64,000 nt of DNA from Ecytonucleospora hepatopenaei. Its lineage: Eukaryota > Microsporidia > Enterocytozoonidae. The position numbers and the translations under genes are program-made. Positions within the stretch are counted from its first letter, which is position 1. The number at the start of each line of letters is the position of its first letter. Below are positions 1 through 64,000 of the stretch, one piece after another. The DNA lies in the NCBI GenBank assembly GCA_026692725.1, contig JAPMUG010000001.1, positions 558,001 through 622,000 of the forward strand, read 5' to 3'. The notes under the pieces were generated by a model. That model did not search any database and had not been told where the DNA came from. It worked only from the letters and a program-made list of their open reading frames with translations.

Positions 1-295
1 TATTCCCTAAGATAGTGTGAGTTTTTCCACTTCCAGTCTGACCATATGCAAATAAAGTGCAATTAAATCCCTTTTCCGCATTCTTTATGACAAAATCTTC
101 AATGGCTTCAAAACATTCCTTTTGTGTTTTGTCTACTAAAATCTTGTCAACTTCAAACTTCTTACAACCAATTGTAATGGAATTGTTTTCAAATTTTATG
201 TGTTTAGGTATTCCAAATTTGTCATTAGTTCTGCACAAAGTTATTATATTTTCGTTATTTTCCTTATTTATCATTTCAAATGTTTCTTTAACCAT
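1..295 (-). CDS. kinesin motor protein, N-terminal part (runs off the window)
   Basis: Reverse-strand reading from an ATG at 295 gives 98 residues open to the window edge. The visible part is the start of a kinesin motor domain: a first beta strand ending in CRTND, then FEVDKIL, and near residue 82 the diagnostic P-loop FAYGQTGSGKTHT, which binds ATP. Kinesins move along microtubules; in microsporidia they serve mainly the intranuclear spindle. Only about a quarter of the motor is present, so the kinesin subfamily cannot be decided. It diverges from the eS4 gene with a 72-bp spacer. Family assignment is firm; the start is the first in-frame ATG and agrees with the usual short N-terminus before the motor. 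Confidence 0.9.
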   Translation of the reverse strand, partial: MVKETFEMINKENNENIITLCRTNDKFGIPKHIKFENNSITIGCKKFEVDKILVDKTQKECFEAIEDFVIKNAEKGFNCTLFAYGQTGSGKTHTILGN

Positions 296-367
296 AAGGT
301 ATAAATATTTTAAATTGAAAAATTATCTTTGAAAACATGAAAAATATTTTTAAAAATTTTTACCCAC

Positions 368-1177
368 ATGCCAAGCGGTGGACACAGACACTTAAAAAGA
401 TTAGCTGCAAATAACAAATGGGGACTTGAAAAAAGCGGTGGTAAGTATGCGATACGCCCACTACCAGGTTCACATAACAAAGAATTAAGCATTCCAATGC
501 ACTACATTTTAACAAGATTTTTAAAACTTGCTCAGACTAGCAAGGAAGTACACTACATTATGAAGGAAGGACTTGTTCATGTCAACGGCAAGAAGATGTT
601 AAACCACAAATCAACAGTTGGTTTATTTGACGTAATATCTGTCAAAAAATCAAACGAGCACTTTAGATTGATTCTCGGTATAAACAGAAAATTTAAGCTT
701 CAGAAGATAACATCAGAAGAAGCTAAGTTTAGACTAACAAAGGTTTCTTCAAAGGGTGTGGATAAGCTTAAGATAGGAGAAAACATGGAAGAAGTTCCAA
801 TGACCAGAACATTATGTGGATATAATTTTAGGTATGCAAACCCAGCAATTGAGGTAAGTGACACAGTAAAGGTAAATATTGAAAGCAATAAGATTGTGGA
901 AAACTACAAGTTTGAACAGGGTGCAATCGTGTTTATTTTTAGTGGAAGTAACACAGGAAGGGTTGGTACGATCAAGTCCATGGAAAAGCAGACCGACGGT
1001 AAAACATTAATTCAGTTGGTTGATGGAAACATGAATCATTTTACAACACTCATGTCTTCAGCAATGGTCATTGGTAAGGATGAACAGACTTTAATTACTT
1101 TGGATGAATCAGAGGGTATCAAATACACTGAGTTTGAGAAATCTAACTTAAGATATAAGGCAGAAGTAGAGGAATAA
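368..1177 (+). CDS. RPS4: 40S ribosomal protein eS4 (RPS4)
   Basis: A 269-residue protein with the near-invariant eS4 opening (GGHRHLKRLAA, then KWGLEKSGGKYAIRPLPG), an S4 RNA-binding domain at about 42-105, and a C-terminal KOW-type segment around 175-210 containing FIFSGSNTGRVGTI. Length matches the family. It is a structural protein of the small ribosomal subunit. CCC at 363-365 is directly before the ATG, the microsporidian start element. The stop lies inside AATAAATTTATT (1173-1184), so stop and poly(A) signal coincide. Confidence 0.97.
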   Translation: MPSGGHRHLKRLAANNKWGLEKSGGKYAIRPLPGSHNKELSIPMHYILTRFLKLAQTSKEVHYIMKEGLVHVNGKKMLNHKSTVGLFDVISVKKSNEHFRLILGINRKFKLQKITSEEAKFRLTKVSSKGVDKLKIGENMEEVPMTRTLCGYNFRYANPAIEVSDTVKVNIESNKIVENYKFEQGAIVFIFSGSNTGRVGTIKSMEKQTDGKTLIQLVDGNMNHFTTLMSSAMVIGKDEQTLITLDESEGIKYTEFEKSNLRYKAEVEE

Positions 1178-1306
1178 ATTTATTTTTATAATTTAAAGAT
1201 TTTTAAACCATGATTTTATTATAAAAGAATGTGTTGAATTGGTTTAAATCACATTTCTATAAAGAGTGTGAAACGCGCCAATTAAGGGTAAATTTTTTAA
1301 AAAAAT
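1178..1306. other. spacer between convergent genes; possible small hairpin
   Basis: The 129-bp gap between eS4 and CAF1 holds a possible stem-loop at about 1237-1283: AATTGG pairs with CCAATT, and inside it CACA pairs with TGTG. A T6 run follows at about 1293-1298. This could be a short transcript or chance; nothing identifies it. Confidence 0.2.
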
Positions 1307-2098
1307 TTATTCAGGCTCTATTCCAAATAACTTATTTTTGTTTTCTTTGATAAATTCTTCATTATACATAGTTTTTATTGATTTAAAAAACACAGAAGAT
1401 GTTACATATGCATCAGAACCTGCTTGATGGGCTGTTCCTAACCTTTTAATGTCCATAAATTGCGATATTTCTTGCAGACCTTTTTTAACTAATTCAGAAT
1501 CTCGTATTAAGAACTTAAAATCTGTAAAAGATGGAAAAAGAATTTCTAAAAATTCATAAAATGTGCTTTCTTTTTCTGGCATTGCATTTCCTGTTAATAA
1601 TTTTATCAAATACGCAAAATCATATGCACAGTGAAAACCCACCCAATGAATGCTTTTTGAAAGAACTAGACCTGAAGTTAATAACATGCGACTGAACTCA
1701 TTAACATCGATTCCTTTTTCGTAGTGTTCTGTAAAATCAAAATTTGCATCAATCAACAATTCTATAGATTCCTTTGAGTAGATTGAATTTTGTATATCAA
1801 AAAATAAATTAAATTGCCAGGTATGTGTTTTTTCAGGTCTGTTCCCAAACTCATCACTAATTGAAATCCCCAATTGAATTAAATTCAATAAATTTACATT
1901 ACATCTTAGTTGTTGATATGCGAAACTTGTGGATGTTCTAAATACACCTATAGGCTTTGCAACAACTCCTGGAAATTCTGTGTCCATTGAAACGTACTTA
2001 TACTTCTTAATCAACATTCTTATATTTGCCATCTCTTGGTATAAATTATCTTTCCAAACATCGACAATAAAATTGTCATCTTCTTTTTTAAAATGCAT
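1307..2098 (-). CDS. CAF1: CCR4-NOT deadenylase subunit CAF1/POP2
   Basis: A 263-residue DEDD-type 3' exonuclease that shortens mRNA poly(A) tails as part of the CCR4-NOT complex. All four metal-binding acidic residues are visible in context: MDTEFPG (D and E, near residue 40), FHCAYDFAYL (D, about 160) and GTAHQAGSDAY (D, about 225). The length is close to the catalytic core of yeast Pop2 and human CNOT7 without their extensions. It converges with eS4. No CCC element is seen before the ATG, which is unusual here. Confidence 0.93.
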   Translation of the reverse strand: MHFKKEDDNFIVDVWKDNLYQEMANIRMLIKKYKYVSMDTEFPGVVAKPIGVFRTSTSFAYQQLRCNVNLLNLIQLGISISDEFGNRPEKTHTWQFNLFFDIQNSIYSKESIELLIDANFDFTEHYEKGIDVNEFSRMLLTSGLVLSKSIHWVGFHCAYDFAYLIKLLTGNAMPEKESTFYEFLEILFPSFTDFKFLIRDSELVKKGLQEISQFMDIKRLGTAHQAGSDAYVTSSVFFKSIKTMYNEEFIKENKNKLFGIEPE

Positions 2099-2280
2099 AA
2101 ATGAAAATACTTTTAAGCTTTTACAAACAAATTAAATTTTTATTTGCTTTTAAATATTTTAACAAAACAATTTTCTAGTAATAAAACAAATATGTCAAAT
2201 AAGAAAAATGTTGTGTTTAAATTTGTGTATTAAGCAAATAAAGGGTAAAAAACAAACTTTATTTACATGGGCACAATTTT

Positions 2281-4680
2281 TTAATCTTTCCACCTACGTG
2301 CTAATATTTTACGAAATGATCGACTTTTGTTTTTTTGACAGATTAATGATAAATTAAACAATGCAAGTTTTTTAACATCATTGTTTTTCAAATCAGCGCA
2401 ATTTAAAAAATATTTTTCTGCCTCAACTAAATTTCCTGTGTAATAATAAAATTTAGCAAGGTTGTAATTTTTTATGCTTTCATCCAAGTCATCCATTTCC
2501 GATGCTTCCAAAATCAAATCACGTGCTATGTGTAGGTTTTCAAGTTTATCTGATAATGAACGAGATTTGCTGTTGTTTAAATACAACAAACCAAGCAACA
2601 TTCTTTCCTCATATGTATTCGTTCTTGTTGTATTTTTAACTTTTTTAATGGTTGTGTTATAAACATACCTGGGAAAGTACGAATTCAAAAATATTGTTTC
2701 TGTATACATAGCTTCTTTTTCTTCATATGTCAATTCGCTTTTGGATAATGTTTCATAAAAAAGTAAGTTAGAAGTGCTTTTTATAAAGTCATTGTTACAA
2801 TTTACAGTGAGTTCATTTTGTGTATTGTCCAACTCAATTTCTTGTCTCTTTTCAAATCTCAACACATAAAATCGTTGGACTGTTTTTGCTATCTTAACAA
2901 AGTTTTCATTTGATGTAATGTCTTTTAAGAATCTCATCAAAAAATAATGCAAGTTAAACACAGAATAGTTTGTTTTTTGTAAAAAAATTTTTAAGCAGTC
3001 ACAAAAAACATCTTGATTTTGATAAATCAAACAAACTTTTAAATAAACCAAATCAAATTCAGTTATTTGGGAATCCCAAAATCTTACTTTGCACATTCTT
3101 CGAATAACCAAATAAAATTCTTCAATGTTTTGTTTTGTAGGATTATTTTCCAATTTTTGTAAATAAAATGACATTGCGTAAAACAAAACTTTTCTCCATT
3201 CTTTGATTGAAAGACCATGAAGACAAGAAAGCTCCACATATTTAGACACTTTCTCTCTTTTACTAACTATTTCATTGACAACTACAATTTCTTGCCCAAT
3301 TTTTTCATATTCATTATATTTTTTATTTCTTTCAAAAAATGACGTAAATTTTCCAGTCTCGTTCTGTACGAATTTATTGCTAAAAAAATCTTCAAGCAAA
3401 AATTCTACTATGGTGGAATCAGGTTTATTTTTAAATAAACTTTCATAAATGTTTCTTATTTTACAACATTGTTCATTGTTAAAGTAAAAAGATCCTTTGT
3501 CATATGTTTTATGTTTTTCCAAATCATCACTAAATTTGTATTGATTAGCCAAATTTAAATTGCCTTGGTTTTCATAAATTTCAAAAAGTTTACATTTGTA
3601 CTCAACACTGGTTTTGTCTGTTTTTAGCAAGTCAGTAAAAACACATGCTGCCTTATCATAGCTTTTGACTTTTATCAATATATTTCCGTAAAATACTTTT
3701 GTATCTTCACTTTTGTTATATTTTAAAACTTCTTCAAGTAGTTCTATGCACATTTCCAACCTATCGGTTTGTACATAAAAATTACACAAATCAGTAACTA
3801 ACTTATTTTCTATCAAATGAAAAGGCTCATTAAGAATTTTTTTGTGAAAAGATACAAATTGAAACTTTTCTATATAATTTTGACTTTTTGATCTAAAATG
3901 CTTTTTACCCACCATTAGATAACGCATAAAACAAACATTTTCTTTCGGATAATGTGAGATTGATATGTAAAATTCATCAAATAGATATATAAACTCATCA
4001 AAAGCATCCGCTTTATAACAAATTTCCAGTGATTTTTCTAAAAACAACTCTTCATGCGCACTGGGTGTTTTTTTAATAAGTCTTTTTAAATGCCTACTAA
4101 CCTTGTGTAATTTTGCCTTATTTGTGTAATCATCTAACTTTTTAAAAACTTCATAATTAATGCCTCTAAATCTCATCAAATCTATCTCGCAACAAACTGT
4201 CTTTAATACATGAGCGTTGGTTTTTTGCAAAATTTGCAATTTTTTCTCAACAAGTTCTTTATTTAGACCCTTTCTGTTTATTTTGTTGATTGCGCCTATA
4301 AGTTTGGTGTTGTCTGAACAAAAATCTGCAATTTCATAAACTTTTTTCCACAAATATTTTGTTGTTTTTTCTTCAAAACATCCTTTTGATAATGAAGCAG
4401 ATAAAAAATAAGCATTTAAGCTTTTTTCTGCATTCCCACATTCTTCATGTATTAGACCTGCCAAATGGAAAGCTTTCGCATTATAAGGAAATAATTTAAT
4501 GCTTTCCTCCAATAAACTTAAAGCCTGGTCGTGCTTTCCCTTCGTGTACAAAATTGAAGCGTTTAACACAAGTTTCTCTGATTTGCGTTTTGTTTTATAC
4601 GATATTGATTTTTGTTCCACTGAAGCCATCTTATTCTTCTTGTTACTTTTGATGCCATACAAATTTTCGAGTCTTGTCAT
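2281..4680 (-). CDS. TPR-repeat protein, probable TFIIIC subunit (tau131/TFC4-like)
   Basis: About 800 residues, largely alpha-helical. TPR-like repeats near residues 50-120 (a KGKHDQALSLLEESIKLFP-type repeat followed by a second one) recur at the C-terminus, near YYTGNLVEAEKYF. This layout, an N-terminal TPR array then a long helical body then C-terminal TPRs, and the wording of the first repeats recall TFC4/GTF3C3, the TFIIIC subunit that recruits TFIIIB to Pol III genes. The match is by eye, so another TPR scaffold is possible. An earlier ATG at 4704 is only 3 bp from the upstream stop; the ATG at 4680 follows CTCCTTTAAA, which resembles the local start element, and is preferred. A further candidate start is 4629. 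Confidence 0.6.
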   Translation of the reverse strand: MTRLENLYGIKSNKKNKMASVEQKSISYKTKRKSEKLVLNASILYTKGKHDQALSLLEESIKLFPYNAKAFHLAGLIHEECGNAEKSLNAYFLSASLSKGCFEEKTTKYLWKKVYEIADFCSDNTKLIGAINKINRKGLNKELVEKKLQILQKTNAHVLKTVCCEIDLMRFRGINYEVFKKLDDYTNKAKLHKVSRHLKRLIKKTPSAHEELFLEKSLEICYKADAFDEFIYLFDEFYISISHYPKENVCFMRYLMVGKKHFRSKSQNYIEKFQFVSFHKKILNEPFHLIENKLVTDLCNFYVQTDRLEMCIELLEEVLKYNKSEDTKVFYGNILIKVKSYDKAACVFTDLLKTDKTSVEYKCKLFEIYENQGNLNLANQYKFSDDLEKHKTYDKGSFYFNNEQCCKIRNIYESLFKNKPDSTIVEFLLEDFFSNKFVQNETGKFTSFFERNKKYNEYEKIGQEIVVVNEIVSKREKVSKYVELSCLHGLSIKEWRKVLFYAMSFYLQKLENNPTKQNIEEFYLVIRRMCKVRFWDSQITEFDLVYLKVCLIYQNQDVFCDCLKIFLQKTNYSVFNLHYFLMRFLKDITSNENFVKIAKTVQRFYVLRFEKRQEIELDNTQNELTVNCNNDFIKSTSNLLFYETLSKSELTYEEKEAMYTETIFLNSYFPRYVYNTTIKKVKNTTRTNTYEERMLLGLLYLNNSKSRSLSDKLENLHIARDLILEASEMDDLDESIKNYNLAKFYYYTGNLVEAEKYFLNCADLKNNDVKKLALFNLSLICQKNKSRSFRKILARRWKD

Positions 4681-4707
4681 AAAAAATTTAAAGGAGAAAA
4701 ACAAAAT

Positions 4708-5781
4708 TTATTCTATTTTTTGAGCCCAATCAGGCAAAGGTGCAATAAAAGTGTTTCCATCAAACGTGTATTTCCATGCATGCAAGCAAATGTGAGATTC
4801 TTTAATTGCAAATGTTCTGTTATTTTTTCCTTTACAGTTGTTTTTTATAAACTTACACATTTCTAATTTGTCAATGTTATTATTTTCGAAATCAATTGAT
4901 TTGTTTTCATTTATTATATCAGTGTTTAACATCTCCTCCACGCTTGTAACACATGGATTTGTGGTTGGTAGAGGTAACTCCTCACCATTGCCGTACAAAA
5001 TGTCGTTAAGTATAGGAAAGCCTAAAAACTGTAAATGTACTCGTATTTGATGCGTTCTTCCCGTTATTGGTTCACACTTAACTAAAGAAAATGTTCCATC
5101 AAAAAACATCGGCTCAAAAATCGTACAGCTAGGCTTTCCTGATTCCGTTACAATTTGAATCCTGCTCCCTTCTTTTGGTCCAATTGGTCTGTCTACAACT
5201 ATCTTCTGTTTAAAATGTCCTTTTACCTTTGCGACATAAATTTTCTTAGCATTCTGCAATGATTTATGTATTTTATTCTGATTGCATACATTTAGAATTA
5301 GAACACCAGAAACCGGCATGTCCAAGCGATTAACACACCCAACATTTAAATCCCCAAAGAAAGTCTTAGTAACTGTATAAAAATGGTATGGACCTACCGG
5401 GTGACATGGGATTCCCGGTGGTTTGTTAACTACCCAAATCCTTTCGTCCTTATACAAAATGTCTATTTTCGGCTGTTTCGGTTCATGTTGGTGTATGATG
5501 TGTTTAAAAAAATCCTCGTTTCTTAAAATATAAGATGAATTTACACGTTTGTTGTTTACGGTTATAACACCAACATCGATTGCATTTTCAAAATAGCTTC
5601 TTGTTCGGTTTGCAAAGTTGGCTTCCAAAACATCTATAAGTGTTTTGCCTATCCATTTGCCCTTTGCAAAAGTTTTGTAAATCATTAGATAATCTTCTTT
5701 ATTTTGACCGCATATTTCTGTTCTTTTATTCTCTGACTTAACTTCTATGTCATCGCTTGTATTTCTAAAAACATCACCCAT
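4708..5781 (-). CDS. RluA-family pseudouridine synthase (RIB2/PUS9 type)
   Basis: A 357-residue protein with an S4-like N-terminal domain (about 35-95), then a RluA catalytic domain with NKPPGIPCHPVGPY and GCVNRLDMPVSGV, the catalytic-Asp motif (usually HRLD, here NRLD). Later TGRTHQIRVHLQFLGFPI is the family C-terminal signature. The HPVGPYHFYT wording is that of the eukaryotic branch that modifies tRNA uridine 32 (Pus9/Rib2). It isomerises uridine to pseudouridine in RNA. The stop TAG is followed at once by AATAAA on the coding strand. Confidence 0.9.
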   Translation of the reverse strand: MGDVFRNTSDDIEVKSENKRTEICGQNKEDYLMIYKTFAKGKWIGKTLIDVLEANFANRTRSYFENAIDVGVITVNNKRVNSSYILRNEDFFKHIIHQHEPKQPKIDILYKDERIWVVNKPPGIPCHPVGPYHFYTVTKTFFGDLNVGCVNRLDMPVSGVLILNVCNQNKIHKSLQNAKKIYVAKVKGHFKQKIVVDRPIGPKEGSRIQIVTESGKPSCTIFEPMFFDGTFSLVKCEPITGRTHQIRVHLQFLGFPILNDILYGNGEELPLPTTNPCVTSVEEMLNTDIINENKSIDFENNNIDKLEMCKFIKNNCKGKNNRTFAIKESHICLHAWKYTFDGNTFIAPLPDWAQKIE

Positions 5782-5813
5782 GATAAAATATTTTTACAAA
5801 ATTTTAGGCCTTA

Positions 5814-6770
5814 ATGGTCAGCGTAAATGTATATGACAAAGAAGGAATTGAAGTGGTTTCTACAGTCTCTAAACCAGATTTATTTGATGTTGAATTAAGA
5901 AGTGATTTGGTAAGAAGAACATATGACAATGTTAGACAAAATTCAAGACAACCATATGCCGTTTCTCCATTAGCTGGAAAGCAGCATTCCGCAGAATCTT
6001 GGGGTACAGGAAGGGCAATGGCACGAGTACCAAGAGTTAAGGCAAGTGGAACAAGGAGAGCAGGACAGGCAGCATTTGCAAACTTTGCAAGAAAAGGAAG
6101 AATGGCACATCCTACAAAAACTCACAGAAGGTGGCACAAAAAAACACCTCTAAATTTAAGAAGACTCGTAACACTTATGGGTGTTGCAGCAAGTGGAAAT
6201 GTTGGATTGGTTGAAGGAAGAGGTCATAGGGTTGGAAATGTCAAATCATTGCCACTTGTTGTTTCTGATAGCGTAGCCGAAATTAAAAAAACTAAAGAAG
6301 CTGAAAAGATGATTAAAAACTTGAATTTAGGTGATGAATTAGACAGGGTAAAAAAATCTAAAACAATTACATGTGGTAAAGGTAAATTTAGAGGAAGAAG
6401 ATATAATATGAGAACCGGTATGTTGATTGTTCATTCAGAAAAAACGTTGTCTGCATTTGCAAGTATAAAAGGCGTTGAATTGGCAAATGTTGAACAGCTA
6501 AATTTGTTGCGTTTATGCCCAGGTGGTCAATTAGGAAGATTGATTGTATGGACTGAGAGTGCATTTAAAAGGCTCGAAACATTGTTTACTGAAAGTAAAA
6601 AAGGATTTGAATTGCCTAACAAGATGGTTACTGAAGAAAATTTACAGGAATACTTTTATGCACCTGAAGTACAAGCTTTACTTAAAGTTCCACGTTTATT
6701 ACCTCATGATACGTGTCATAAGTCTGAAGATGATAAGAAATTGATGCACGAAATGATTGCAATGTGGTAA
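5814..6770 (+). CDS. RPL4: 60S ribosomal protein uL4 (RPL4)
   Basis: A 318-residue protein, shorter than yeast RPL4 (362) at the C-terminus. It contains the family core RQPYAVSPLAGKQHSAESWG and GRMAHPTKTHRRWHKK, including the extended loop that lines the peptide exit tunnel of the large subunit. GGCCTTA precedes the ATG, a variant of the start element. It diverges from the pseudouridine synthase with a 32-bp spacer. Confidence 0.97.
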   Translation: MVSVNVYDKEGIEVVSTVSKPDLFDVELRSDLVRRTYDNVRQNSRQPYAVSPLAGKQHSAESWGTGRAMARVPRVKASGTRRAGQAAFANFARKGRMAHPTKTHRRWHKKTPLNLRRLVTLMGVAASGNVGLVEGRGHRVGNVKSLPLVVSDSVAEIKKTKEAEKMIKNLNLGDELDRVKKSKTITCGKGKFRGRRYNMRTGMLIVHSEKTLSAFASIKGVELANVEQLNLLRLCPGGQLGRLIVWTESAFKRLETLFTESKKGFELPNKMVTEENLQEYFYAPEVQALLKVPRLLPHDTCHKSEDDKKLMHEMIAMW

Positions 6771-6811
6771 AAATAAATTATTTTTACATTTGTTTTTTGC
6801 ACCCTTGTTAA

Positions 6812-8152
6812 ATGGTTAATTTTACAATAATGTCAAATGTTTGGCTCTCTTCATTTTTACATTTGTATTTTGGGATGTTACATGTGTATTTTACACAGTA
6901 CTACTTTTTTGAAATATCCCATAGGATAATTTCATTGCACACATCAACAAACAAATTTGGAATTTCATTTGTTTATGCAATTTTTATGGCTGTTCCAATA
7001 ATTTGTGCATGTTTTATAAACATAGAAAAAACAATTAATAAGAATTGTTCTGTGTTTTTTCTACCTTATCTATTGGGGATTATATGTTCGTTTTTATGTC
7101 TAAAAAAGCCTTTGCAGCCACCAAAGGTTAAACGTTTTTTGGGAATTAATGTTTTTATAGGATTCAAAGAGTTGTTGTTTAGAATGTATATTTCTGATGC
7201 AAATGTTTATTTGAATACAGTTGCAAATATTATGATTTTTTTAATTTTATTTCAAATGATTGTAGAAAAGTGTTTGCTTTTTTACGATCGTTGGGCAATT
7301 TACGGTAAAAAAGAACCGATTAATTTGAGGCAGGGAGGTAAAAATCGCATTCCTGTAAGACAACCTGATGAAAACAATGACAGTTTTAGGGTAAGAAGAA
7401 GGGCATTTAATATAAACAGCATCAATGTTTTTCCAATGAAAAAGTATCTGAATGTGTTGTTTTTTGCATTTGAAGTTTTATTTGATAATTTATTTCTTTT
7501 TCATCACACTAAAAAACAAAATCACATTTTAAACATAAAAATTAGAGCAGTCATTTCACCTATACTCTTTACAGTTTTAGGTAACACGGTGTTTGAAACA
7601 AGAGATATGCTTACGTACCTTGTTTCTGTTAGCGTAAGTGCAATTTTAGGGGTTTTAAATTTTGTGTGTATAAGAAAACCAAAATATTACAGGTTTTTAA
7701 TGGTTTATAATTTTGTATTGGTTTGTTTGATAGAATTTTTACTTGTAAAAACAATTTTGATAGATTCTACTCTATATAAAAATGTATTTGTAAAGAACAT
7801 TCTCGTGGATTTAATGAACATAATTCAAATTTCTATTCCAATCATTTTATCAACTATTTCAGGTGTAATAAATGGTTTGGAAGGAATTGTTATTACTTCA
7901 AATGTGATTGCATACACAATGTGTTTGGTTTTTTATTCAACGCTAACCAATGCGTATAGTTTTGTGCAAAAATGTGATGCGCTTTCCAACCCATTGAAAG
8001 TGGATATTGCATTTCAAATGATCAGTGCAGTTTTTCCCTTTGTTACGTGTTTGTTTTTTAAAAAATATATGGTAAATGAGTTAGGGTTTGCAAATTTGAT
8101 TATTTTAGGGTGTTATTACATTTTAAAGGACTGGGCTTTGAAAAACAAATAA
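6812..8152 (+). CDS. multi-pass membrane protein, function unknown
   Basis: 446 residues with roughly ten hydrophobic segments in two groups, separated by a basic loop at about 165-215 (NLRQGG...PVRQPDEN...RVRRRAF). CCC at 6802-6804 lies 8 bp before the ATG; a second ATG 18 bp downstream is possible. The two-halves-with-central-loop layout and a segment GNTVFETRDMLTYLVS are loosely reminiscent of cation/Ca2+ exchangers, but I see no diagnostic alpha-repeat, so this is only an idea. It sits alone between uL4 and a convergent membrane protein. Confidence 0.75.
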   Translation: MVNFTIMSNVWLSSFLHLYFGMLHVYFTQYYFFEISHRIISLHTSTNKFGISFVYAIFMAVPIICACFINIEKTINKNCSVFFLPYLLGIICSFLCLKKPLQPPKVKRFLGINVFIGFKELLFRMYISDANVYLNTVANIMIFLILFQMIVEKCLLFYDRWAIYGKKEPINLRQGGKNRIPVRQPDENNDSFRVRRRAFNINSINVFPMKKYLNVLFFAFEVLFDNLFLFHHTKKQNHILNIKIRAVISPILFTVLGNTVFETRDMLTYLVSVSVSAILGVLNFVCIRKPKYYRFLMVYNFVLVCLIEFLLVKTILIDSTLYKNVFVKNILVDLMNIIQISIPIILSTISGVINGLEGIVITSNVIAYTMCLVFYSTLTNAYSFVQKCDALSNPLKVDIAFQMISAVFPFVTCLFFKKYMVNELGFANLIILGCYYILKDWALKNK

Positions 8153-8199
8153 GTCTAGTTTTTATTAAATTTTGAGTCAAAATTATTAAATTTAACATT

Positions 8200-9261
8200 T
8201 TATTCATCTTCAATCCCTGCATCAGAAATGGTCTCAACCGCCAAAGTATCAAAAGTGGACCTTCTGCAACAAAGGACATAACAGAGTGACATGATAAATG
8301 ACCCTAAAATAACCAAAGCAATCGGTAAAAGCACAACTGCAATTATGGGTCCACCCCCGATTAGCAAGCAAATGACCAGCATGGAAAGGGCAAGTGAAAT
8401 GTGCGCTGAAAATATTCTCCTCCAGTCACTAACTTCGTTATCTTCTTCGTTGCTCATTTCTTCCAAAAGAGCTAGAAAATCATTATGTGTTCTGTCTATT
8501 TCATATAAAAATTCGTCTTCAGGATCAAGTGCGTTTGCCCTGAAATAATCACGCACTTCGCTGTTAACCAAAAAATCATCATCTGATGCAAAATAATGCG
8601 CATCATAAATTAGCTTTTTATTCTTGTCGACCTTAGGAAGGGGAGAGCAATTTTCTTTCAAGTGATTTATTTTGTTTTCATGTGTTGTTCCACATACGCT
8701 TTTGGAGGTATCCAATGGGCTTTTATCTTTTGTGATGTGTTCTGTATTTTCAGTTTCAGATGACGAAATCGGTGGTCTTTCTGAAAATGTCATTTTTATG
8801 TTTTCCTTTTCAAGTGCATTGTTATAAAAATATTCTGTGATTGCTCTGTCTACTTCACAAGTTGTAATTTTATAATAAAACACCTGCCCCACTATAAACA
8901 TGTTGTTTAATGGATTTTTTACTTTCATTCTATGCAAAAGTCTTCTGCTTGACTCGAACCTAAATAACACTCTGTTTATTTCTGCTGCAGAGTAATAAAA
9001 ATTATAAAATAAATTCCCATTTTCAGGGTCTGGTGTTGTGACTCTCGCAATGATAAAATCCTTGTTTTTAGTCTTGTAGGCTAATACAAGTGATCTTATT
9101 TCTTCAAGTGTAAAAGTTTCAAATGCATTCGCATCAATTTCGTCTATTTCGTTTTGGTTAGAAAAATTATCTTGACTTTCGTGTACAGGAGACCCTATTA
9201 CTTTAATTACCGTTGAAATTCCAGCTATTTTTTTGTAAAGCTTTTCGTTTATGTCTTCCAT
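8200..9261 (-). CDS. conserved-looking protein with C-terminal transmembrane hairpin, unknown
   Basis: 353 residues from an ATG at 9261, directly preceded by GGGG; an upstream in-frame ATG at 9294 would add a hydrophobic 11-residue stretch. The N-terminal half is folded-looking: FETFTLEEIRSLVLAYK, then FYYSAAEINRVLFRFESS, then NNMFIVGQVFYYKI. A polar, low-complexity middle follows, then two membrane segments at about 285-340 and a short tail with two adjacent Cys. The design suggests an ER or vesicle membrane protein with a cytosolic domain. I do not recognise the family; it may be microsporidia-specific. Confidence 0.75.
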   Translation of the reverse strand: MEDINEKLYKKIAGISTVIKVIGSPVHESQDNFSNQNEIDEIDANAFETFTLEEIRSLVLAYKTKNKDFIIARVTTPDPENGNLFYNFYYSAAEINRVLFRFESSRRLLHRMKVKNPLNNMFIVGQVFYYKITTCEVDRAITEYFYNNALEKENIKMTFSERPPISSSETENTEHITKDKSPLDTSKSVCGTTHENKINHLKENCSPLPKVDKNKKLIYDAHYFASDDDFLVNSEVRDYFRANALDPEDEFLYEIDRTHNDFLALLEEMSNEEDNEVSDWRRIFSAHISLALSMLVICLLIGGGPIIAVVLLPIALVILGSFIMSLCYVLCCRRSTFDTLAVETISDAGIEDE

Positions 9262-9430
9262 CCCCTGAAAAATAAACAGAAAGAAAACAAACATTTAAAA
9301 AATAAAAATAAGTTTGATATTTTTTAAATAATTAAATTTAATGAAATTGTTTTCTTTTATATATTACACAGATACCCGCTATTGTTTATTTTGTTTCAAA
9401 GTGTTTAATAATTTTTGTTGTTTATTTCGC

Positions 9431-10021
9431 ATGAACCCAACATTAGACTTAAATACATTTACGTACAAGATGGTAGTTTTGGGCCATTATTCGGTTGGAA
9501 AATCGTCTATAGTCATGAACTTTGTAAAAAATGAGTTCAATCCAAATGAAGAAGCTACCGTCGGTGCTGCTTTTTTGACAAAAACTGTGTTTTTGCAGGG
9601 AAATGCAATAAAATTTGAAATATGGGATACTGCAGGACAAGAAAGATACTATTCATTAATACCAATGTATTATAGAGGTGCACATGTTGCATTAATTGTG
9701 TATGATGTTACATCAAATGAATCATTTGAACAAGCAAAGAAATGGGTAACAGACTTAACAAATGAAAAACCTGAAAATTTTTTAAAAGTCCTGGTGGCTA
9801 ATAAAATTGATTTAAATGAAAATGCAATAGTGACTGAAGAAATGGGCAAAGAGTATGCAAAATCCAAGAACATCTTGTTTTTTCAAACATCAGCAAAAAC
9901 AGGAGAAAACATTAAGGAATTGTTCACAAAAATTGCCAATATTCTACCTAAAGAAGAAGCTAAAGCAAATCAAAGCAGTGTTTTTCTGCAAAAAAAGACA
10001 GACAACTTTTTTTGTTGTTAA
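9431..10021 (+). CDS. Rab5-type small GTPase (YPT5x/VPS21)
   Basis: 196 residues from the ATG at 9431; the 30 residues an earlier ATG at 9341 would add look unlike any Rab. All G-motifs are present: GHYSVGKSS (P-loop), WDTAGQERYYSLIPMYYRGA (switch II, Rab5-like), NKIDL and TSAK. The protein ends in CC, a double geranylgeranylation site that anchors it to membranes. Rab5 proteins control fusion and traffic of early endosomes; in microsporidia they would serve a reduced Golgi-endosome pathway. Family certain, Rab5 subtype likely. Confidence 0.92.
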   Translation: MNPTLDLNTFTYKMVVLGHYSVGKSSIVMNFVKNEFNPNEEATVGAAFLTKTVFLQGNAIKFEIWDTAGQERYYSLIPMYYRGAHVALIVYDVTSNESFEQAKKWVTDLTNEKPENFLKVLVANKIDLNENAIVTEEMGKEYAKSKNILFFQTSAKTGENIKELFTKIANILPKEEAKANQSSVFLQKKTDNFFCC

Positions 10022-10163
10022 AACACATGTAAAATGTTTACATTAAAAATTTTTTAAGAAAAAATTCAATTCTATATTGTTTTTTAATTTATTTGTTACT
10101 AACTCTAAATGCATGATTGGAAATATTGATTAAAAACAATAATAAATAAATCTTTTAAAATTT

Positions 10164-10904
10164 TTATACTTCTTTAAATACGTTATCAAAGATGTTTGTG
10201 GTTTTATAAAAATTCATAAAATCTTCTCTTTCAACACTTTCTAACATCTCTTTATTCATTTCTATTTCACCCAAAAAACATAAATCATATTCATTTGCTA
10301 ACAATTCTCCTCCATTTTTACCGTATATGAATATTTTTTCATTGCAACACTCACAAAACATATAACTCATGTTTTGAATAATTCCAACCATCGTAAAGTT
10401 GTTTTTCTTGGCAAATTCAATTGCTGTTATTGTGTCAGACAAGGCAATGTTTTGGGAAGTTGTAACAAAAATGATGTTGTATGGTATTTTTTGTTCAGCT
10501 AAGAAATTATGCTCCTCAGAAATACCTGGAGGCGTGTCTATAACTACATTTTTATATACAAAATTCTCTTCGTTTTTTAAAAAAGCTGCATTTAAAAAAT
10601 ATTCAAAAAAGATTCTTTTTTTAGCACCTCTCCAAATCAACACGTCTTTTTCATCTAAAATATTTCCAAAGCTTAATAAATGTAAATTTTCAGAAATTTT
10701 AAGAGGCGTAAACGCATTTCCTATTTTTCTTAATTTTCCTTTAACTCCAAAACATTTTTGAAGGCTTGGCCCACATAAATCAAAGTCAATTAAAAGTGTT
10801 TTTTCATTGCTTAGGTGGCAAGCTAAAGCAGATGATACTGTTGATTTGCCTACTCCCCCCTTTCCACTAAGTATGACATAAAATTTTACATTCCCACAAT
10901 GCAT
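10164..10904 (-). CDS. CFD1: cytosolic Fe-S scaffold P-loop NTPase CFD1 (NUBP2)
   Basis: 246 residues from MHCGN at 10904. The deviant Walker A motif SGKGGVGKST is at the N-terminus, followed by LLIDFDLCGPS and later FCECC, the CxxC metal site of the Mrp/NBP35 family, before the YGKNGGE segment. It lacks the N-terminal four-cysteine extension of NBP35, so CFD1 is the better name. CFD1 and NBP35 form the scaffold on which cytosolic and nuclear 4Fe-4S clusters are built. CIA2 (61999-62517) and a client, XPD, are also in the window. Confidence 0.85.
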   Translation of the reverse strand: MHCGNVKFYVILSGKGGVGKSTVSSALACHLSNEKTLLIDFDLCGPSLQKCFGVKGKLRKIGNAFTPLKISENLHLLSFGNILDEKDVLIWRGAKKRIFFEYFLNAAFLKNEENFVYKNVVIDTPPGISEEHNFLAEQKIPYNIIFVTTSQNIALSDTITAIEFAKKNNFTMVGIIQNMSYMFCECCNEKIFIYGKNGGELLANEYDLCFLGEIEMNKEMLESVEREDFMNFYKTTNIFDNVFKEV

Positions 10905-11035
10905 TTTTATAAGAAGGTCTGTAAAATATAAAAACAAGAATTTTATGATAAAAAAACATTTTTAAGCAAAAATACAATAAAATTTAATATTTAAAGGAGC
11001 AGGGGTTTTTAATCACAAAATACAGAGACCCTTTA

Positions 11036-12106
11036 ATGTCTGTAGCACAAAGTTTAATGTTGACAAACACAGATGCTGGTTATAAGAAAGAATCAGTGAT
11101 TCAAAAGTTTAAAAACTTACCAAAAACAGAAAAAAACAAGAGATACACAAATGCATTTGTTATGCTTGTTATCTTTGCAGTACAAGACGCTGTTAGCAGC
11201 ACAGTCCTAAAACACGAAAAAGCAAGCAAATATCTTGTGTTTATTCACATGACAATTTCCTTAATCGCATATTTCTATAAGAAATCTTACTTAGCTGGAG
11301 CACAAGCAGGTATCTTAACAAATGGATTGTTTGCTCTCGCTCTTGCCACTTATGTTATAGAATACAAATGGAACCCATTGATTAGCCACATATGCACTCC
11401 AGTACTTTCCGTTCTTTTTATTTTAGCGTTTGCATTGATTCCATCGAAAGCCATTTTTATCCAAGTTATTGCATCTTTAAATACCTTTTATCAGGTTGGA
11501 AAGTATGCAACAAAGGGCAAATGGTACGTTGTTTTTAGCTTACTTGGTGTTTATGCCATCTTGCAACTTGTTCTCTACTTGAAAAACAAGAACCTTTCTA
11601 TCTACATTTCAAGGATTTTCAATTTATTCCAAATGACTTCTTTGACTTTAGAAATGACATTGAATGCATTCAATGCACAAGCACCAAACAAAAAAACAAT
11701 GTTGTTTACCAACATTTTGTTTGGAATATCAATGATATGCGTGTCACTTTTGAGAGTACCAAAAATAAAGAAGGCAAACTCTTCCACAGAAGAAAAAGAG
11801 TTTGAAAATCAGGGATTGGATATAAATAACGAATATGAAGAAGCAAAATTTTCCAGCGATTTGCGTGATGCAAAATCAGAAAACAAATATATAAATGACA
11901 TTGAAAACACAAATTCTGTTGTTGGAGAAAGTGCATTTAGTACCCATATTCCTGATAATGTGTCAACACGGGGATGGAAAGAAACACCAAAGGAAGAACC
12001 TGTTAATATTTCAAATGATTTCACTCCAAAAGAAGATAGCGTAAAAAATGACGAACTTACTGAAGAAGGATTTTACAACATGCTTAAAGGAAAAATGGTT
12101 CATTAA
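11036..12106 (+). CDS. seven-helix-like membrane protein with acidic tail, unknown
   Basis: 356 residues. About seven hydrophobic segments span residues 40-240 (for example FVMLVIFAVQDAVSS, YLVFIHMTISLIAYFY, LFALALATYVIEY, VVFSLLGVYAILQLVLYL), followed by a soluble acidic, Ser/Asn/Glu-rich tail of about 115 residues. CCC lies about 5 bp before the ATG in GACCCTTTAATG. I do not recognise the family; the helix spacing with a long cytosolic-type tail suggests a receptor- or carrier-like protein, but no motif supports a function. Confidence 0.75.
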   Translation: MSVAQSLMLTNTDAGYKKESVIQKFKNLPKTEKNKRYTNAFVMLVIFAVQDAVSSTVLKHEKASKYLVFIHMTISLIAYFYKKSYLAGAQAGILTNGLFALALATYVIEYKWNPLISHICTPVLSVLFILAFALIPSKAIFIQVIASLNTFYQVGKYATKGKWYVVFSLLGVYAILQLVLYLKNKNLSIYISRIFNLFQMTSLTLEMTLNAFNAQAPNKKTMLFTNILFGISMICVSLLRVPKIKKANSSTEEKEFENQGLDINNEYEEAKFSSDLRDAKSENKYINDIENTNSVVGESAFSTHIPDNVSTRGWKETPKEEPVNISNDFTPKEDSVKNDELTEEGFYNMLKGKMVH

Positions 12107-12137
12107 AATAAATTAACATCAAATTTTATTTTATTCT

Positions 12138-12926
12138 TTAATATTCCTCTTCAAAACAATCAAAATTTAAGAAATAATCATTTGATTCTACATTTAATAT
12201 CTTGTAAATAATGGTTTTTTGACCCTTTGATATTTCCTTCATAGAAAAGTCTCTAAAATCCTTTTGAATTGGCTTTACACACTCTAAATTTTCGTTGTGA
12301 GGTAAATGTTTTGTTTCTTTTTCTAAAAATCTTGTCTTTTTGTTAGTTTTTCTTTCACAAAAAACTTTTTTTGATTCTTTTTTCTCATAATCACCCTTTT
12401 TTACTAAAATTGTTTTATATTCAATTGATATATTTTTGTATCCTTCATTGGCTTTTGTGTTCTTTTTGCATAATTTTCTGTATTCTTTTTGTGCTGAATT
12501 CTCACATGTATAACTACTAGATATGTCACTTGATATGTAATCAATATTCTCTTTAAACAATAAATCAACTGGTATTTCATCATGTATTTCAATTTCATTT
12601 TTATTATTGTGTGAATCTAATGGATTTAATTTTGGCAATTTTCTTTTGTTTTTTATGCCTACAAATTCATAGCTTTTTATCTTTTTAGGAATGATTCTAC
12701 GGCAAGATGCATATTTTTTTGTTGCAGCATCTATGTTTTTCTTATGTAAGTGAATTGCGTTTAAAAATGCCTTTCTTTTGGTTCTTTTCCCACTATCTTT
12801 TTTAACATTATTTACCTCCAAAATTTCGTTTTCCTGATTTTCTTTTTCTACCTGTAATCTGTCTTTATTGCATTTATTTATTTTATTTTCTACATTTCCT
12901 GAAACAATTCCAATAAAATCTTTCAT
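12138..12926 (-). CDS. lysine/asparagine-rich hypothetical protein
   Basis: 262 residues, strongly basic and low in hydrophobic residues, so probably largely disordered and nuclear. No domain is recognised. Basic patches such as GKRTKRK and NKRKLPK look like nuclear localisation signals; a more acidic end (FEEEY) closes the protein. It converges with the membrane protein at 11036-12106 with a 31-bp spacer. No CCC start element is seen. The unbroken frame of this length in AT-rich DNA supports a real gene. Confidence 0.6.
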   Translation of the reverse strand: MKDFIGIVSGNVENKINKCNKDRLQVEKENQENEILEVNNVKKDSGKRTKRKAFLNAIHLHKKNIDAATKKYASCRRIIPKKIKSYEFVGIKNKRKLPKLNPLDSHNNKNEIEIHDEIPVDLLFKENIDYISSDISSSYTCENSAQKEYRKLCKKNTKANEGYKNISIEYKTILVKKGDYEKKESKKVFCERKTNKKTRFLEKETKHLPHNENLECVKPIQKDFRDFSMKEISKGQKTIIYKILNVESNDYFLNFDCFEEEY

Positions 12927-13123
12927 ATTATAAATTTTATTAATGTATGTCGTTGGTTCTTATTTTAATTTTTAAATAAACTTATTAATATATGTAAACA
13001 AACAATTCAAAATTACAAAAGATACGTTTTAGATAAAAACAAAATATTATACTTATAAGGGGTATTTTTTACATCTATTTGTAAACATTACATTTAATTA
13101 TCTGCTAATTATAAAAATTAATT
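12927..13123. other. AT-rich spacer, nothing recognised
   Basis: About 200 bp upstream of the basic protein and downstream of XPF. No open frame of note, RNA structure or repeat was seen. Confidence 0.4.
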
Positions 13124-15277
13124 CTAAAACTTTTGGTTTAAAAATAAATAAACCTGTTTACCTGATTCATTTCCTATACACTTGCACAATTGTTTTTCGC
13201 TTGATAAAACCAAATCTTCTAAATTTTTGAATGACAAAATTACATTTTGATAGTTTCTCTTGTTAATTCCTGGAATGAGCATAAGCAAATCAAAAAAGTC
13301 ATTATTTGTATGACTAACTTTTTTATTATCTTGTAAAAATGCATTTTTACCTTTTTGGACATCTCTAAAATAAGTAGCGGTCAATATTTCATCATTAGAC
13401 CATATAATTTTTAGTTTAGGAAATGTATATAACAAGGAACACAATTTAAGAACCAATGATTTCTTTGCCGAAATCACTTGACCGTATACATTAAATTTTT
13501 CATGCGCATAAAAAGTTGGTGTTTTTCGACCTGAAAATTCAAGCAAAAGAATAGGATGATCGCATGAAGCTACCATGTTTTTAGATTGTAGATACAAACG
13601 ATCAGTATTTGTACTGCTTATAAAATCTGATATAGACTTTCTTTCTACCAATACCTTTTTATTACCAACCATAAATTCATAATCCCCTACCAAAAGAACT
13701 TCTAATCTTAAAATATTTCCTGCCTTATATAAAACAAAAGGCAATTTTGCCCTGGTTTCTCTTTGATCCACAAAAATATTGTATTTTTCTTCATCCTCCT
13801 CATCTATAATTATCTTTTTGCAGCGTTCAGTTAACGCCATATTTTGTTTTTCTTTTATAAAACTTTTCATTTTTTCTTCTTCAACAGTCTTTTCCATACA
13901 AAACACTTGCTCTTCTATAGAATCTTTCCAAACAAATTGCACTACTTCAAAGTTCACTTTCGTTTTTGTTTTTAAGACTTCTAGATGTCTTAAACTTCTC
14001 AAATCAGGTGATAGCAGTACAGCAACATCAAACATATCTTCATAAAATTCAAACGCAAAATAAGACACTACATCTACATACTTTAATCCATAAAAAATAT
14101 TTTTTATTATTTCCAGTGATATTCTATTTGGAACTAAAACAACGACTTTGCTACTTAAAAAACTTCTAACAAATTTATCAAGTTTTTTTAATTTTGTGTT
14201 TTTTGCGTAATTCAAGTCAATTTGATAATCAACATCTTCTTTATTATTTAAATTTTCAAAGCTGTTACTTTCTTCATCGAAATTTGTCTGTACCTGTGTA
14301 TTTATAAAACAATTTTCTTCAATAAAATTGTGTTCACCAACATATTCTTCTATTTTAGTATATAATAGTTTGCTGTCATCTAGCAAAATCCACACGTCTC
14401 CACTTTGCTTTGCCTGTTGATCTTCAAACATTCTCTTGTAAAAAAGATAAATTGTTGTAGGATCTGCATTATATATTAAATTTATAAGAACCAAAAAATT
14501 CACAACATTTTCTGATTTATGCCATTTTTTGTATAAAAAAGCATCCAAATAAGAAGGCATTTGATCTTTAAAAAGTTCTTTATTTTCATTTTTTAAAATT
14601 TGATTTAGTATCTGAATCGACAAACAAACCAAAACTTCAACTTCTTCTGTTTGCCTTATATACAAATATTTAATTTCCATATTTTTTAAACTTTTCTTAA
14701 CAGTTTCTTTAAAACGAGGCAGCAGACATACATATCTACACTGTAGTATTTCAACAAAATCCTCAAGCTTATAATTTATTTGCAAAGGTGCACATGAAAA
14801 AGCATTTATCATTCCAAGTTTATTTTTTTCTTTAAACATAAATAATAAAAAAGCTTCAGGAGAATTTTCATAAATTTCATGCGAATTTAAGACAAAAAAA
14901 CTGCTGATTTGCTCTGTAGAAATATTACCATTGATAAAATCGGTTATTAGACAAAGTGAAGAAACAAAAAACACACCACCTAACAAATATTCTTCTTTTC
15001 TTTTTACAACAGATTCAGAAGAAAGTTCTAAAATTCGTTTATTGCTGCCTCTTTTTCTAATGTGCTCTATGATTATGCTTTTTTGCTTTTGTGTTGCATT
15101 AAGAACAAGACAAAATGCATATTCATTTGAATAAAAATTTAAAAGCAATTCGACAATCCCATTGAAGTAGATTCCTTTAGAACTTATGAAAAGAGTTGCA
15201 CGGTGATTAATCTCAGTCAACACTTCTTCTTCAAAAGCTAAAAAATTATTTTTTTGTTTTAACTGTTTTTCACACAT
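13124..15277 (-). CDS. RAD1: XPF/RAD1 structure-specific DNA repair nuclease subunit
   Basis: 717 residues from an ATG at 15277, chosen because TCCTCCCATAAAAA (a CCC element) lies upstream. The N-terminal two thirds is a degenerate SF2 helicase-like region. The C-terminal nuclease domain is clear: LLVGDYEFMVG, then VLVERKSISDF (the catalytic ERK motif), then NTDRLYLQSKNM. A helix-hairpin-helix region closes the protein (MLIPGINKRNYQNVI). With ERCC1/RAD10 it cuts 5' of the lesion in nucleotide excision repair and trims recombination intermediates. Its partner is at 55126-55689. Confidence 0.93.
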   Translation of the reverse strand: MCEKQLKQKNNFLAFEEEVLTEINHRATLFISSKGIYFNGIVELLLNFYSNEYAFCLVLNATQKQKSIIIEHIRKRGSNKRILELSSESVVKRKEEYLLGGVFFVSSLCLITDFINGNISTEQISSFFVLNSHEIYENSPEAFLLFMFKEKNKLGMINAFSCAPLQINYKLEDFVEILQCRYVCLLPRFKETVKKSLKNMEIKYLYIRQTEEVEVLVCLSIQILNQILKNENKELFKDQMPSYLDAFLYKKWHKSENVVNFLVLINLIYNADPTTIYLFYKRMFEDQQAKQSGDVWILLDDSKLLYTKIEEYVGEHNFIEENCFINTQVQTNFDEESNSFENLNNKEDVDYQIDLNYAKNTKLKKLDKFVRSFLSSKVVVLVPNRISLEIIKNIFYGLKYVDVVSYFAFEFYEDMFDVAVLLSPDLRSLRHLEVLKTKTKVNFEVVQFVWKDSIEEQVFCMEKTVEEEKMKSFIKEKQNMALTERCKKIIIDEEDEEKYNIFVDQRETRAKLPFVLYKAGNILRLEVLLVGDYEFMVGNKKVLVERKSISDFISSTNTDRLYLQSKNMVASCDHPILLLEFSGRKTPTFYAHEKFNVYGQVISAKKSLVLKLCSLLYTFPKLKIIWSNDEILTATYFRDVQKGKNAFLQDNKKVSHTNNDFFDLLMLIPGINKRNYQNVILSFKNLEDLVLSSEKQLCKCIGNESGKQVYLFLNQKF

Positions 15278-15437
15278 AAATTTTCTGATTTTTATGGGAG
15301 GAGAAAAATATTTGCAGGCGGTCAATTTCAAAATGTACAAAATTTTATTTAAACTTATTCAATAAATAAAATTAATATGCATCTATAAAAACAAATTAGT
15401 ATTTTAATTACAACAAAAATATTTTTAATTTATTTCT

Positions 15438-16550
15438 TTAATCATTTTTTTGCTTTAAATTTCCATAAGTCACTTCTATTTTGTTATTTTTACACATGAT
15501 GTCAATCTGTGAAAGTAAAAGACAATTGTTTTGTTTGATAACAACATCTTTAATATTTATAAATTGTTGATAAAACCATTGTATTTCTTTTATCTCATGA
15601 TTGCTAAGTTTGTTTCTTTTTATAAAAGTAATTACATTCTTTTGCAATGAACGTAATTCTTTAATTCCAAAGCAGTCAAACATATTTTTTAAAAAACAAC
15701 ATGCTTTATCAAATTCTATGTTGTTTAGAATGCCGTTAGCTAAAATTCTCAAAAACTTATCCCTATTAAAAAAACTTTCTGTTTTTATTTTTTCTGATAA
15801 CACTAAAACATTTTCTAAATTTTGTTTTTGCAGATATTTAAAAATATGTGATTTTATTCCACAATTTAACCATTGATCATGGGTTTCAATCTCATTTACT
15901 TTTATTTTAAGTTTTTTAACTAAAGGTAATTTTGTTGATTGATTTTTTGTTAAAGAAGAACAAACCTTACATTCATATTGCTCAATGATTTCTTCGGGTA
16001 TCTTATATGTTTTGAATAAAACGGATTTGAACAAATGATAATTTTTATTTTCATTATATTCTTTGCTCAAATAACCATGCATTTTCTTATACAAACGACC
16101 CTTAAGCTTAAATTTGTGTGCCACACTTTCCATTTGTTTTTCACTCAGGTTATATTCAATTAGGTCTTTGGGCTCAATTAATTCTTCATCAATGAGGAAA
16201 TCTATTGTATGAACATTAACCTCCAATTTAACATTTTTATCAATTGTTATGCATTTTGGAGAAATCATTCCCAAATTAACTAGCTTAACAATTCTTTCTG
16301 AATTTTCAACGGGTTCATTTTTGCCACATGAGGTTACAATTTCAGAAAATGTTTCATCGCTAAGTAATTTGTGAATTTTGTTGCTAAAAAGAAAAATTTC
16401 ATGCAGTGAAAAAATATTGCCATTGACATTATATGACATTTGCTTATTATCAGTATAAAAAATTTCAGATTCACTGGAAGTTTTTGTCTCTAATGCATAT
16501 TTGAAATAATAAAATTCTAAAAATGGCATTTTTAAAATTTTTTCTTCCAT
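15438..16550 (-). CDS. hypothetical protein, unrecognised
   Basis: 370 residues from MEEKIL at 16550. An ATG at 16772 would extend the frame by 74 residues but run through the RPB4 gene on the other strand, so it is rejected. The protein is hydrophilic and probably helical, with a possible zinc or redox pair near the middle (ECKVCSS). It shares a 64-bp divergent promoter with RPB4. I do not recognise it; the length and shared promoter support a real gene. Confidence 0.7.
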   Translation of the reverse strand: MEEKILKMPFLEFYYFKYALETKTSSESEIFYTDNKQMSYNVNGNIFSLHEIFLFSNKIHKLLSDETFSEIVTSCGKNEPVENSERIVKLVNLGMISPKCITIDKNVKLEVNVHTIDFLIDEELIEPKDLIEYNLSEKQMESVAHKFKLKGRLYKKMHGYLSKEYNENKNYHLFKSVLFKTYKIPEEIIEQYECKVCSSLTKNQSTKLPLVKKLKIKVNEIETHDQWLNCGIKSHIFKYLQKQNLENVLVLSEKIKTESFFNRDKFLRILANGILNNIEFDKACCFLKNMFDCFGIKELRSLQKNVITFIKRNKLSNHEIKEIQWFYQQFINIKDVVIKQNNCLLLSQIDIMCKNNKIEVTYGNLKQKND

Positions 16551-16614
16551 TTTTATAAGGTTGTACTTAAAAAAAGAACCTTTTAATTTTAGAAAAAATT
16601 TTGACCCAAAAATC

Positions 16615-16959
16615 ATGTCAAACAACAACGGCACGCCAATTTCAAACACAGAAACATTTTTTATATTAAAAAACAACAAAGAAAAATACACAAACAAAAC
16701 AATAAAATCACACGAAGTATTTTTGGATTCATTAGAATATGTAGAAAATGTCAAAAAAATAGAAGATATCAATGCGTGTGAAAATTTAAAAAATTTTTTA
16801 ATTGCACTGGGTTTTTTAGAGGAAGAATCTATTCAATTTTTGAACTTACTTCCATTATCTGTTACCGAAATAAAAATTTTAATACCTTCACTTAGCCGAT
16901 TAACCGATCCAATTTTAGAAAGTGCAATTGTAAAAACGAAGGAAATTGCATTTGTATAA
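16615..16959 (+). CDS. RPB4: RNA polymerase II subunit RPB4
   Basis: 114 residues from the ATG at 16615, which follows GACCCAAAAATC; the longer frame from 16561 has no support. Segments match human RPB4: SNTETFFIL at the start, EVFLDSLEYVENV in the middle and EIKILIPSLSRLTD near the end (family: EVFMKTLNY and ALIPSL). RPB4 pairs with RPB7 to form the polymerase stalk. The related Pol III subunit RPC9 is the main alternative, but IPSL and EVF.xxL.Y favour RPB4. Confidence 0.72.
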   Translation: MSNNNGTPISNTETFFILKNNKEKYTNKTIKSHEVFLDSLEYVENVKKIEDINACENLKNFLIALGFLEEESIQFLNLLPLSVTEIKILIPSLSRLTDPILESAIVKTKEIAFV

Positions 16960-16983
16960 GTTAAATATTTCAAAACAACATTT

Positions 16984-17541
16984 TTATTCAACTAAGTTTG
17001 AACTCTTTTCTTTTAAACCTTCTCTCCCCTTGATAATTTCTTTTAATTCTTCTAATAATTTTCTTATTTTTAGATAACTTTTACAGAATTTATGCTTACA
17101 CTGATTTGTTCCATATAAAAAAGACCCACAATTTTTACATATTTTTAAAGTGTTATCAACCATTGCTTTTTTTGACTCTTGTATTAATTTTCCATGCACA
17201 TTTAAAAGTGAATAAATTCTTCCTACATTTTCTTTTTGTTCATTTATAACACATTTTTCTGTATAATCTAACGCATTAATAATTTTTTTAGGAATCGTGG
17301 GTTTTATTGATTTTGTAAAGTCCTTAATTTTCTGATCTGTATCTTTAATTATTTCTTCATATGTTATAATAGCTTTTCTTATATAACCACATGATTCTTT
17401 CGTTTTCATATTATTTCTAAATATTTTTCGTTTTTGAATATTATGAGATTTTGGACATTTATCGGTTACATCAATAGTCGCAAATTCCTCATACAAACAG
17501 CATCCACAGATGTATTCTTCACAAACTTTTGTACTTTCCAT
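16984..17541 (-). CDS. LUC7: LUC7-like U1 snRNP zinc-finger protein
   Basis: 185 residues from MESTKV at 17541, chosen because TGCCCT is directly before that ATG; an ATG at 17571 would overlap OGG1. Two zinc fingers fit LUC7: an N-terminal C-x5-C...CPKSH finger (VCEEYICGCCLYEEF, then KCPKSH) and a second, KICKNCGSFLYG followed by CKHKFCKSYLKIRKLLEEL, with a coiled-coil between. LUC7 stabilises U1 snRNP at weak 5' splice sites. Its presence implies that some introns and a spliceosome remain in this genome, although none were found in this window. Confidence 0.75.
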   Translation of the reverse strand: MESTKVCEEYICGCCLYEEFATIDVTDKCPKSHNIQKRKIFRNNMKTKESCGYIRKAIITYEEIIKDTDQKIKDFTKSIKPTIPKKIINALDYTEKCVINEQKENVGRIYSLLNVHGKLIQESKKAMVDNTLKICKNCGSFLYGTNQCKHKFCKSYLKIRKLLEELKEIIKGREGLKEKSSNLVE

Positions 17542-17563
17542 AGGGCATAAAAATTTATTTAAA

Positions 17564-18403
17564 ATGGACATCTCTTGTAAAAATTCTTCATTAGAATGTT
17601 TGGAATGGTTTGAATTCAAAGCTGAAGTTGATTTAGACTTAACATTTAACAGCGGACAAATCTTTAATTTTATAAAAATTGAAAATGAATATTGTGGATT
17701 TGTAGGAGATAACTTGTTCATTTTAAGGCAAAAACAAAGATTCTTTGAATATAAAAAAACATCAACAACTATAAAAGAAGCTATATCAGATTTTTTTAAT
17801 TTAAAAATTAAGTTGCCTGAAGTTTGTCATGATAATTTTGGGTTAAAGCCAATCACTAATGATTTTTATTCTACTTTATTTTCTTTTATCTGCTCACAAA
17901 ATAATAATATAAAAAGAATTAAAAAAATGGTATGTTTTTTATTTTCTTTTGGTGATTTTGTTGTATACAAAAGTTTCAAAATTTATAAATTACCTTCTTT
18001 TTTAAAAAATGAAGAAATGGAACCGGAAAACTTTTGTGAGTCGCTTAAAAAGAATGGCTTTGGTTACAGATCAAAATACATACTTAATGCAATTCAGGAT
18101 TTAAAAACAAATGCAAATTTGAATCCAATTAGTTTGCATAATGGAGGATATACTTTTGCTAAAAAGGAGCTGTTAAAAATAAAAGGCATAGGGCAAAAGG
18201 TTGCTGATTGCATTTGTTTGATGGGATTGAAATTCTTTCATGTTGTTCCTATTGACACTCATATTTTAAAATATTCTCGCCGTTTTTTTAAAGAATCAAG
18301 CAAAATCATTAATTACGAAAAAATTCAGAACAAATGGATTGAACTCTATGGAGAATTTGCTGGTATTGTTCAACTACATGTTTTTTATAATTCAATAAAA
18401 TAA
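17564..18403 (+). CDS. OGG1: 8-oxoguanine DNA glycosylase OGG1
   Basis: 279 residues from MDISCKN at 17564; a start at 17510 would run back through LUC7. An N-terminal OGG domain leads into a helix-hairpin-helix-GPD domain. LLKIKGIGQKVADCICL carries the catalytic Lys, and VPIDTHIL the catalytic Asp. FICSQNNNIKRIKKMV matches the family lesion-recognition helix. It excises 8-oxoguanine paired with cytosine and nicks the strand. It shares a 22-bp divergent promoter with LUC7. Confidence 0.95.
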   Translation: MDISCKNSSLECLEWFEFKAEVDLDLTFNSGQIFNFIKIENEYCGFVGDNLFILRQKQRFFEYKKTSTTIKEAISDFFNLKIKLPEVCHDNFGLKPITNDFYSTLFSFICSQNNNIKRIKKMVCFLFSFGDFVVYKSFKIYKLPSFLKNEEMEPENFCESLKKNGFGYRSKYILNAIQDLKTNANLNPISLHNGGYTFAKKELLKIKGIGQKVADCICLMGLKFFHVVPIDTHILKYSRRFFKESSKIINYEKIQNKWIELYGEFAGIVQLHVFYNSIK

Positions 18404-18480
18404 AATTTAGAATCTTTTGGCAAACAAAAAAATATTTTGTTTATTTAATTAGCATAAAACATGAAGTCATTTTATGCCTT

Positions 18481-19149
18481 ATGATATGGGTTACATCTAT
18501 ATGGGGAGCACACATGCATATACTGGCCTCACTAAATAACGAGTTTGGTTCAAGGGGAAATTCACCAATAAATGATGGGTTTAATTTTATAACCGATAAT
18601 GAATTTTTTGAATCGGGTAGACAAAGTGCGGATATAGTATTTGGAGCTGCTAACGATGTCAGAAGCGCAGTTGAACAATTTTTTAGTTCATCAAACGTGT
18701 TAATGTCTCAAATGTCGCCTGCAGATCAAAACTCGTTTAGAGAAAGCATGAACAGAGCACAACTCCCTGTTCAAAATATGTTAGGGGAATCAAATTTACC
18801 TCAAGGAATGTCGTTTGGATCTCCAAATATAATCACAAATCAGCCACAAACACCAATGAATCCCTTCCAACCACCTGTTACACCTCAAACACCTTTAAAC
18901 GATGCATTTATTTCACCACCTGCTCCTATGGACATTCCGGTGGTTGCTGCAGGAAATTTATCAAATGAGCCTAATGTTTCTACTCCTCAAATGAATCCAA
19001 CAACTGGACCCAGCACAAATACAACAACCGGAGCAAACTCTTCAAGAAGTTCAACTAGCTCAAGAAGCACAACCTCCAGTAGAAAAAGAAATTCCGCCAG
19101 TACTGTCTTATTTGTTCAAGCTGTATTTTTATTATCTCTTTTGATTTAA
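18481..19149 (+). CDS. Ser/Thr/Pro/Asn-rich exported protein, possible GPI-anchored surface protein
   Basis: 222 residues. The first 18 residues are hydrophobic enough for a signal peptide. The body is rich in Asn, Gln, Pro, Ser and Thr, with PQTPMNPFQPP-like segments and then a run of SSRS/STTSS repeats from about 175. It ends in a hydrophobic tail (VLFVQAVFLLSLLI) right after a basic patch. Signal + low-complexity O-glycosylation-type body + hydrophobic tail is the design of GPI-anchored cell or spore wall proteins. No family is recognised. An ATG at 18461 opens a frame of only 7 codons. Confidence 0.65.
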   Translation: MIWVTSIWGAHMHILASLNNEFGSRGNSPINDGFNFITDNEFFESGRQSADIVFGAANDVRSAVEQFFSSSNVLMSQMSPADQNSFRESMNRAQLPVQNMLGESNLPQGMSFGSPNIITNQPQTPMNPFQPPVTPQTPLNDAFISPPAPMDIPVVAAGNLSNEPNVSTPQMNPTTGPSTNTTTGANSSRSSTSSRSTTSSRKRNSASTVLFVQAVFLLSLLI

Positions 19150-19246
19150 TTAAAAATATAAACAATACATAAGATTAACGAATATTTTAATTAGTAAATA
19201 TGATACAAAACTATTTATATTTTAAAATATTTAATATTTAATAATA

Positions 19247-20446
19247 TTAGTTTTTATTACTTTTTATAAATCCCTTAATGATAAAAGTTATATTAGTTCC
19301 TAACATAATTGCAGCAAATCCTACAGAAATAAAAACAACAAGTTTTGGTATTTTCATTTTGTACTTTGGATTTCTCCTGGCATGGAAAAGTATACCAGCC
19401 ATTGCCAGCATACTAAAAAATATCATACAACCACAAACTATATTCATAATTAAGCCTAACTGCATATACGATGCAATAAACATAAGCAGTGCTCCAGCCG
19501 TAACAATAACATATTTAATACTATCGTGCAAATTGTATTTCTCCTTGATATACACAATATTTGTGGAAGTCATAAAAGACATGCCAACAAATGGCATAGT
19601 ATATAATGCACATACTATCATCAAATAAACAGGCTTAGCCCCTCCTCTTAAAAAACCCAGTACATTCAAATAATTAATTTCAGACCCATCTTTTCTGTAA
19701 ATAAGAAGGAAAAAATTGTCTAACACCATGTATAACACAAATAACACCGTGGTAGAACATAAATATGGAACATACAACTTACCAACTTGTTCTTTAGGTA
19801 GACTGTTTGCCTCCGTAAAACCAACGTATGAAAAATAAACTTCAGACATTGTTTCCAAGAAAGACATAAGAGTAATAGGTCCTTGTTTAACTTCTTCATT
19901 CAATTTTATCATGGGATTCTTTTTCTTCATAATTAGCGCAACTGGTAATGAAAGACCTATAATGCATAGCACTGCCTGCTGAACGTATCCCAAATACCCA
20001 GCCACCTTTGATTTTAATTCAACAGGAATTAGCGGCAGTGGCATTACTAGCAAAATAAAAAAACCATAGAATAGAAACCTGTAGTTCTGTGGTATTTCAA
20101 ATGCATTTGCTAACAAAGTCATAAAGATAACGTTGACACAAGGACTGCTGATGAACAAAATCGATAAAGAGTAGACTGTTCCCATAGTGCTGTTGTAAAT
20201 TTTCTCAACGTAAAGCATGTCTGCTCCTGGTTCTGGAAAAATCTCCTTTAATTCTGCATAACACAATGAAAAACATAATAAAATTGCATAAATCATACAC
20301 ATTACGATGTTTATAAGAAGTATGTTATTATTGGCGTACTTACGAAGAGCAGGTGCACCCATTAAAACCGCTGATCCTACAGTGCATATGAATACATATG
20401 TGGTAATGCCAAATATGGACAATTTTTTATTTTCATTAGATTTCAT
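19247..20446 (-). CDS. APC-superfamily amino acid permease
   Basis: 399 residues with 11-12 membrane segments. The first helix, FGITTYVFICTVGSAVLMGAP, has the broken Gly-rich shape of APC transporters, and AELKEIFPEPGADMLYVEKI after helix 2 is the familiar AEL...P.aGg.Y.Y-type motif. It would import amino acids from the host cell. ACCCCC lies 3-8 bp before the ATG. The C-terminal third is typical of LAT-like carriers. Confidence 0.85.
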   Translation of the reverse strand: MKSNENKKLSIFGITTYVFICTVGSAVLMGAPALRKYANNNILLINIVMCMIYAILLCFSLCYAELKEIFPEPGADMLYVEKIYNSTMGTVYSLSILFISSPCVNVIFMTLLANAFEIPQNYRFLFYGFFILLVMPLPLIPVELKSKVAGYLGYVQQAVLCIIGLSLPVALIMKKKNPMIKLNEEVKQGPITLMSFLETMSEVYFSYVGFTEANSLPKEQVGKLYVPYLCSTTVLFVLYMVLDNFFLLIYRKDGSEINYLNVLGFLRGGAKPVYLMIVCALYTMPFVGMSFMTSTNIVYIKEKYNLHDSIKYVIVTAGALLMFIASYMQLGLIMNIVCGCMIFFSMLAMAGILFHARRNPKYKMKIPKLVVFISVGFAAIMLGTNITFIIKGFIKSNKN

Positions 20447-21029
20447 TTGGGGGTCTGTAATAATTTTTATAAATCATTTTTTAAATATTTTAAAATGATA
20501 TCAATTTGGAACTTTTATATTAGTCAATTGAATGTTTCTAATATGTTAATTTTAAAATTATGTTTAAAAATATTTTAAAAATAATTAAGATCATTTTACT
20601 ATCATTAATAGTGATATTTATGTAAAATAAAACCATAAAAGAATAAAACAAATTTGTAAAGATTTTTTTGTCATTTAAAACAGAATGCATTTATAATATT
20701 TTAATTTACTGATAAATATTTGATTATTTTTATAAGTTTTCAAAATTTAAAATTAATTAATTATATTTAAAAAACTGATGTTTTTAACATTAAAGCTTAT
20801 AACATATAAATATTTATTAAATAAACTGTAATAGAAAAATTAATTTATTAATTTATATTATTTAAGATTTTAATATAAATATTAAGATATTTTTATAAAA
20901 AAGTTAAGCTTAAATTATAAAAAAGTAAAAATAAACTACCAAGTATATTCTTTTTAAAATAATTTGTTTTCATGTTAGCAAAAAAATGCTGAAAGCTTAG
21001 ATTTTTTTGTTAGTAAAGTTTTTACCCCA
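20447..21029. other. 583-bp AT-rich intergenic region, nothing recognised
   Basis: The region is dominated by A/T runs and lies between the divergent permease and RER1 genes, so it carries both promoters. RER1's CCCC element is at its right end. I found no credible open frame, tRNA, repeat or GC-rich structured segment. It is long for this genome. Confidence 0.5.
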
Positions 21030-21533
21030 ATGGTTTTAGATACGGCACATCAATTTATGAGAGATAAGTTGGCAGGTGAAGTTCAACTAAGGTGGTGCAT
21101 GTTTTTGTTTGTTCTGGTCATTTATTTAATACGTGTGTTAATTAAACAAAGCCACCACATTATTACTTATGCTGTTGGTATTTATTTAATACAGGGATTC
21201 ATTTTGTTTGCAACGCCAAAAATGAAAAATGCAGAGGACCCATTTGAAACTTTGACAGAAGAGCAGATACAAGAAGAACAAAAAAGATTTGATGGTCCTT
21301 TTATACGCAATCTACCAGAATACGATTTTTGGGTCTTTTACATGAAGGTTGTTTCTATTTCTTTTATTTTGACTTTCTTTTCTTTTTTGGACATACCTGT
21401 TTTTGTGCCTCTATTGGTTTTATATTTCTTTATAATGGTTTTTGCGACTTTGGCTAAACTTATGCAACATCAAAAATTGTACAAATACAATCCATGGACA
21501 ACGATTAGCTCATTTAAAAAGAATTTGAATTAA
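21030..21533 (+). CDS. RER1: RER1, Golgi-to-ER retrieval receptor
   Basis: 167 residues with four membrane segments. RWCMFLFVLVIYLIRV opens the first helix; EFKFW of the family appears as EYDFWVFYMK, and the C-terminus shows MQHQKLYKYNPWTT, close to the conserved cytosolic end. RER1 returns ER membrane proteins from the early Golgi. TTTTTACCCCAATG places a CCCC element next to the start. Confidence 0.95.
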   Translation: MVLDTAHQFMRDKLAGEVQLRWCMFLFVLVIYLIRVLIKQSHHIITYAVGIYLIQGFILFATPKMKNAEDPFETLTEEQIQEEQKRFDGPFIRNLPEYDFWVFYMKVVSISFILTFFSFLDIPVFVPLLVLYFFIMVFATLAKLMQHQKLYKYNPWTTISSFKKNLN

Positions 21534-21591
21534 TTGTCGTATTTATAATTATTTAAAATTTTAAATAAATTTATCATTTAGGGCCTGTTTT

Positions 21592-22566
21592 ATGACTGAC
21601 TTAGACCATGGAGCAGAAAATCTTTTTAGAAAAATTAAAAAAGGAGATTTTAATGGTATAATACGTTTAAAAGTAGTTGATCCAAATTATCTTGTTGATA
21701 TGGAGCCTATTGGTGATTTTGTTACAGGATGGTTTAATGCATTTTTTAGTGAACTTTCCTTGTTTGGTGAATATTTTTCCATACAAGAACACACAAACAG
21801 AGCAAAATTTATTGAGTTTTGTGAGCAGAAAACATATGACATTTCTTATTTTTATATGGTTTGTCAGACATTAAAATTATATTCTAGTATAAAATTATAT
21901 ACAAAATTTAAACTTGAACATTATGTTTATCATAAAAATGTTGTTGGTATTGCAGACCATTTAGCAATAAGCTTTAACAATATGAAAACATGTTTTGTTC
22001 CCGAATGTGATGTCACTGGGGCTCTTCAGGCTAGATTTAAAAACGTACTTAATTTAAAAAAGGACGAAAACTTAAAATATAAGGAAGAATTTGATGAATT
22101 GGATAAATACATGAAAATACTTATATTTAAAGAAAAGTATAATAAAAAACACATATCAATGGAAATTTCTAATGGGTTTTTAAATTTAAAGTCTAAAAAA
22201 TTGTTTTTTAGATTTAAATTGGAAGGTACGCTAGAAAATCCTTATTGGCAATTTGATTTAGTTGACACCAATTCTTCTAAAGCAAATGATTTTATTTTAC
22301 AAGCATTTTCAGGATTAAAACATACTCTTTTAGAAAAAACTATCGAGTTTATAACATTTTATGAAAATAGACTTGTTTCTAAATGTATATTAGAAAAATT
22401 AACTCATTTTGAGGGAAACTGCAATAATTTTAAAGGATTTTATAAAGGTGTAAAGTACCATGGGAACATTTCTAAATCTAACGAGCTAGAAATTGTCAAA
22501 GAATATCTTTCTGAGAAGCAATATGTTTTAGATATTCAAAAAGAGTTTGACTTGGATCATGAGTAA
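21592..22566 (+). CDS. hypothetical protein resembling MED14 N-terminal region
   Basis: 324 residues. Near residue 120, VGIADHLAISFNNMKTCFVP sits where MED14 has its VNAADALVHMAR helix. Near 190-225, ISMEISNGFLNLKSKKLF followed by FRFKLEGTLENPYWQFDLVD parallels the MED14 segment NG.a..R...EFe..LTl.G...pWrLLd. MED14 is the backbone of the Mediator complex linking activators to Pol II. If correct it is cut to a fraction of the usual 1000 or more residues. The match is by eye and weak. Confidence 0.4.
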   Translation: MTDLDHGAENLFRKIKKGDFNGIIRLKVVDPNYLVDMEPIGDFVTGWFNAFFSELSLFGEYFSIQEHTNRAKFIEFCEQKTYDISYFYMVCQTLKLYSSIKLYTKFKLEHYVYHKNVVGIADHLAISFNNMKTCFVPECDVTGALQARFKNVLNLKKDENLKYKEEFDELDKYMKILIFKEKYNKKHISMEISNGFLNLKSKKLFFRFKLEGTLENPYWQFDLVDTNSSKANDFILQAFSGLKHTLLEKTIEFITFYENRLVSKCILEKLTHFEGNCNNFKGFYKGVKYHGNISKSNELEIVKEYLSEKQYVLDIQKEFDLDHE

Positions 22567-22609
22567 AATTTTGTTTGTATTGTTTTATGCAATTAACCCT
22601 TAATTTTAC

Positions 22610-23116
22610 ATGAACTTACGAGATGTTTTATATTTTAGCATAATGGACTCCTATAATAGAGTTTTATATGAGTTAAATTACGGAAACATGGATTTATCTG
22701 ATCTTGAAGAGTATCTTGAATATAACATTACTTTATACAAAGAACATCCATTGTTGGTAGAAAAAAGAGAAACAAAAGATTCACAAACAATATTTTTTGT
22801 GATAATTGCAAACAAAAATTCTAATGAAATTTTTGTACATAATGCGCTTTGTTCATTTTTAGAAAATTGCGACAAAATTATGAAAAATGGGTGGTCCATG
22901 GAGAGGTTTGAGACAAAATTTGATTTGTTTATACAATTAACAAATCAATTTTTGTTTAAAGGAATAATTTTAGAAGACAATAAAGAAAAATTAGAAGAAA
23001 GGCAGCTTAAGCGTTCTTTTGAAAGCATTGGTGGCATAAAAGTTAATAAAGGTTTGGCTTCAATGTTAAATAAAGCTGCAAAAAGCATGAAAAATTCATT
23101 TTCTCTTAATAAATAA
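22610..23116 (+). CDS. longin-like adaptor, candidate coatomer zeta subunit
   Basis: 168 residues. The N-terminal part reads like a longin/adaptin small-chain fold, and the segment QLTNQFLFKGIILEDN followed by KEKLEERQLKR matches the zeta-COP ending LDE..D.G.ILE.d...i..RV. Zeta-COP is a small subunit of the COPI coat that forms Golgi-to-ER vesicles. The strand order and length fit (yeast Ret3 is 189). A clathrin-adaptor sigma subunit is the alternative. CCC lies about 13 bp before the ATG. Confidence 0.5.
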   Translation: MNLRDVLYFSIMDSYNRVLYELNYGNMDLSDLEEYLEYNITLYKEHPLLVEKRETKDSQTIFFVIIANKNSNEIFVHNALCSFLENCDKIMKNGWSMERFETKFDLFIQLTNQFLFKGIILEDNKEKLEERQLKRSFESIGGIKVNKGLASMLNKAAKSMKNSFSLNK

Positions 23117-23154
23117 ATTTTAAATGGTTTTCTTTTTTTGAAAATTTTACCCTC

Positions 23155-23697
23155 ATGTTGTTTAGTAAAAGAAATTATATGGCGGTTGGACTTGAGGAAT
23201 ATAAAATAGTTGCGTCAAAGATTCCAACAGAAGCAGAGCCTGTGCCTTCAATATACACTTCAAACATTTTTGCAAAAAATTCAGTAGTAGCAAGGTCATT
23301 GTTTGCAAAATTAATGGCAAAACAATATAAGATAAAACAGTCATCAATGGTAGTGTTTAAGTGTGAGCTGGTTAAACAAGAGGATGATTTTGAAGTCAAA
23401 AACTATCGAATTGACTTTGTTTACAGAACGAAAACAGGAAAGCAAAATGCATACAAAGAGGTTAGGCATGTTAATAAATGCTGTGCAATTAATGCATTGT
23501 TTCAGGAGTTTGGTTCACGCCATAAGTTAAAGGGAAGTGACATTTCTATCATTTCAATCAAACAAATTGATGCATCAGAAGCAACAAAGATGAAGTGCTT
23601 GACTTATTCATCTGAAGATGTTAAGTTTCCAGTGTTTAAGAAAATACCAAATGTTGAAAAGCAGTTTGTTCCAGTTTCACAGGATATTTTTAAATAA
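23155..23697 (+). CDS. RPL20: 60S ribosomal protein eL20 (RPL18a/RPL20)
   Basis: 180 residues. The family pattern is plain: EYKIVASKIPTEAEPVPSIY, then IFAKNSVVARS, YRIDFVYRTKTGKQNAYKEV, GSRHKLKGSDISIISIKQI and finally VKFPVFKKI. It is a structural protein of the large subunit near the tunnel region. TACCCTCATG places CCC directly at the first ATG; a second in-frame ATG (MAVGLEEY, 23179) matches the usual N-terminus better and could be the true start. Confidence 0.93.
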   Translation: MLFSKRNYMAVGLEEYKIVASKIPTEAEPVPSIYTSNIFAKNSVVARSLFAKLMAKQYKIKQSSMVVFKCELVKQEDDFEVKNYRIDFVYRTKTGKQNAYKEVRHVNKCCAINALFQEFGSRHKLKGSDISIISIKQIDASEATKMKCLTYSSEDVKFPVFKKIPNVEKQFVPVSQDIFK

Positions 23698-24053
23698 GCT
23701 TAATAATTTTTTTAAATAAATTTATTTATTTGTATAATTTATTATATTTGTGTATTATATGATTCTTATAAATATTCTTGTACTTTTTTCATCATAATCA
23801 TGTTTTACTTAAATAAAAAATTAATTACACTCATATTCAGCAATATTTATTTTTATACATTAATGTTTATGAATAAAGTATTTTTGCTTTTCTGCTTATT
23901 TTTTTAATTTAAAGGAGCATTTTTATTAAATGTATAAAAAAATTAAATAACAAATTCGTTAACAAAAAAGTAATAAATAAGATCAACACAATTTAACAGT
24001 CTATAAAAAATTATTAAAATTTTTTTAAAAACAAAAATATTAGTTACCCTTAC
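23698..24053. other. AT-rich spacer upstream of SerRS
   Basis: 356 bp without a credible frame. It contains one copy of a dispersed short repeat (23790-23848, listed separately) and, at its right end, the SerRS start element TTACCCTTACATG. Confidence 0.5.
23790..23848. repeat. dispersed short repeat, copy 1
   Basis: CATCATAATCATGTTTTA followed by an A/T run and then TACACTCATATTCAGCAA. The same order recurs at 39441-39494 in the same orientation with a few substitutions and a short length difference. Both copies lie in intergenic DNA upstream of a forward gene. Nature unknown. Confidence 0.7.
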
Positions 24054-25322
24054 ATGATTGACATTAATTTGATAAGAAACAAGGAAACAAGAGATTTAGT
24101 TAAAAAAAGTGAGAAAAATAGATTTAGAGACCCCAATATAGTTGATGAAATTTTAAAGTTGGATGAGCAGAAAATTAAAATTCAGTATGAGTATGAACAA
24201 AAATGTAAGGAAATCAACCAGAAAGTAAAAGACATTAAAATTGCACTAAAAAACAAAGAAGACAAGGATAAGGTTTTAAATAAATATGATTCATCCAAGG
24301 AAAAAGAAGAAAGAAACGATTTATTGGTGAAAAGCAAGGAATTAGAAGAAAAAATATATAGCAAATTGAATGCTATAGGAAATGTTTTGGATAATAGAGT
24401 TCCAGTTCATAAAACAGAGGATGGAAATATAACTGTAAGACAGCATAACACAGAAAATTTGCCTAAAAAAGAAAAGGCCTTTAGTGATCTTATGTCTCAA
24501 TATACAAATTCAGATGCAGGTGCAATGCTTATAGGACACCGTGGATATTATTTAGAGGGTAAAATGGCACAAATGGCAACTGCTTTAAAGTTTTATGCAT
24601 TAAATTTTTTGACAAGCAGAGGATACACAGCAATTCAAACACCTGTTATGATGAGAAAGGACATAATGGGACTAACTGCACAGTTAAGTGATTTTGATGA
24701 ACAGTTATATCATGTTACCGATGGAGATGCATATTTAATTGCTACTTCAGAACAACCATTGACTGCGCTTTTTTATAACAAAAGACTTCAAGATGAAGAT
24801 TTGCCAAAGATATACGCAGGAGAGTCATTGTGTTTTAGAAAAGAAGCGGGTGCACATGGTAAAGACAATGCAGGAATATTTAGAGTGCATCAGTTTGAAA
24901 AAATTGAGCAGTTTGTATTATGCAAACCAGAAGAAAGTGATAAAATGCTTGAAAAAATGATAGGACTGGCAGAAGAATTTTATAAGACACTTGGAATAAG
25001 TTTTAGAACTGTCTTGATAGCAAGTGGTGAAATGAATGATTCAGCAGCAATGAAGTACGATCTAGAAGCATGGTTTCCAAATGCACAAAAATTTAGAGAA
25101 TTGGTGTCTGCATCAAACTGCACAGATTATCAATCCAGGAATTTGAATGTATATTATGGATATACAAAAAAAGAAGATAAGCCTAAATATGTGCATATGC
25201 TCAATGCTACTTTGTGTGCGGTACAGAGAGCGTTGTGCTGTATAGTTGAAAACTATCAAGAAGATGGAAAAATAATAGTACCTGAAGTTTTAAAAAAATA
25301 TTTAGATTTTGACTATATTTAA
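24054..25322 (+). CDS. SES1: seryl-tRNA synthetase, cytosolic
   Basis: 422 residues: an N-terminal coiled-coil arm (about 1-110) that grips the long variable arm of tRNA-Ser, then a class II catalytic core. Motif 2 is visible in AGESLCFRKEAGAHGKDNAGIFRVHQF and ATSEQPL precedes it; motif 3 lies in LNATLCAVQRALCCIVENYQ. It charges tRNA with serine. TTACCCTTACATG gives the start. The length is slightly shorter than yeast (462). Confidence 0.97.
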   Translation: MIDINLIRNKETRDLVKKSEKNRFRDPNIVDEILKLDEQKIKIQYEYEQKCKEINQKVKDIKIALKNKEDKDKVLNKYDSSKEKEERNDLLVKSKELEEKIYSKLNAIGNVLDNRVPVHKTEDGNITVRQHNTENLPKKEKAFSDLMSQYTNSDAGAMLIGHRGYYLEGKMAQMATALKFYALNFLTSRGYTAIQTPVMMRKDIMGLTAQLSDFDEQLYHVTDGDAYLIATSEQPLTALFYNKRLQDEDLPKIYAGESLCFRKEAGAHGKDNAGIFRVHQFEKIEQFVLCKPEESDKMLEKMIGLAEEFYKTLGISFRTVLIASGEMNDSAAMKYDLEAWFPNAQKFRELVSASNCTDYQSRNLNVYYGYTKKEDKPKYVHMLNATLCAVQRALCCIVENYQEDGKIIVPEVLKKYLDFDYI

Positions 25323-25366
25323 TAAATTTAGTTGTTTTTTGTTTTTATACCCTAATTTTATAGTTC

Positions 25367-25747
25367 ATGTGTGCAAACATTAATGATTTTATCGGAAATG
25401 CATTTATGGTTTATCCAATATACTTCGATTTATCTAAAAAGAAATCGGAAGGCAGAAAGTTTAACAAAAATTTGTGTATTAAAATGCCCAAGGCACAAGA
25501 AATAAAGAGGGCCATAGAAAATTGTAAAGTGGAATTTTCATTTGAAGCTAACAAAAAGCATCCAAAAGATCAAGACAAAGTACTAGGTCGTTTTATTTTA
25601 AAATTAAATTCCAATTTAAGTCGCAGAGAAATTTTAAAACAAATAGGTGATTTTCTTGTAACTAACCGATTACAAAAAGCTGCGTCTGAAAATAAAGTTC
25701 AAAATACCCTTGGCCTTGTTAGGAAGAAAAAGAACAAAAAGAAATAA
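25367..25747 (+). CDS. SRP19: signal recognition particle protein SRP19 (SEC65)
   Basis: 126 residues with the family core VYPIYFDLSKKKSEGRKF and later NKKHPKDQDKVLGRF. SRP19 binds helices 6 and 8 of SRP RNA so that SRP54 can join, and acts in co-translational targeting to the ER. The tail is lysine-rich (RKKKNKKK). CCC lies 14 bp before the ATG. The stop is inside the palindrome AATAAATTTATT shared with the convergent neighbour. Confidence 0.93.
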   Translation: MCANINDFIGNAFMVYPIYFDLSKKKSEGRKFNKNLCIKMPKAQEIKRAIENCKVEFSFEANKKHPKDQDKVLGRFILKLNSNLSRREILKQIGDFLVTNRLQKAASENKVQNTLGLVRKKKNKKK

Positions 25748-25754
25748 ATTTATT
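25743..25754. terminator. palindromic AATAAATTTATT: stop codons and poly(A) signals of both convergent genes
   Basis: The 12-bp palindrome holds TAA of SRP19 (25745-25747, plus) and TAA of the coiled-coil gene (25750-25752, minus), plus AATAAA in each direction. Similar elements end other genes here, at 1173-1184, 29641-29652 and 58304-58315. Confidence 0.6.
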
Positions 25755-27432
25755 TTTTAAACATTTCTTCATATTCCTGTAATTTTAAATTTAAACAAGC
25801 AATTTCTTTATTGTATTTTCTGTGTAATTTTTCTATTTCGTCTCCAAACTCTATTGCTATTCTATTGTTTTTTAAATCTTGCAGAACATTATCTGATTTT
25901 TTTAAGGCTTCTGTATAATATTTAATTGTTTTGTCAAGATCTGCTATTTGGTTGTTTAAATCGGAAATCAACGATTCCTTCAACTCAAGTTCTTCCTTCA
26001 TTTCTTCTGCTTTGCTACAAATTTTTTCAAATCCAACCTTGCTATGGGTCAATTCTTTTTTAAGGTCAACATTTTCATTTTCGACGCTTTTTAATCTTTG
26101 CTCAATAACTTCTATTTCTCTGCTTTTATCAGTTTCCAACACATCAATTTGTTTTTTTAATGCATCAATAGTTGTTGTTCTTGTAGAGTCAATATTTTCT
26201 AATTGTGTTTTATATTTTGCAATATCATCCTTCATGTTTTTAAACTTTTTCAAAAAAGAATTTCCGAGATCAACCACATCTTTTTTTATATTTTGAAAAT
26301 CAACTTGTTTTATATTTTCAAAAACACTTTTTTGCACCTGATTAGTTTTATTTATTAAATTACTCAAATTTTCTTTATCAATAGAAAGGTTTTTTATAAC
26401 AATCAAATGCTCCTCGCAGTCTTTGTTCTTAATATCCAACATTGATTTTAAACTATAAATTTCATTTTTAAGTTGTTCATAATCACCTTTTATGGAAGAA
26501 AAATTTTCTTGAACTTCAGCCAAATCTTTATTTTTTCCAACAGCCCAAGTTTTAAAATCTTCTGTTTTATTTCCTATCAAAATCAAAAAATGCTGAATTT
26601 TTTTAATTTTCTCAGCAAAAACACATGTTATTTTGTTTATTTCTTCATTTAAAAGAGTGCTATAAGAAAGTTTGAAAAACTCGATTTTTTCATGATAGTT
26701 TTTGGCAACTTCATTTTCATATTCTGCTTTTTCTTCTTTGAGTTGAACTTTTGCTTTTTCAATTTCATTAAATTGTTCTGTTTTTCCCTCTTGTATTTTT
26801 TGAATAAGTTGATTTTTAACTTCATTTCTGTCTTGAACATTCAAAAACACCTGTATATCGTCTAACATAAAATTTAACTCTTTGTTTTCATTCTTTAATT
26901 TAGTGTTTTCAGTGATTAAAACATTTAATTCTTGCTCCTTTTTTTGTAAAATATCCTGGTATAATTCAATATTCGTGTTTTTAAAATTATCATTGTTTTC
27001 TTCACCGTTTTTTATTAAATTTTCAGGGATAGTTTCTTGCTTTTCAATGCATTCAAATGTAGTTTTATCTACAAGAGGATTTTCTAATAAAGATATGTCC
27101 TGATTTATTTTTTCTTCTATGTTATAAATATTTTTAAGTTCACTATCATTTTCCCTCTCAAAATTTTTGTTTATACTTTTGGTCGGAGAAGTGTCAATTT
27201 TTATTTTTTTATTTTCATTGATTAAACAATTTTCTTGTTCTAAAGATAAACGTTTCTCATTCGCATCTAATCCACAAACAATTGAAGAAAAATCCATATT
27301 TTTAGAAGTTGATGTTGCACTTGCACTATTACACTGGTTTTCTGTATTTACTAATTTTTTATTAAACCTCAAAAAGCCTTTGATCGTCCTATATATTTTA
27401 AGTTTAACAACACATTTCTTTTTATTTTGCAT
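25750..27432 (-). CDS. long coiled-coil protein, unrecognised
   Basis: 560 residues. After about 130 polar, Asn/Ser-rich residues the rest is almost continuous heptad-type coiled-coil (about 150-555), rich in Glu, Lys and Leu, with few breaks. Such proteins act as spindle-pole, kinetochore, nuclear-pore or Golgi tethers; nothing narrower can be said by eye. It diverges from condensin CAP-G with a 23-bp spacer and ends in the palindrome shared with SRP19. Confidence 0.75.
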   Translation of the reverse strand: MQNKKKCVVKLKIYRTIKGFLRFNKKLVNTENQCNSASATSTSKNMDFSSIVCGLDANEKRLSLEQENCLINENKKIKIDTSPTKSINKNFERENDSELKNIYNIEEKINQDISLLENPLVDKTTFECIEKQETIPENLIKNGEENNDNFKNTNIELYQDILQKKEQELNVLITENTKLKNENKELNFMLDDIQVFLNVQDRNEVKNQLIQKIQEGKTEQFNEIEKAKVQLKEEKAEYENEVAKNYHEKIEFFKLSYSTLLNEEINKITCVFAEKIKKIQHFLILIGNKTEDFKTWAVGKNKDLAEVQENFSSIKGDYEQLKNEIYSLKSMLDIKNKDCEEHLIVIKNLSIDKENLSNLINKTNQVQKSVFENIKQVDFQNIKKDVVDLGNSFLKKFKNMKDDIAKYKTQLENIDSTRTTTIDALKKQIDVLETDKSREIEVIEQRLKSVENENVDLKKELTHSKVGFEKICSKAEEMKEELELKESLISDLNNQIADLDKTIKYYTEALKKSDNVLQDLKNNRIAIEFGDEIEKLHRKYNKEIACLNLKLQEYEEMFKK

Positions 27433-27455
27433 ACAAGGGTGTTTTTATACCCTTA

Positions 27456-29645
27456 ATGTCAGGTTTGCTGAAAAAACACAATAAAAAAGAAAATAATATG
27501 AGGATAAAACAAATTTTTAATGAAATTCAAGAATGTGGTTTTATAAATATTAAAAACATGACAAATGAAGCCCATCAAATTATTTTAAAAGAATTTAATG
27601 TGCTTATTACAATTTTTGAACATATTTTATGCAGCAAAAAAAGAACTTTACCATCAAAAGTAATAAAATTATTAAAAAATATACTTGAAAAACTTCACAA
27701 AGACAATAAAATTTGTAAATTAAAAAAGATTATTAGATGGCTAATAGATTTTACCTTAAGTAAGAGTATAAATTGCAGAAAACATTCTTTGCAGCTAATA
27801 GGACTTGTCTTAAATACACAAAATAATATTTTTTCAGATTTTTTCGACAAGAAAGAGAACAAAGAAGATCTTTTAGATGACGCATATCTAGTAAAAATTG
27901 CAGAAAGAGTATTAGATAAAGAAGTCAGTGTTAGAAAAGAAGCCATTAAAATTTGTAAAAACTATCAAAACAAAAACTTACATGGTAAATTTACTGTTGA
28001 GAAATTGTATAAACATGTCATTTCTCATGACACAAACAAAGAAATGCGTAAGTTAGCTTTATGTAATATTGAAATTAATAAAAGAACGTTAAGTAGTGTC
28101 TTTGAAAAATGCATCGATTTACATAAAGACGTTAGAATGTGTTTTTGGAAAAATATTTTTAAAAAAATTGATATTTTTACAATTGAGAAAAATATGCGTA
28201 TTTTTCTCTTAAAAAGATCAATTTCTGAATTTGGTGTCAGTGAAACTGATAACATTTTAATAATTTATTTGGTTAAAAATGTTGATATGCTAACTTTTAT
28301 TAAATATTTTGACTCAGAAGAAACCGAGTATGAACTTGTTTTGGTTAATGTTTATTTGACAAATCTTCAAACAAATACGTACTCATTAAATGCAGATGAG
28401 TTGATAAAAAAATTTCCAGAAATGCCTTTTTTAACTTTTAAAAACATTATTTTATGTAATACGTGGTTAAGGTTTATAAAAATATTTTATTCGTTTGTCG
28501 AAGCATCCCAAGGAAGAGACAGTTTAATACTGAAGGATTTTTCATTTTTGCTTGAAATTATGTATAACGAAGCATTGCATATAAAAGAGGCTAAATCACC
28601 TGAAAGACTAAAACTTTTTTTTGACATTTTAAATTTTTATGATATTTTTGCGAAACAAGAAAAGAAGAAGGTGTTTGAACTTATTAAAAAGATAATTCTG
28701 GAATTAAAGTTTAAAGAAATTTTTGAAAGTTGTATTTTGTTATTGATAAAAATAGTTAGTGAAACTGATATTGAAAAAACATTAGGATGTTTTATTTGCA
28801 AATTACAGGAAAATAATGATGGATGCTTTTATTTTTGTCTTCTGTTATTAAAAAACATTAAAAATTTGTCAAAAACATTTGTTAACGCAATATTTAATGA
28901 AAAAATAAAAATTCGGTTAAATGAAAGTGATTCAGATATGTGTTTGTTAGCTTATTTTTACTTTTTAAATCATAAAGAAAGTATAGAAGAAAGTGATTTG
29001 AGTATTTTGTACACTTTTTCTAACAAAAACAAGGTTATTGGGTGCATCTGTGATTTGATTATCGATGATATGTTATCTTATTGCAATGCAAAAAATTATT
29101 TTGATATAGAAAACTATTTTTGTGATTTTTTTTATTTGTTGTCTGCTTTGGTTAAAATCATTTTGGCTGGAAAAATTCATGATTTTGAGATAAAAAGAAA
29201 GTACATAGTTTTTCTTTTAGTGCGTTTTTATAGTGAAAAAAGAGACTTTGAAGAACAAAAACTTTTAAATTTATTTATTTTTGAATATTTTAGTAAAAAT
29301 CAAAATGAGGTAGTTGATTTTTACTGTTTAGTATTGTCAAAAATAACATACAATCAATATTTGTGTATTGACCATTTAATACACTTTGTTCTTTTGAAAA
29401 ATGCATGCCAGAATGTTTTTTGTTTAATCACCAAAATGCTTAAAATATTGCATAAAAATGAGACAAACAAATTTTTTGAATATTTTGTTACAATATTGGA
29501 TTGCACAAAGCATATAAGTATAGAAGATAAAAATCTGAAGGAAGATATTGTACATGTTTTAAATAATTGTGAAAATAAAAATGAAATAGTTTTAAGTCTA
29601 ATAGAACATTTTAACAAATTTTATAAAGATAGTAATTGTCAATAA
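27456..29645 (+). CDS. YCG1: condensin subunit CAP-G (YCG1), HEAT-repeat protein
   Basis: 729 residues of helical repeats. The N-terminal third follows CAP-G: SLQLIGLVLNTQNN, ERVLDKEVSVRKEAIKICKNYQ, SHDTNKEMRKLALCNIEINK, then VFEKCIDLHKDVRMCFWKNIF, matching the conserved series of HEAT repeats (LLHDPSPEVRR and RDVNAAVR-type motifs). CAP-G binds DNA and the kleisin in condensin during chromosome compaction. It is shorter than yeast Ycg1 (1035). CCC is 3-4 bp before the ATG in TACCCTTAATG. Confidence 0.72.
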   Translation: MSGLLKKHNKKENNMRIKQIFNEIQECGFINIKNMTNEAHQIILKEFNVLITIFEHILCSKKRTLPSKVIKLLKNILEKLHKDNKICKLKKIIRWLIDFTLSKSINCRKHSLQLIGLVLNTQNNIFSDFFDKKENKEDLLDDAYLVKIAERVLDKEVSVRKEAIKICKNYQNKNLHGKFTVEKLYKHVISHDTNKEMRKLALCNIEINKRTLSSVFEKCIDLHKDVRMCFWKNIFKKIDIFTIEKNMRIFLLKRSISEFGVSETDNILIIYLVKNVDMLTFIKYFDSEETEYELVLVNVYLTNLQTNTYSLNADELIKKFPEMPFLTFKNIILCNTWLRFIKIFYSFVEASQGRDSLILKDFSFLLEIMYNEALHIKEAKSPERLKLFFDILNFYDIFAKQEKKKVFELIKKIILELKFKEIFESCILLLIKIVSETDIEKTLGCFICKLQENNDGCFYFCLLLLKNIKNLSKTFVNAIFNEKIKIRLNESDSDMCLLAYFYFLNHKESIEESDLSILYTFSNKNKVIGCICDLIIDDMLSYCNAKNYFDIENYFCDFFYLLSALVKIILAGKIHDFEIKRKYIVFLLVRFYSEKRDFEEQKLLNLFIFEYFSKNQNEVVDFYCLVLSKITYNQYLCIDHLIHFVLLKNACQNVFCLITKMLKILHKNETNKFFEYFVTILDCTKHISIEDKNLKEDIVHVLNNCENKNEIVLSLIEHFNKFYKDSNCQ

Positions 29646-29663
29646 ATTTATTTTTAAGCCCTT

Positions 29664-30563
29664 ATGTCTAAATACAAGGAAATTGAATCTCACATTAAAG
29701 TTCTTCGCAAGGCTTACGATCAGCCTCTTCTTTTTTATGTTATTCACTGTAGGCTAAGAAATTTACTTTGTCAATATCCTTTAAAAACATTTACAAATGA
29801 CATGATCAGGCTTATTTGTTTTTCCGCAATGCCAAATACACTTCCAAATCAAGGATTAGAACTCAAGATAACAAAGGTCATGAATTTGATAAAACCAAGC
29901 AATATTTTTAGTCATGGACATGAAAATCACGATAGAAATGAGGATAAATTTAAATTGATGATAATAATATTTTATTTGCTAAATAGACCAGAAAAAAACA
30001 TAAACCACATGGTACTGTTTAATTTAGTAACAAATTTTCTTGGTCATGACGATGTAATAGATTCGTTAATAATTGCCGTGGTAAGAAAAATATCTGTTGC
30101 TAGTGTTTTTGATGGAGAGGTTAATTCAAAACTGACAAAAGATGCATATTTACATGTTCTACAAACATTAAAAAACACAAAACTTTCCTTGGGAAATAAA
30201 ATAGCATGCATTCCGTGTTTTATTGGTTTGAAATATCCCATTGAAATAGATTTTTTTATAGATGTAACAGCCAAATCTTCTTTTTTAGTTTTTAAATATT
30301 TTGAATACCTTGTGTTTTTTGTAAAGTATTCGGAAAGTGCATCCTTCGGTAAATTACCTGAGCACCCAGACTTTGTTTTGGGTGTACAGCAGATAGTAGA
30401 CAATTCATATTTTTTGCCAGATAGCAGTAATATTGATGACTTATCTTTGCTATTGCTTGAAGACGACAATGTTATAAAATATTTACAGCTTAAATACAAT
30501 CTTGCGAGCGACAAAGAAAAATTTAAAGAAAAGGTTTTGGATTTTATGTTTGCTTTGAATTGA
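29664..30563 (+). CDS. hypothetical protein, helical, unrecognised
   Basis: 299 residues, mostly helical with no signal peptide or membrane segment. TTTTTAAGCCCTTATG supplies a CCC element 2 bp before the start, and the gene follows condensin CAP-G by 18 bp on the same strand. A His-rich patch lies near residue 80 (SHGHENHDRNED). No family is recognised; an alpha-solenoid fragment is the best structural guess. Confidence 0.75.
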   Translation: MSKYKEIESHIKVLRKAYDQPLLFYVIHCRLRNLLCQYPLKTFTNDMIRLICFSAMPNTLPNQGLELKITKVMNLIKPSNIFSHGHENHDRNEDKFKLMIIIFYLLNRPEKNINHMVLFNLVTNFLGHDDVIDSLIIAVVRKISVASVFDGEVNSKLTKDAYLHVLQTLKNTKLSLGNKIACIPCFIGLKYPIEIDFFIDVTAKSSFLVFKYFEYLVFFVKYSESASFGKLPEHPDFVLGVQQIVDNSYFLPDSSNIDDLSLLLLEDDNVIKYLQLKYNLASDKEKFKEKVLDFMFALN

Positions 30564-30676
30564 TAATTTACAGCAAAAAGTGTCAAATAAACAAGTTTAT
30601 TAGTAAAATCATCTGTATGACAAAATCTTTATGTTTTTTTTTGAGTTTCTTGAAAATTTTTCATAAAATACCCTTC

Positions 30677-31582
30677 ATGACATATAAAATTTGCTTATTA
30701 GCACGAGGATTTGGTTATGTTGAAGGATTTTTACAGGGAATGAATGGTGATGAAATTGTTTTAAAGAATGTTATTGTGGGAAAGAAGGTTAACTATGCAC
30801 AGTTAGAGTTAAAGGTTAGTTTAAGCGATATTTTAATGTTTAAACGTATGGAAGACGTTGATTTAAGCCAATTTTCTAAAGAAGATTTAGAAAACTTAAA
30901 CAAAATTAAAGAAATAAAAAATGATTATGATATTAAAACACATTTGTCAATTTTTTATAAAGACAAAATAGAAGAAAATAAAGAACACGAAAACATTGAA
31001 GACTCACAAGAGGAAGAAACTGTTGAAAGTGAAGAAAATAAAAACAAAAAAGATGAGGATATCATTGTTGAAATTAAAAATGCAAATGATCCTAAATCGA
31101 TGTGGGCGTCTATTTCAAAATTAACTTCGGCAAAAACATTGCATACAAAGGAAAAGGATTTGAGTCAATTTTTAGAGTCAACAAAGGCAGAAGACAGCAA
31201 AAAGATGCATAAAAAAGAAGAAAAGAAAAAGAGGGAAGAGTATATTAAAAAAGGAAGAGAATATGATGAGCGACAAACATTATATAAGAAAAAAATTGAA
31301 AGTGAAATGGCGGAGAAACAGGATGTTGATCATGGGAAGTATGATTTAGATGGAAAAAATAAAGAAAAAGAAAATTTATATGAAAACTCAAAAGTTGTAG
31401 ATCTAGACAAAAACTATCAATCTGTAAAGCAATTGATTTTTAACATTAAATCTAGTTTTAAGCACAATAAGAGGTTTAGAGAGAAATATAACATTAACGA
31501 GTCTTGGACTTCTTTTAAAGAACAGGCCGGAGGATTTAACAAATACAAAAAAGAATATTCAACTTATGATAGACACAGGTAA
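30677..31582 (+). CDS. Lsm-fold-like N-terminal domain with charged coiled-coil, possible Scd6/EDC3-type protein
   Basis: 301 residues from the ATG at 30677, which follows TACCCTTC; the 39 residues before it in the longer frame have no support. Residues 1-55 (KICLLARGFGYVEGFLQGM, then EIVLKNVIVG, then SLSDILMFKRM) have the strand pattern of an Lsm-like domain as in decapping factors Scd6/LSM14 and EDC3. A charged Lys/Glu-rich middle and a C-terminal conserved-looking piece (RFREKYNINESWTSFKEQAG) follow. The decapping role is inferred only from the fold-like pattern. Confidence 0.5.
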   Translation: MTYKICLLARGFGYVEGFLQGMNGDEIVLKNVIVGKKVNYAQLELKVSLSDILMFKRMEDVDLSQFSKEDLENLNKIKEIKNDYDIKTHLSIFYKDKIEENKEHENIEDSQEEETVESEENKNKKDEDIIVEIKNANDPKSMWASISKLTSAKTLHTKEKDLSQFLESTKAEDSKKMHKKEEKKKREEYIKKGREYDERQTLYKKKIESEMAEKQDVDHGKYDLDGKNKEKENLYENSKVVDLDKNYQSVKQLIFNIKSSFKHNKRFREKYNINESWTSFKEQAGGFNKYKKEYSTYDRHR

Positions 31583-31611
31583 ACACATTATGTTTTAATT
31601 TTATTAAATTA

Positions 31612-32022
31612 CTAGAATTTTTTAATGGTGTTTAACTTGATTTCTTCATATTTTTTCTCCATCATTTTAACAACTGTTTCCATTTCTCCCACAATGTCTT
31701 TGTTTAATAAATTGTTCGTATAAATATTTTTAAAGCGTGTGAACTCTTCTAGTTCTTTTTGAAAAAAATCTTGATTTATTTCGACATGGGTGGTGTTTAA
31801 GTCATTAAAAATGGTTACGTATTTACCAAACTGCTCATAAAATTTTTGACATTCAGGAACAGAAATGTTTTCACATGTATTTTTAAGAGGATGTGACATT
31901 CCAAACGTATATTTCTTTTGACTCAAATTTCTTAATTCAACAAACTGCCTCTTAATATTTTCTGGTAAATCGTTAAAAAGCATTTCATTAGAAATTGATT
32001 CATCTATTTCATTATAACTCAT
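31612..32022 (-). CDS. small helical hypothetical protein
   Basis: 136 residues with two probable coiled-coil helices (about 60-90 and 95-135). TACCCTTAG lies about 20 bp before the ATG at 32022, so the start element is present. It is back-to-back with TIP20, and the two promoters share about 60 bp. No family recognised. Confidence 0.65.
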   Translation of the reverse strand: MSYNEIDESISNEMLFNDLPENIKRQFVELRNLSQKKYTFGMSHPLKNTCENISVPECQKFYEQFGKYVTIFNDLNTTHVEINQDFFQKELEEFTRFKNIYTNNLLNKDIVGEMETVVKMMEKKYEEIKLNTIKKF

Positions 32023-32244
32023 TTAAAAACACAATACTAAGGGTATAACAAAAAAATTTATAAAATCAACAAAGTTTTGTTACCCTGAATATTTTTTGGA
32101 AACAAAAGAACAAAACAGCAGATAGAAAAAGAGCTTGATGATGCTATTAACTTTGAAAATAAACTTGTTGAACAGTGGGATTTATTATCTGAAAAGATAG
32201 AAGAAAAAACAATCAAGTACAATGCCGGAATAAAGGTTTTAAAC

Positions 32245-33750
32245 ATGCTAAAAGAAAATTACAAGCAAAACAATGAGAAAATGTTGGAGTTAAGCAATAA
32301 TTTGACTGATTATAAAAATCACAGAACACTTGAATTATCACAAAAAATAAAAAATAACCTTAGTTTTATAAAAAAGCAGGTGGAAAATGCCATAAATCAA
32401 GAAATCAAAACACCTTTGGGATTTATAAAAATTTATAAAAACATTTTGCAAGTTTTTAATGAATCAAATTTTAATTTAGAAGAAACTAATATACAAAAAA
32501 TAACTTTAAGCGTTTTTTATGGTAAAATGAATGATTTTCTTGAGAATCTATATATTTCAATGTTATTAAATCAAAAAAATGATGATTTAATACGCAATAT
32601 ATGTTGTTTTATAAAATTAGATTCATTTTTTAATGACACTTTGTTTTTTAACATATTAAAAAGACATATAGTTAAGAAATTTGTATTTCATTTTTTATCG
32701 GGTAGAAAAAGCGATAGATTAGATTGTCCACATATATGTTTTGATTTTTTATTGGAACAGTATAAAAATTGTGTTTTTTTATTGGAAGCATATGTAGAAA
32801 ATCATAATGAAGAACTTTCGATTATTAAAATCATTACTGATATTTTAGAAAGTTGTCAAAACGAATGCGTGCTTAAAAAGGCAGAACAAATAGATGTTTC
32901 AAACAGTAAGCAAAAGAGAAACCTTATGATAAATTTTTTAAATTCATTTCGTAAATATAAAAAGAAAGTGTATGAAGAATATGAAATAAAGTTATCTGAT
33001 AAGGAAATTGGTAAAAAACTGAAATCTATGGTTCTTATGCAGGCTCACGAAGATCTTGATAACTTGCATTCTCAAAATTTTATGCTATGGTTTGATGGAT
33101 ATATGGAGATTTTGAAGGATTTGTCAGTAATTCAAGATGAATATGGGAGTATTGTAGATATTGAAAAAGTGTTAGAAATGATTGTTTTTTATCTTCATGA
33201 GTATTCTATTAATTTAAATTTTGTAAATAGAAGTGAAATTGAAATGATTTGCTTTTTTTACACCAAGGCTGAAGAATTAAAATATTTTGTTGACTTGGAA
33301 TTATCATGCGATGGCGGATGCATAGTAGAGTTACAGCTAGAATTAATTGAACTGACTAACACGCTGGTAAAAATTGATTGTGAAAAATCAACAAAACTAT
33401 TGGGATCCTTTATTTATGTTACACCTGAAAATAAAAAAAGTTTTTTGGTCAAAATAACAAATGATTTGAACACATACAAAGGCAGCAGTCGTTTTGAAGA
33501 AATAGAGACAAATTTTATAGAATATATTGATAGATATTTTGTAGAAAGGGTTATTACAAAGTATAAAATGGAAAAAGAAGATTTTGAAAATTTTAAAACA
33601 TTTTTTCTAAAGGTAAAAGGTGTTTTTAGGGCAGATAAAAAGTGGATAACTGAAAATGGTATTGATATGATCATAAGTTTATTTAATGGATCACAAATTG
33701 AAGGAACATCATTAGGAAATGTTATCAACACATTGTATTTATATGAATAA
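32245..33750 (+). CDS. TIP20/RINT1-family vesicle tether (first ATG; real start probably upstream)
   Basis: 501 residues from the first in-frame ATG. The diagnostic segment KKFVFHFLSGRKSDRLDCPH, followed by ICFDFLLEQYKNCVFLLEAY, matches the RINT1/Tip20 pattern F.FHF.G...TnR.DkPeW.F..vL......FL. These proteins belong to the Dsl1 tether that receives COPI vesicles at the ER. The frame stays open and coiled-coil-like for 52 codons upstream, back to 32089, just after the start element TACCCTGA (about 32081-32088), but has no ATG there. The gene therefore probably begins at a non-AUG codon; see findings. Confidence 0.68.
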   Translation: MLKENYKQNNEKMLELSNNLTDYKNHRTLELSQKIKNNLSFIKKQVENAINQEIKTPLGFIKIYKNILQVFNESNFNLEETNIQKITLSVFYGKMNDFLENLYISMLLNQKNDDLIRNICCFIKLDSFFNDTLFFNILKRHIVKKFVFHFLSGRKSDRLDCPHICFDFLLEQYKNCVFLLEAYVENHNEELSIIKIITDILESCQNECVLKKAEQIDVSNSKQKRNLMINFLNSFRKYKKKVYEEYEIKLSDKEIGKKLKSMVLMQAHEDLDNLHSQNFMLWFDGYMEILKDLSVIQDEYGSIVDIEKVLEMIVFYLHEYSINLNFVNRSEIEMICFFYTKAEELKYFVDLELSCDGGCIVELQLELIELTNTLVKIDCEKSTKLLGSFIYVTPENKKSFLVKITNDLNTYKGSSRFEEIETNFIEYIDRYFVERVITKYKMEKEDFENFKTFFLKVKGVFRADKKWITENGIDMIISLFNGSQIEGTSLGNVINTLYLYE

Positions 33751-33775
33751 ATTATAGCAATAAAATTTAAATTCG

Positions 33776-34261
33776 TTACCATAAACTTTCAACAAATGTT
33801 TTAACAACATCTTTAGCACTAAAATTAAGAAAGTTGTGTTTGATTTCTTTTATAATAAAAAAGCAGAGATAGTCAAAGACTTGATTTGGTTGTATTTGTT
33901 CTTCATTCAAAATGTGTCGTTTCCCATATTTAGATGTAATTTCACCATTTTCAAGGTAAATAACCTCAGAATATTCTTTGGGTTGCAAACGGGCAGCCAG
34001 TTTACCTGTTTCAAAGGAATTGACACACAAAAAGGCTACATTATTGGTTGTTAGCTCAGATAACTTATTGGCTGTATGTTTATTAAAAGTAACACACCAT
34101 GAATTGTTTTTTATACTATCAAAGTTATCTTTATTTAGAAATAAAATATTAGCGTTATTTGTTTGTTGTGTAAATCTTTTTATAATCGATTGAATGTTAA
34201 TAAAAAAATAAAATAAAATGACAAATACCTTTTTAAAAGTTTTTTTGAAATTAATTAGCAT
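33776..34261 (-). CDS. thioredoxin-fold-like membrane or ER protein lacking the active CxxC
   Basis: 161 residues with an N-terminal hydrophobic signal or anchor (VFVILFYFFINIQSII). The rest follows a PDI/thioredoxin order: FLNKDNFDSIKNNSWCVTFN, then VAFLCVNSFETGKLAARLQP, then SEVIYLENGEITSKYGKR, which parallel the first strand, the VDC....C..f...P segment and the final strand-loop. The CxxC redox site is absent, so it would be a non-catalytic relative. TACCCTTTAAATG gives the start. Fold inference only. Confidence 0.5.
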   Translation of the reverse strand: MLINFKKTFKKVFVILFYFFINIQSIIKRFTQQTNNANILFLNKDNFDSIKNNSWCVTFNKHTANKLSELTTNNVAFLCVNSFETGKLAARLQPKEYSEVIYLENGEITSKYGKRHILNEEQIQPNQVFDYLCFFIIKEIKHNFLNFSAKDVVKTFVESLW

Positions 34262-34306
34262 TTAAAGGGTATCTCAAAATAAAAAATTTTGTAAACAATA
34301 TCTTAC

Positions 34307-34554
34307 AAATAGATAAATTATCTGAATAAAATGTCATATTTAAACAACTAATTAAGAAATACCAATTGCTGTGAAATATAAAATAAATAAATAAATTATG
34401 GGTTTATTTAATATCTGTTTTTTAAGCTGCAAAAATTAAATAAATTTTTCACAGGTATTTAATATTAACATTATGCTAAAAATGCTTATAGAGCAATAAG
34501 CATGCTAAAAACTAAAAATACACAATATTAATATTATGAGCCTGTTATTTGTAA
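34307..34554 (+). repeat. left arm of 248-bp perfect inverted repeat flanking ArgRS
   Basis: Read in reverse complement, 36429-36676 is identical to this stretch over all 248 bases. Weaker similarity continues outward to about 34283 and inward to about 34571, broken by a few substitutions and a 1-bp gap. Inside the arm ATGCTTAT (34482-34489) and ATAAGCAT (34496-34503) form a hairpin, bracketed by two direct copies of ATGCTAAAAA (34473 and 34502). No coding frame is present. Confidence 0.95.
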
Positions 34555-34602
34555 ACTTTGTCAGGATGTGACAAATATAATAATATTATTTCCTTAACAA
34601 AC

Positions 34603-36299
34603 CTACATTTTATCCAAAGGCGTTAACCCCAAAACACAAATAGCATTTCGTAGCACTATCTGTGCACACTTAAATAATGCTAAACGTGACTTTGCCACCT
34701 CACTATCTTCTCCTTTGACTCTGCACTTGTTAATGACCAAATTTATACTCGTGCATAAATCTTGTAAATATAAAACATATTTAGAAGGTTCAAAATCTTT
34801 TAAAACTGCTTCATTAACCGATTCAAACCACAAAAGCTTGTAAATCAACTGCTTAACATCAGCATCTTCTGACAAACTAGAAAAATCAACCTTACTAAAA
34901 TCATTTTCCTTGTGAAATCAAAAACATCCTTGTTTACATCCAAAATAGATAAAAGACGACAATGTGTATATTGTATTGTAGGGCCTAATGCCTGTCCTTT
35001 CTGAGTCGTAGCTTTTTTCTTAATGTCAAATGTATATCCTTTTATTCGTTTTGCACTAAAGTCGTTGACAACCAAAAATGAAATGGCTAAAATTAAGCTT
35101 GTTTTTTCTTTATCAATTACATCCGGCTTATCTTTTACAAAGTCATAAAAAACACTTTGTGCTGTTTCAATGACATCATCAATAAAGTGAACCGTACCTT
35201 CCCTTGTGCTCATGCCCTTAACTAGTCCAAACTCAACATGCTCAAAAATGTCTTTGTTATAACCAAGCATTTCACCAATTTTAAACAATTGTTTAAAATG
35301 TAAAGATTGTTCAGAAGAAACAACATAAATTATTTTGGATGGTTTATATTCCTCTACCCTTTCCTTAAGTGCCTCAATATCACGGGTTATGTACAATGTT
35401 GCTCCATCATTTTTCAGAATAAGTGCTTTTCCCAAATCTTTACCACAATCAATAACTTTAGAGCCATCCTCATCAATTTCAATTAGGTCGCATGTATTAG
35501 CAAAAACTTTTCCTCGTTCATTATAAAAACTCTCCCCTGAATAAACATCAAACTCTACATTTAGCTTTTTATACAATTCCTTGTACTTTTTAATTGAAAT
35601 GTCCCTAAAATTACGCCATTGTGCCAAATATTCTTCATTTCTATCTTCTTCCATAGCCCTAAAAATGTCACGTGCTTCTTGTTGTAACTCTTTGTGCTTG
35701 TTAACTTCCACATAAACATGAAACAAATGCATTAAACTATCTTTTTTAAGCTTTTCTTCGCTACCAAACAATTTATAACCTAGCAAAACCAAACCAAATT
35801 GTTTACCCCAGTCACCAAGATAATTTATAGAGACTGTTTTATACCCGTTGAAATTTAATAAATTCTTTATAAAATTACCTAAAATAGTTGTCCTAAAATG
35901 ACCTACGTGGAAAATTTTTGCAATGTTTGGACTTGAATATTCTACCACCATAGTTTCGCCTGTTTTGTTTTCAATCGATCCAAATTCTTCATTTTTCTTA
36001 AGAATAGAAGACAATATTTCCTTTACATTGTCTTTAATATCATAATTAAACATAATTGCATTTTGTGTAGTATCTACATCAACAATTGTGTCTTTGTATT
36101 TTTCCAATCCTTTGGTAATTTTAGACAGTGTCTTTTCAAAATTTTCTTTCTCACACAGATTATTTAAGAACAATACAAAATACTTTTTCTTATCCTCAGA
36201 ATACTTTAATAGGTACGTCTCAATAAGTTTTTCATCCAAATCAGAAGCTTCAGAAAGAATTTTAACCACTTGATTATGAATCTTTTTAATACTTAACAT
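34603..36299 (-). CDS. RRS1: arginyl-tRNA synthetase, interrupted by a one-base frameshift
   Basis: Two overlapping reverse frames together make a complete class I ArgRS of about 565 residues. Frame one (36299 to about 34900) has the N-terminal domain, VEYSSPNIAKIFHVGHFRTT (the HIGH motif, here HVGH), and KGMSTREG in the KMSKS position. Frame two (about 34915-34603) carries the rest of the anticodon-binding domain, ending LRNAICVLGLTPLDKM. They join if one base is missing between roughly 34890 and 34925. ArgRS charges tRNA-Arg and is essential, so either the base is a sequencing loss or an intact copy exists elsewhere. CCCC lies 12 bp before the ATG. The gene sits between 248-bp inverted repeats. 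Confidence 0.9.
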
Positions 36300-36428
36300 T
36301 ATAAATGGGGTGTAATTTTTTTAATTTGCATATAAGACTGTCAATAAAAGAGTATTCAATATGCATATTTAAGCATTTAAGAAGAAAAAAATGAAACCTT
36401 AGACATTTATTTCACATCCTGACAAAAC

Positions 36429-36676
36429 TTACAAATAACAGGCTCATAATATTAATATTGTGTATTTTTAGTTTTTAGCATGCTTATTGCTCTATAAGCA
36501 TTTTTAGCATAATGTTAATATTAAATACCTGTGAAAAATTTATTTAATTTTTGCAGCTTAAAAAACAGATATTAAATAAACCCATAATTTATTTATTTAT
36601 TTTATATTTCACAGCAATTGGTATTTCTTAATTAGTTGTTTAAATATGACATTTTATTCAGATAATTTATCTATTT
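36429..36676 (-). repeat. right arm of 248-bp perfect inverted repeat flanking ArgRS
   Basis: Exact reverse complement of 34307-34554. Imperfect similarity extends to about 36702 on the outside and 36412 on the inside. The distance between arms is 1874 bp, filled by ArgRS and short spacers. No target-site duplication or transposase was found. Confidence 0.95.
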
Positions 36677-36813
36677 TTAACGATATTGTTTACAAAAATT
36701 TGCCCACACACATTTTACTTATTCTATACACATTTTATTTATATTAAATTTAATTATTTAATTACATTTATATAACGACAACATTTATAAAAAACAATAG
36801 ATAACAGATAAAG

Positions 36814-36953
36814 TTTGACAGGTAAACGCACCAACGACCAGCAACCAATAAGCGAAGGATGTAAGTCATGTGGCTGAAAGATGATACCCTATGTCAGTTC
36901 TTAGAGAAACTTCAAGTCCGGGCTTCAAGCAGAATGTTAACTCATCTTTTTTT
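36814..36953 (+). ncRNA. candidate Pol III small RNA (possibly SRP RNA)
   Basis: A 140-bp segment with much higher GC than its surroundings, ending in a T7 run (36947-36953), the Pol III stop signal. TGGCTGAAAG (36871-36880) resembles an A box and CTTCAAGTCC (36910-36919) a B box. GATGA (36880-36884) can pair with TCATC (36942-36946) to close a long hairpin whose apex carries AAGTCCGGGC and AAGCAG. The latter two and an upstream TGTAAGTC...GGCTGA loosely recall the S-domain and Alu-domain signatures of SRP RNA. It is not a tRNA (the T stem fails) and not 5S. Identity is inference. Confidence 0.5.
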
Positions 36954-37640
36954 GAAATATTCTTTTGTTTATTCTTACGATTAAAAAATGATTTTAAAAA
37001 TTCTAAAATATTGTTAGAAATTTTTTATTTAACTTAAAGCTAAAGGAAAAAATATAAATTTTACGCACTTACTTTTTTAGATAAAAAAAATCTCTTTTAG
37101 CCCAAATACATGCAATTAATAAATTTTATCTCAAGATTTTTTAAAAACAAATCAATAAATATTATTGTCAGCTTGTGACATTTGTAAAATAAGAATTGAT
37201 GTATTTTACTCCTTTAACTCCTTTAAAAGTATATAAGAAGAAAAAGTTTCCCCTATATCTTAACATTAATTAAACTGATACATATTGTAAAACATGAACA
37301 ATAATACTAATAAACTATTTATTAATGACTCTCAATACTCTGTCTCTGGCAATTATAATAAAAATATGACATCGTATAATAAGTTATTTAAATTTTATTG
37401 ATTTATATAATTTCAGTTCAAAAGTATAAAAACATTATCAAAATTATTAATAAAGAGAATAAATATTAATAATTTTGCTATGTTTAGATATGTAAAATTG
37501 ATTAAAAAATAAATAGTTGATATATTTTATGATTATTAAATTTATAAATAATAATGATATGCTGTCATTACAAACCAATGTGTCTCCTTATAATTTATTG
37601 GTTATTTCAATTAAAAAATAAAATTTTTGCTCTGAAAAAT
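36954..37640. other. 687-bp intergenic region upstream of the C2H2 gene
   Basis: AT-rich. It holds CTCCTTTAACTCCTTTAAAA with TATATAAG and TTCCCC at about 37205-37255, which looks promoter-like, and a 35-codon frame at 37294-37401 that starts after it. A TTTCAG (about 37411-37416) follows that frame, so the small frame could be a first exon, but no clear 5' splice site was seen. The extent suggests a regulated rather than housekeeping promoter. Confidence 0.3.
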
Positions 37641-38678
37641 ATGCAAACATCCTCCAAATTTGTTGGTTCGCAATTAAGCGATATAATATCATCGTTGCAT
37701 CAAGATAAAAAGTATGAACTAGAAAATGGAAGCTTTATATACGCGTTTGAAATAAATAGCTTGACATACATAAATCTTGAGGCGTTTTTAAAAGTAGTTG
37801 AAAAAGTCATGGGTGTTACCATGCCAAACAAATGTAGTACAATCTTTGCTTGGCTTATTAACCAAATTTACGTTGAAAATTTAACACATTTTTCACCTAT
37901 TAAATACGCAGTATGCACCAACTTTTTAGAAGAAAAATTGTTGGTCAATGTAAAAAATGTCATTTTAGAAAACGGTGGAGCCGAAAAGAACCAAGAAAAT
38001 TCTAAGTCTGAAGAATTTGAACTTACTGATGTTGATTTATATAAAAAAATATTAGATGATGACAATTATCTCTATAAACAAATGTGCAAAAAATCCAAAT
38101 GTGCTGATTTATCAACTAAAACATCGAATGATCTGTATGATGCTATTTTAAATAATTCTAAAAACAGTTATTTTACAGCCAATGATTTGCAGAAAATGAG
38201 AAAAAGTGATATTTTTTCAACTGAGACTAACTTCAATGAAATGTTTGATGTATGCAATTACTATAAGAATCAATATTCTGAGAATTTTCAAATGACAAAT
38301 AATCAACAAAATGGTCCTAAAGATATAAATGATTTTCAAATACACCAAAAAAACATGATAGCCAGAGGTTTATTAAAGCCATTTTCAAAGCCAAGAGGAA
38401 AACAAATGGAACACGTGGATAAAACAGATAGGCCTTTTCTATGTAAAGTTCCTGGTTGTAACAGAGCTTTTAAGCGTTTTGAACATTTGAAAAGGCACAA
38501 CAAAATGCACACAGGGGAAAAGCCTTTTGTATGTAAATTTCCAGGGTGTTCAAGGAGTTTTAGTCGATCTGACAATTTAAATGCACACTATAAAACACAC
38601 AATATTTCACAAAAGCAAATTGATGAATTAAACAATAAACATAAAGCAACACATCATATCAATTTTGATTCTTTCTAA
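37641..38678 (+). CDS. two-finger C2H2 zinc-finger protein, probable transcription factor
   Basis: 345 residues from MQTSSKF at 37641; an earlier ATG at 37554 adds an unlikely hydrophobic stretch. Two C-terminal C2H2 fingers (about 265-320) are joined by the classic HTGEKPF linker: [19 protein letters not shown] and [19 protein letters not shown]. The finger contact positions RFEHLKRH and RSDNLNAH resemble fungal stress-type regulators. The N-terminal 100 residues look folded ([17 protein letters not shown] and [15 protein letters not shown]) but are not recognised. No CCC element precedes it, unlike the housekeeping genes. Confidence 0.85.
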
Positions 38679-38894
38679 TTTTTGATAAAAAATTAAATTA
38701 TTACTGTTTATCATATAAAAGCAATTTAATTTTTATAAAATCCTTTTTTATGTTTAAATTAAAAATAAAACTTTATGTTAATTTATTTGATAGTCTTGAC
38801 ATTTTAAAAAACTTTTAAACTCAAAAATAATTGCGATGCCCTTATAAATTTATTTTTATTTACAAATAATTTAAAAGAACCCTCTTTTTAATAA
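38679..38894. other. AT-rich spacer with start element for the small gene downstream
   Basis: 216 bp. Only the CCC element AACCCTCTTTTTAATAA directly before 38895 is notable. Confidence 0.4.
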
Positions 38895-39113
38895 ATGAAA
38901 CAAACGGACTATCTTAAAAAAATCAAAGAATTGAAAAAACAAATAGATGACTTTTATACAGAACTGGTAGCTATTAACGACAGTCTAGATGATATATCAA
39001 AAGAAAATAACAATATTTTTAACTTAACAGAAAACTTATCCAAAGCAAACAAACTTTTTACAACTCTTGTGGAAAATTTTAAAGAAAATGAAGTAGAAAA
39101 CAACCATAATTAA
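38895..39113 (+). CDS. 72-residue coiled-coil protein, possibly a DASH/DAM1 complex subunit
   Basis: A small all-helical protein with a heptad pattern from residue 5 to 60. Its length equals that of yeast Dad4 and the stretch FYTELVAINDSLDDI is reminiscent of Dad4's LNQELVTINNR; the resemblance is slight. DASH proteins ring spindle microtubules at kinetochores. The CCC element AACCCTCTTTTTAATAA supports a real gene. A second tiny coiled-coil gene follows. Confidence 0.5.
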   Translation: MKQTDYLKKIKELKKQIDDFYTELVAINDSLDDISKENNNIFNLTENLSKANKLFTTLVENFKENEVENNHN

Positions 39114-39179
39114 AAGTTTCATGTTTTATGATAAAATTAATAATTATATTTTTATTATCCCTAGTTTTTAAGATTTATA

Positions 39180-39329
39180 ATGACAACAAAAGAAATTGAA
39201 ATTTTTAAGAAAAAATATTTAATTTTTATAGCTAAAGCAAGAGAAAGTATAGAAAAAGGTATGTTTGAACACCATATAGATTGTTTAGAAAAGGAAATAG
39301 AAAAATTACATGATTTTCTAAAAAAATAA
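39180..39329 (+). CDS. 49-residue helical microprotein
   Basis: An intact frame of 49 codons, MTTKEIEIFKKKYLIF to the end LEKEIEKLHDFLKK, strongly helical and amphipathic. TATCCCTAGTTTTTAAG lies upstream of the ATG, the same arrangement as at confirmed genes. It follows the 72-residue coiled-coil gene by 66 bp. Function unknown; a partner in a helical bundle is plausible. Confidence 0.5.
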   Translation: MTTKEIEIFKKKYLIFIAKARESIEKGMFEHHIDCLEKEIEKLHDFLKK

Positions 39330-39440
39330 ATTTTAAAATATTTAAAACACGATTTTTATAAGAAATTGTTTTATGAACTGTTTGATTTTAATTATGTTGA
39401 TATAATATGGCCCATGTAACTAATATTATACTTTTTAACC

Positions 39441-39494
39441 CATCATAATCATGTTTTATCTAAAAAAGTTTTAACTACACTCATATTCAACAAA
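39441..39494. repeat. dispersed short repeat, copy 2
   Basis: CATCATAATCATGTTTTA, then an A/T-rich stretch, then TACACTCATATTCAACAA, in the same orientation and order as at 23790-23848. It lies in the spacer before the gene at 39630. Confidence 0.7.
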
Positions 39495-39629
39495 TTAAAT
39501 TGTACTTTCAATTTAAAAAAATACAGAAAAAATTTAAGCTTAAATTATAAAAATTTTATTATTGGGGTGATTAAATTTTCATTATTGTTTTTCAGTTTGA
39601 TATTTTTGACATACCATTTTACCCTTGTT

Positions 39630-41120
39630 ATGGATAGAAATAGTTTTAAAAAAAGTAAAGAATGTGTTAAAATTGACAGCGACAATTTTTACAATGATTA
39701 TTACGATCAAATTGAAAGATTGTTGACTTTTGGTAATTTTTTTGGTAATCAAAATCGTTTGTCAAACTATATTGAACTTTGCAAAAACCTCGATGATATG
39801 TATAAAAAGTATTGCTTACAAGAAAATGATTTGTTCTTTCAAAAAAATCAAATTCTTTCCAATGAAAGGAGTACTTACAACAGTGGTATATATAATTATT
39901 ATACTCTTGAAAATAAAAAGGCATATTTTGTCGATGAATATCGCTGTTTAATTTTGTTTTGTTTAAAAACTAATTTTGACAAAAAGACTAGTGTGATTCT
40001 TAAAAAAATACACATGTACATACACCTAATTCAATTACATATGTCAAAAAATATGACAATGTTTGAAAAATTGAATGTTTTTTTAAACACGAATTTTAGA
40101 TTAGAAAAAAATGATGTTGTTAAAAATTTGTTGAGAGGAAATTTTGGAATAGTTTCAGAAGAAAATAAAAATCTTCAGGTAGCTCTAGAAGCATTTGAGT
40201 GTGGAACTTCTCAAAATACATTTAGCATAAATGATTGGGCCAAAAAATATGATGTAAACAGCTTAATTTTTAAAATATTGTCAAACAGTTACAAAGAGTT
40301 TGATAGCATTATGGAATTTTGTTGTTATAAAGCTAAGTTTGAACAGAATTTTAACATAAAAAAATATATAGAACAGTGTGAATTGTTACAGATTTTGATT
40401 GACGGGAATTTTGCTTCAATTTTCAAAGACGATGAGTTACCTGAAAGTTTTAAGCTTTGTTGTTTTTTGCTAAAACCTTCTTTTTTAAATTATGATCCTT
40501 GCAAGCTGGGAGAAAGTTTTAAAAATGTGTTTTTAGAGGCATATGAGATTAATTTTTATTACGCGTGTAGGTTTTTAATATATTCTAAGCACAAAAACAT
40601 GTTGTTTAACATATATTCGGCTAAAATTGATTTTTCAAAACACCTTTATATCGAGGATATTGTCGATTTAGCACATAAAAATTGTCTGAGTTATGAAACT
40701 TTTGTGATGTCATATTTAAAATTTTTACAAGAACAGGACATGCACCTTTCTTTATTCAAAACGATTATCAAATATAAAATATGCAATTTTGAATTTAAAA
40801 AAGAAAGCATAAGATATGTCATAAAAAATAGGGAAAAGGTTAAGAGTTTAGTTGAAAATGGTTTTTCTCTCAAATGCAACAATTTTATGTTTATTTTTTA
40901 TTTATTGCAATCTGAAACACATTCACATGATGTTTTTGAATTTTTAATTTCACATAAATATTTTTATTATGCAGTTGACATAATAATGGATGTTTTAAGC
41001 AATCTTAAAAACAAGAAGTTGATGATTATGGCGCTTAACAAAATTGTAGATGCTGAAACTAATGGCATAGATTATGACATGTACGACAAAAAGGAATTTA
41101 TGCAAAATTTAAATTTGTAA
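39630..41120 (+). CDS. alpha-helical hypothetical protein, unrecognised
   Basis: 496 residues from the ATG at 39630, preceded by TTTACCCTTGTT; a longer start at 39567 would add a hydrophobic peptide upstream of the start element. Helix-rich throughout with no membrane segment or obvious motif. A helical solenoid such as a nucleoporin or trafficking scaffold is possible, but nothing specific is seen. Confidence 0.75.
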   Translation: MDRNSFKKSKECVKIDSDNFYNDYYDQIERLLTFGNFFGNQNRLSNYIELCKNLDDMYKKYCLQENDLFFQKNQILSNERSTYNSGIYNYYTLENKKAYFVDEYRCLILFCLKTNFDKKTSVILKKIHMYIHLIQLHMSKNMTMFEKLNVFLNTNFRLEKNDVVKNLLRGNFGIVSEENKNLQVALEAFECGTSQNTFSINDWAKKYDVNSLIFKILSNSYKEFDSIMEFCCYKAKFEQNFNIKKYIEQCELLQILIDGNFASIFKDDELPESFKLCCFLLKPSFLNYDPCKLGESFKNVFLEAYEINFYYACRFLIYSKHKNMLFNIYSAKIDFSKHLYIEDIVDLAHKNCLSYETFVMSYLKFLQEQDMHLSLFKTIIKYKICNFEFKKESIRYVIKNREKVKSLVENGFSLKCNNFMFIFYLLQSETHSHDVFEFLISHKYFYYAVDIIMDVLSNLKNKKLMIMALNKIVDAETNGIDYDMYDKKEFMQNLNL

Positions 41121-41199
41121 AATAAATTAATAAGGTTTGTTTATATTACTTGAGACGTTTCAATTTTTAAAAATAAAAAGCAACTGCTTTGTTTTTAAC

Positions 41200-42630
41200 A
41201 TGAAACACAGTCACAAACTGCATGGTGCCATTATTACGGGTGCTATAACCTTTATGTTTTTGATGATTGATCTAGGAATTTATATGGGAACAGGCAAAAG
41301 CAAACTACTTGAATTCTCAAGTGGTTTAAAAATGTTTATTGTTAGAAAAACACATTATGTCACAAAATTCCAAAGAATTACAAATCAACTTAATGCTATT
41401 GAGGATAAGATAGATGAAATATCACATAAAATTGATGAACATGAAATTCAACATCATAACAAAACCAAAGCAGAAGTATCGATAAATAACTTATTAAATA
41501 TAAAAGGTAGAAGAAAACCTGAAGTGGCAAAAACCAAAATTGAAACAGCCGCATTTGACACAAATGATTTAAAAGTTAAAGCACTCAGAGCTAACAAAAT
41601 AAACGTGTTTAAAAATTTACCTGCTACAATTTCACAAACTACGGATGTCAAAGAAATCATGGAACAAAATCCTCAAATTGATTTTAATTCTACTTTTTTA
41701 ACTGTAAGAAAATTTAATTCACAAAAAGAAGCACATGAATTTCATGAAAAGGCCAGAAACAATCAAATTGAACCTGAAGATGAAGCAAAGGCTCATACAA
41801 CAGCATTAAATTTAAAAGAAGTTATTGAATCCGCAAAAACTATGACTAATGGGCAGGGAAAACCACTTGTACCATTTGCAAATACTCTTAATCAAATAGG
41901 TTTTGAAGAAGAAAAGCTGCAGAAAAAGAACGGTGTTGCATTTCCAAAAAATAAGAAAAAGGCGCATGAAATTGTGTCACCCGAACAAGTCAAAATGGAG
42001 CCAACAAAAACGAACATCAAGATTACTAAGCCAATTAGTAAAAATGCATCTGAAGGTGTTTTAATACCAAATGATAACGAGGACAAATTTAAAAGACCAA
42101 GTCTCGAAGAATTAAAAGAAAAGGCACAATCCAAACAAAAGAAAAATGCAGAAAAACAGAATGAACAAAGACTAAGATTAAAGACAGCATTTAAAAAGGC
42201 ACAGGCGCATATGCTAGAAGAGCAAATAATTAACCAACAAAAAATTTTAAGAAGACAAAAAAAGGCTTTAAGAAGAGAAGCAGCAAAAAGAGCACATGAA
42301 TTTGAAGTATTTCAAAGTTTAAAAGCAGAAAATCAAAAAATTGCAAAAACAAACAATGATGTAATAAAAATGTCACAGGTTTTATTGCAGAATATCGAAA
42401 ATGCTTCACATAAATTAGAAGAAACAGAAGAGAAATTTAGAAAAGAAACACAAAAACTAAATGAACTATCAAAACAAAAAAAGAAAAATGAAAATGAGTC
42501 AAAAGTTAATCTAAAAAACAAAGAAGCAAAAAATCAAGTAAAGAGTGTTTTGGATAATGAAGATGACAAATTGTTGGCACAGTTAGAAGAAGCTAAAAAA
42601 GAATTAAAAAATAAAGTTAAAACACAATAA
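41200..42630 (+). CDS. single-pass membrane protein with long Lys/Glu/Ala-rich coiled-coil
   Basis: 476 residues from MKHSHKLHG at 41200. One membrane segment (about 9-31, GAIITGAITFMFLMIDLGIYMG) acts as a signal-anchor, followed by a short helical region and a very long charged tail. The last 200 residues are almost pure coiled-coil rich in Lys, Glu, Ala and Gln. Type II topology would put the tail in the ER lumen or outside the cell; the reverse would give a membrane-anchored tether. No family recognised. A local increase in Lys and Ala distinguishes it from neighbours. Confidence 0.7.
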   Translation: MKHSHKLHGAIITGAITFMFLMIDLGIYMGTGKSKLLEFSSGLKMFIVRKTHYVTKFQRITNQLNAIEDKIDEISHKIDEHEIQHHNKTKAEVSINNLLNIKGRRKPEVAKTKIETAAFDTNDLKVKALRANKINVFKNLPATISQTTDVKEIMEQNPQIDFNSTFLTVRKFNSQKEAHEFHEKARNNQIEPEDEAKAHTTALNLKEVIESAKTMTNGQGKPLVPFANTLNQIGFEEEKLQKKNGVAFPKNKKKAHEIVSPEQVKMEPTKTNIKITKPISKNASEGVLIPNDNEDKFKRPSLEELKEKAQSKQKKNAEKQNEQRLRLKTAFKKAQAHMLEEQIINQQKILRRQKKALRREAAKRAHEFEVFQSLKAENQKIAKTNNDVIKMSQVLLQNIENASHKLEETEEKFRKETQKLNELSKQKKKNENESKVNLKNKEAKNQVKSVLDNEDDKLLAQLEEAKKELKNKVKTQ

Positions 42631-42686
42631 AATAAATTTTTAAGTTATAAAAATATTAACAAACAAATATTAACCCTTGCATAAAA

Positions 42687-43316
42687 ATGGAAGAAAGCTT
42701 CTTACAAGATAATGTTTCAACAGGAACAACAATTATGGCTTTTAAATATAAAGAAGGTATAATGTTTGCTGCTGACAGCAGAACATCATCTGGTCAATTT
42801 GTTTCATGCTATTATAGCGACAAGATAACAAGATTGACCGACAATATATTGTGTTGCAGAGCAGGAAATGCAGCCCATACAAAATATTTGCAACGCATAT
42901 GCACACGCGAAACAAAAAAACTAGCAGCTATTGAAAAAACACAGCCTTCAATTAGCAAAATGGCGCATATGTTAGGCTCAATAATTTACGATAATAGTGA
43001 TAAAATATCTGCGGCATTTATTGTAGGTGGATATGATCAAGGCTTTGAATTGTATAAAATTGTTCCGGATGGTACTGTAATTCCAACAGATATTGAAATT
43101 TCAGGGTCTGGTTCTGCATTTATTTATGGATTTATGGATAAATTGTATAAACCAAACATGGAATTTAAAGATGCATTGGATTTTGCAGTGACAATGGTGC
43201 GTTTGGCAATAAAACGAGACAATTCTTCAGGTGGAGTGGTAAGAATAGCAACAATGGATTCAGAAGCTGTGGTGAAAAGATATTTGTTAGAAGGAGATAA
43301 GGTATTTATGGAGTGA
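42687..43316 (+). CDS. PRE3: 20S proteasome subunit beta1 (PRE3/PSMB6)
   Basis: 209 residues. GTTIMAF near the start gives the catalytic Thr after a short propeptide of about 13 residues. ADSRTSSGQFVSCYYSDKITRL contains the conserved Asp and Lys, and GSGSAFIYGF and NSSGGVVRIATM are the other signature strands. Beta1 has caspase-like activity in the proteasome core. The SRTSSG wording picks beta1 over beta2 and beta5. Its ATPase partner RPT5 is 2 kb away. TTAACCCTTGCATAAAAATG gives the start. Confidence 0.93.
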   Translation: MEESFLQDNVSTGTTIMAFKYKEGIMFAADSRTSSGQFVSCYYSDKITRLTDNILCCRAGNAAHTKYLQRICTRETKKLAAIEKTQPSISKMAHMLGSIIYDNSDKISAAFIVGGYDQGFELYKIVPDGTVIPTDIEISGSGSAFIYGFMDKLYKPNMEFKDALDFAVTMVRLAIKRDNSSGGVVRIATMDSEAVVKRYLLEGDKVFME

Positions 43317-43474
43317 TTTGTTATAAAACCCATTTAAACTTTTCTTTTTAAAATAAAATTTAAACAAGACTTTTTAAAAATAAATAAATCCATATATTTT
43401 AAAATTAATTACTTTTAGTAATTTTTTTACAACTAAAAATTTAATTACTATTTCTAATGACTAAATATTTCATC

Positions 43475-43700
43475 CCATGTTGGACACTCTTTCTCATAAT
43501 ATTTTTTCCAACACCAATCGATCTTTTATAGACCAGACCCATAGCCTATCTCAAAAAACGGGCCAACTTTGCCTCCCGTCTGCTTCGGACACTTCTAGGG
43601 CCTTGGTTTTTGTCTTTGGGACTCCATCCAGGTTTCTATACTTGGGGTTCTTCGCCTGAGAAATCACCTTTTATTGGTGCTCAGGTCATGGACCAGTAAT
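43475..43700. ncRNA. GC-rich structured RNA candidate, unidentified
   Basis: About 225 bp with GC far above the flanks and no coding frame that looks real. GTTGGA (43479-43484) can pair with TCCAAC (43507-43512). A hairpin pairs CCTGAG (43655-43660) and CACC (43665-43668) with GGTG (43676-43679) and CTCAGG (43680-43685). GTC-TGCTTCG-GAC lies in the middle. On the minus strand a T6 run (43553-43558) would end a Pol III transcript of roughly 150 nt starting near 43700; on the plus strand a T5 run interrupts the middle. It does not match tRNA, 5S, U1, U2, U4, U5 or U6 as I know them. RNase P/MRP, U3 and SRP RNA remain possible. Confidence 0.5.
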
Positions 43701-43768
43701 TTAATAATGAATATGTTTAATGTTTTTTAAAATATCTTTAATTTTATAATGGTTATTTTAAAAAATTA

Positions 43769-43924
43769 TTATTGCTTTTTAAAATCTCTTATAAGTTCGT
43801 GAGGTAAAATTTCATGTATTAAAACTATTTTTTTCCTTTTATCTTCTTTAATTTCCATAAATTTTTGGTACAAAACACTATCTAATTCAACATATTCTAA
43901 ATTTATGTCTAATTTAAAAATCAT
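43769..43924 (-). CDS. 51-residue hypothetical protein
   Basis: An intact 51-codon frame, MIFKLDINLEYVELD to HELIRDFKKQ, with mixed strand-helix character rather than low-complexity composition. It is divergent from GCN5 with only 11 bp between the two ATGs, in which GCN5's CCC element also lies. No family recognised. A 5' stub of a longer gene is excluded by the immediate stop. Confidence 0.4.
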   Translation of the reverse strand: MIFKLDINLEYVELDSVLYQKFMEIKEDKRKKIVLIHEILPHELIRDFKKQ

Positions 43925-43935
43925 TAACCCTTGAC

Positions 43936-45150
43936 ATGAAACTTTTTAATCCTAGGGAAAATACTAAACTTAAGAATGAAATTGCAAAAAAAGAAGAGTT
44001 CAAGTTAAAAAACTATAAATTAGAGATTATTTCAGCAAAGGATGACACAATCGATTACAACAAACTGCTAGATATAAAAATTTTATTTCAAAAAATGCTG
44101 CCTAAGATGCCGAAAGAATATATTATGCGTCAACTACTAGATAAAAAACAATGTTCATTATCTTTGTTAGATGAAAATGAAGATTTGATAGGCGCAGTTT
44201 GCTACCGTCCCTTTTACGAAAATAATTTTTTAGAAATTGTCTTTTTCGCTGTAAATTCACTTACACACATAAAAGGGTACGGAACATTTTTAATGAATTG
44301 TTTAAAAGAAATTGTCAAAAGACAATACATACATTTTGTAGAAAATCAGCAAGAATTTATGAATCATAATATAACTATAAATAATATTGATTTTATGACA
44401 GCAAACAACATAACATATAATTCGGATATTTTTAAGAAAACAAATGAACATTTTGTTGGCCAGGAAAATGCGAAGAGAATTAAAAAAGAGGACATTTACA
44501 ATAAAAACACACAGCTTTATTTTATGACTTATGCTGATAATTCAGCAGTGGGTTTTTTTAAGAAACAAGGATTTGACTCAGAAATAGTTTCAACTATGTG
44601 GAAAAAACACATAAAAGACTATGATGGTGGAACTTTAATGGAGTGTAAGATATATGAGGAGATAAATTATCTGAATCAAATGGAGTTGATTTTAAAATTA
44701 AGTGATCAAATATTTGAAAAGATGAAGAAAATAAATGAATATCATATTATAAGAGCAAGAGAAGATTCTGCTCTAGTAAATTTAAAAAAAGAAGCTATTT
44801 CACAGACTAAAAGTGGTTTTCTAGAAAATTTTATAAATTATTGCATATCAGAACTGTATGCTTCTCCCTCTTCATGGCCCTTTTTAGAGCCTGTTTCTGC
44901 TAAAGACGTGCCTGATTATTTTACTATCATTAAAAGACCAATGGACTTGTCTAAAATTAAGCATAAATATATAAAGAAGGAGTATAATGAGTTTTTTGAA
45001 TTTAGAGAGGATGTTATGTTAATGATTAATAACTGTAAAACATTTAATGCTTCTCATACACAGTATTACAAGTGTGCAGAAAATATTGAAGCAAGATTTC
45101 ATGAAATATGCGACCTTCATAAAATGACAATAAATAAATTTATAAAATAA
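43936..45150 (+). CDS. GCN5: GCN5 histone acetyltransferase with bromodomain
   Basis: 404 residues: a GNAT domain at about 25-230 and a C-terminal bromodomain at about 290-395. LEIVFFAV carries the catalytic Glu; HIKGYGTFLMN is the acetyl-CoA motif; LYFMTYADNSAVGFFKKQGF is motif B. The bromodomain shows WPFLEPVSAKDVPDYFTIIK and NCKTFNASHTQYYKC, binding acetyl-lysine. An insertion of about 50 residues separates the acetyl-CoA motif from motif B compared with yeast. It acetylates histone H3 within SAGA-type complexes. AACCCTTGACATG gives the start. Confidence 0.95.
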   Translation: MKLFNPRENTKLKNEIAKKEEFKLKNYKLEIISAKDDTIDYNKLLDIKILFQKMLPKMPKEYIMRQLLDKKQCSLSLLDENEDLIGAVCYRPFYENNFLEIVFFAVNSLTHIKGYGTFLMNCLKEIVKRQYIHFVENQQEFMNHNITINNIDFMTANNITYNSDIFKKTNEHFVGQENAKRIKKEDIYNKNTQLYFMTYADNSAVGFFKKQGFDSEIVSTMWKKHIKDYDGGTLMECKIYEEINYLNQMELILKLSDQIFEKMKKINEYHIIRAREDSALVNLKKEAISQTKSGFLENFINYCISELYASPSSWPFLEPVSAKDVPDYFTIIKRPMDLSKIKHKYIKKEYNEFFEFREDVMLMINNCKTFNASHTQYYKCAENIEARFHEICDLHKMTINKFIK

Positions 45151-45340
45151 AAAACAAAATTTTAATAACTTTATTATTTAAATAACATTTTGTGAAAAAA
45201 CAATATATAAATAAGTTAAAAAACGCAAATAGATTAATTCATGACCACATCTTTGTCATTCTGTTAAATATTTATAAAGGAAACAGAAATAAAAAACATT
45301 AAATTTTTAAAAATATTTAAAAAACAATAAACACCCTTAA
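45151..45340. other. AT-rich spacer upstream of RPT5
   Basis: 190 bp, no frame or structure noted except the start element ACACCCTTAAATG at the right end. Confidence 0.4.
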
Positions 45341-46534
45341 ATGTCAAACAACCAAGAACTTGAAAATCTTTCCACAGAGCAAATTTTAGACAGAACAAGA
45401 GAAATACAAAATCTGACACGTATTTTATCAAATGATTTAAACAAAGTAAAAAATGAAAATGCAAACAAATCAAGATTTATTGCTGATAATTTAGAAAAAA
45501 TACGCTTAAACAAAAACTTGCCTTATTTAGTAGGAAATGTTGTTGAGCTTTTTAAAGAGGATGGAGACGGTGAAAGCGGAGTTGTTTGTTCAACTACTCG
45601 CCAAACTAGTTACCTGGAAATGGTTGGTTTGGTCCCTGTAAATGACTTGCGCCCAGGAGATTCCGTAGCATTGCATAAAGAAACAAACATAGTTTTTGAC
45701 AAATTACCAACAACATACGATTCAAAGGTACTTCAAATGGAATTAGAAGGTAAACCAAATGAAACATATGAAGACGTTGGTGGTTTAGAAAGGCAGATAG
45801 AAGAGTTAAATGAGGCTATAGTTCTTCCCTTACTTTACCCAGAGCGATTCCAAAAGCTAAACATACAATCTCCAAAAGGATGTTTGATGTACGGACCACC
45901 TGGAACAGGAAAAACACTAATGGCCAGAGCATGTGCTGCAAAAACAAATGCAACATTTTTAAAGCTAGCGGGGCCACAGCTGGTTCAAATGTACATCGGA
46001 GATGGAGCAAGGATGGTCAGAGAAACATTCCAATTGGCAAGAGAAAAGGCACCGTGTATAATTTTCATAGACGAGATAGATGCAATTGGGACAAAAAGAA
46101 GTGCGTCAGACAGAACAGGAGATAGAGAAGTACAAAGAACAATGCTTGAGTTGTTAAATGAGCTAGATGGCTTTTCATCAACAGCAGACATCAAAATAAT
46201 TGCAGCTACGAACAGAGTGGACATTTTAGACCCAGCGCTGCTGAGATCAGGTCGTCTCGATAGAAAAATTGAGTTTCCTTTACCAACCACAGAAGGAAGA
46301 AAGAGAATCATGCAAATACATGCAAGGAAAATGGTGGTCGAAGAAAATGTGGATTTTGATGAGCTTGCAAGGTCAACAGAAGGTTTTAATGGGGCACAGT
46401 GTAAAGCTGTTTGTGTAGAAGCAGGTATGAGTGCAGTAAGAGGAAATAGATCCAATATTACACAAGTGGATTTTTCAAATGGTATAAATGATGTGTTAGC
46501 TAAAAAGAAATCAAAGATTAATTATTTTACTTAA
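45341..46534 (+). CDS. RPT5: 26S proteasome regulatory ATPase RPT5 (PSMC3)
   Basis: 397 residues: an N-terminal coiled-coil (about 15-50), OB domain (about 60-120) and AAA+ domain. Walker A GPPGTGKT, Walker [12 protein letters not shown], and [18 protein letters not shown] are all as in RPT5, and [10 protein letters not shown] is the RPT5-type OB start. It unfolds substrates and feeds them into the core. The C-terminus is YFT where other RPT5 proteins end in a HbYX tail (such as FYA), so the gate-opening tail is altered. Confidence 0.96.
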
Positions 46535-46649
46535 TATTTTATTATTAAACATATCATATTATTTTTAACAATATTTTAATATTCACTAAATAAGAATTTT
46601 ATATGATATTTGTTTCAACTTGCTTTTTATTTATTTTTTTATTTTTTAC

Positions 46650-47873
46650 ATGCAAAAACAAAACTTTTTGCTGATAAAAGCTTCTTTTGCACTGTTTCTC
46701 TTATACTTTGTATATGACATACCAGCAGCAATAAACACAAGTATTATATTTAATAACACATCGGCCAATGCACAACAGCTTTCTTATTTATATGCGGCAT
46801 ATGCAATGCCTAATATGATATTTCCACTCATTTCAAGCTATTTTTACAGATATTTACACAATTATTTAGTTTTTTATATAGTTTTTATGATTATAATAGG
46901 TCAAAAAATATTTACCAATGGGCTTTTAAATGAAAATCTTAACATTTGCATTTATGGAAGAATATTTTATGGTATTGGTGTTGAATCATATTTTGCTTTT
47001 GTACAAAATAGAATTTCAATTCTTTTTAAAGAGAAACAGGTTGCAATGAGCATTAACATTTTTATAGCAGTTGGGAGAATGGGCACTGTTTTTACATTTT
47101 TCATTTCCCCGCTTTTTATTGAACGGTTTTCTATAGAGTTGCTAAACAACATTGCATTTTATATTGTAATACTAGCAACAGTTTTGATTCTTTTGCTTTA
47201 TGAAAAAACAAGCATGGACGATATAGTTCAAAATAGCAGTGCAATACCAAAAAGCGATAAATACGCAATATTTTTACTTTTACAAATTATATTTTTATTT
47301 GCCTGTTTATGGTCACCTTTTTATAACATTGCTCCGATCATGTTTCAAATCCGATTTGGTTTTGATAAAATACACGCAAGTAGATTTTTGTGTTATATCG
47401 AAGGGTCTTCTATATTTCTTGGGTTTTTAATTGGTTATTTTGTTGATTATTTTGGCAACAAAATATTTTTTATAATGATCAGTGGAATTTTGATATTTCT
47501 TTCACACTGCATTTTTATGTTTAAAAAAGGTCCTTTTGCGCTTGCAATTACCATGCTTGCATTTGCAGCTCCAATGATGGCTTGTTATTGGCCGTGTATA
47601 TCAAAATTGACATGTGAAAAAGACATGTCACGTTTAATAGGTATTGTGATGTGTGTTATTAATACCTCATACATGCTATCACCCATTGTTACATCATTGT
47701 TGCTTAGATTTGATAAATCTTATTTTTATGCAGAAGAATATTTGTTGGTTCTATCTGTTTTATTGATTTATAAAATATTTCAATTTTTACAGTACAACAA
47801 TGAAAAGAATTTAAAATTAAATGAGCCTGAAATAAAAAAAAGAAGCAAATCAAAAATAAATTTATATCCTTAA
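46650..47873 (+). CDS. major facilitator superfamily transporter
   Basis: 407 residues from MQKQNF at 46650 with about 12 hydrophobic segments in two halves separated near residue 190. YGRIFYGIGVESYFAFVQNR in the fourth-fifth helices and GYFVDYFGNKIFF in the seventh-eighth loop (family GxxxDrxGrr) are MFS marks. The 5' element is missing. Substrate unknown; the family includes several host-nutrient importers in microsporidia. Confidence 0.82.
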   Translation: MQKQNFLLIKASFALFLLYFVYDIPAAINTSIIFNNTSANAQQLSYLYAAYAMPNMIFPLISSYFYRYLHNYLVFYIVFMIIIGQKIFTNGLLNENLNICIYGRIFYGIGVESYFAFVQNRISILFKEKQVAMSINIFIAVGRMGTVFTFFISPLFIERFSIELLNNIAFYIVILATVLILLLYEKTSMDDIVQNSSAIPKSDKYAIFLLLQIIFLFACLWSPFYNIAPIMFQIRFGFDKIHASRFLCYIEGSSIFLGFLIGYFVDYFGNKIFFIMISGILIFLSHCIFMFKKGPFALAITMLAFAAPMMACYWPCISKLTCEKDMSRLIGIVMCVINTSYMLSPIVTSLLLRFDKSYFYAEEYLLVLSVLLIYKIFQFLQYNNEKNLKLNEPEIKKRSKSKINLYP

Positions 47874-47885
47874 TTTATACACTTT

Positions 47886-49552
47886 TTATACCATTTTCAT
47901 AAATTTCTGAATGTTATCGTTTTTAGTCTTAATTTTTTGTCGTTTCCGTTCTTGAAAAGTCAAATATATAATTATTCCCAATGCCATCAGCAACATAATA
48001 AACAATATGATGGTAACCAAATTTAGATGAGGTGAAGTAAAAAAACACATGTATAGCATGTCATTATTTTCAAACGTCAAGACTGTAATTGTAGTTGGAA
48101 AGATAGAAGCAGGGCAGTTCTTGACATGCTCCTTGAATGATGTAAGTGGTAAACCTGCATATAAAAAGGTTAAGAAAAAGTGGGTTGTTCCTACGCCAAC
48201 AAATGTTCCTTTCTGATGTAAAGAAGGATAAGAAGGTTGTGGAGATTGTGAAAACAACAATCGTTGATTTCCATTGTTAAGTCCTATAAAATATGAAACA
48301 CCTGGAACATACTGTGGAGTTTTATCCTTAAAAAATGTCAAAATTTCTATTTTGTTGTTATTCGACTGGGTAGAAAAATCTACGGCAAATATTTTCGCTT
48401 CCCTGTCACTTTCGGAATGTTTGCTAATTAACAGAGACTGTTTGCCATTGTTGGAAATATCAGCAGAAGCTATGTTTAAAATGTGATTGTTTATGTCACT
48501 GCTTAAAAACTCATCAAAAGTGTTAGAATTATCCTCTGAAAGTTCTTTTTCTCCTACCAACTGTTTTATTTCTATTTTCTTTTGTTCTGTTAAAAAGAAA
48601 AAATGGAAAGTTCCATTTGCTACGATGTCTGCAATATGAAAACGTTCGTATCTTTCTTTGTCAAAGTCAGTAGTTTTTAGCTCATTTGCTGTTTGACAAA
48701 CTATAACCTCTTCTGAAAATATTTGGTCTAATGGTTTTGTATGAATTCTATTTTTAGAGACATAAGTTCCTGCTCTATACTCAGTAGTTGCATTTTTAAT
48801 GGTATCAAATGGCACCACTTTGTTTTTTAGCATAACAATTTCACTTATTTTTTCATTTCCCTTTTTTCTTGCAAACCAAAGATCAAAAGAACACATTGTT
48901 TCTTTATTAGGTAAAAAATTGATGGGACTGGTATGATTTCCTAAAAAATACTCATTAACAAAAAAAATTCTGTATTTTCAATCGCATAAATAGTAAGAAA
49001 CTTTGTACCATTCCTTACAGTTTCAAATGCAACAACTGGTTTTAAATTGGCATATAAATCTATAATTGCACTGCTGTGATATTTGTACAAATTTTTATTT
49101 TCAATTTTAAATTCATTGCTTTCTTCCAGTTTATCTTCTTTAATTTTATACCAATTTATAACATCATTATGCATCTGACTAATAAAATAGTATTGTTTTT
49201 TATCTGCATTATAAATAAGCATTGGAGCCACAATAAATTCTTCATCATATGTTTTTATGTGTTCTTGATTTTTGTTAAATAAGGTTATCTTAAACTTATT
49301 GTTTTTTTCAAAGATAAATAAATCACAATGTTCTTTGTTAATATAAATGTTGTCAAAAGAGTTGTATACATTATTTGCAAAAGGCATTTCATATGTTTTT
49401 GAATTTTTATAAAAGTGTTTTTTATGATCAAAGTCTATTTTTTTAGAAACTTTATTGTTTTCATTTACAGTAAAAATGCCAATTTTATGAATGTCATTTC
49501 CTGTTGTAAATCCAATGAGTTTGCATTTATCAGCGATTGTAAACAAATCCAT
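47886..49552 (-). CDS. ITFG1/TIP (linkin) family membrane protein, split by a one-base frameshift
   Basis: Two adjacent reverse frames, 49552-48941 and 48896-47886, read as one protein of about 555 residues if one T is restored in the T8 run at about 48961-48968. The C-terminal part is characteristic of ITFG1: FVGVGTTHFFLTFLYAGLPL, then TITVLTFENND, then a single membrane helix (ILFIMLLMALGIIIYL) and QERKRQKIKTKNDN before FMKMV. The N-terminal part has FG-GAP-like repeats. In animals linkin is a cell-surface adhesion protein. The start at 49552 follows TTCCCCTTTTA; no clear signal peptide is seen after it, and an upstream ATG at 49591 is possible. Confidence 0.8.
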
Positions 49553-49722
49553 TAAAAGGGGAACAAAAATATTTTTATAAGAAATTGACAAATTATATTA
49601 AAGATGCTATTTAATATAAAATAAGTTACATATTACGAAACAGTTCAGCAAATTAACATTTTATATTTAGAGAAATAATTAACATCATTTTATCCCTTCA
49701 ATTTTGTTTGTAACCTAAAAGC

Positions 49723-51204
49723 TTGATGATAAATGGGGAATCTGACAAAAAACTAAAACATTTGACAAAACAAGTTAAATTTTGTGAAAAAATTGACCAA
49801 ATCTGTACAAAAGTGTTAATAGAGTTAAAAAACACAGATTATAAAACAATGCAGTCATTTAAGCCTTATATTTTACCTAAAGAAAACATAAAAAAATTGC
49901 TTGACTTTTACGAAAAATACACAGAAACACGTAAAGGACTTGAAAAAATTAAAATTAAACTGGAAAAAAGTGAAATTTTACAGCGCACTTTAAAGATTAA
50001 AGAGTTGGAGGCACTTGAAATAACCACACTTTTAGAAAAGTATAAAGGGTATTTAAATAATTTAGAAATATATAAGCAGGTAAATATCGTGGACGCATTA
50101 ATTAAAGAAAGTCAGGAATTTTTTGATAGCATGGTGGAAAAGATTAAAAAATCGTTTGTAATGGCACTAAATAGATTGCCTAAAATTGTCAATAAAATCG
50201 ATGTTTATGCATATTTTTTATTACAGCATTGTGATAAAAAACAATTTCTTGGTGATTATACCAAACGAGTTTATTCCAGACTTGGTTTTTTGGATATAAA
50301 CAATAACTTACAGTTATTAGTTCAACAAACTTCCAATTTGACAAAATACTTTAACTTAATTACGCAAATGAATGCTGAAATTTTAGGCAAAAGAGAAGCA
50401 TATAACATAAATGTTGGTCTTGTTTCTTTAATAATTGTAAATCTTAAGAAGGTTATGGTTGATACTCTTTTGGTCGTTGACAAGCAAAATAAAGCATCTG
50501 ATATTCCACTTTTAATTGATTTACACTATAATTTAAAACATAAAGAAGGCAAACAAATAAAAGAAATTGAAGAATTGTTCGTTTTTAAGCAACAAATAGA
50601 AAAGCTCGTCCTCAACTGTCTAATTCAATTTTTTGCTGATTTGGAATTGTTAGAACACCCTCGTGATGATTTATGTGCAGAAAATGTGTGTAAAATTATT
50701 ACAAAAGCATTGGATTCATTTGCAAAAAACCAAGAACTTAAAGAAGACTGGAGTAAGAAATATGGTCGTTCTTTTGGTATTTATAACGTCTGTGATTTGA
50801 ACACAAATATTTCCACAAAATGCCTAAACAAAATAGTAAATTTATCCTCACAGCTAAAAGAATTTGATAAATATGTTTATTTAATAAACAATAAGGCATG
50901 TTTTAGGCATTATGCAGATAATTTTGATAATTTAACTTTTAAGAAGTCAATAAACAAAGATGTACAACTCATTGTTGGATTGTGGAAAATTAAACTGGAA
51001 GCATATAAAGGACTTGTACTTAATCGATATTTGACTTCGCGACTGAAAGCACATGCAAAATATTTTTTGCCTGAAAAAGAAAGACATAAAGTTCAAGAAG
51101 CCATAAAAACAATAGTAGAAAGTTTAATTGTTCGGAAAATGATAGAAGGACAAACCAATCACCTTAAAGAGGCAATTGAAAACACATACACTGGTATTAG
51201 TTGA
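49723..51204 (+). CDS. EXO70-like exocyst subunit
   Basis: 493 helical residues. The N-terminal part follows the exocyst pattern: ENIKKLLDFYEKYTETRKG, LLEKYKGYLNNLEIYKQVN, then ESQEFFDSMVEKIKKSF, equal in order to EXO70's nI...L..y.......i..gp..dl..Yl..l..l..a..ff. The C-terminus has KKYGRSFGIYNVCD and KYFLPEKERHKVQE, in the place of EXO70's W...Y..F and terminal motif. EXO70 binds PI(4,5)P2 and tethers secretory vesicles at the plasma membrane. It is shorter than yeast Exo70 (623). Resemblance by eye. Confidence 0.55.
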   Translation: MMINGESDKKLKHLTKQVKFCEKIDQICTKVLIELKNTDYKTMQSFKPYILPKENIKKLLDFYEKYTETRKGLEKIKIKLEKSEILQRTLKIKELEALEITTLLEKYKGYLNNLEIYKQVNIVDALIKESQEFFDSMVEKIKKSFVMALNRLPKIVNKIDVYAYFLLQHCDKKQFLGDYTKRVYSRLGFLDINNNLQLLVQQTSNLTKYFNLITQMNAEILGKREAYNINVGLVSLIIVNLKKVMVDTLLVVDKQNKASDIPLLIDLHYNLKHKEGKQIKEIEELFVFKQQIEKLVLNCLIQFFADLELLEHPRDDLCAENVCKIITKALDSFAKNQELKEDWSKKYGRSFGIYNVCDLNTNISTKCLNKIVNLSSQLKEFDKYVYLINNKACFRHYADNFDNLTFKKSINKDVQLIVGLWKIKLEAYKGLVLNRYLTSRLKAHAKYFLPEKERHKVQEAIKTIVESLIVRKMIEGQTNHLKEAIENTYTGIS

Positions 51205-51212
51205 ATTATTTA

Positions 51213-52865
51213 TTAAACTTCTCTTATATTAATTTCCTTAAGTGTTTTTTTCAGAAATTCTGTAAATTCAATTCGTAACACAAATTTCTTTGACATATTT
51301 TTGTATCCCTTGCATTTTAAAATAATTATAAAATGTAAAGCATCAATTCCTGTCTTTATTATTTTTTGATTCTGCATAGAAAAGTTGTCGTGGTAGTCAT
51401 AAATCTTTTTGATCAAAAAGTTGTGTATTTTTTCGTTAAGTTCTTTTATTTGTTTCATTGTAACATTTGGGTCGCTATCAAAAGAAAACAGCAAGTTGTT
51501 TTCAGGTGCTCTTGTCATATTAATAAGCTTGTTTCCCCACAATTCACTGTTAAAGAGTTTAAAAGATCCTCCCATCTTGTTTATGAATGTGGTTGAAAGT
51601 ATCCCTATTTTGTGCACTCTAATTATTTCGTCTGTGTACAAAATTTCATCACCAATATCATACTGGTGATTTAATAGAAAAATTATACTTTTTGGAAAAA
51701 CCATGAGCAACTTTCCTGCACCAATTTCTAAAATTACAGCAGAAGAACCCAAAACAGTCAAAATTTTAGAAATGTGCACTCCGTAAAACATTAAAACTGG
51801 AATGGAAATCAGGATACCACCTATGGTGTACCAGATTCTTTCAATGACCGTCATAAAACTAACAACTGCACTGTAAGATTTTTCTAACTCTTTCCTGCTA
51901 TTATAAAAACTAACACACGTGTCTCTAAATTCTTTCTTGGTAATTGTCCTGTCCTGGTCAGAATCAAAATACGCAAATGCCTTAAGAGCAAATTGTGGAT
52001 TTTTAAAAATTTTGGCAAATTGCTCAAAGTTGAGTTCGCTGCTTTCTTGTGATGCCTTTATAAAGACGTCTTTGGCCAGTGACATTGCCGAAGACAATGT
52101 TGGCAGCGCAGGTTCATGGATTAACACATTGTCCTCTGTGTTGTTTTTGTTGTCATAGCATCCAACCCCTATACAATACCTGTTCATGTCTATAAAGGAA
52201 GAAGTGGATGTTGTTCTGGAATATTCTTCATCATGTATGTATTTTTTTAATTCTTTGATTATGCTTTCTATTTGTTTTATTTTCTGTATTTTTACTTTTA
52301 GTGATTTTTTAATGAAAAATCTACGAAATCTTTCTAAAAAAATGTTGGAAAGAATTAAAAAAATGAAAATTAAAATAAGAGACCTTAATGTTTTTGAAAA
52401 AATGTTGTAAAAAAGATTTTTCTCATCTTTGATTTGCCTCCTATACACTTTCATAACAATCAACCAAAATAAAATGGTAAAGTACCTTATCGTAACAGAA
52501 TGTCTAGTCATATACTTTTGAACAAATTCTACCGCAACAAATTTAGCAAACAGATTAAGAGAAAAATCCAAAACAAGAAGAAACCCAGAGGAAATCAAAA
52601 TGTAGCCAAAAATCACCTTTAAGGGTTTTCCTTCAATTTTAAAATTGTCATTCCCTGTTGCCAGAGCTAATGATCTGATTAAAAATGAAAATACAAATGT
52701 TATGCGTGTGCATACTATCAAGTTATGATATAAATCACCTTCTTTATCTTTGTTAATTTGTAGTTCTTCTCCTACGCTTTTGTGTTGTTCTTGGGTGCAT
52801 CCAAACCAGTCAAAATCACTGTCATTTGCATCAACTGCATTTCTTATTTCGTTTATTGCTTTCAT
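51213..52865 (-). CDS. MscS-family mechanosensitive channel with an EF-hand
   Basis: 550 residues. Four or so membrane segments precede residue 190; an EF-hand lies at about 290-325 (FDSDQDRTITKKEFRDTC, with the DxDxD..I..xE calcium loop); then MscS helices and beta domain (about 335-450), including TVLGSSAVILEIGAGKLL (Gly/Ala-rich pore helix) and YDIGDEILYTDEIIRVHKIG. This is the Msy1/Msy2-like eukaryotic architecture, gated by membrane tension and sensing calcium, in fission yeast at ER membranes. It may help the parasite cope with osmotic change. Confidence 0.9.
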   Translation of the reverse strand: MKAINEIRNAVDANDSDFDWFGCTQEQHKSVGEELQINKDKEGDLYHNLIVCTRITFVFSFLIRSLALATGNDNFKIEGKPLKVIFGYILISSGFLLVLDFSLNLFAKFVAVEFVQKYMTRHSVTIRYFTILFWLIVMKVYRRQIKDEKNLFYNIFSKTLRSLILIFIFLILSNIFLERFRRFFIKKSLKVKIQKIKQIESIIKELKKYIHDEEYSRTTSTSSFIDMNRYCIGVGCYDNKNNTEDNVLIHEPALPTLSSAMSLAKDVFIKASQESSELNFEQFAKIFKNPQFALKAFAYFDSDQDRTITKKEFRDTCVSFYNSRKELEKSYSAVVSFMTVIERIWYTIGGILISIPVLMFYGVHISKILTVLGSSAVILEIGAGKLLMVFPKSIIFLLNHQYDIGDEILYTDEIIRVHKIGILSTTFINKMGGSFKLFNSELWGNKLINMTRAPENNLLFSFDSDPNVTMKQIKELNEKIHNFLIKKIYDYHDNFSMQNQKIIKTGIDALHFIIILKCKGYKNMSKKFVLRIEFTEFLKKTLKEINIREV

Positions 52866-52936
52866 GTTGTATCAGAATGTTATGGTCTTTTAAAAGTTGA
52901 AACGCGATAAATAAAATCAAATAATTTAATAAACTT

Positions 52937-54421
52937 TTATTTTTCTGATATATTCTGTATGTTTGTAGCATAAACTTCATCTTCACTAAAATCCAATTCC
53001 AGACACATCTCAATTTTTTGTTTATTTTTTGATAAATCAACGTGTTTCATCAACTCTTGCTTTTCAATCTTAATTTCTACCTCTCTATGAATAGGAATGG
53101 ATACTTGTGTTCCATTCATAGGCATAAAAATGGGAACATCCACTTCCTCTAGAATTGCCTTTTTAAGCTTAATCATTCTTGTCTTTTCTCCATGAACCAA
53201 CATAATGTTTTTAGGCTGGGATTGTCTGATAATTTTGAAAATACCTGCCATGTCGGCATGAGCACTAAATGCAATATTGTGAACATCCATTCTCACATCG
53301 AATGTTTCACGTCCTAAGGCTATTTTTCGCACGCCGTTTATCAAAAGCTCTCCAATTGTCCCTCTTGAACAATACCCTGGTAAAATAACCGCATTTTTAG
53401 CATCTCTGCATAAAGCCTTAAAAATCATGAGGGAACTTCCAGAGTGAAGCATCGCCGGTGTTGCAAAAATAACACATGGATTTTCACTCTCCAGACAAGA
53501 TTTATAAAAAGGCTGAATAAACTTAAATTCAAATACATTTTGCGTTTCCATTTTTTCTTGCGTTGTTTGGTTGGTAAATGATGAAAATCTGCTGTAAACA
53601 TCATTTACCCTGTCTGTTAATCCCATTGAAAAATAGATGGGTGTTTTAAGACCCAATCTTTCCCAATAACTTTCTATTAATAAACAAATTTCTTGTGCAC
53701 GGCCTAATGCAAAAATAGGTATTAATACTTTCCCTTTTCGATCAATAACATTTTGAATTATCTGCAACATTTCTCTTTCCTTGCTCTTTTTGCATTCCTT
53801 TAAAACACCTCCATATGTACTTTCTATTATTAGCAAATTTGGTTTTATTGCATCAATATGAGCTGATTTAAGGTGTCTATCAGCAAGTGTACTAAAATCA
53901 CCTGTGTATACAACGGATTGACCATTGTATACTACGTAAAACATTGCCGCACCAATTACATGACCTGCATAAAATGGTTTTATAAAAAATTTTTTACTTA
54001 CGTAAAATGTTTCGTTCATATTAATTACTGTAATTTTTTTCATGCAGTTTTTGATATGTTCAGGCGTGTAAGAATATTCCTGATTGCTTTTTAAATCTAA
54101 AATTTTTCTACTGTCCTCTAAAATAATAGGCAATGCAGCTTTTGTTGGTGGTGTCATATAAATTGGTCCCTTATACCCTAAGACCTCCGTAAAATACGGA
54201 AGAGCCCCGCAGTGATCAATATGAAAGTGTGAAATGACAATCCCATCTAAAACTGCTGTTAAATCACCAAGTTTTTTTAAAAAACTAAAGTCTGGAAATC
54301 TACGCTTATCTGAGTATCCCATGTGCATGCCACAATCAAACATTATCATTTTGTCATCTATTGAAACTAAAACACATGATTTACCCACATCTTGTCCAGC
54401 ACCCAAAGGTAAAATTTCCAT
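52937..54421 (-). CDS. INTS11-type metallo-beta-lactamase/beta-CASP RNA endonuclease
   Basis: 494 residues. LPLGAGQDVGKSCVLVSID, then DCGMHMGYSDKRRFPDFSFL, match INTS11 rather than CPSF73, which has a different strand after DCG. SHFHIDHCG is the zinc-binding HxHxDH motif, and SAHADMAG closes the beta-CASP site. INTS11 cleaves snRNA and other nascent RNAs within Integrator in animals. The C-terminal dimerisation region is shorter (family about 600). If it is the only such nuclease, it may also serve as the poly(A) cleavage enzyme. ACCCTATGG gives the start. Confidence 0.9.
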   Translation of the reverse strand: MEILPLGAGQDVGKSCVLVSIDDKMIMFDCGMHMGYSDKRRFPDFSFLKKLGDLTAVLDGIVISHFHIDHCGALPYFTEVLGYKGPIYMTPPTKAALPIILEDSRKILDLKSNQEYSYTPEHIKNCMKKITVINMNETFYVSKKFFIKPFYAGHVIGAAMFYVVYNGQSVVYTGDFSTLADRHLKSAHIDAIKPNLLIIESTYGGVLKECKKSKEREMLQIIQNVIDRKGKVLIPIFALGRAQEICLLIESYWERLGLKTPIYFSMGLTDRVNDVYSRFSSFTNQTTQEKMETQNVFEFKFIQPFYKSCLESENPCVIFATPAMLHSGSSLMIFKALCRDAKNAVILPGYCSRGTIGELLINGVRKIALGRETFDVRMDVHNIAFSAHADMAGIFKIIRQSQPKNIMLVHGEKTRMIKLKKAILEEVDVPIFMPMNGTQVSIPIHREVEIKIEKQELMKHVDLSKNKQKIEMCLELDFSEDEVYATNIQNISEK

Positions 54422-54450
54422 AGGGTATTTTTATTATTTTTTTACCGAGG

Positions 54451-55107
54451 ATGAAAAACGTGTTTTTACCGGGAGAAGAAATTTTAGATAACTCACAAAA
54501 AGAATTTACATATGGTTTAGGGACATATGAAACGGACAATAAAATAAAATCGAGCTTGTTTGGTGCTGTTAAATTTCACAATCGTATTGTTGTATGTGAG
54601 TCTTTTTTTAGTTTTAAATATTTTCCTAACGTAGGAGATGTTATTATAGGAAGAGTTGTGGAAATATCTAATAAGAAGTGGAAAATTGCATGTAATAGTA
54701 TAAATGAGGCTACTCTTTCCCTAGGTAGTGTATTGATGCCAGGTGTTGCTCAAAGGATTAAAGATGAAGAGGATGAAATGGAAATGCATAAAATTTATGG
54801 AATTGGTGATGTTATAATTTGTGAAGTGCAAAAAACATCAAAAAATGGGTTGTGTACATTACACTCACGTTCATCAAAATATGGTAAATTAACAGATGGT
54901 TTGCTTTTGCAAATACCATATTTTTTAATTAAAAAACAAAAATCCATTTATGATTATTGTAAAATTAAAGTGTTTGTTGGTTCAAATGGGTTTTTGTTTT
55001 TTAAAACATCATGTGCGTACAATGAACTTCAAATTGTTTTCATGAAAATTCAAACACTAATAAAAAAGAAAGAAGTTGTTGATTTGGATGGGATATTTTC
55101 AAAATAA
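54451..55107 (+). CDS. RRP4: exosome cap subunit RRP4
   Basis: 218 residues: N-terminal VFLPGEEI and YGLGTYETDNKIKSSLFGAV, S1 domain with PNVGDVIIGRVVEISNKKWK and ACNSINEATLSLGSV, then a KH region YGIGDVIICEVQ, LHSRSSKYGKLTDGLL and IPYFLIKKQKS. These match RRP4, one of three cap proteins that guide RNA into the exosome. TTTTTTACCGAGGATG gives a CCG variant of the start element, repeated at the next gene. Diverges from INTS11 with a 29-bp spacer. Confidence 0.93.
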   Translation: MKNVFLPGEEILDNSQKEFTYGLGTYETDNKIKSSLFGAVKFHNRIVVCESFFSFKYFPNVGDVIIGRVVEISNKKWKIACNSINEATLSLGSVLMPGVAQRIKDEEDEMEMHKIYGIGDVIICEVQKTSKNGLCTLHSRSSKYGKLTDGLLLQIPYFLIKKQKSIYDYCKIKVFVGSNGFLFFKTSCAYNELQIVFMKIQTLIKKKEVVDLDGIFSK

Positions 55108-55125
55108 AAAACTTTTTACCGATCT

Positions 55126-55689
55126 ATGATAAAAGTTAAAAAATGTCAAGAAGGAAATGATCTTTTGGCCTTTTTAAATAAAACAATTTGGGAATTTGAT
55201 GATGAAATAACGTGTGATTATCAAATTAACGAAAAAGTTTCTGTTTTATTTCTAAGTATAAAATATCATGTATCGAAACCAGAATATATTTTAAGAAGGA
55301 TCCAAAAGAATAAAAAATTAAGGTTAAATATAGTTCTAATCTGGTTAGATGCTCCTAATTCTGTTAGTGTTTTAAGAGAATTGTATTCAATAATACCATA
55401 TACTATTGTTTTAGCAAAAAATTGTGAAGAATGTGCAAATTACATTAAAAACTTTGTTTACGCAGAGCAAAATATTATGGAAATTTGTTCTAGTCGAGAA
55501 AAAAACACAGACAATTTTTTATCAGAATTATTAAAAGTAAAAGATAAAAATGTGTTTTGTTTTAAAAGCATGTTCTCAAATATTAAAGACATTGTTTTGG
55601 CAACCAAAGAAGATTTTGAAAAAATTCCAGGGATTTCAAAAACAAAAGCACAGAAAATAGAAAGCCAGTGCAAAAAACCTTTTAAATGA
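55126..55689 (+). CDS. RAD10: ERCC1/RAD10, partner of XPF
   Basis: 187 residues. Central domain: FLNKTIWEFDDEITCDYQIN, then FLSIKYHVSKPEYILRRIQ, matching ERCC1's V.WEf...I.dY.....ALFLSlrYH...PdYi..R. The C-terminal helix-hairpin-helix region (about 135-185) includes KEDFEKIPGISKTKAQKI. It is the non-catalytic, DNA-binding half of the XPF-ERCC1 nuclease in nucleotide excision repair. The short N-terminus means the XPA-binding extension is lacking. It follows RRP4 by 18 bp. Confidence 0.93.
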   Translation: MIKVKKCQEGNDLLAFLNKTIWEFDDEITCDYQINEKVSVLFLSIKYHVSKPEYILRRIQKNKKLRLNIVLIWLDAPNSVSVLRELYSIIPYTIVLAKNCEECANYIKNFVYAEQNIMEICSSREKNTDNFLSELLKVKDKNVFCFKSMFSNIKDIVLATKEDFEKIPGISKTKAQKIESQCKKPFK

Positions 55690-55836
55690 AATTTTTATTT
55701 TTATAATTTTTTTGTTTAAAGTTTTTCTGCTTTTACTATTAAAAAATGGTTTGTAATGATAAAACATTTAAAAAGAGCTATTAAAATCATAAATAAAATT
55801 TTTATTAAAATTTACAAATATTTGTTTAAGCCCTTT

Positions 55837-58308
55837 ATGTCAAAAAATATTTTAGCAAAATACAAAGCTTTTATTAATGACAACGATTTTGTAGATGTTT
55901 TTATGTCAGGTGTTAGTGAAACAGAAGAAAGCCATACGCAAGTTGAAAGCTATGTATTTCCTAGATCACCAGAATATATCACAGGAACATTAAAAGATTA
56001 TCAAGTACAGGGACTCAACTGGTTGGTAAAAATGCATGAAAATGGTATAAATTGTATTTTGGCTGATGAAATGGGTTTAGGTAAAACCCTACAAAGCATT
56101 TCACTATTGGGATACATAAGATTTGTAAAGAATGAAAGAAAAAAATCATTAGTTGTTGTTCCTAAGTCTGTTCTTACAAATTGGGAAAATGAGTGTATAA
56201 GGTTTTGTCCTGGTTTAAAAACCAAAGTTTTTTGGTGTTCGAAAGATTTTATTAGAGAAGAAGGTAAAGATATTATCAATAAAAAATATGATGTTATTAT
56301 AACAACGTATGAAATGTGTATTAGTGCAAAAAAGTATTTAAAGCGCATTTCATTTGAGTATTTGATAATGGACGAAGGACATAGGCTTAAAAACGAAAAT
56401 TCAGTTTTAACTACAATTTTGCGTACATTTAAGTTTAATCATCGTTTGCTATTGACAGGAACACCTCTTCAAAACAATGTCCATGAATTATGGGCGTTAT
56501 TAAATTTTATTTTACCTGAAGTTTTTTCAGATTCGGAGAAATTTGAAGAGTTTGTCAAAGAAGCGGGAAATGAAAATTCATCTATGAAAATACAAAAGTT
56601 GAGGAATGTTTTACAGCTTTTTTTTCTTCGTCGTGAAAAAACTGATGTTGAAAGTAGTTTAGCGCCTAAAAAATATTCAAACATTTATTGTCCTATGACG
56701 CAGATGCAAAGAGAATGGTATAAAGGAGTGTTAAAAAGAGATTTGACTGATTTGATGGTTGCAGGAAAGCCCAACAAAACTGGATTGTTAAATATTTTGA
56801 TGCAACTTAAAAAAGTGTGTAACCACCCGTACTTATTTGAAGGTGCAGAAGAAGACATAGAAACGACAGGAGAAGATTTGGTGTTCAATTGTGGGAAAAT
56901 GATTATTTTGGATAAAATGTTAGTTAGCTTGAAAACGAAGGGATCGAGGGTGTTGCTGTTTTCGCAGATGTCTAGAATGTTAGACATTTTTGAGGATTAC
57001 ATACGTATGAGAGGGTATAAATATAGAAGAATAGACGGCTCAACAGACGGTGGTTTAAGAAACACATATATTAATGATTTCAATAAAGAGAACAGTGACA
57101 TTTTTATTTTTATTCTAACAACAAGAGCAGGGGGATTGGGCATTAACTTATATACAGCTGATACCGTGATTTTATATGATTCTGATTTTAATCCATACCA
57201 AGATTTACAGGCACAGGATAGGGCGCATAGAATTGGACAAACAAAGCAAGTGCATGTTTTTAGATTTATTACTGAAAAATCTATAGAGGAAACTATTGTT
57301 TTAAGGGCACAGCAAAAACTCAAGCTGGATGATGTTTTGTTAAGTACTGAAAAAAGAAAGACTTTTACAATAAGTCAGAAGGAATTGCTTCAAATTTTAG
57401 TTAGTGGTATAGATGATATTGATCGTCAGGAAGAAGATGCTGATGTAGAAAAACAGCTTAGTTTTGAGGATATTTTAAAAATTGGCGAAGAAAAAACCAG
57501 AGAGATGGAACAGAAGGTTACAAAGTATAGAGCAGGGGCGGAGGAAGCTACTAAAATAGATTTGTTTAAATTTGAAGGAGAAGATTATTGTAAAAGAAAG
57601 CTTAACAAATTTGTTGAAGAAAACAGGCCACAGTTTGAAGAATATACAACAAAAAGAATGGGAATATTTAAAACTACGGATTTTAAACCACTATATTTCC
57701 CGGATTATCAATTTTTCCCTAAGGAATTTTTTAAGCTTCAGGAAAAGGAAGAAACTTTATTTTATGAAGGAAAGAAATTAAGTGAGGAAGAACAAAAACA
57801 TAAAGAAGTGTTGCTTAGTCAAGGATTTGTTTGGACTAAAAAAGATTTTAAAACTTTTGTAACGATGTTAAAAACTTTTGGAACTAATAAGCAAAAAATA
57901 ATAGATTCATTGCCAGAGAAAAGTGATGTTTCTGAGTATTATGATGTTTTTATGAAAAGATACAAAGAACTTGAAGACGGAGAGGAGATTATGAAACAGG
58001 TTGAAAGTGCAACGCTGAAGAACAAAAAGCTTGAAAAACTTAAAACAGTGTTCTTGAACATTAAAGAGGAAGAAATTGAAAAAATGTTCCCAGTAAGAAA
58101 CAAAATTACTCTAAACAATGCTTCTTTATTGAGGTTATATGCAGAATGTCTGGATTCAATTCAGCCATTCGAGGAGTTAAGGATAAAGATTTTATTAAAT
58201 CGTGATTTTGATTTTGATTCAATTACTAAAGGCAAGTCTGCAAAACAATTACAAGAACATGTTTCTAGATTAATTGAATATATAACAGTTAATTCCTTAA
58301 CCAAATAA
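55837..58308 (+). CDS. ISW1: ISWI-type chromatin remodelling ATPase
   Basis: 823 residues from the ATG at 55837, which follows AAGCCCTTT; an earlier ATG at 55756 adds a low-complexity stretch. SNF2 core: DYQVQGLNWLVKMHENG, LADEMGLGKTLQ (Walker A), LIMDEGHRLKNE (motif II as DEGH), LTGTPLQNNVHELWALLNF and, in lobe 2, QAQDRAHRIGQTKQ (motif VI). The C-terminal third is HAND-SANT-SLIDE: FKPLYFPDYQFFP then GFVWTKKDFKTFVTMLKTFG. It slides nucleosomes to space chromatin. Slightly shorter than yeast Isw1 (1129) because the N-terminus is minimal. Confidence 0.95.
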   Translation: MSKNILAKYKAFINDNDFVDVFMSGVSETEESHTQVESYVFPRSPEYITGTLKDYQVQGLNWLVKMHENGINCILADEMGLGKTLQSISLLGYIRFVKNERKKSLVVVPKSVLTNWENECIRFCPGLKTKVFWCSKDFIREEGKDIINKKYDVIITTYEMCISAKKYLKRISFEYLIMDEGHRLKNENSVLTTILRTFKFNHRLLLTGTPLQNNVHELWALLNFILPEVFSDSEKFEEFVKEAGNENSSMKIQKLRNVLQLFFLRREKTDVESSLAPKKYSNIYCPMTQMQREWYKGVLKRDLTDLMVAGKPNKTGLLNILMQLKKVCNHPYLFEGAEEDIETTGEDLVFNCGKMIILDKMLVSLKTKGSRVLLFSQMSRMLDIFEDYIRMRGYKYRRIDGSTDGGLRNTYINDFNKENSDIFIFILTTRAGGLGINLYTADTVILYDSDFNPYQDLQAQDRAHRIGQTKQVHVFRFITEKSIEETIVLRAQQKLKLDDVLLSTEKRKTFTISQKELLQILVSGIDDIDRQEEDADVEKQLSFEDILKIGEEKTREMEQKVTKYRAGAEEATKIDLFKFEGEDYCKRKLNKFVEENRPQFEEYTTKRMGIFKTTDFKPLYFPDYQFFPKEFFKLQEKEETLFYEGKKLSEEEQKHKEVLLSQGFVWTKKDFKTFVTMLKTFGTNKQKIIDSLPEKSDVSEYYDVFMKRYKELEDGEEIMKQVESATLKNKKLEKLKTVFLNIKEEEIEKMFPVRNKITLNNASLLRLYAECLDSIQPFEELRIKILLNRDFDFDSITKGKSAKQLQEHVSRLIEYITVNSLTK

Positions 58309-58315
58309 ATTTATT
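58304..58315. terminator. AATAAATTTATT element between ISWI and UBA2
   Basis: A second copy of the palindrome between convergent genes: it contains the ISWI stop (58306-58308) and offers AATAAA to both strands. UBA2's stop (TAG) is 3 bp beyond it. Confidence 0.55.
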
Positions 58316-58318
58316 GGT

Positions 58319-59163
58319 CTAAATATTTTCAAAACTTTTGCAAACAATACAATTGTCATCTTTTTTTATTTTTTCTTTAGCTAAATAAATTGTTTTTGAT
58401 CCGTCATAAAAATAAAAATCATTCGATTCATCTGTAATTATCTTAACAGCTAAACATGCACATATTGCATTTACACATGCAATACTTGGGACAATAGTGT
58501 TTCTTAGTTCGTATACTTCTTTTTCATTAGTTCTTAGATCCATTTTGTTTACCTTTGAATTAAATATCTCTGTAATTTTAGAATCAACTATAAATTCATC
58601 ATATTCATTTTGCAATTCAAAAATTAGACTTTTCAAAGCTTTTGTTCTGTTTTCTAAATTAATTTGTTTAAAAAACGATAATGAACATAAAGGTTCCGTG
58701 TTTTCAATTTTATAAATATCTTTTATACAATATAGGCAAGATGTGCTGTTATTTTCAACCTTTTTAATGTGACAAGCGTATCCCCTTCAACACCGAGGTC
58801 AACCAAAAGATTGCATTTAGATTGTATAAACATTAAATTTACATCCATTCTTGTTTTTATGTTATCGACACATAGGAAAACTATTTTAAATTTGTTTAAA
58901 AAATCCGATTTGAAATTCTGAATAAAAGCAACCTTGTATTCTATGTTAAGTTTTTTCCCTATAACTTCTGCTTTGGGCATACTGCATGTTTCTTTGGAAA
59001 ACCAAAATTGCCTATTTAAATTTGTGATTTCTATTTTATCGGAATCTATTATAGTAATGTTTTTGGTGTAATTAATTAGTATTTTTATAAGTTCATGGCC
59101 TGTACCCCCACAACCTACAACACATATTTTTTTATCTATAAAATTTGTGTTTTTACATGACAT
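58319..59163 (-). CDS. UBA2: UBA2-like SUMO E1 subunit, short and split by a one-base frameshift
   Basis: Two reverse frames, 59163-58723 and 58636-58319, fit one protein of about 281 residues if one base is added near the GGGG run at about 58782-58785. Frame one shows VVGCGGTGHELIKIL (nucleotide site) and DSDKIEITNLNRQFW. After correction TSCLYC and the final DNCIVC supply the four zinc Cys, and TEPLCSLSFFK falls where UBA2 has its catalytic Cys (SEPIHC). NTIVPSIACVNAICACLAV is the E1 crossover helix. The C-terminal ubiquitin-fold domain is absent. UBA2 activates SUMO with AOS1. UBA3 is the main alternative. Confidence 0.75.
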
Positions 59164-59205
59164 AAAACAAATACAATACCCTTGTAAAAGAATATTTTTT
59201 ATAAT

Positions 59206-59916
59206 TTATTTTTTATATTCGCAATTTTTTTCATAAAAAACAAGCAATTCATTTGATAAAAAATTAACTGCCAAAACAGTTTCGTTGTTCAAATCAAAAG
59301 TGTTTTCAAAAAATTTGTCCGTGTCTTTTTCTTCCTCATTTTGTTTTATAAATGTGTTAAAATCTTTCTGTTTTAGTAAAAAGGTTAAATAAATACATGC
59401 ACAAGCACATTCATAAGGCGTAAAATATAGAACAGAAGGCATGAAAAATGCTAAATCGTTTAAAAATGTGGTCGTTGTTTCCTGCAACTCTTTTGTTATT
59501 TCATGTTGATTGTATATTTTTTCTATTTCGTCATATGGGTTTGGTGGTGTTAAATCACATTTTGTTAGATATAAAAAGTTTAGTTGAAATTCACAAATAT
59601 GTTCTTTATAAAGTTCAAGCTCTTCATCTGTTGCATCAATTAGAAAATGAAGCAAACATTTTTGTAAAATAATTTCTTGACTTTTACAGCCGTCCATTTC
59701 CTTATATGATATGTCTATAATGGATGTATAAAGAACAATATCATCTGGTTCCACCCATAAAATACTTCTTGCTAGATAAAAATTGTATATAACAACGCAT
59801 AAAATTTTCTTTGGAATGCTTAAAGCGCTGCATATTTTAATTATATTTTCTATTTCATCGATTCTATAATCACTTAAAGTGTGTATAAATTTGTCTTTGC
59901 TTGTTTCCAAATCCAT
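59206..59916 (-). CDS. cyclin-fold protein, possible cyclin H (CCL1)
   Basis: 236 residues. Two cyclin boxes are likely: IPKKILCVVIYNFYLARSI and, later, ICEFQLNFLYLTKCD, then NPYDEIEKIY, then TFLNDLAFFMPSVLYFTPYE. The last run parallels cyclin H: LEFELNF...NPY..i......FLnda..tdallLYtP. Cyclin H is the regulatory partner of CDK7 in TFIIH; XPD of the same complex is at 62960. Other transcriptional cyclins (C, T, K) are not excluded. Confidence 0.55.
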   Translation of the reverse strand: MDLETSKDKFIHTLSDYRIDEIENIIKICSALSIPKKILCVVIYNFYLARSILWVEPDDIVLYTSIIDISYKEMDGCKSQEIILQKCLLHFLIDATDEELELYKEHICEFQLNFLYLTKCDLTPPNPYDEIEKIYNQHEITKELQETTTTFLNDLAFFMPSVLYFTPYECACACIYLTFLLKQKDFNTFIKQNEEEKDTDKFFENTFDLNNETVLAVNFLSNELLVFYEKNCEYKK

Positions 59917-59959
59917 AAGGACAAAATTTTATAAAATTTTAAATAAATATTTCAATAAA

Positions 59960-60568
59960 TTACTTTAATAATTTTTCTAATTCCTGTTTAAAAAAACTAA
60001 AATAAATATTACATAACGCATTTGCATTTTTCATGTTTTCTAAAAATTCATGTTTAAGAAACTGACCATTGCATTCAAAAAAGATAATTTTCTTAGAGTT
60101 ATATAACATAACTAAAAAACCAGAAAATGATGATTTTTGTTCGAAACATGAAATATCTACAAAACTAGAAAAATTGACTGCAATAGGAACATCTGATAGT
60201 GAAACTCCATTATATAGCAGACAAAAAGTTACAGAATTAAAAATACTGTCTAAAAAATTACTGTTTGAATTTACAACAAAAATATCCAAATAAATACATG
60301 AAGTAACACTGCAGATTTCATAAAATACGGTTTCTATCTTGTTTTTATACTGAAAAAGCACTCTATCCGTAATTTTATCATCATAAGCACATTTAATGTT
60401 GCATTTAAACAAAGATTTTTCAAGAGGTTCTAAAAGAGAAACCTCAATAGTATTGAGTCCTTTTTTGTAAATAACTTTGCCATTTAAAAGATCACATGAG
60501 AAATCAATTGTAGGAAGACATGATTCAAAAGAAAGTCGACCATCTTTTCTAAACATATCTTTTTGCAT
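59960..60568 (-). CDS. RNase PH-fold exosome ring subunit
   Basis: 202 residues. The start KDMFRKDGRLSFESCLPTID, with RKDGR as in RRP41/46/MTR3 proteins, leads into strand-rich blocks, and IYLDIFVVNSNSNFLDSIFN followed by CLLYNGVSLSDVPIAV matches the D.F..d......D.....a..aL..aGI...d. segment of the RNase PH fold. These proteins form the six-membered ring of the exosome, with RRP4 (54451) capping it. The active residues are not conserved, as in eukaryotes generally. Which ring subunit is undecided. Confidence 0.55.
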   Translation of the reverse strand: MQKDMFRKDGRLSFESCLPTIDFSCDLLNGKVIYKKGLNTIEVSLLEPLEKSLFKCNIKCAYDDKITDRVLFQYKNKIETVFYEICSVTSCIYLDIFVVNSNSNFLDSIFNSVTFCLLYNGVSLSDVPIAVNFSSFVDISCFEQKSSFSGFLVMLYNSKKIIFFECNGQFLKHEFLENMKNANALCNIYFSFFKQELEKLLK

Positions 60569-60586
60569 AATTTTTTTTAAAAAAAG

Positions 60587-60657
60587 AGGGTCATGCGGGA
60601 ATCGAACGCGCTCCTACCGGGTTGCAGCCGATGGCTCTACCATTAAGCTAATGACCC
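60587..60657 (-). tRNA. tRNA-Cys (GCA)
   Basis: A 71-nt cloverleaf: acceptor GGGTCAT/ATGACCC, D arm GCTT/GAGC, anticodon loop CTGCAAC giving GCA, T loop TTCGATT, discriminator T. The acceptor is perfect; the T stem has one C-C mismatch (positions 52-62). U73 fits cysteine. No CCA is encoded, and TTTTTTT follows at once, a Pol III terminator. It lies between the DHHC gene and the RNase PH subunit. Confidence 0.9.
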
Positions 60658-60708
60658 TTGTTTTAAGAAAAAATAATTCTTTTATAGCTTATACAGTGTA
60701 GAATTTAT

Positions 60709-61590
60709 TCAAATATCTTCATCATCGGTGTTTGAAATGTATTTCAAATCTATCAATGGCCAATAGTAAGTTTTGTATGATTTTTTCCAAGTGAAACCAT
60801 TTGTTCTTGGTAAACCCAAAAACAAAAACAGTGGAGAACCAAAAATATCTTTAAAATTGTTGTAATATCCAAAATCGTATGGACTTTTTCCGCATTCTAT
60901 TCCTCTATATTTAGAATTGTGTTCTTGTACTATTTCTACATTTGTTACATTCCTCTTTATATTACAATGTTGCCAATATAAATGTGCAGATGTTATCAAA
61001 GTAATTCCAATACATAATATTGTTGTTAAAATTAAAGATGTGCCATTTCCATATCCTATAGGTTTTTTAAAATTATAAAGTTTAAAAATTATAAGCACAA
61101 TATTATACAAAAAGGTCCATGTGGACACAAGCCACATGCAAAAAATAAATCTTATAAAATACCCAATGTTATAGTTGTTAATACACACAGATAATATATT
61201 ACAGTGATGATCCATTTTTAAAACACATTTTTTGCATATTTTACAATGGTGAGATCTTTCTGGTTTTGGTATATTACAAAAATTGCATCGTTTTTGAAGA
61301 TCTTCGGGAACATTTAAAACAACGTTGTTTTCAACAAAGCCCGTCATTAATATGCACATAGTTGCAAAACCAGCACCAAAAAATGACACAAATATTAAAA
61401 AATAAAATGAAAATTTGCTACACATACTATGTTCGATTTTTATATATGTAAAAGTTGGAACAAACATAAAATATAAGAATCCTGTATATGGAATAAGTCT
61501 AAAAAACTTTTCTTTGTTTTTTGTATTTTCCATTAGGGATATTAAAATTTTGTTTTGTTTCCTAACAAACCCATAAGAATATTTTTCCAT
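60709..61590 (-). CDS. DHHC palmitoyltransferase
   Basis: 293 residues with four membrane segments. The cysteine-rich domain is intact: CNFCNIPKPERSHHCKICKK, then CVLKMDHHCNILSVCINNYN, with the catalytic DHHC. It transfers palmitate to cysteines of membrane proteins such as Rab or SNARE proteins. The C-terminal third contains SPYDFGYYNNFKDIFGSP, the usual TTxE/PaCCT-region neighbourhood. Length matches small fungal Pfa enzymes. Confidence 0.93.
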   Translation of the reverse strand: MEKYSYGFVRKQNKILISLMENTKNKEKFFRLIPYTGFLYFMFVPTFTYIKIEHSMCSKFSFYFLIFVSFFGAGFATMCILMTGFVENNVVLNVPEDLQKRCNFCNIPKPERSHHCKICKKCVLKMDHHCNILSVCINNYNIGYFIRFIFCMWLVSTWTFLYNIVLIIFKLYNFKKPIGYGNGTSLILTTILCIGITLITSAHLYWQHCNIKRNVTNVEIVQEHNSKYRGIECGKSPYDFGYYNNFKDIFGSPLFLFLGLPRTNGFTWKKSYKTYYWPLIDLKYISNTDDEDI

Positions 61591-61998
61591 CGTTTTTCAT
61601 ATTGATTCTATTGTTTGTTTTTGTTTCATTTAAAACATTTGAAAATGTTTCACTGAATAAATATGTTTTTGAATATTAGTTTGTTATTTGATTTTATTCT
61701 TACAAAAAAAGGGAAATATAACACAAAAGACAGCATGAAATTAATTGAAGACGTTAAAAAATATCTTAAGGAAACGAGTCTTATAGAAAAAGAAAAACTT
61801 GATGAAAAAAGAGAAAAAACAAGAGTATAAAAAGACACTGTAGTTGTTTTTATATTTTAGTAAATTTTTTATTCATTTTGTTGTTTTTAAATTTAATTGT
61901 TGTTTATTCTGTACATAACTCTTGAAATAAAATTAAAAATCATTAATGCCTTTATGTTTAAATTGATTTAAAAATTTTAAAAATAATTTTAGACCTTT
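61591..61998. other. spacer upstream of CIA2, containing one small frame
   Basis: 408 bp of AT-rich DNA carrying the frame 61663-61830 described below and, at its right end, the start element AGACCTTTATG of CIA2. Confidence 0.4.
61663..61830 (+). CDS. 55-residue hypothetical protein
   Basis: An intact frame, MFLNISLLFDFILTKKGKYN to EKLDEKREKTRV: a hydrophobic first helix, then a charged helix ending in a basic tail. No CCC element precedes the ATG and no family is recognised. The helix pair is a plausible small protein, but the chance of a random frame in AT-rich DNA is real. Confidence 0.3.
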   Translation: MFLNISLLFDFILTKKGKYNTKDSMKLIEDVKKYLKETSLIEKEKLDEKREKTRV

Positions 61999-62517
61999 AT
62001 GGATAATTCATCACCGGCAATTAATAAAACAAAGATAAAAAGGGAAGTGATAGCTACTGAAAAGGGATTTGTGAAAAATGTCACCAAAGCAACAGTATTT
62101 GAAGTTTTACGCGATATCACAGATCCAGAACATCCTTATACTCTGGAAGAATTGAGTGTTATTTCTTTAAAAAACATAGAAATTTTTAAAAAAGAAAAAA
62201 ACCAAGATAGCATATGCACAAAAGGATTGCCAATTAACACAGTTAGAATAATTTTTACACCAACTGTGCCACATTGTAGTTTAGTTGGTATAATTGCACT
62301 TTGCATTTTTTACCAACTTTATGCAAACATATCAGGATTTTCTTATGAAGTTCAAATTGAAAACGATGCACATTCGCAAGCAGAAATGTATAATAAACAG
62401 TTTACTGATGAAGAAAGAATACTGGCAGCTTTTGAAAACGAATCTATTATGGAAATTATAAAAAACTGTACTGAAAATACATTTTCTTGTGAAAAAGATT
62501 TTAAAAATAAAGTTTAA
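61999..62517 (+). CDS. CIA2: CIA2 (MIP18/FAM96), cytosolic Fe-S targeting factor
   Basis: 172 residues. VLRDITDPEHPYTLEELSVI is the family signature, FTPTVPHCSLVG carries the reactive Cys, and NKQFTDEERILAAFENESIM the C-terminal helix. CIA2 works with CIAO1 and MMS19 to insert 4Fe-4S clusters into nuclear proteins, including XPD, encoded 440 bp away. Its stop codon overlaps that of eL42 on the other strand by 4 bp. Confidence 0.95.
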   Translation: MDNSSPAINKTKIKREVIATEKGFVKNVTKATVFEVLRDITDPEHPYTLEELSVISLKNIEIFKKEKNQDSICTKGLPINTVRIIFTPTVPHCSLVGIIALCIFYQLYANISGFSYEVQIENDAHSQAEMYNKQFTDEERILAAFENESIMEIIKNCTENTFSCEKDFKNKV

Positions 62518-62828
62518 TATGTTAATGCAGCACCTTTAACCTTCTTTTCATTAGACAAAATGGTTTGCTTTGCTCTATGCAATGGCTTCATTTGCATTGC
62601 TGAACATTTTGTGCATTTCAGTTTCAAGACAGGCTTTTTAGTGTTCTTTGCCTTTCTTCTTAAAATTGGCTTTGTTTGACCACCGAATCCTCTTTGTTTA
62701 ATAGCATATCTTCTGTTTCCTTCTCTCTTTGGATTATCCTTTCCTTTCTTGTAAATGCTTATTTTATTCTCAGTATGCTTGTTGCATTTGACACAATAAT
62801 GCTTCTTTTCCTTAGGAATATTTACCAT
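62514..62828 (-). CDS. RPL42: 60S ribosomal protein eL42 (RPL44/RPL36a)
   Basis: 104 residues from MVNIPKEKKHYC at 62828, set by TTTTACCCCATGG; the earlier ATG at 62903 is unsupported. Two CxxC pairs (CVKC and CTKC) bind zinc, and GGQTKPILRRKAKNTKKPVL is the conserved E-site loop. Length matches the family (106). Converges with CIA2, sharing the last 4 bp, and diverges from XPD across 131 bp. Confidence 0.95.
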   Translation of the reverse strand: MVNIPKEKKHYCVKCNKHTENKISIYKKGKDNPKREGNRRYAIKQRGFGGQTKPILRRKAKNTKKPVLKLKCTKCSAMQMKPLHRAKQTILSNEKKVKGAALTY

Positions 62829-62959
62829 GGGGTAAAATTTGTAAAAACTATTTTTGTAATTTTTAAAGTGTGTATAAATGCATGTTTTTTTAAACATTCT
62901 CACAATTTTTTACACCTTCATTATAGACAACTATCTCATTTTTTACTTAAAACCCCTAA

Positions 62960-64000
62960 ATGCTTTTTGAAATTGAAGACATACCAATTTATTTTCCATA
63001 CGATTATATTTATCCTGAACAAATAACTTACATAAAGTCTCTACTTGTATCAATTCGAAAACCTGGACATATTTTAATTGAAATGCCGTCTGGTGCGGGT
63101 AAAACCATTTCATTACTTTCATGTACAGTTTCGTACTTTATTTATTGCAAAAAACACAACAAGGAATATAAAATTGTTTATTGCTCAAGAACATTACAAG
63201 AAATAGAAAAGGTTTTAAAGGAGCTTAAAAGTTTAATAGCATATATTGAAAAATACATTAAATTTGACTTTTTGGCATTTGGTCTTTCAAAAAGAGAAAA
63301 TCTATGCATCAATCCAGTTGCATTGAGCGGAAACACAGAGTTTTTATGTAGAAAGATGATTAAAAATTTAGAAGGCTTAAATTGTGACTTTTACGACAAG
63401 CGTGCGTTCGATATACCTAAAGGTGTTTATTCATTTACAGATATAAAGGAATTAGGAAAACAAAAGGGATTTTGTCCATATTACGCAATAAGAGAGACTA
63501 TTTTACAGTGTAATTGCATTGTATTTTCATATAATTACTTAGTGGATCCATCAATTTACTCGATTATAACAGAAAAGTTTCAAAATGATTGTTTTGTAAT
63601 TTTTGATGAAGCACACAATATAGATTCTAATTGTATAGAATCACTGAGCATAGATATTACTAGAAGAACACTGGAATCTTCTACACATGTATTAAAAAAA
63701 TTAGAAACATTAATTCAATCACATAAATTGCTGGCTAAGGATAACTTGCTTAAAAAACAAAAGCTAAAGGAAATAACAAGTGAAGGAATTCCGTATTATT
63801 TTTATAAATATTCAAGCAAAGAAAGCAATGACCCTATACCAAAAAATCCTATAGAAGAGGATATTTATGAATTTACACCAGGTAATCTGAGACTTTCCAA
63901 TCATTTTATTAGCATAGTAAAGCGTTTTTTAGAGTTTTTGAAAACAAAACTTAAATCAACCCATTTAACAACAGAAACACCCTCTTCTTTTTTAAAAACG
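62960..64000 (+). CDS. RAD3: XPD/RAD3 DNA helicase of TFIIH (partial; continues past the window)
   Basis: 347 residues from the ATG at 62960, preceded by AACCCCTAA. IYFPYDYIYPEQITYIKSLL and EMPSGAGKTISLLSC (Walker A) open the helicase. The four cluster cysteines are in place: ENLCINP, FLCRKM, NCDFYDK and FCPYYAIR, the last two as in XPD; the DEAH box is FDEAHNID. XPD opens DNA at lesions and promoters as part of TFIIH and needs the 4Fe-4S cluster. About 400 more residues lie beyond the window. Confidence 0.96.
   Translation, partial: MLFEIEDIPIYFPYDYIYPEQITYIKSLLVSIRKPGHILIEMPSGAGKTISLLSCTVSYFIYCKKHNKEYKIVYCSRTLQEIEKVLKELKSLIAYIEKYIKFDFLAFGLSKRENLCINPVALSGNTEFLCRKMIKNLEGLNCDFYDKRAFDIPKGVYSFTDIKELGKQKGFCPYYAIRETILQCNCIVFSYNYLVDPSIYSIITEKFQNDCFVIFDEAHNIDSNCIESLSIDITRRTLESSTHVLKKLETLIQSHKLLAKDNLLKKQKLKEITSEGIPYYFYKYSSKESNDPIPKNPIEEDIYEFTPGNLRLSNHFISIVKRFLEFLKTKLKSTHLTTETPSSFLKT

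Follow-up and report, generated by a model that had tools for sequence, protein, structure and literature searches.

The ArgRS locus and its inverted arms

The window, i.e. the whole 64-kb stretch of DNA that was analysed, covers positions 558001-622000 of contig C5 and encodes ArgRS, a proteasome beta subunit and a C2H2 protein among others. ArgRS is located between two inverted repeats, arm 1 and arm 2. The features of the locus are listed below with the evidence in parentheses.

34283..34570, plus strand: arm 1, a member of a dispersed repeat family, with a perfect core at 34307-34554 (inverted-repeat search, assembly search, pairwise alignment)
34474..34512, plus strand: nested hairpin of arm 1, bracketed by two ATGCTAAAAA copies and mirrored in arm 2 (sequence and alignment of copies)
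34603..34875, minus strand: ArgRS DALR anticodon-binding domain (PF05746), which the assembly shows in a different frame from the catalytic part (ORF list, Pfam)
34845..36299, minus strand: ArgRS N-terminal and catalytic frame (PF00750) (ORF list, Pfam)
36413..36701, minus strand: arm 2, an inverted member of the same dispersed family as arm 1, with a perfect core at 36429-36676 (inverted-repeat search, assembly search, alignment)
36413-36688, within arm 2: 276 bp absent from a paralogous site at C5:57.7 kb (L032) (alignment)
36689..36945, plus strand: paralogous tract that adjoins arm 2 at its 5' end and includes a candidate small RNA of higher GC content at about 36810-36935 (relatives at C5:57736-57940 and C9:60487-60719)

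The inverted repeat around ArgRS is real and exact. The two perfect 248-bp copies described in an earlier sequence-only reading of this DNA were reproduced to the base (34307-34554 and 36429-36676; G+C 19%) and form the longest exact inverted match in the window. Over 276 nt the extended arms reach 98% complementarity; 1826 nt separate them. An inverted-repeat search (seed 16) listed no other inverted pair of at least 40 bp in the window, and dinucleotide shuffling of the window (10 replicates) gave longest exact inverted matches of 17-21 bp, compared to the observed 248 bp. The earlier reading had placed the arms in non-coding DNA and this holds as far as tested, with no ORF of at least 80 aa overlapping them and an Rfam match below threshold only. 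A structured non-coding RNA was rejected: the sole Rfam match in the arms was '6A' (28.1 bits versus a gathering score of 41.2, E 0.023) and the consensus fold of 9 aligned copies contained only 5 pairs (−1.31 kcal/mol). When six copies were folded singly on both strands (12 folds), the minus strand of arm 1 alone fell well below its shuffles (z −3.4). No conserved secondary structure was therefore seen.

We found no other gene between the arms, in agreement with the claim that ArgRS stands there alone, but ArgRS itself reads in two frames. These overlap around 34845-34920. A database protein of 565 aa (P0001) is intact and is identical to the first ArgRS part at 462/465 positions and to the second at 89/90 (99%), and hence an assembly error or an allelic variant probably explains the frame break. 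Another database protein, P0002, stands at 74% identity. Among the 120 matches listed the nearest named ArgRS proteins are those of Enterospora canceri (67%), Nucleospora cyclopteri (60%) and Glugoides and Hepatospora (both 51%), and all are microsporidian. Together with the TTAG telomeres described below, this marks the genome as that of a microsporidian. The assembly search gave a single ArgRS match, and the idea that another copy makes the flanked gene dispensable was rejected.

Each arm contains the hairpin ATGCTTAT-AGAGCA-ATAAGCAT and both bracketing ATGCTAAAAA copies, as had been noticed before. The proposed likeness to a protein-binding site is not a feature of the family. Across 9 aligned members we counted two ATGCTAAAA copies in each arm, one in five others and none in the remaining two, and in the 7 copies outside the arms the hairpin formed 5-7 of its 8 pairs (G-U counted). 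We therefore rejected the hairpin with its direct repeats as a protein site, given that the double repeat is absent from all seven.

A dispersed repeat family at chromosome ends and inside chromosomes

The arms belong to a family of AT-rich, non-coding repeats of ~290 bp that occupies at least 24 places in the assembly (3.09 Mb, 13 contigs). Searches with arm 1 and with another copy, L009, each returned 23 places, of which 22 were common, giving a union of 24; these counts are lower bounds. The search for further copies that the sequence-only reading had called for thus succeeded, and its picture of the arms as a special device around ArgRS is unsupported, since both are members of a dispersed family with 16 of its 24 known places in subtelomeres.

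These 16 copies lie ~2.6-4 kb inside a telomere tract (distances measured by hand) and every one of them has its 5' end towards the telomere. Fourteen are at contig ends (of 26 in total, these 14 being the ends fetched for telomere inspection) and two are on C5, at about 216 and 427 kb, by internal telomere tracts. The family thus shows the distribution of a subtelomeric repeat, with copies near telomere arrays at many chromosome ends. When five loci were used as queries, the subtelomeric copies were found, among the matches listed, within blocks of at least ~700 bp common to chromosome ends. Their identity to the arm is 74-76% over some 190 bp, and for the four that were aligned ~68% over the whole alignment. 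In one subtelomere (L011:7149-8165) there is an ORF of 338 aa, the start of which we take by eye to resemble a Tc1/mariner transposase. A plasmid relative was rejected as blastn against plasmids gave no match.

The other eight places are interstitial: the two arms, C5:362 kb, C5:421 kb, C13:15.8 kb and the partial copies at C5:387 kb, C5:58.0 kb and C9:157.0 kb. The arms are 98% identical to each other and the next copies reach 86% (C5:362 kb and the partial C5:387 kb).

The contig ends that were fetched carry TTAG/TTTAG arrays. According to the accessible parts of two papers, TTAG telomeres occur in Glugoides intestinalis and Microsporidia sp. MB, and one of them ties the motif to the Enterocytozoonida clade (PMC12449221, PMC13174016); the former also mentions telomere-associated repeat elements of microsporidia. 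At ~219.7 kb on C5 (L042, C5:219400-221900) TTAG meets CTAA arrays head to head, and a further internal tract was encountered at C5:430.3 kb (end of L026, one side seen). C5 therefore probably represents two or three chromosomes joined in the assembly. The join and the ArgRS frame break both indicate that the assembly is not flawless.

We also compared what the 5' end of the element faces elsewhere. Arm 2 has the small-RNA-like tract in this position and arm 1 an ORF that starts at 34261. A sequence resembling a C/D-box snoRNA is found there at C5:421 kb, C13:15.6 kb and C5:58.2 kb. Such sequences were located at L028:3436-3500, L012:3580-3750 and L032:1960-2045; two have the same core, one has several changes, and the flanks have diverged. 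The best Rfam match was snoU54 for the L028 sequence (E 0.00065 in a 241-base search, below the gathering score) and snoR12 for the L032 sequence (E 0.039). By eye we saw no such small RNA beside L009, L010, C9:157 kb and one subtelomere (L016), and six 5' contexts gave no match by eye and with a simple C/D-box pattern, run without a positive control. As the three snoRNA-like neighbours are duplicates of one another and none was seen beside the other copies inspected, we claim no promoter role for the element. The tract at arm 2 contains a GC-richer, well conserved sequence of ~120 nt, present in three copies (36810-36935, L032:1590-1715 and L033:1520-1690), each followed by a T run. With a best Rfam E of 0.68 for the window copy, we regard it as a candidate small RNA gene. 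The same intergenic region holds a further duplicated segment (37150-37358; 98% to C5:716578-716788 and 82% to C7:241355-241545).

Probable insertion of arm 2 and identity of the core

Sequences related to the tract next to arm 2 (36705-36932) occur at C5:57736-57940 (L032, 73%) and C9:60487-60719 (L033, 72%). In L032 the bases matching window positions 36374-36412 (33/39 identical) and 36689-36932 (180/246 columns) are directly adjacent, and exactly the 276 bp corresponding to 36413-36688 are absent. The simplest reading of this alignment is that arm 2 was inserted in the window. In L032 a partial repeat copy closely follows the tract, the reverse of the order in the window, where the repeat comes first; L032 thus has a history of its own and a precise loss there is possible. 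In L033 nothing matches the left flank of arm 2, and this locus is uninformative on the insertion. Beyond the insertion boundary ~12 bp (AAATTTTGTAAA) are common to arm 1, the arm 2 flank and L032, with L009 matching at 10/12; this sharing would also fit arm 1 as a direct local copy of arm 2.

The dispersed copies and the paralogous site without exactly 276 bp could suggest that the repeat is a non-autonomous, MITE-like transposable element, which we consider possible, if doubtful. Like MITEs, the family is short, AT-rich, non-coding and dispersed and has a filled/empty site pair. Unlike them, it shows no terminal inverted repeats by inspection, as its two ends (CAATATC... and ...GTCAGGATGTG) do not form an inverted pair, and no demonstrable target-site duplication, any such duplication being hidden by the T runs that flank the 276-bp site. 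Arm 1 has a 9-bp inverted match (TTACAAATA / TATTTGTAA) inside its ends, but in arm 2 this match is disrupted. Moreover, the subtelomeric copies lie within the longer common blocks, with no evident independent insertions among the matches listed for the five query loci.

The distribution of differences between the arms bears on how they were kept alike. Pairwise alignment placed every difference at the edges and none in the 248-bp core: one inserted base and one substitution at the 5' edge, with a further mismatch at its outermost position, and two adjacent substitutions at the 3' edge, where the two sequences diverge past GATGTG. For four events in 288 bp the simulated probability of an event-free run of at least 248 is about 0.0016, which is only suggestive because the homologous span was chosen after the data had been seen. 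At the four edge sites, read by hand, L009 agrees with arm 1 at two and with arm 2 at two, and hence both arms hold private changes. The sequence-only reading had offered recent duplication or gene conversion for the identity; that pair of explanations stands, and the edge-only pattern favours conversion between two older copies rather than one fresh duplication. The core is probably kept identical by local gene conversion. A single fresh inverted duplication, for example by template switching, with accidental edge mutations, would account for the 98% identity and the common flank AAATTTTGTAAA, but four edge events versus none in the core, at the post hoc probability given above, make it unlikely.

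Recombination between the arms might also flip the ArgRS segment, giving two isomers in the population and at the same time keeping the arms identical. Such flipping is possible, and long identical inverted arms 1.8 kb apart that differ at their edges only are a substrate for it; near-identical inverted flanking arms, as in an invertible segment, are present here. We nevertheless judge it quite improbable as the explanation, as conversion without crossover accounts for the same pattern. In L032, which lacks the repeat at this site, the 39-bp flank on the inner side of arm 2 and the tract on its outer side are adjacent and in the same order, which counts against flipping although it would still be compatible with it. 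No recombinase was found among 10 ORFs of the region scanned in Pfam (5 matched a family and 5 matched nothing).

An artefact of assembly or polishing as the source of the second arm, or of the identity between the two, appears very unlikely. C5 does join telomere arrays head to head, the ArgRS frame break is absent from a 99% identical database protein and over-polishing could create identity artificially, but the two arms are not identical at their edges, and both their left and right flanks differ.

Interpretation and comparison with known systems

We conclude, with a probability of roughly 0.7, that the arms are two inverted members of a dispersed ~290-bp microsporidian repeat, that arm 2 was inserted, that conversion has kept the core and that ArgRS lies between them by chance. 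Family membership, the exact core, the edge-only differences and the 276-bp difference from the paralogous site are observations, whereas conversion, the direction of insertion and the lack of a role for ArgRS are inferences from them. Most known copies of the family share their orientation and their approximate distance from a telomere. Arm 2 would have inserted beside the small-RNA-like tract, upstream of ArgRS, and arm 1 would be either another family member or an inverted copy made locally from arm 2. As the arms are only 1.8 kb apart, conversion between them may hold the inner 248 bp identical while the edges drift, and the position of ArgRS would carry no role for the gene. In yeast the X core is a chromosome-end element acting as an origin or silencer. 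By analogy, the repeat might be a functional chromosome-end element with internal outposts, and the ArgRS pair a recombining inversion or cruciform that places an essential translation gene under end-like control, with two isomers of different expression coexisting; we regard this as speculative and most improbable.

This one locus shows a compact microsporidian genome that has subtelomeric-type sequence inside its chromosomes and that may keep nearby copies identical. If the arms do recombine, a parasite poor in intergenic DNA would have an essential gene inverted time and again; at a spacing of 1.8 kb, such inversion can be counted directly with long reads. We found no report of the ArgRS locus in the accessible parts of the microsporidian literature on subtelomeric repeats, Enterocytozoonidae, inverted repeats, gene conversion, inversion and the Enterospora telomeres and assembly.

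Invertible segments between inverted repeats are known from the yeast 2-micron plasmid and from organelle genomes. The ArgRS locus is similar to these in having identical inverted arms around a segment, but differs in that the arms belong to a dispersed family and that a recombinase and a second isomer are hypothetical here. The EXT subtelomeric repeats of Encephalitozoon cuniculi, as described in the accessible part of PMC4704409, are likewise blocks common to many chromosome ends, whereas the 290-bp unit described here is found in chromosome interiors as well, in the form of solitary, diverged copies.
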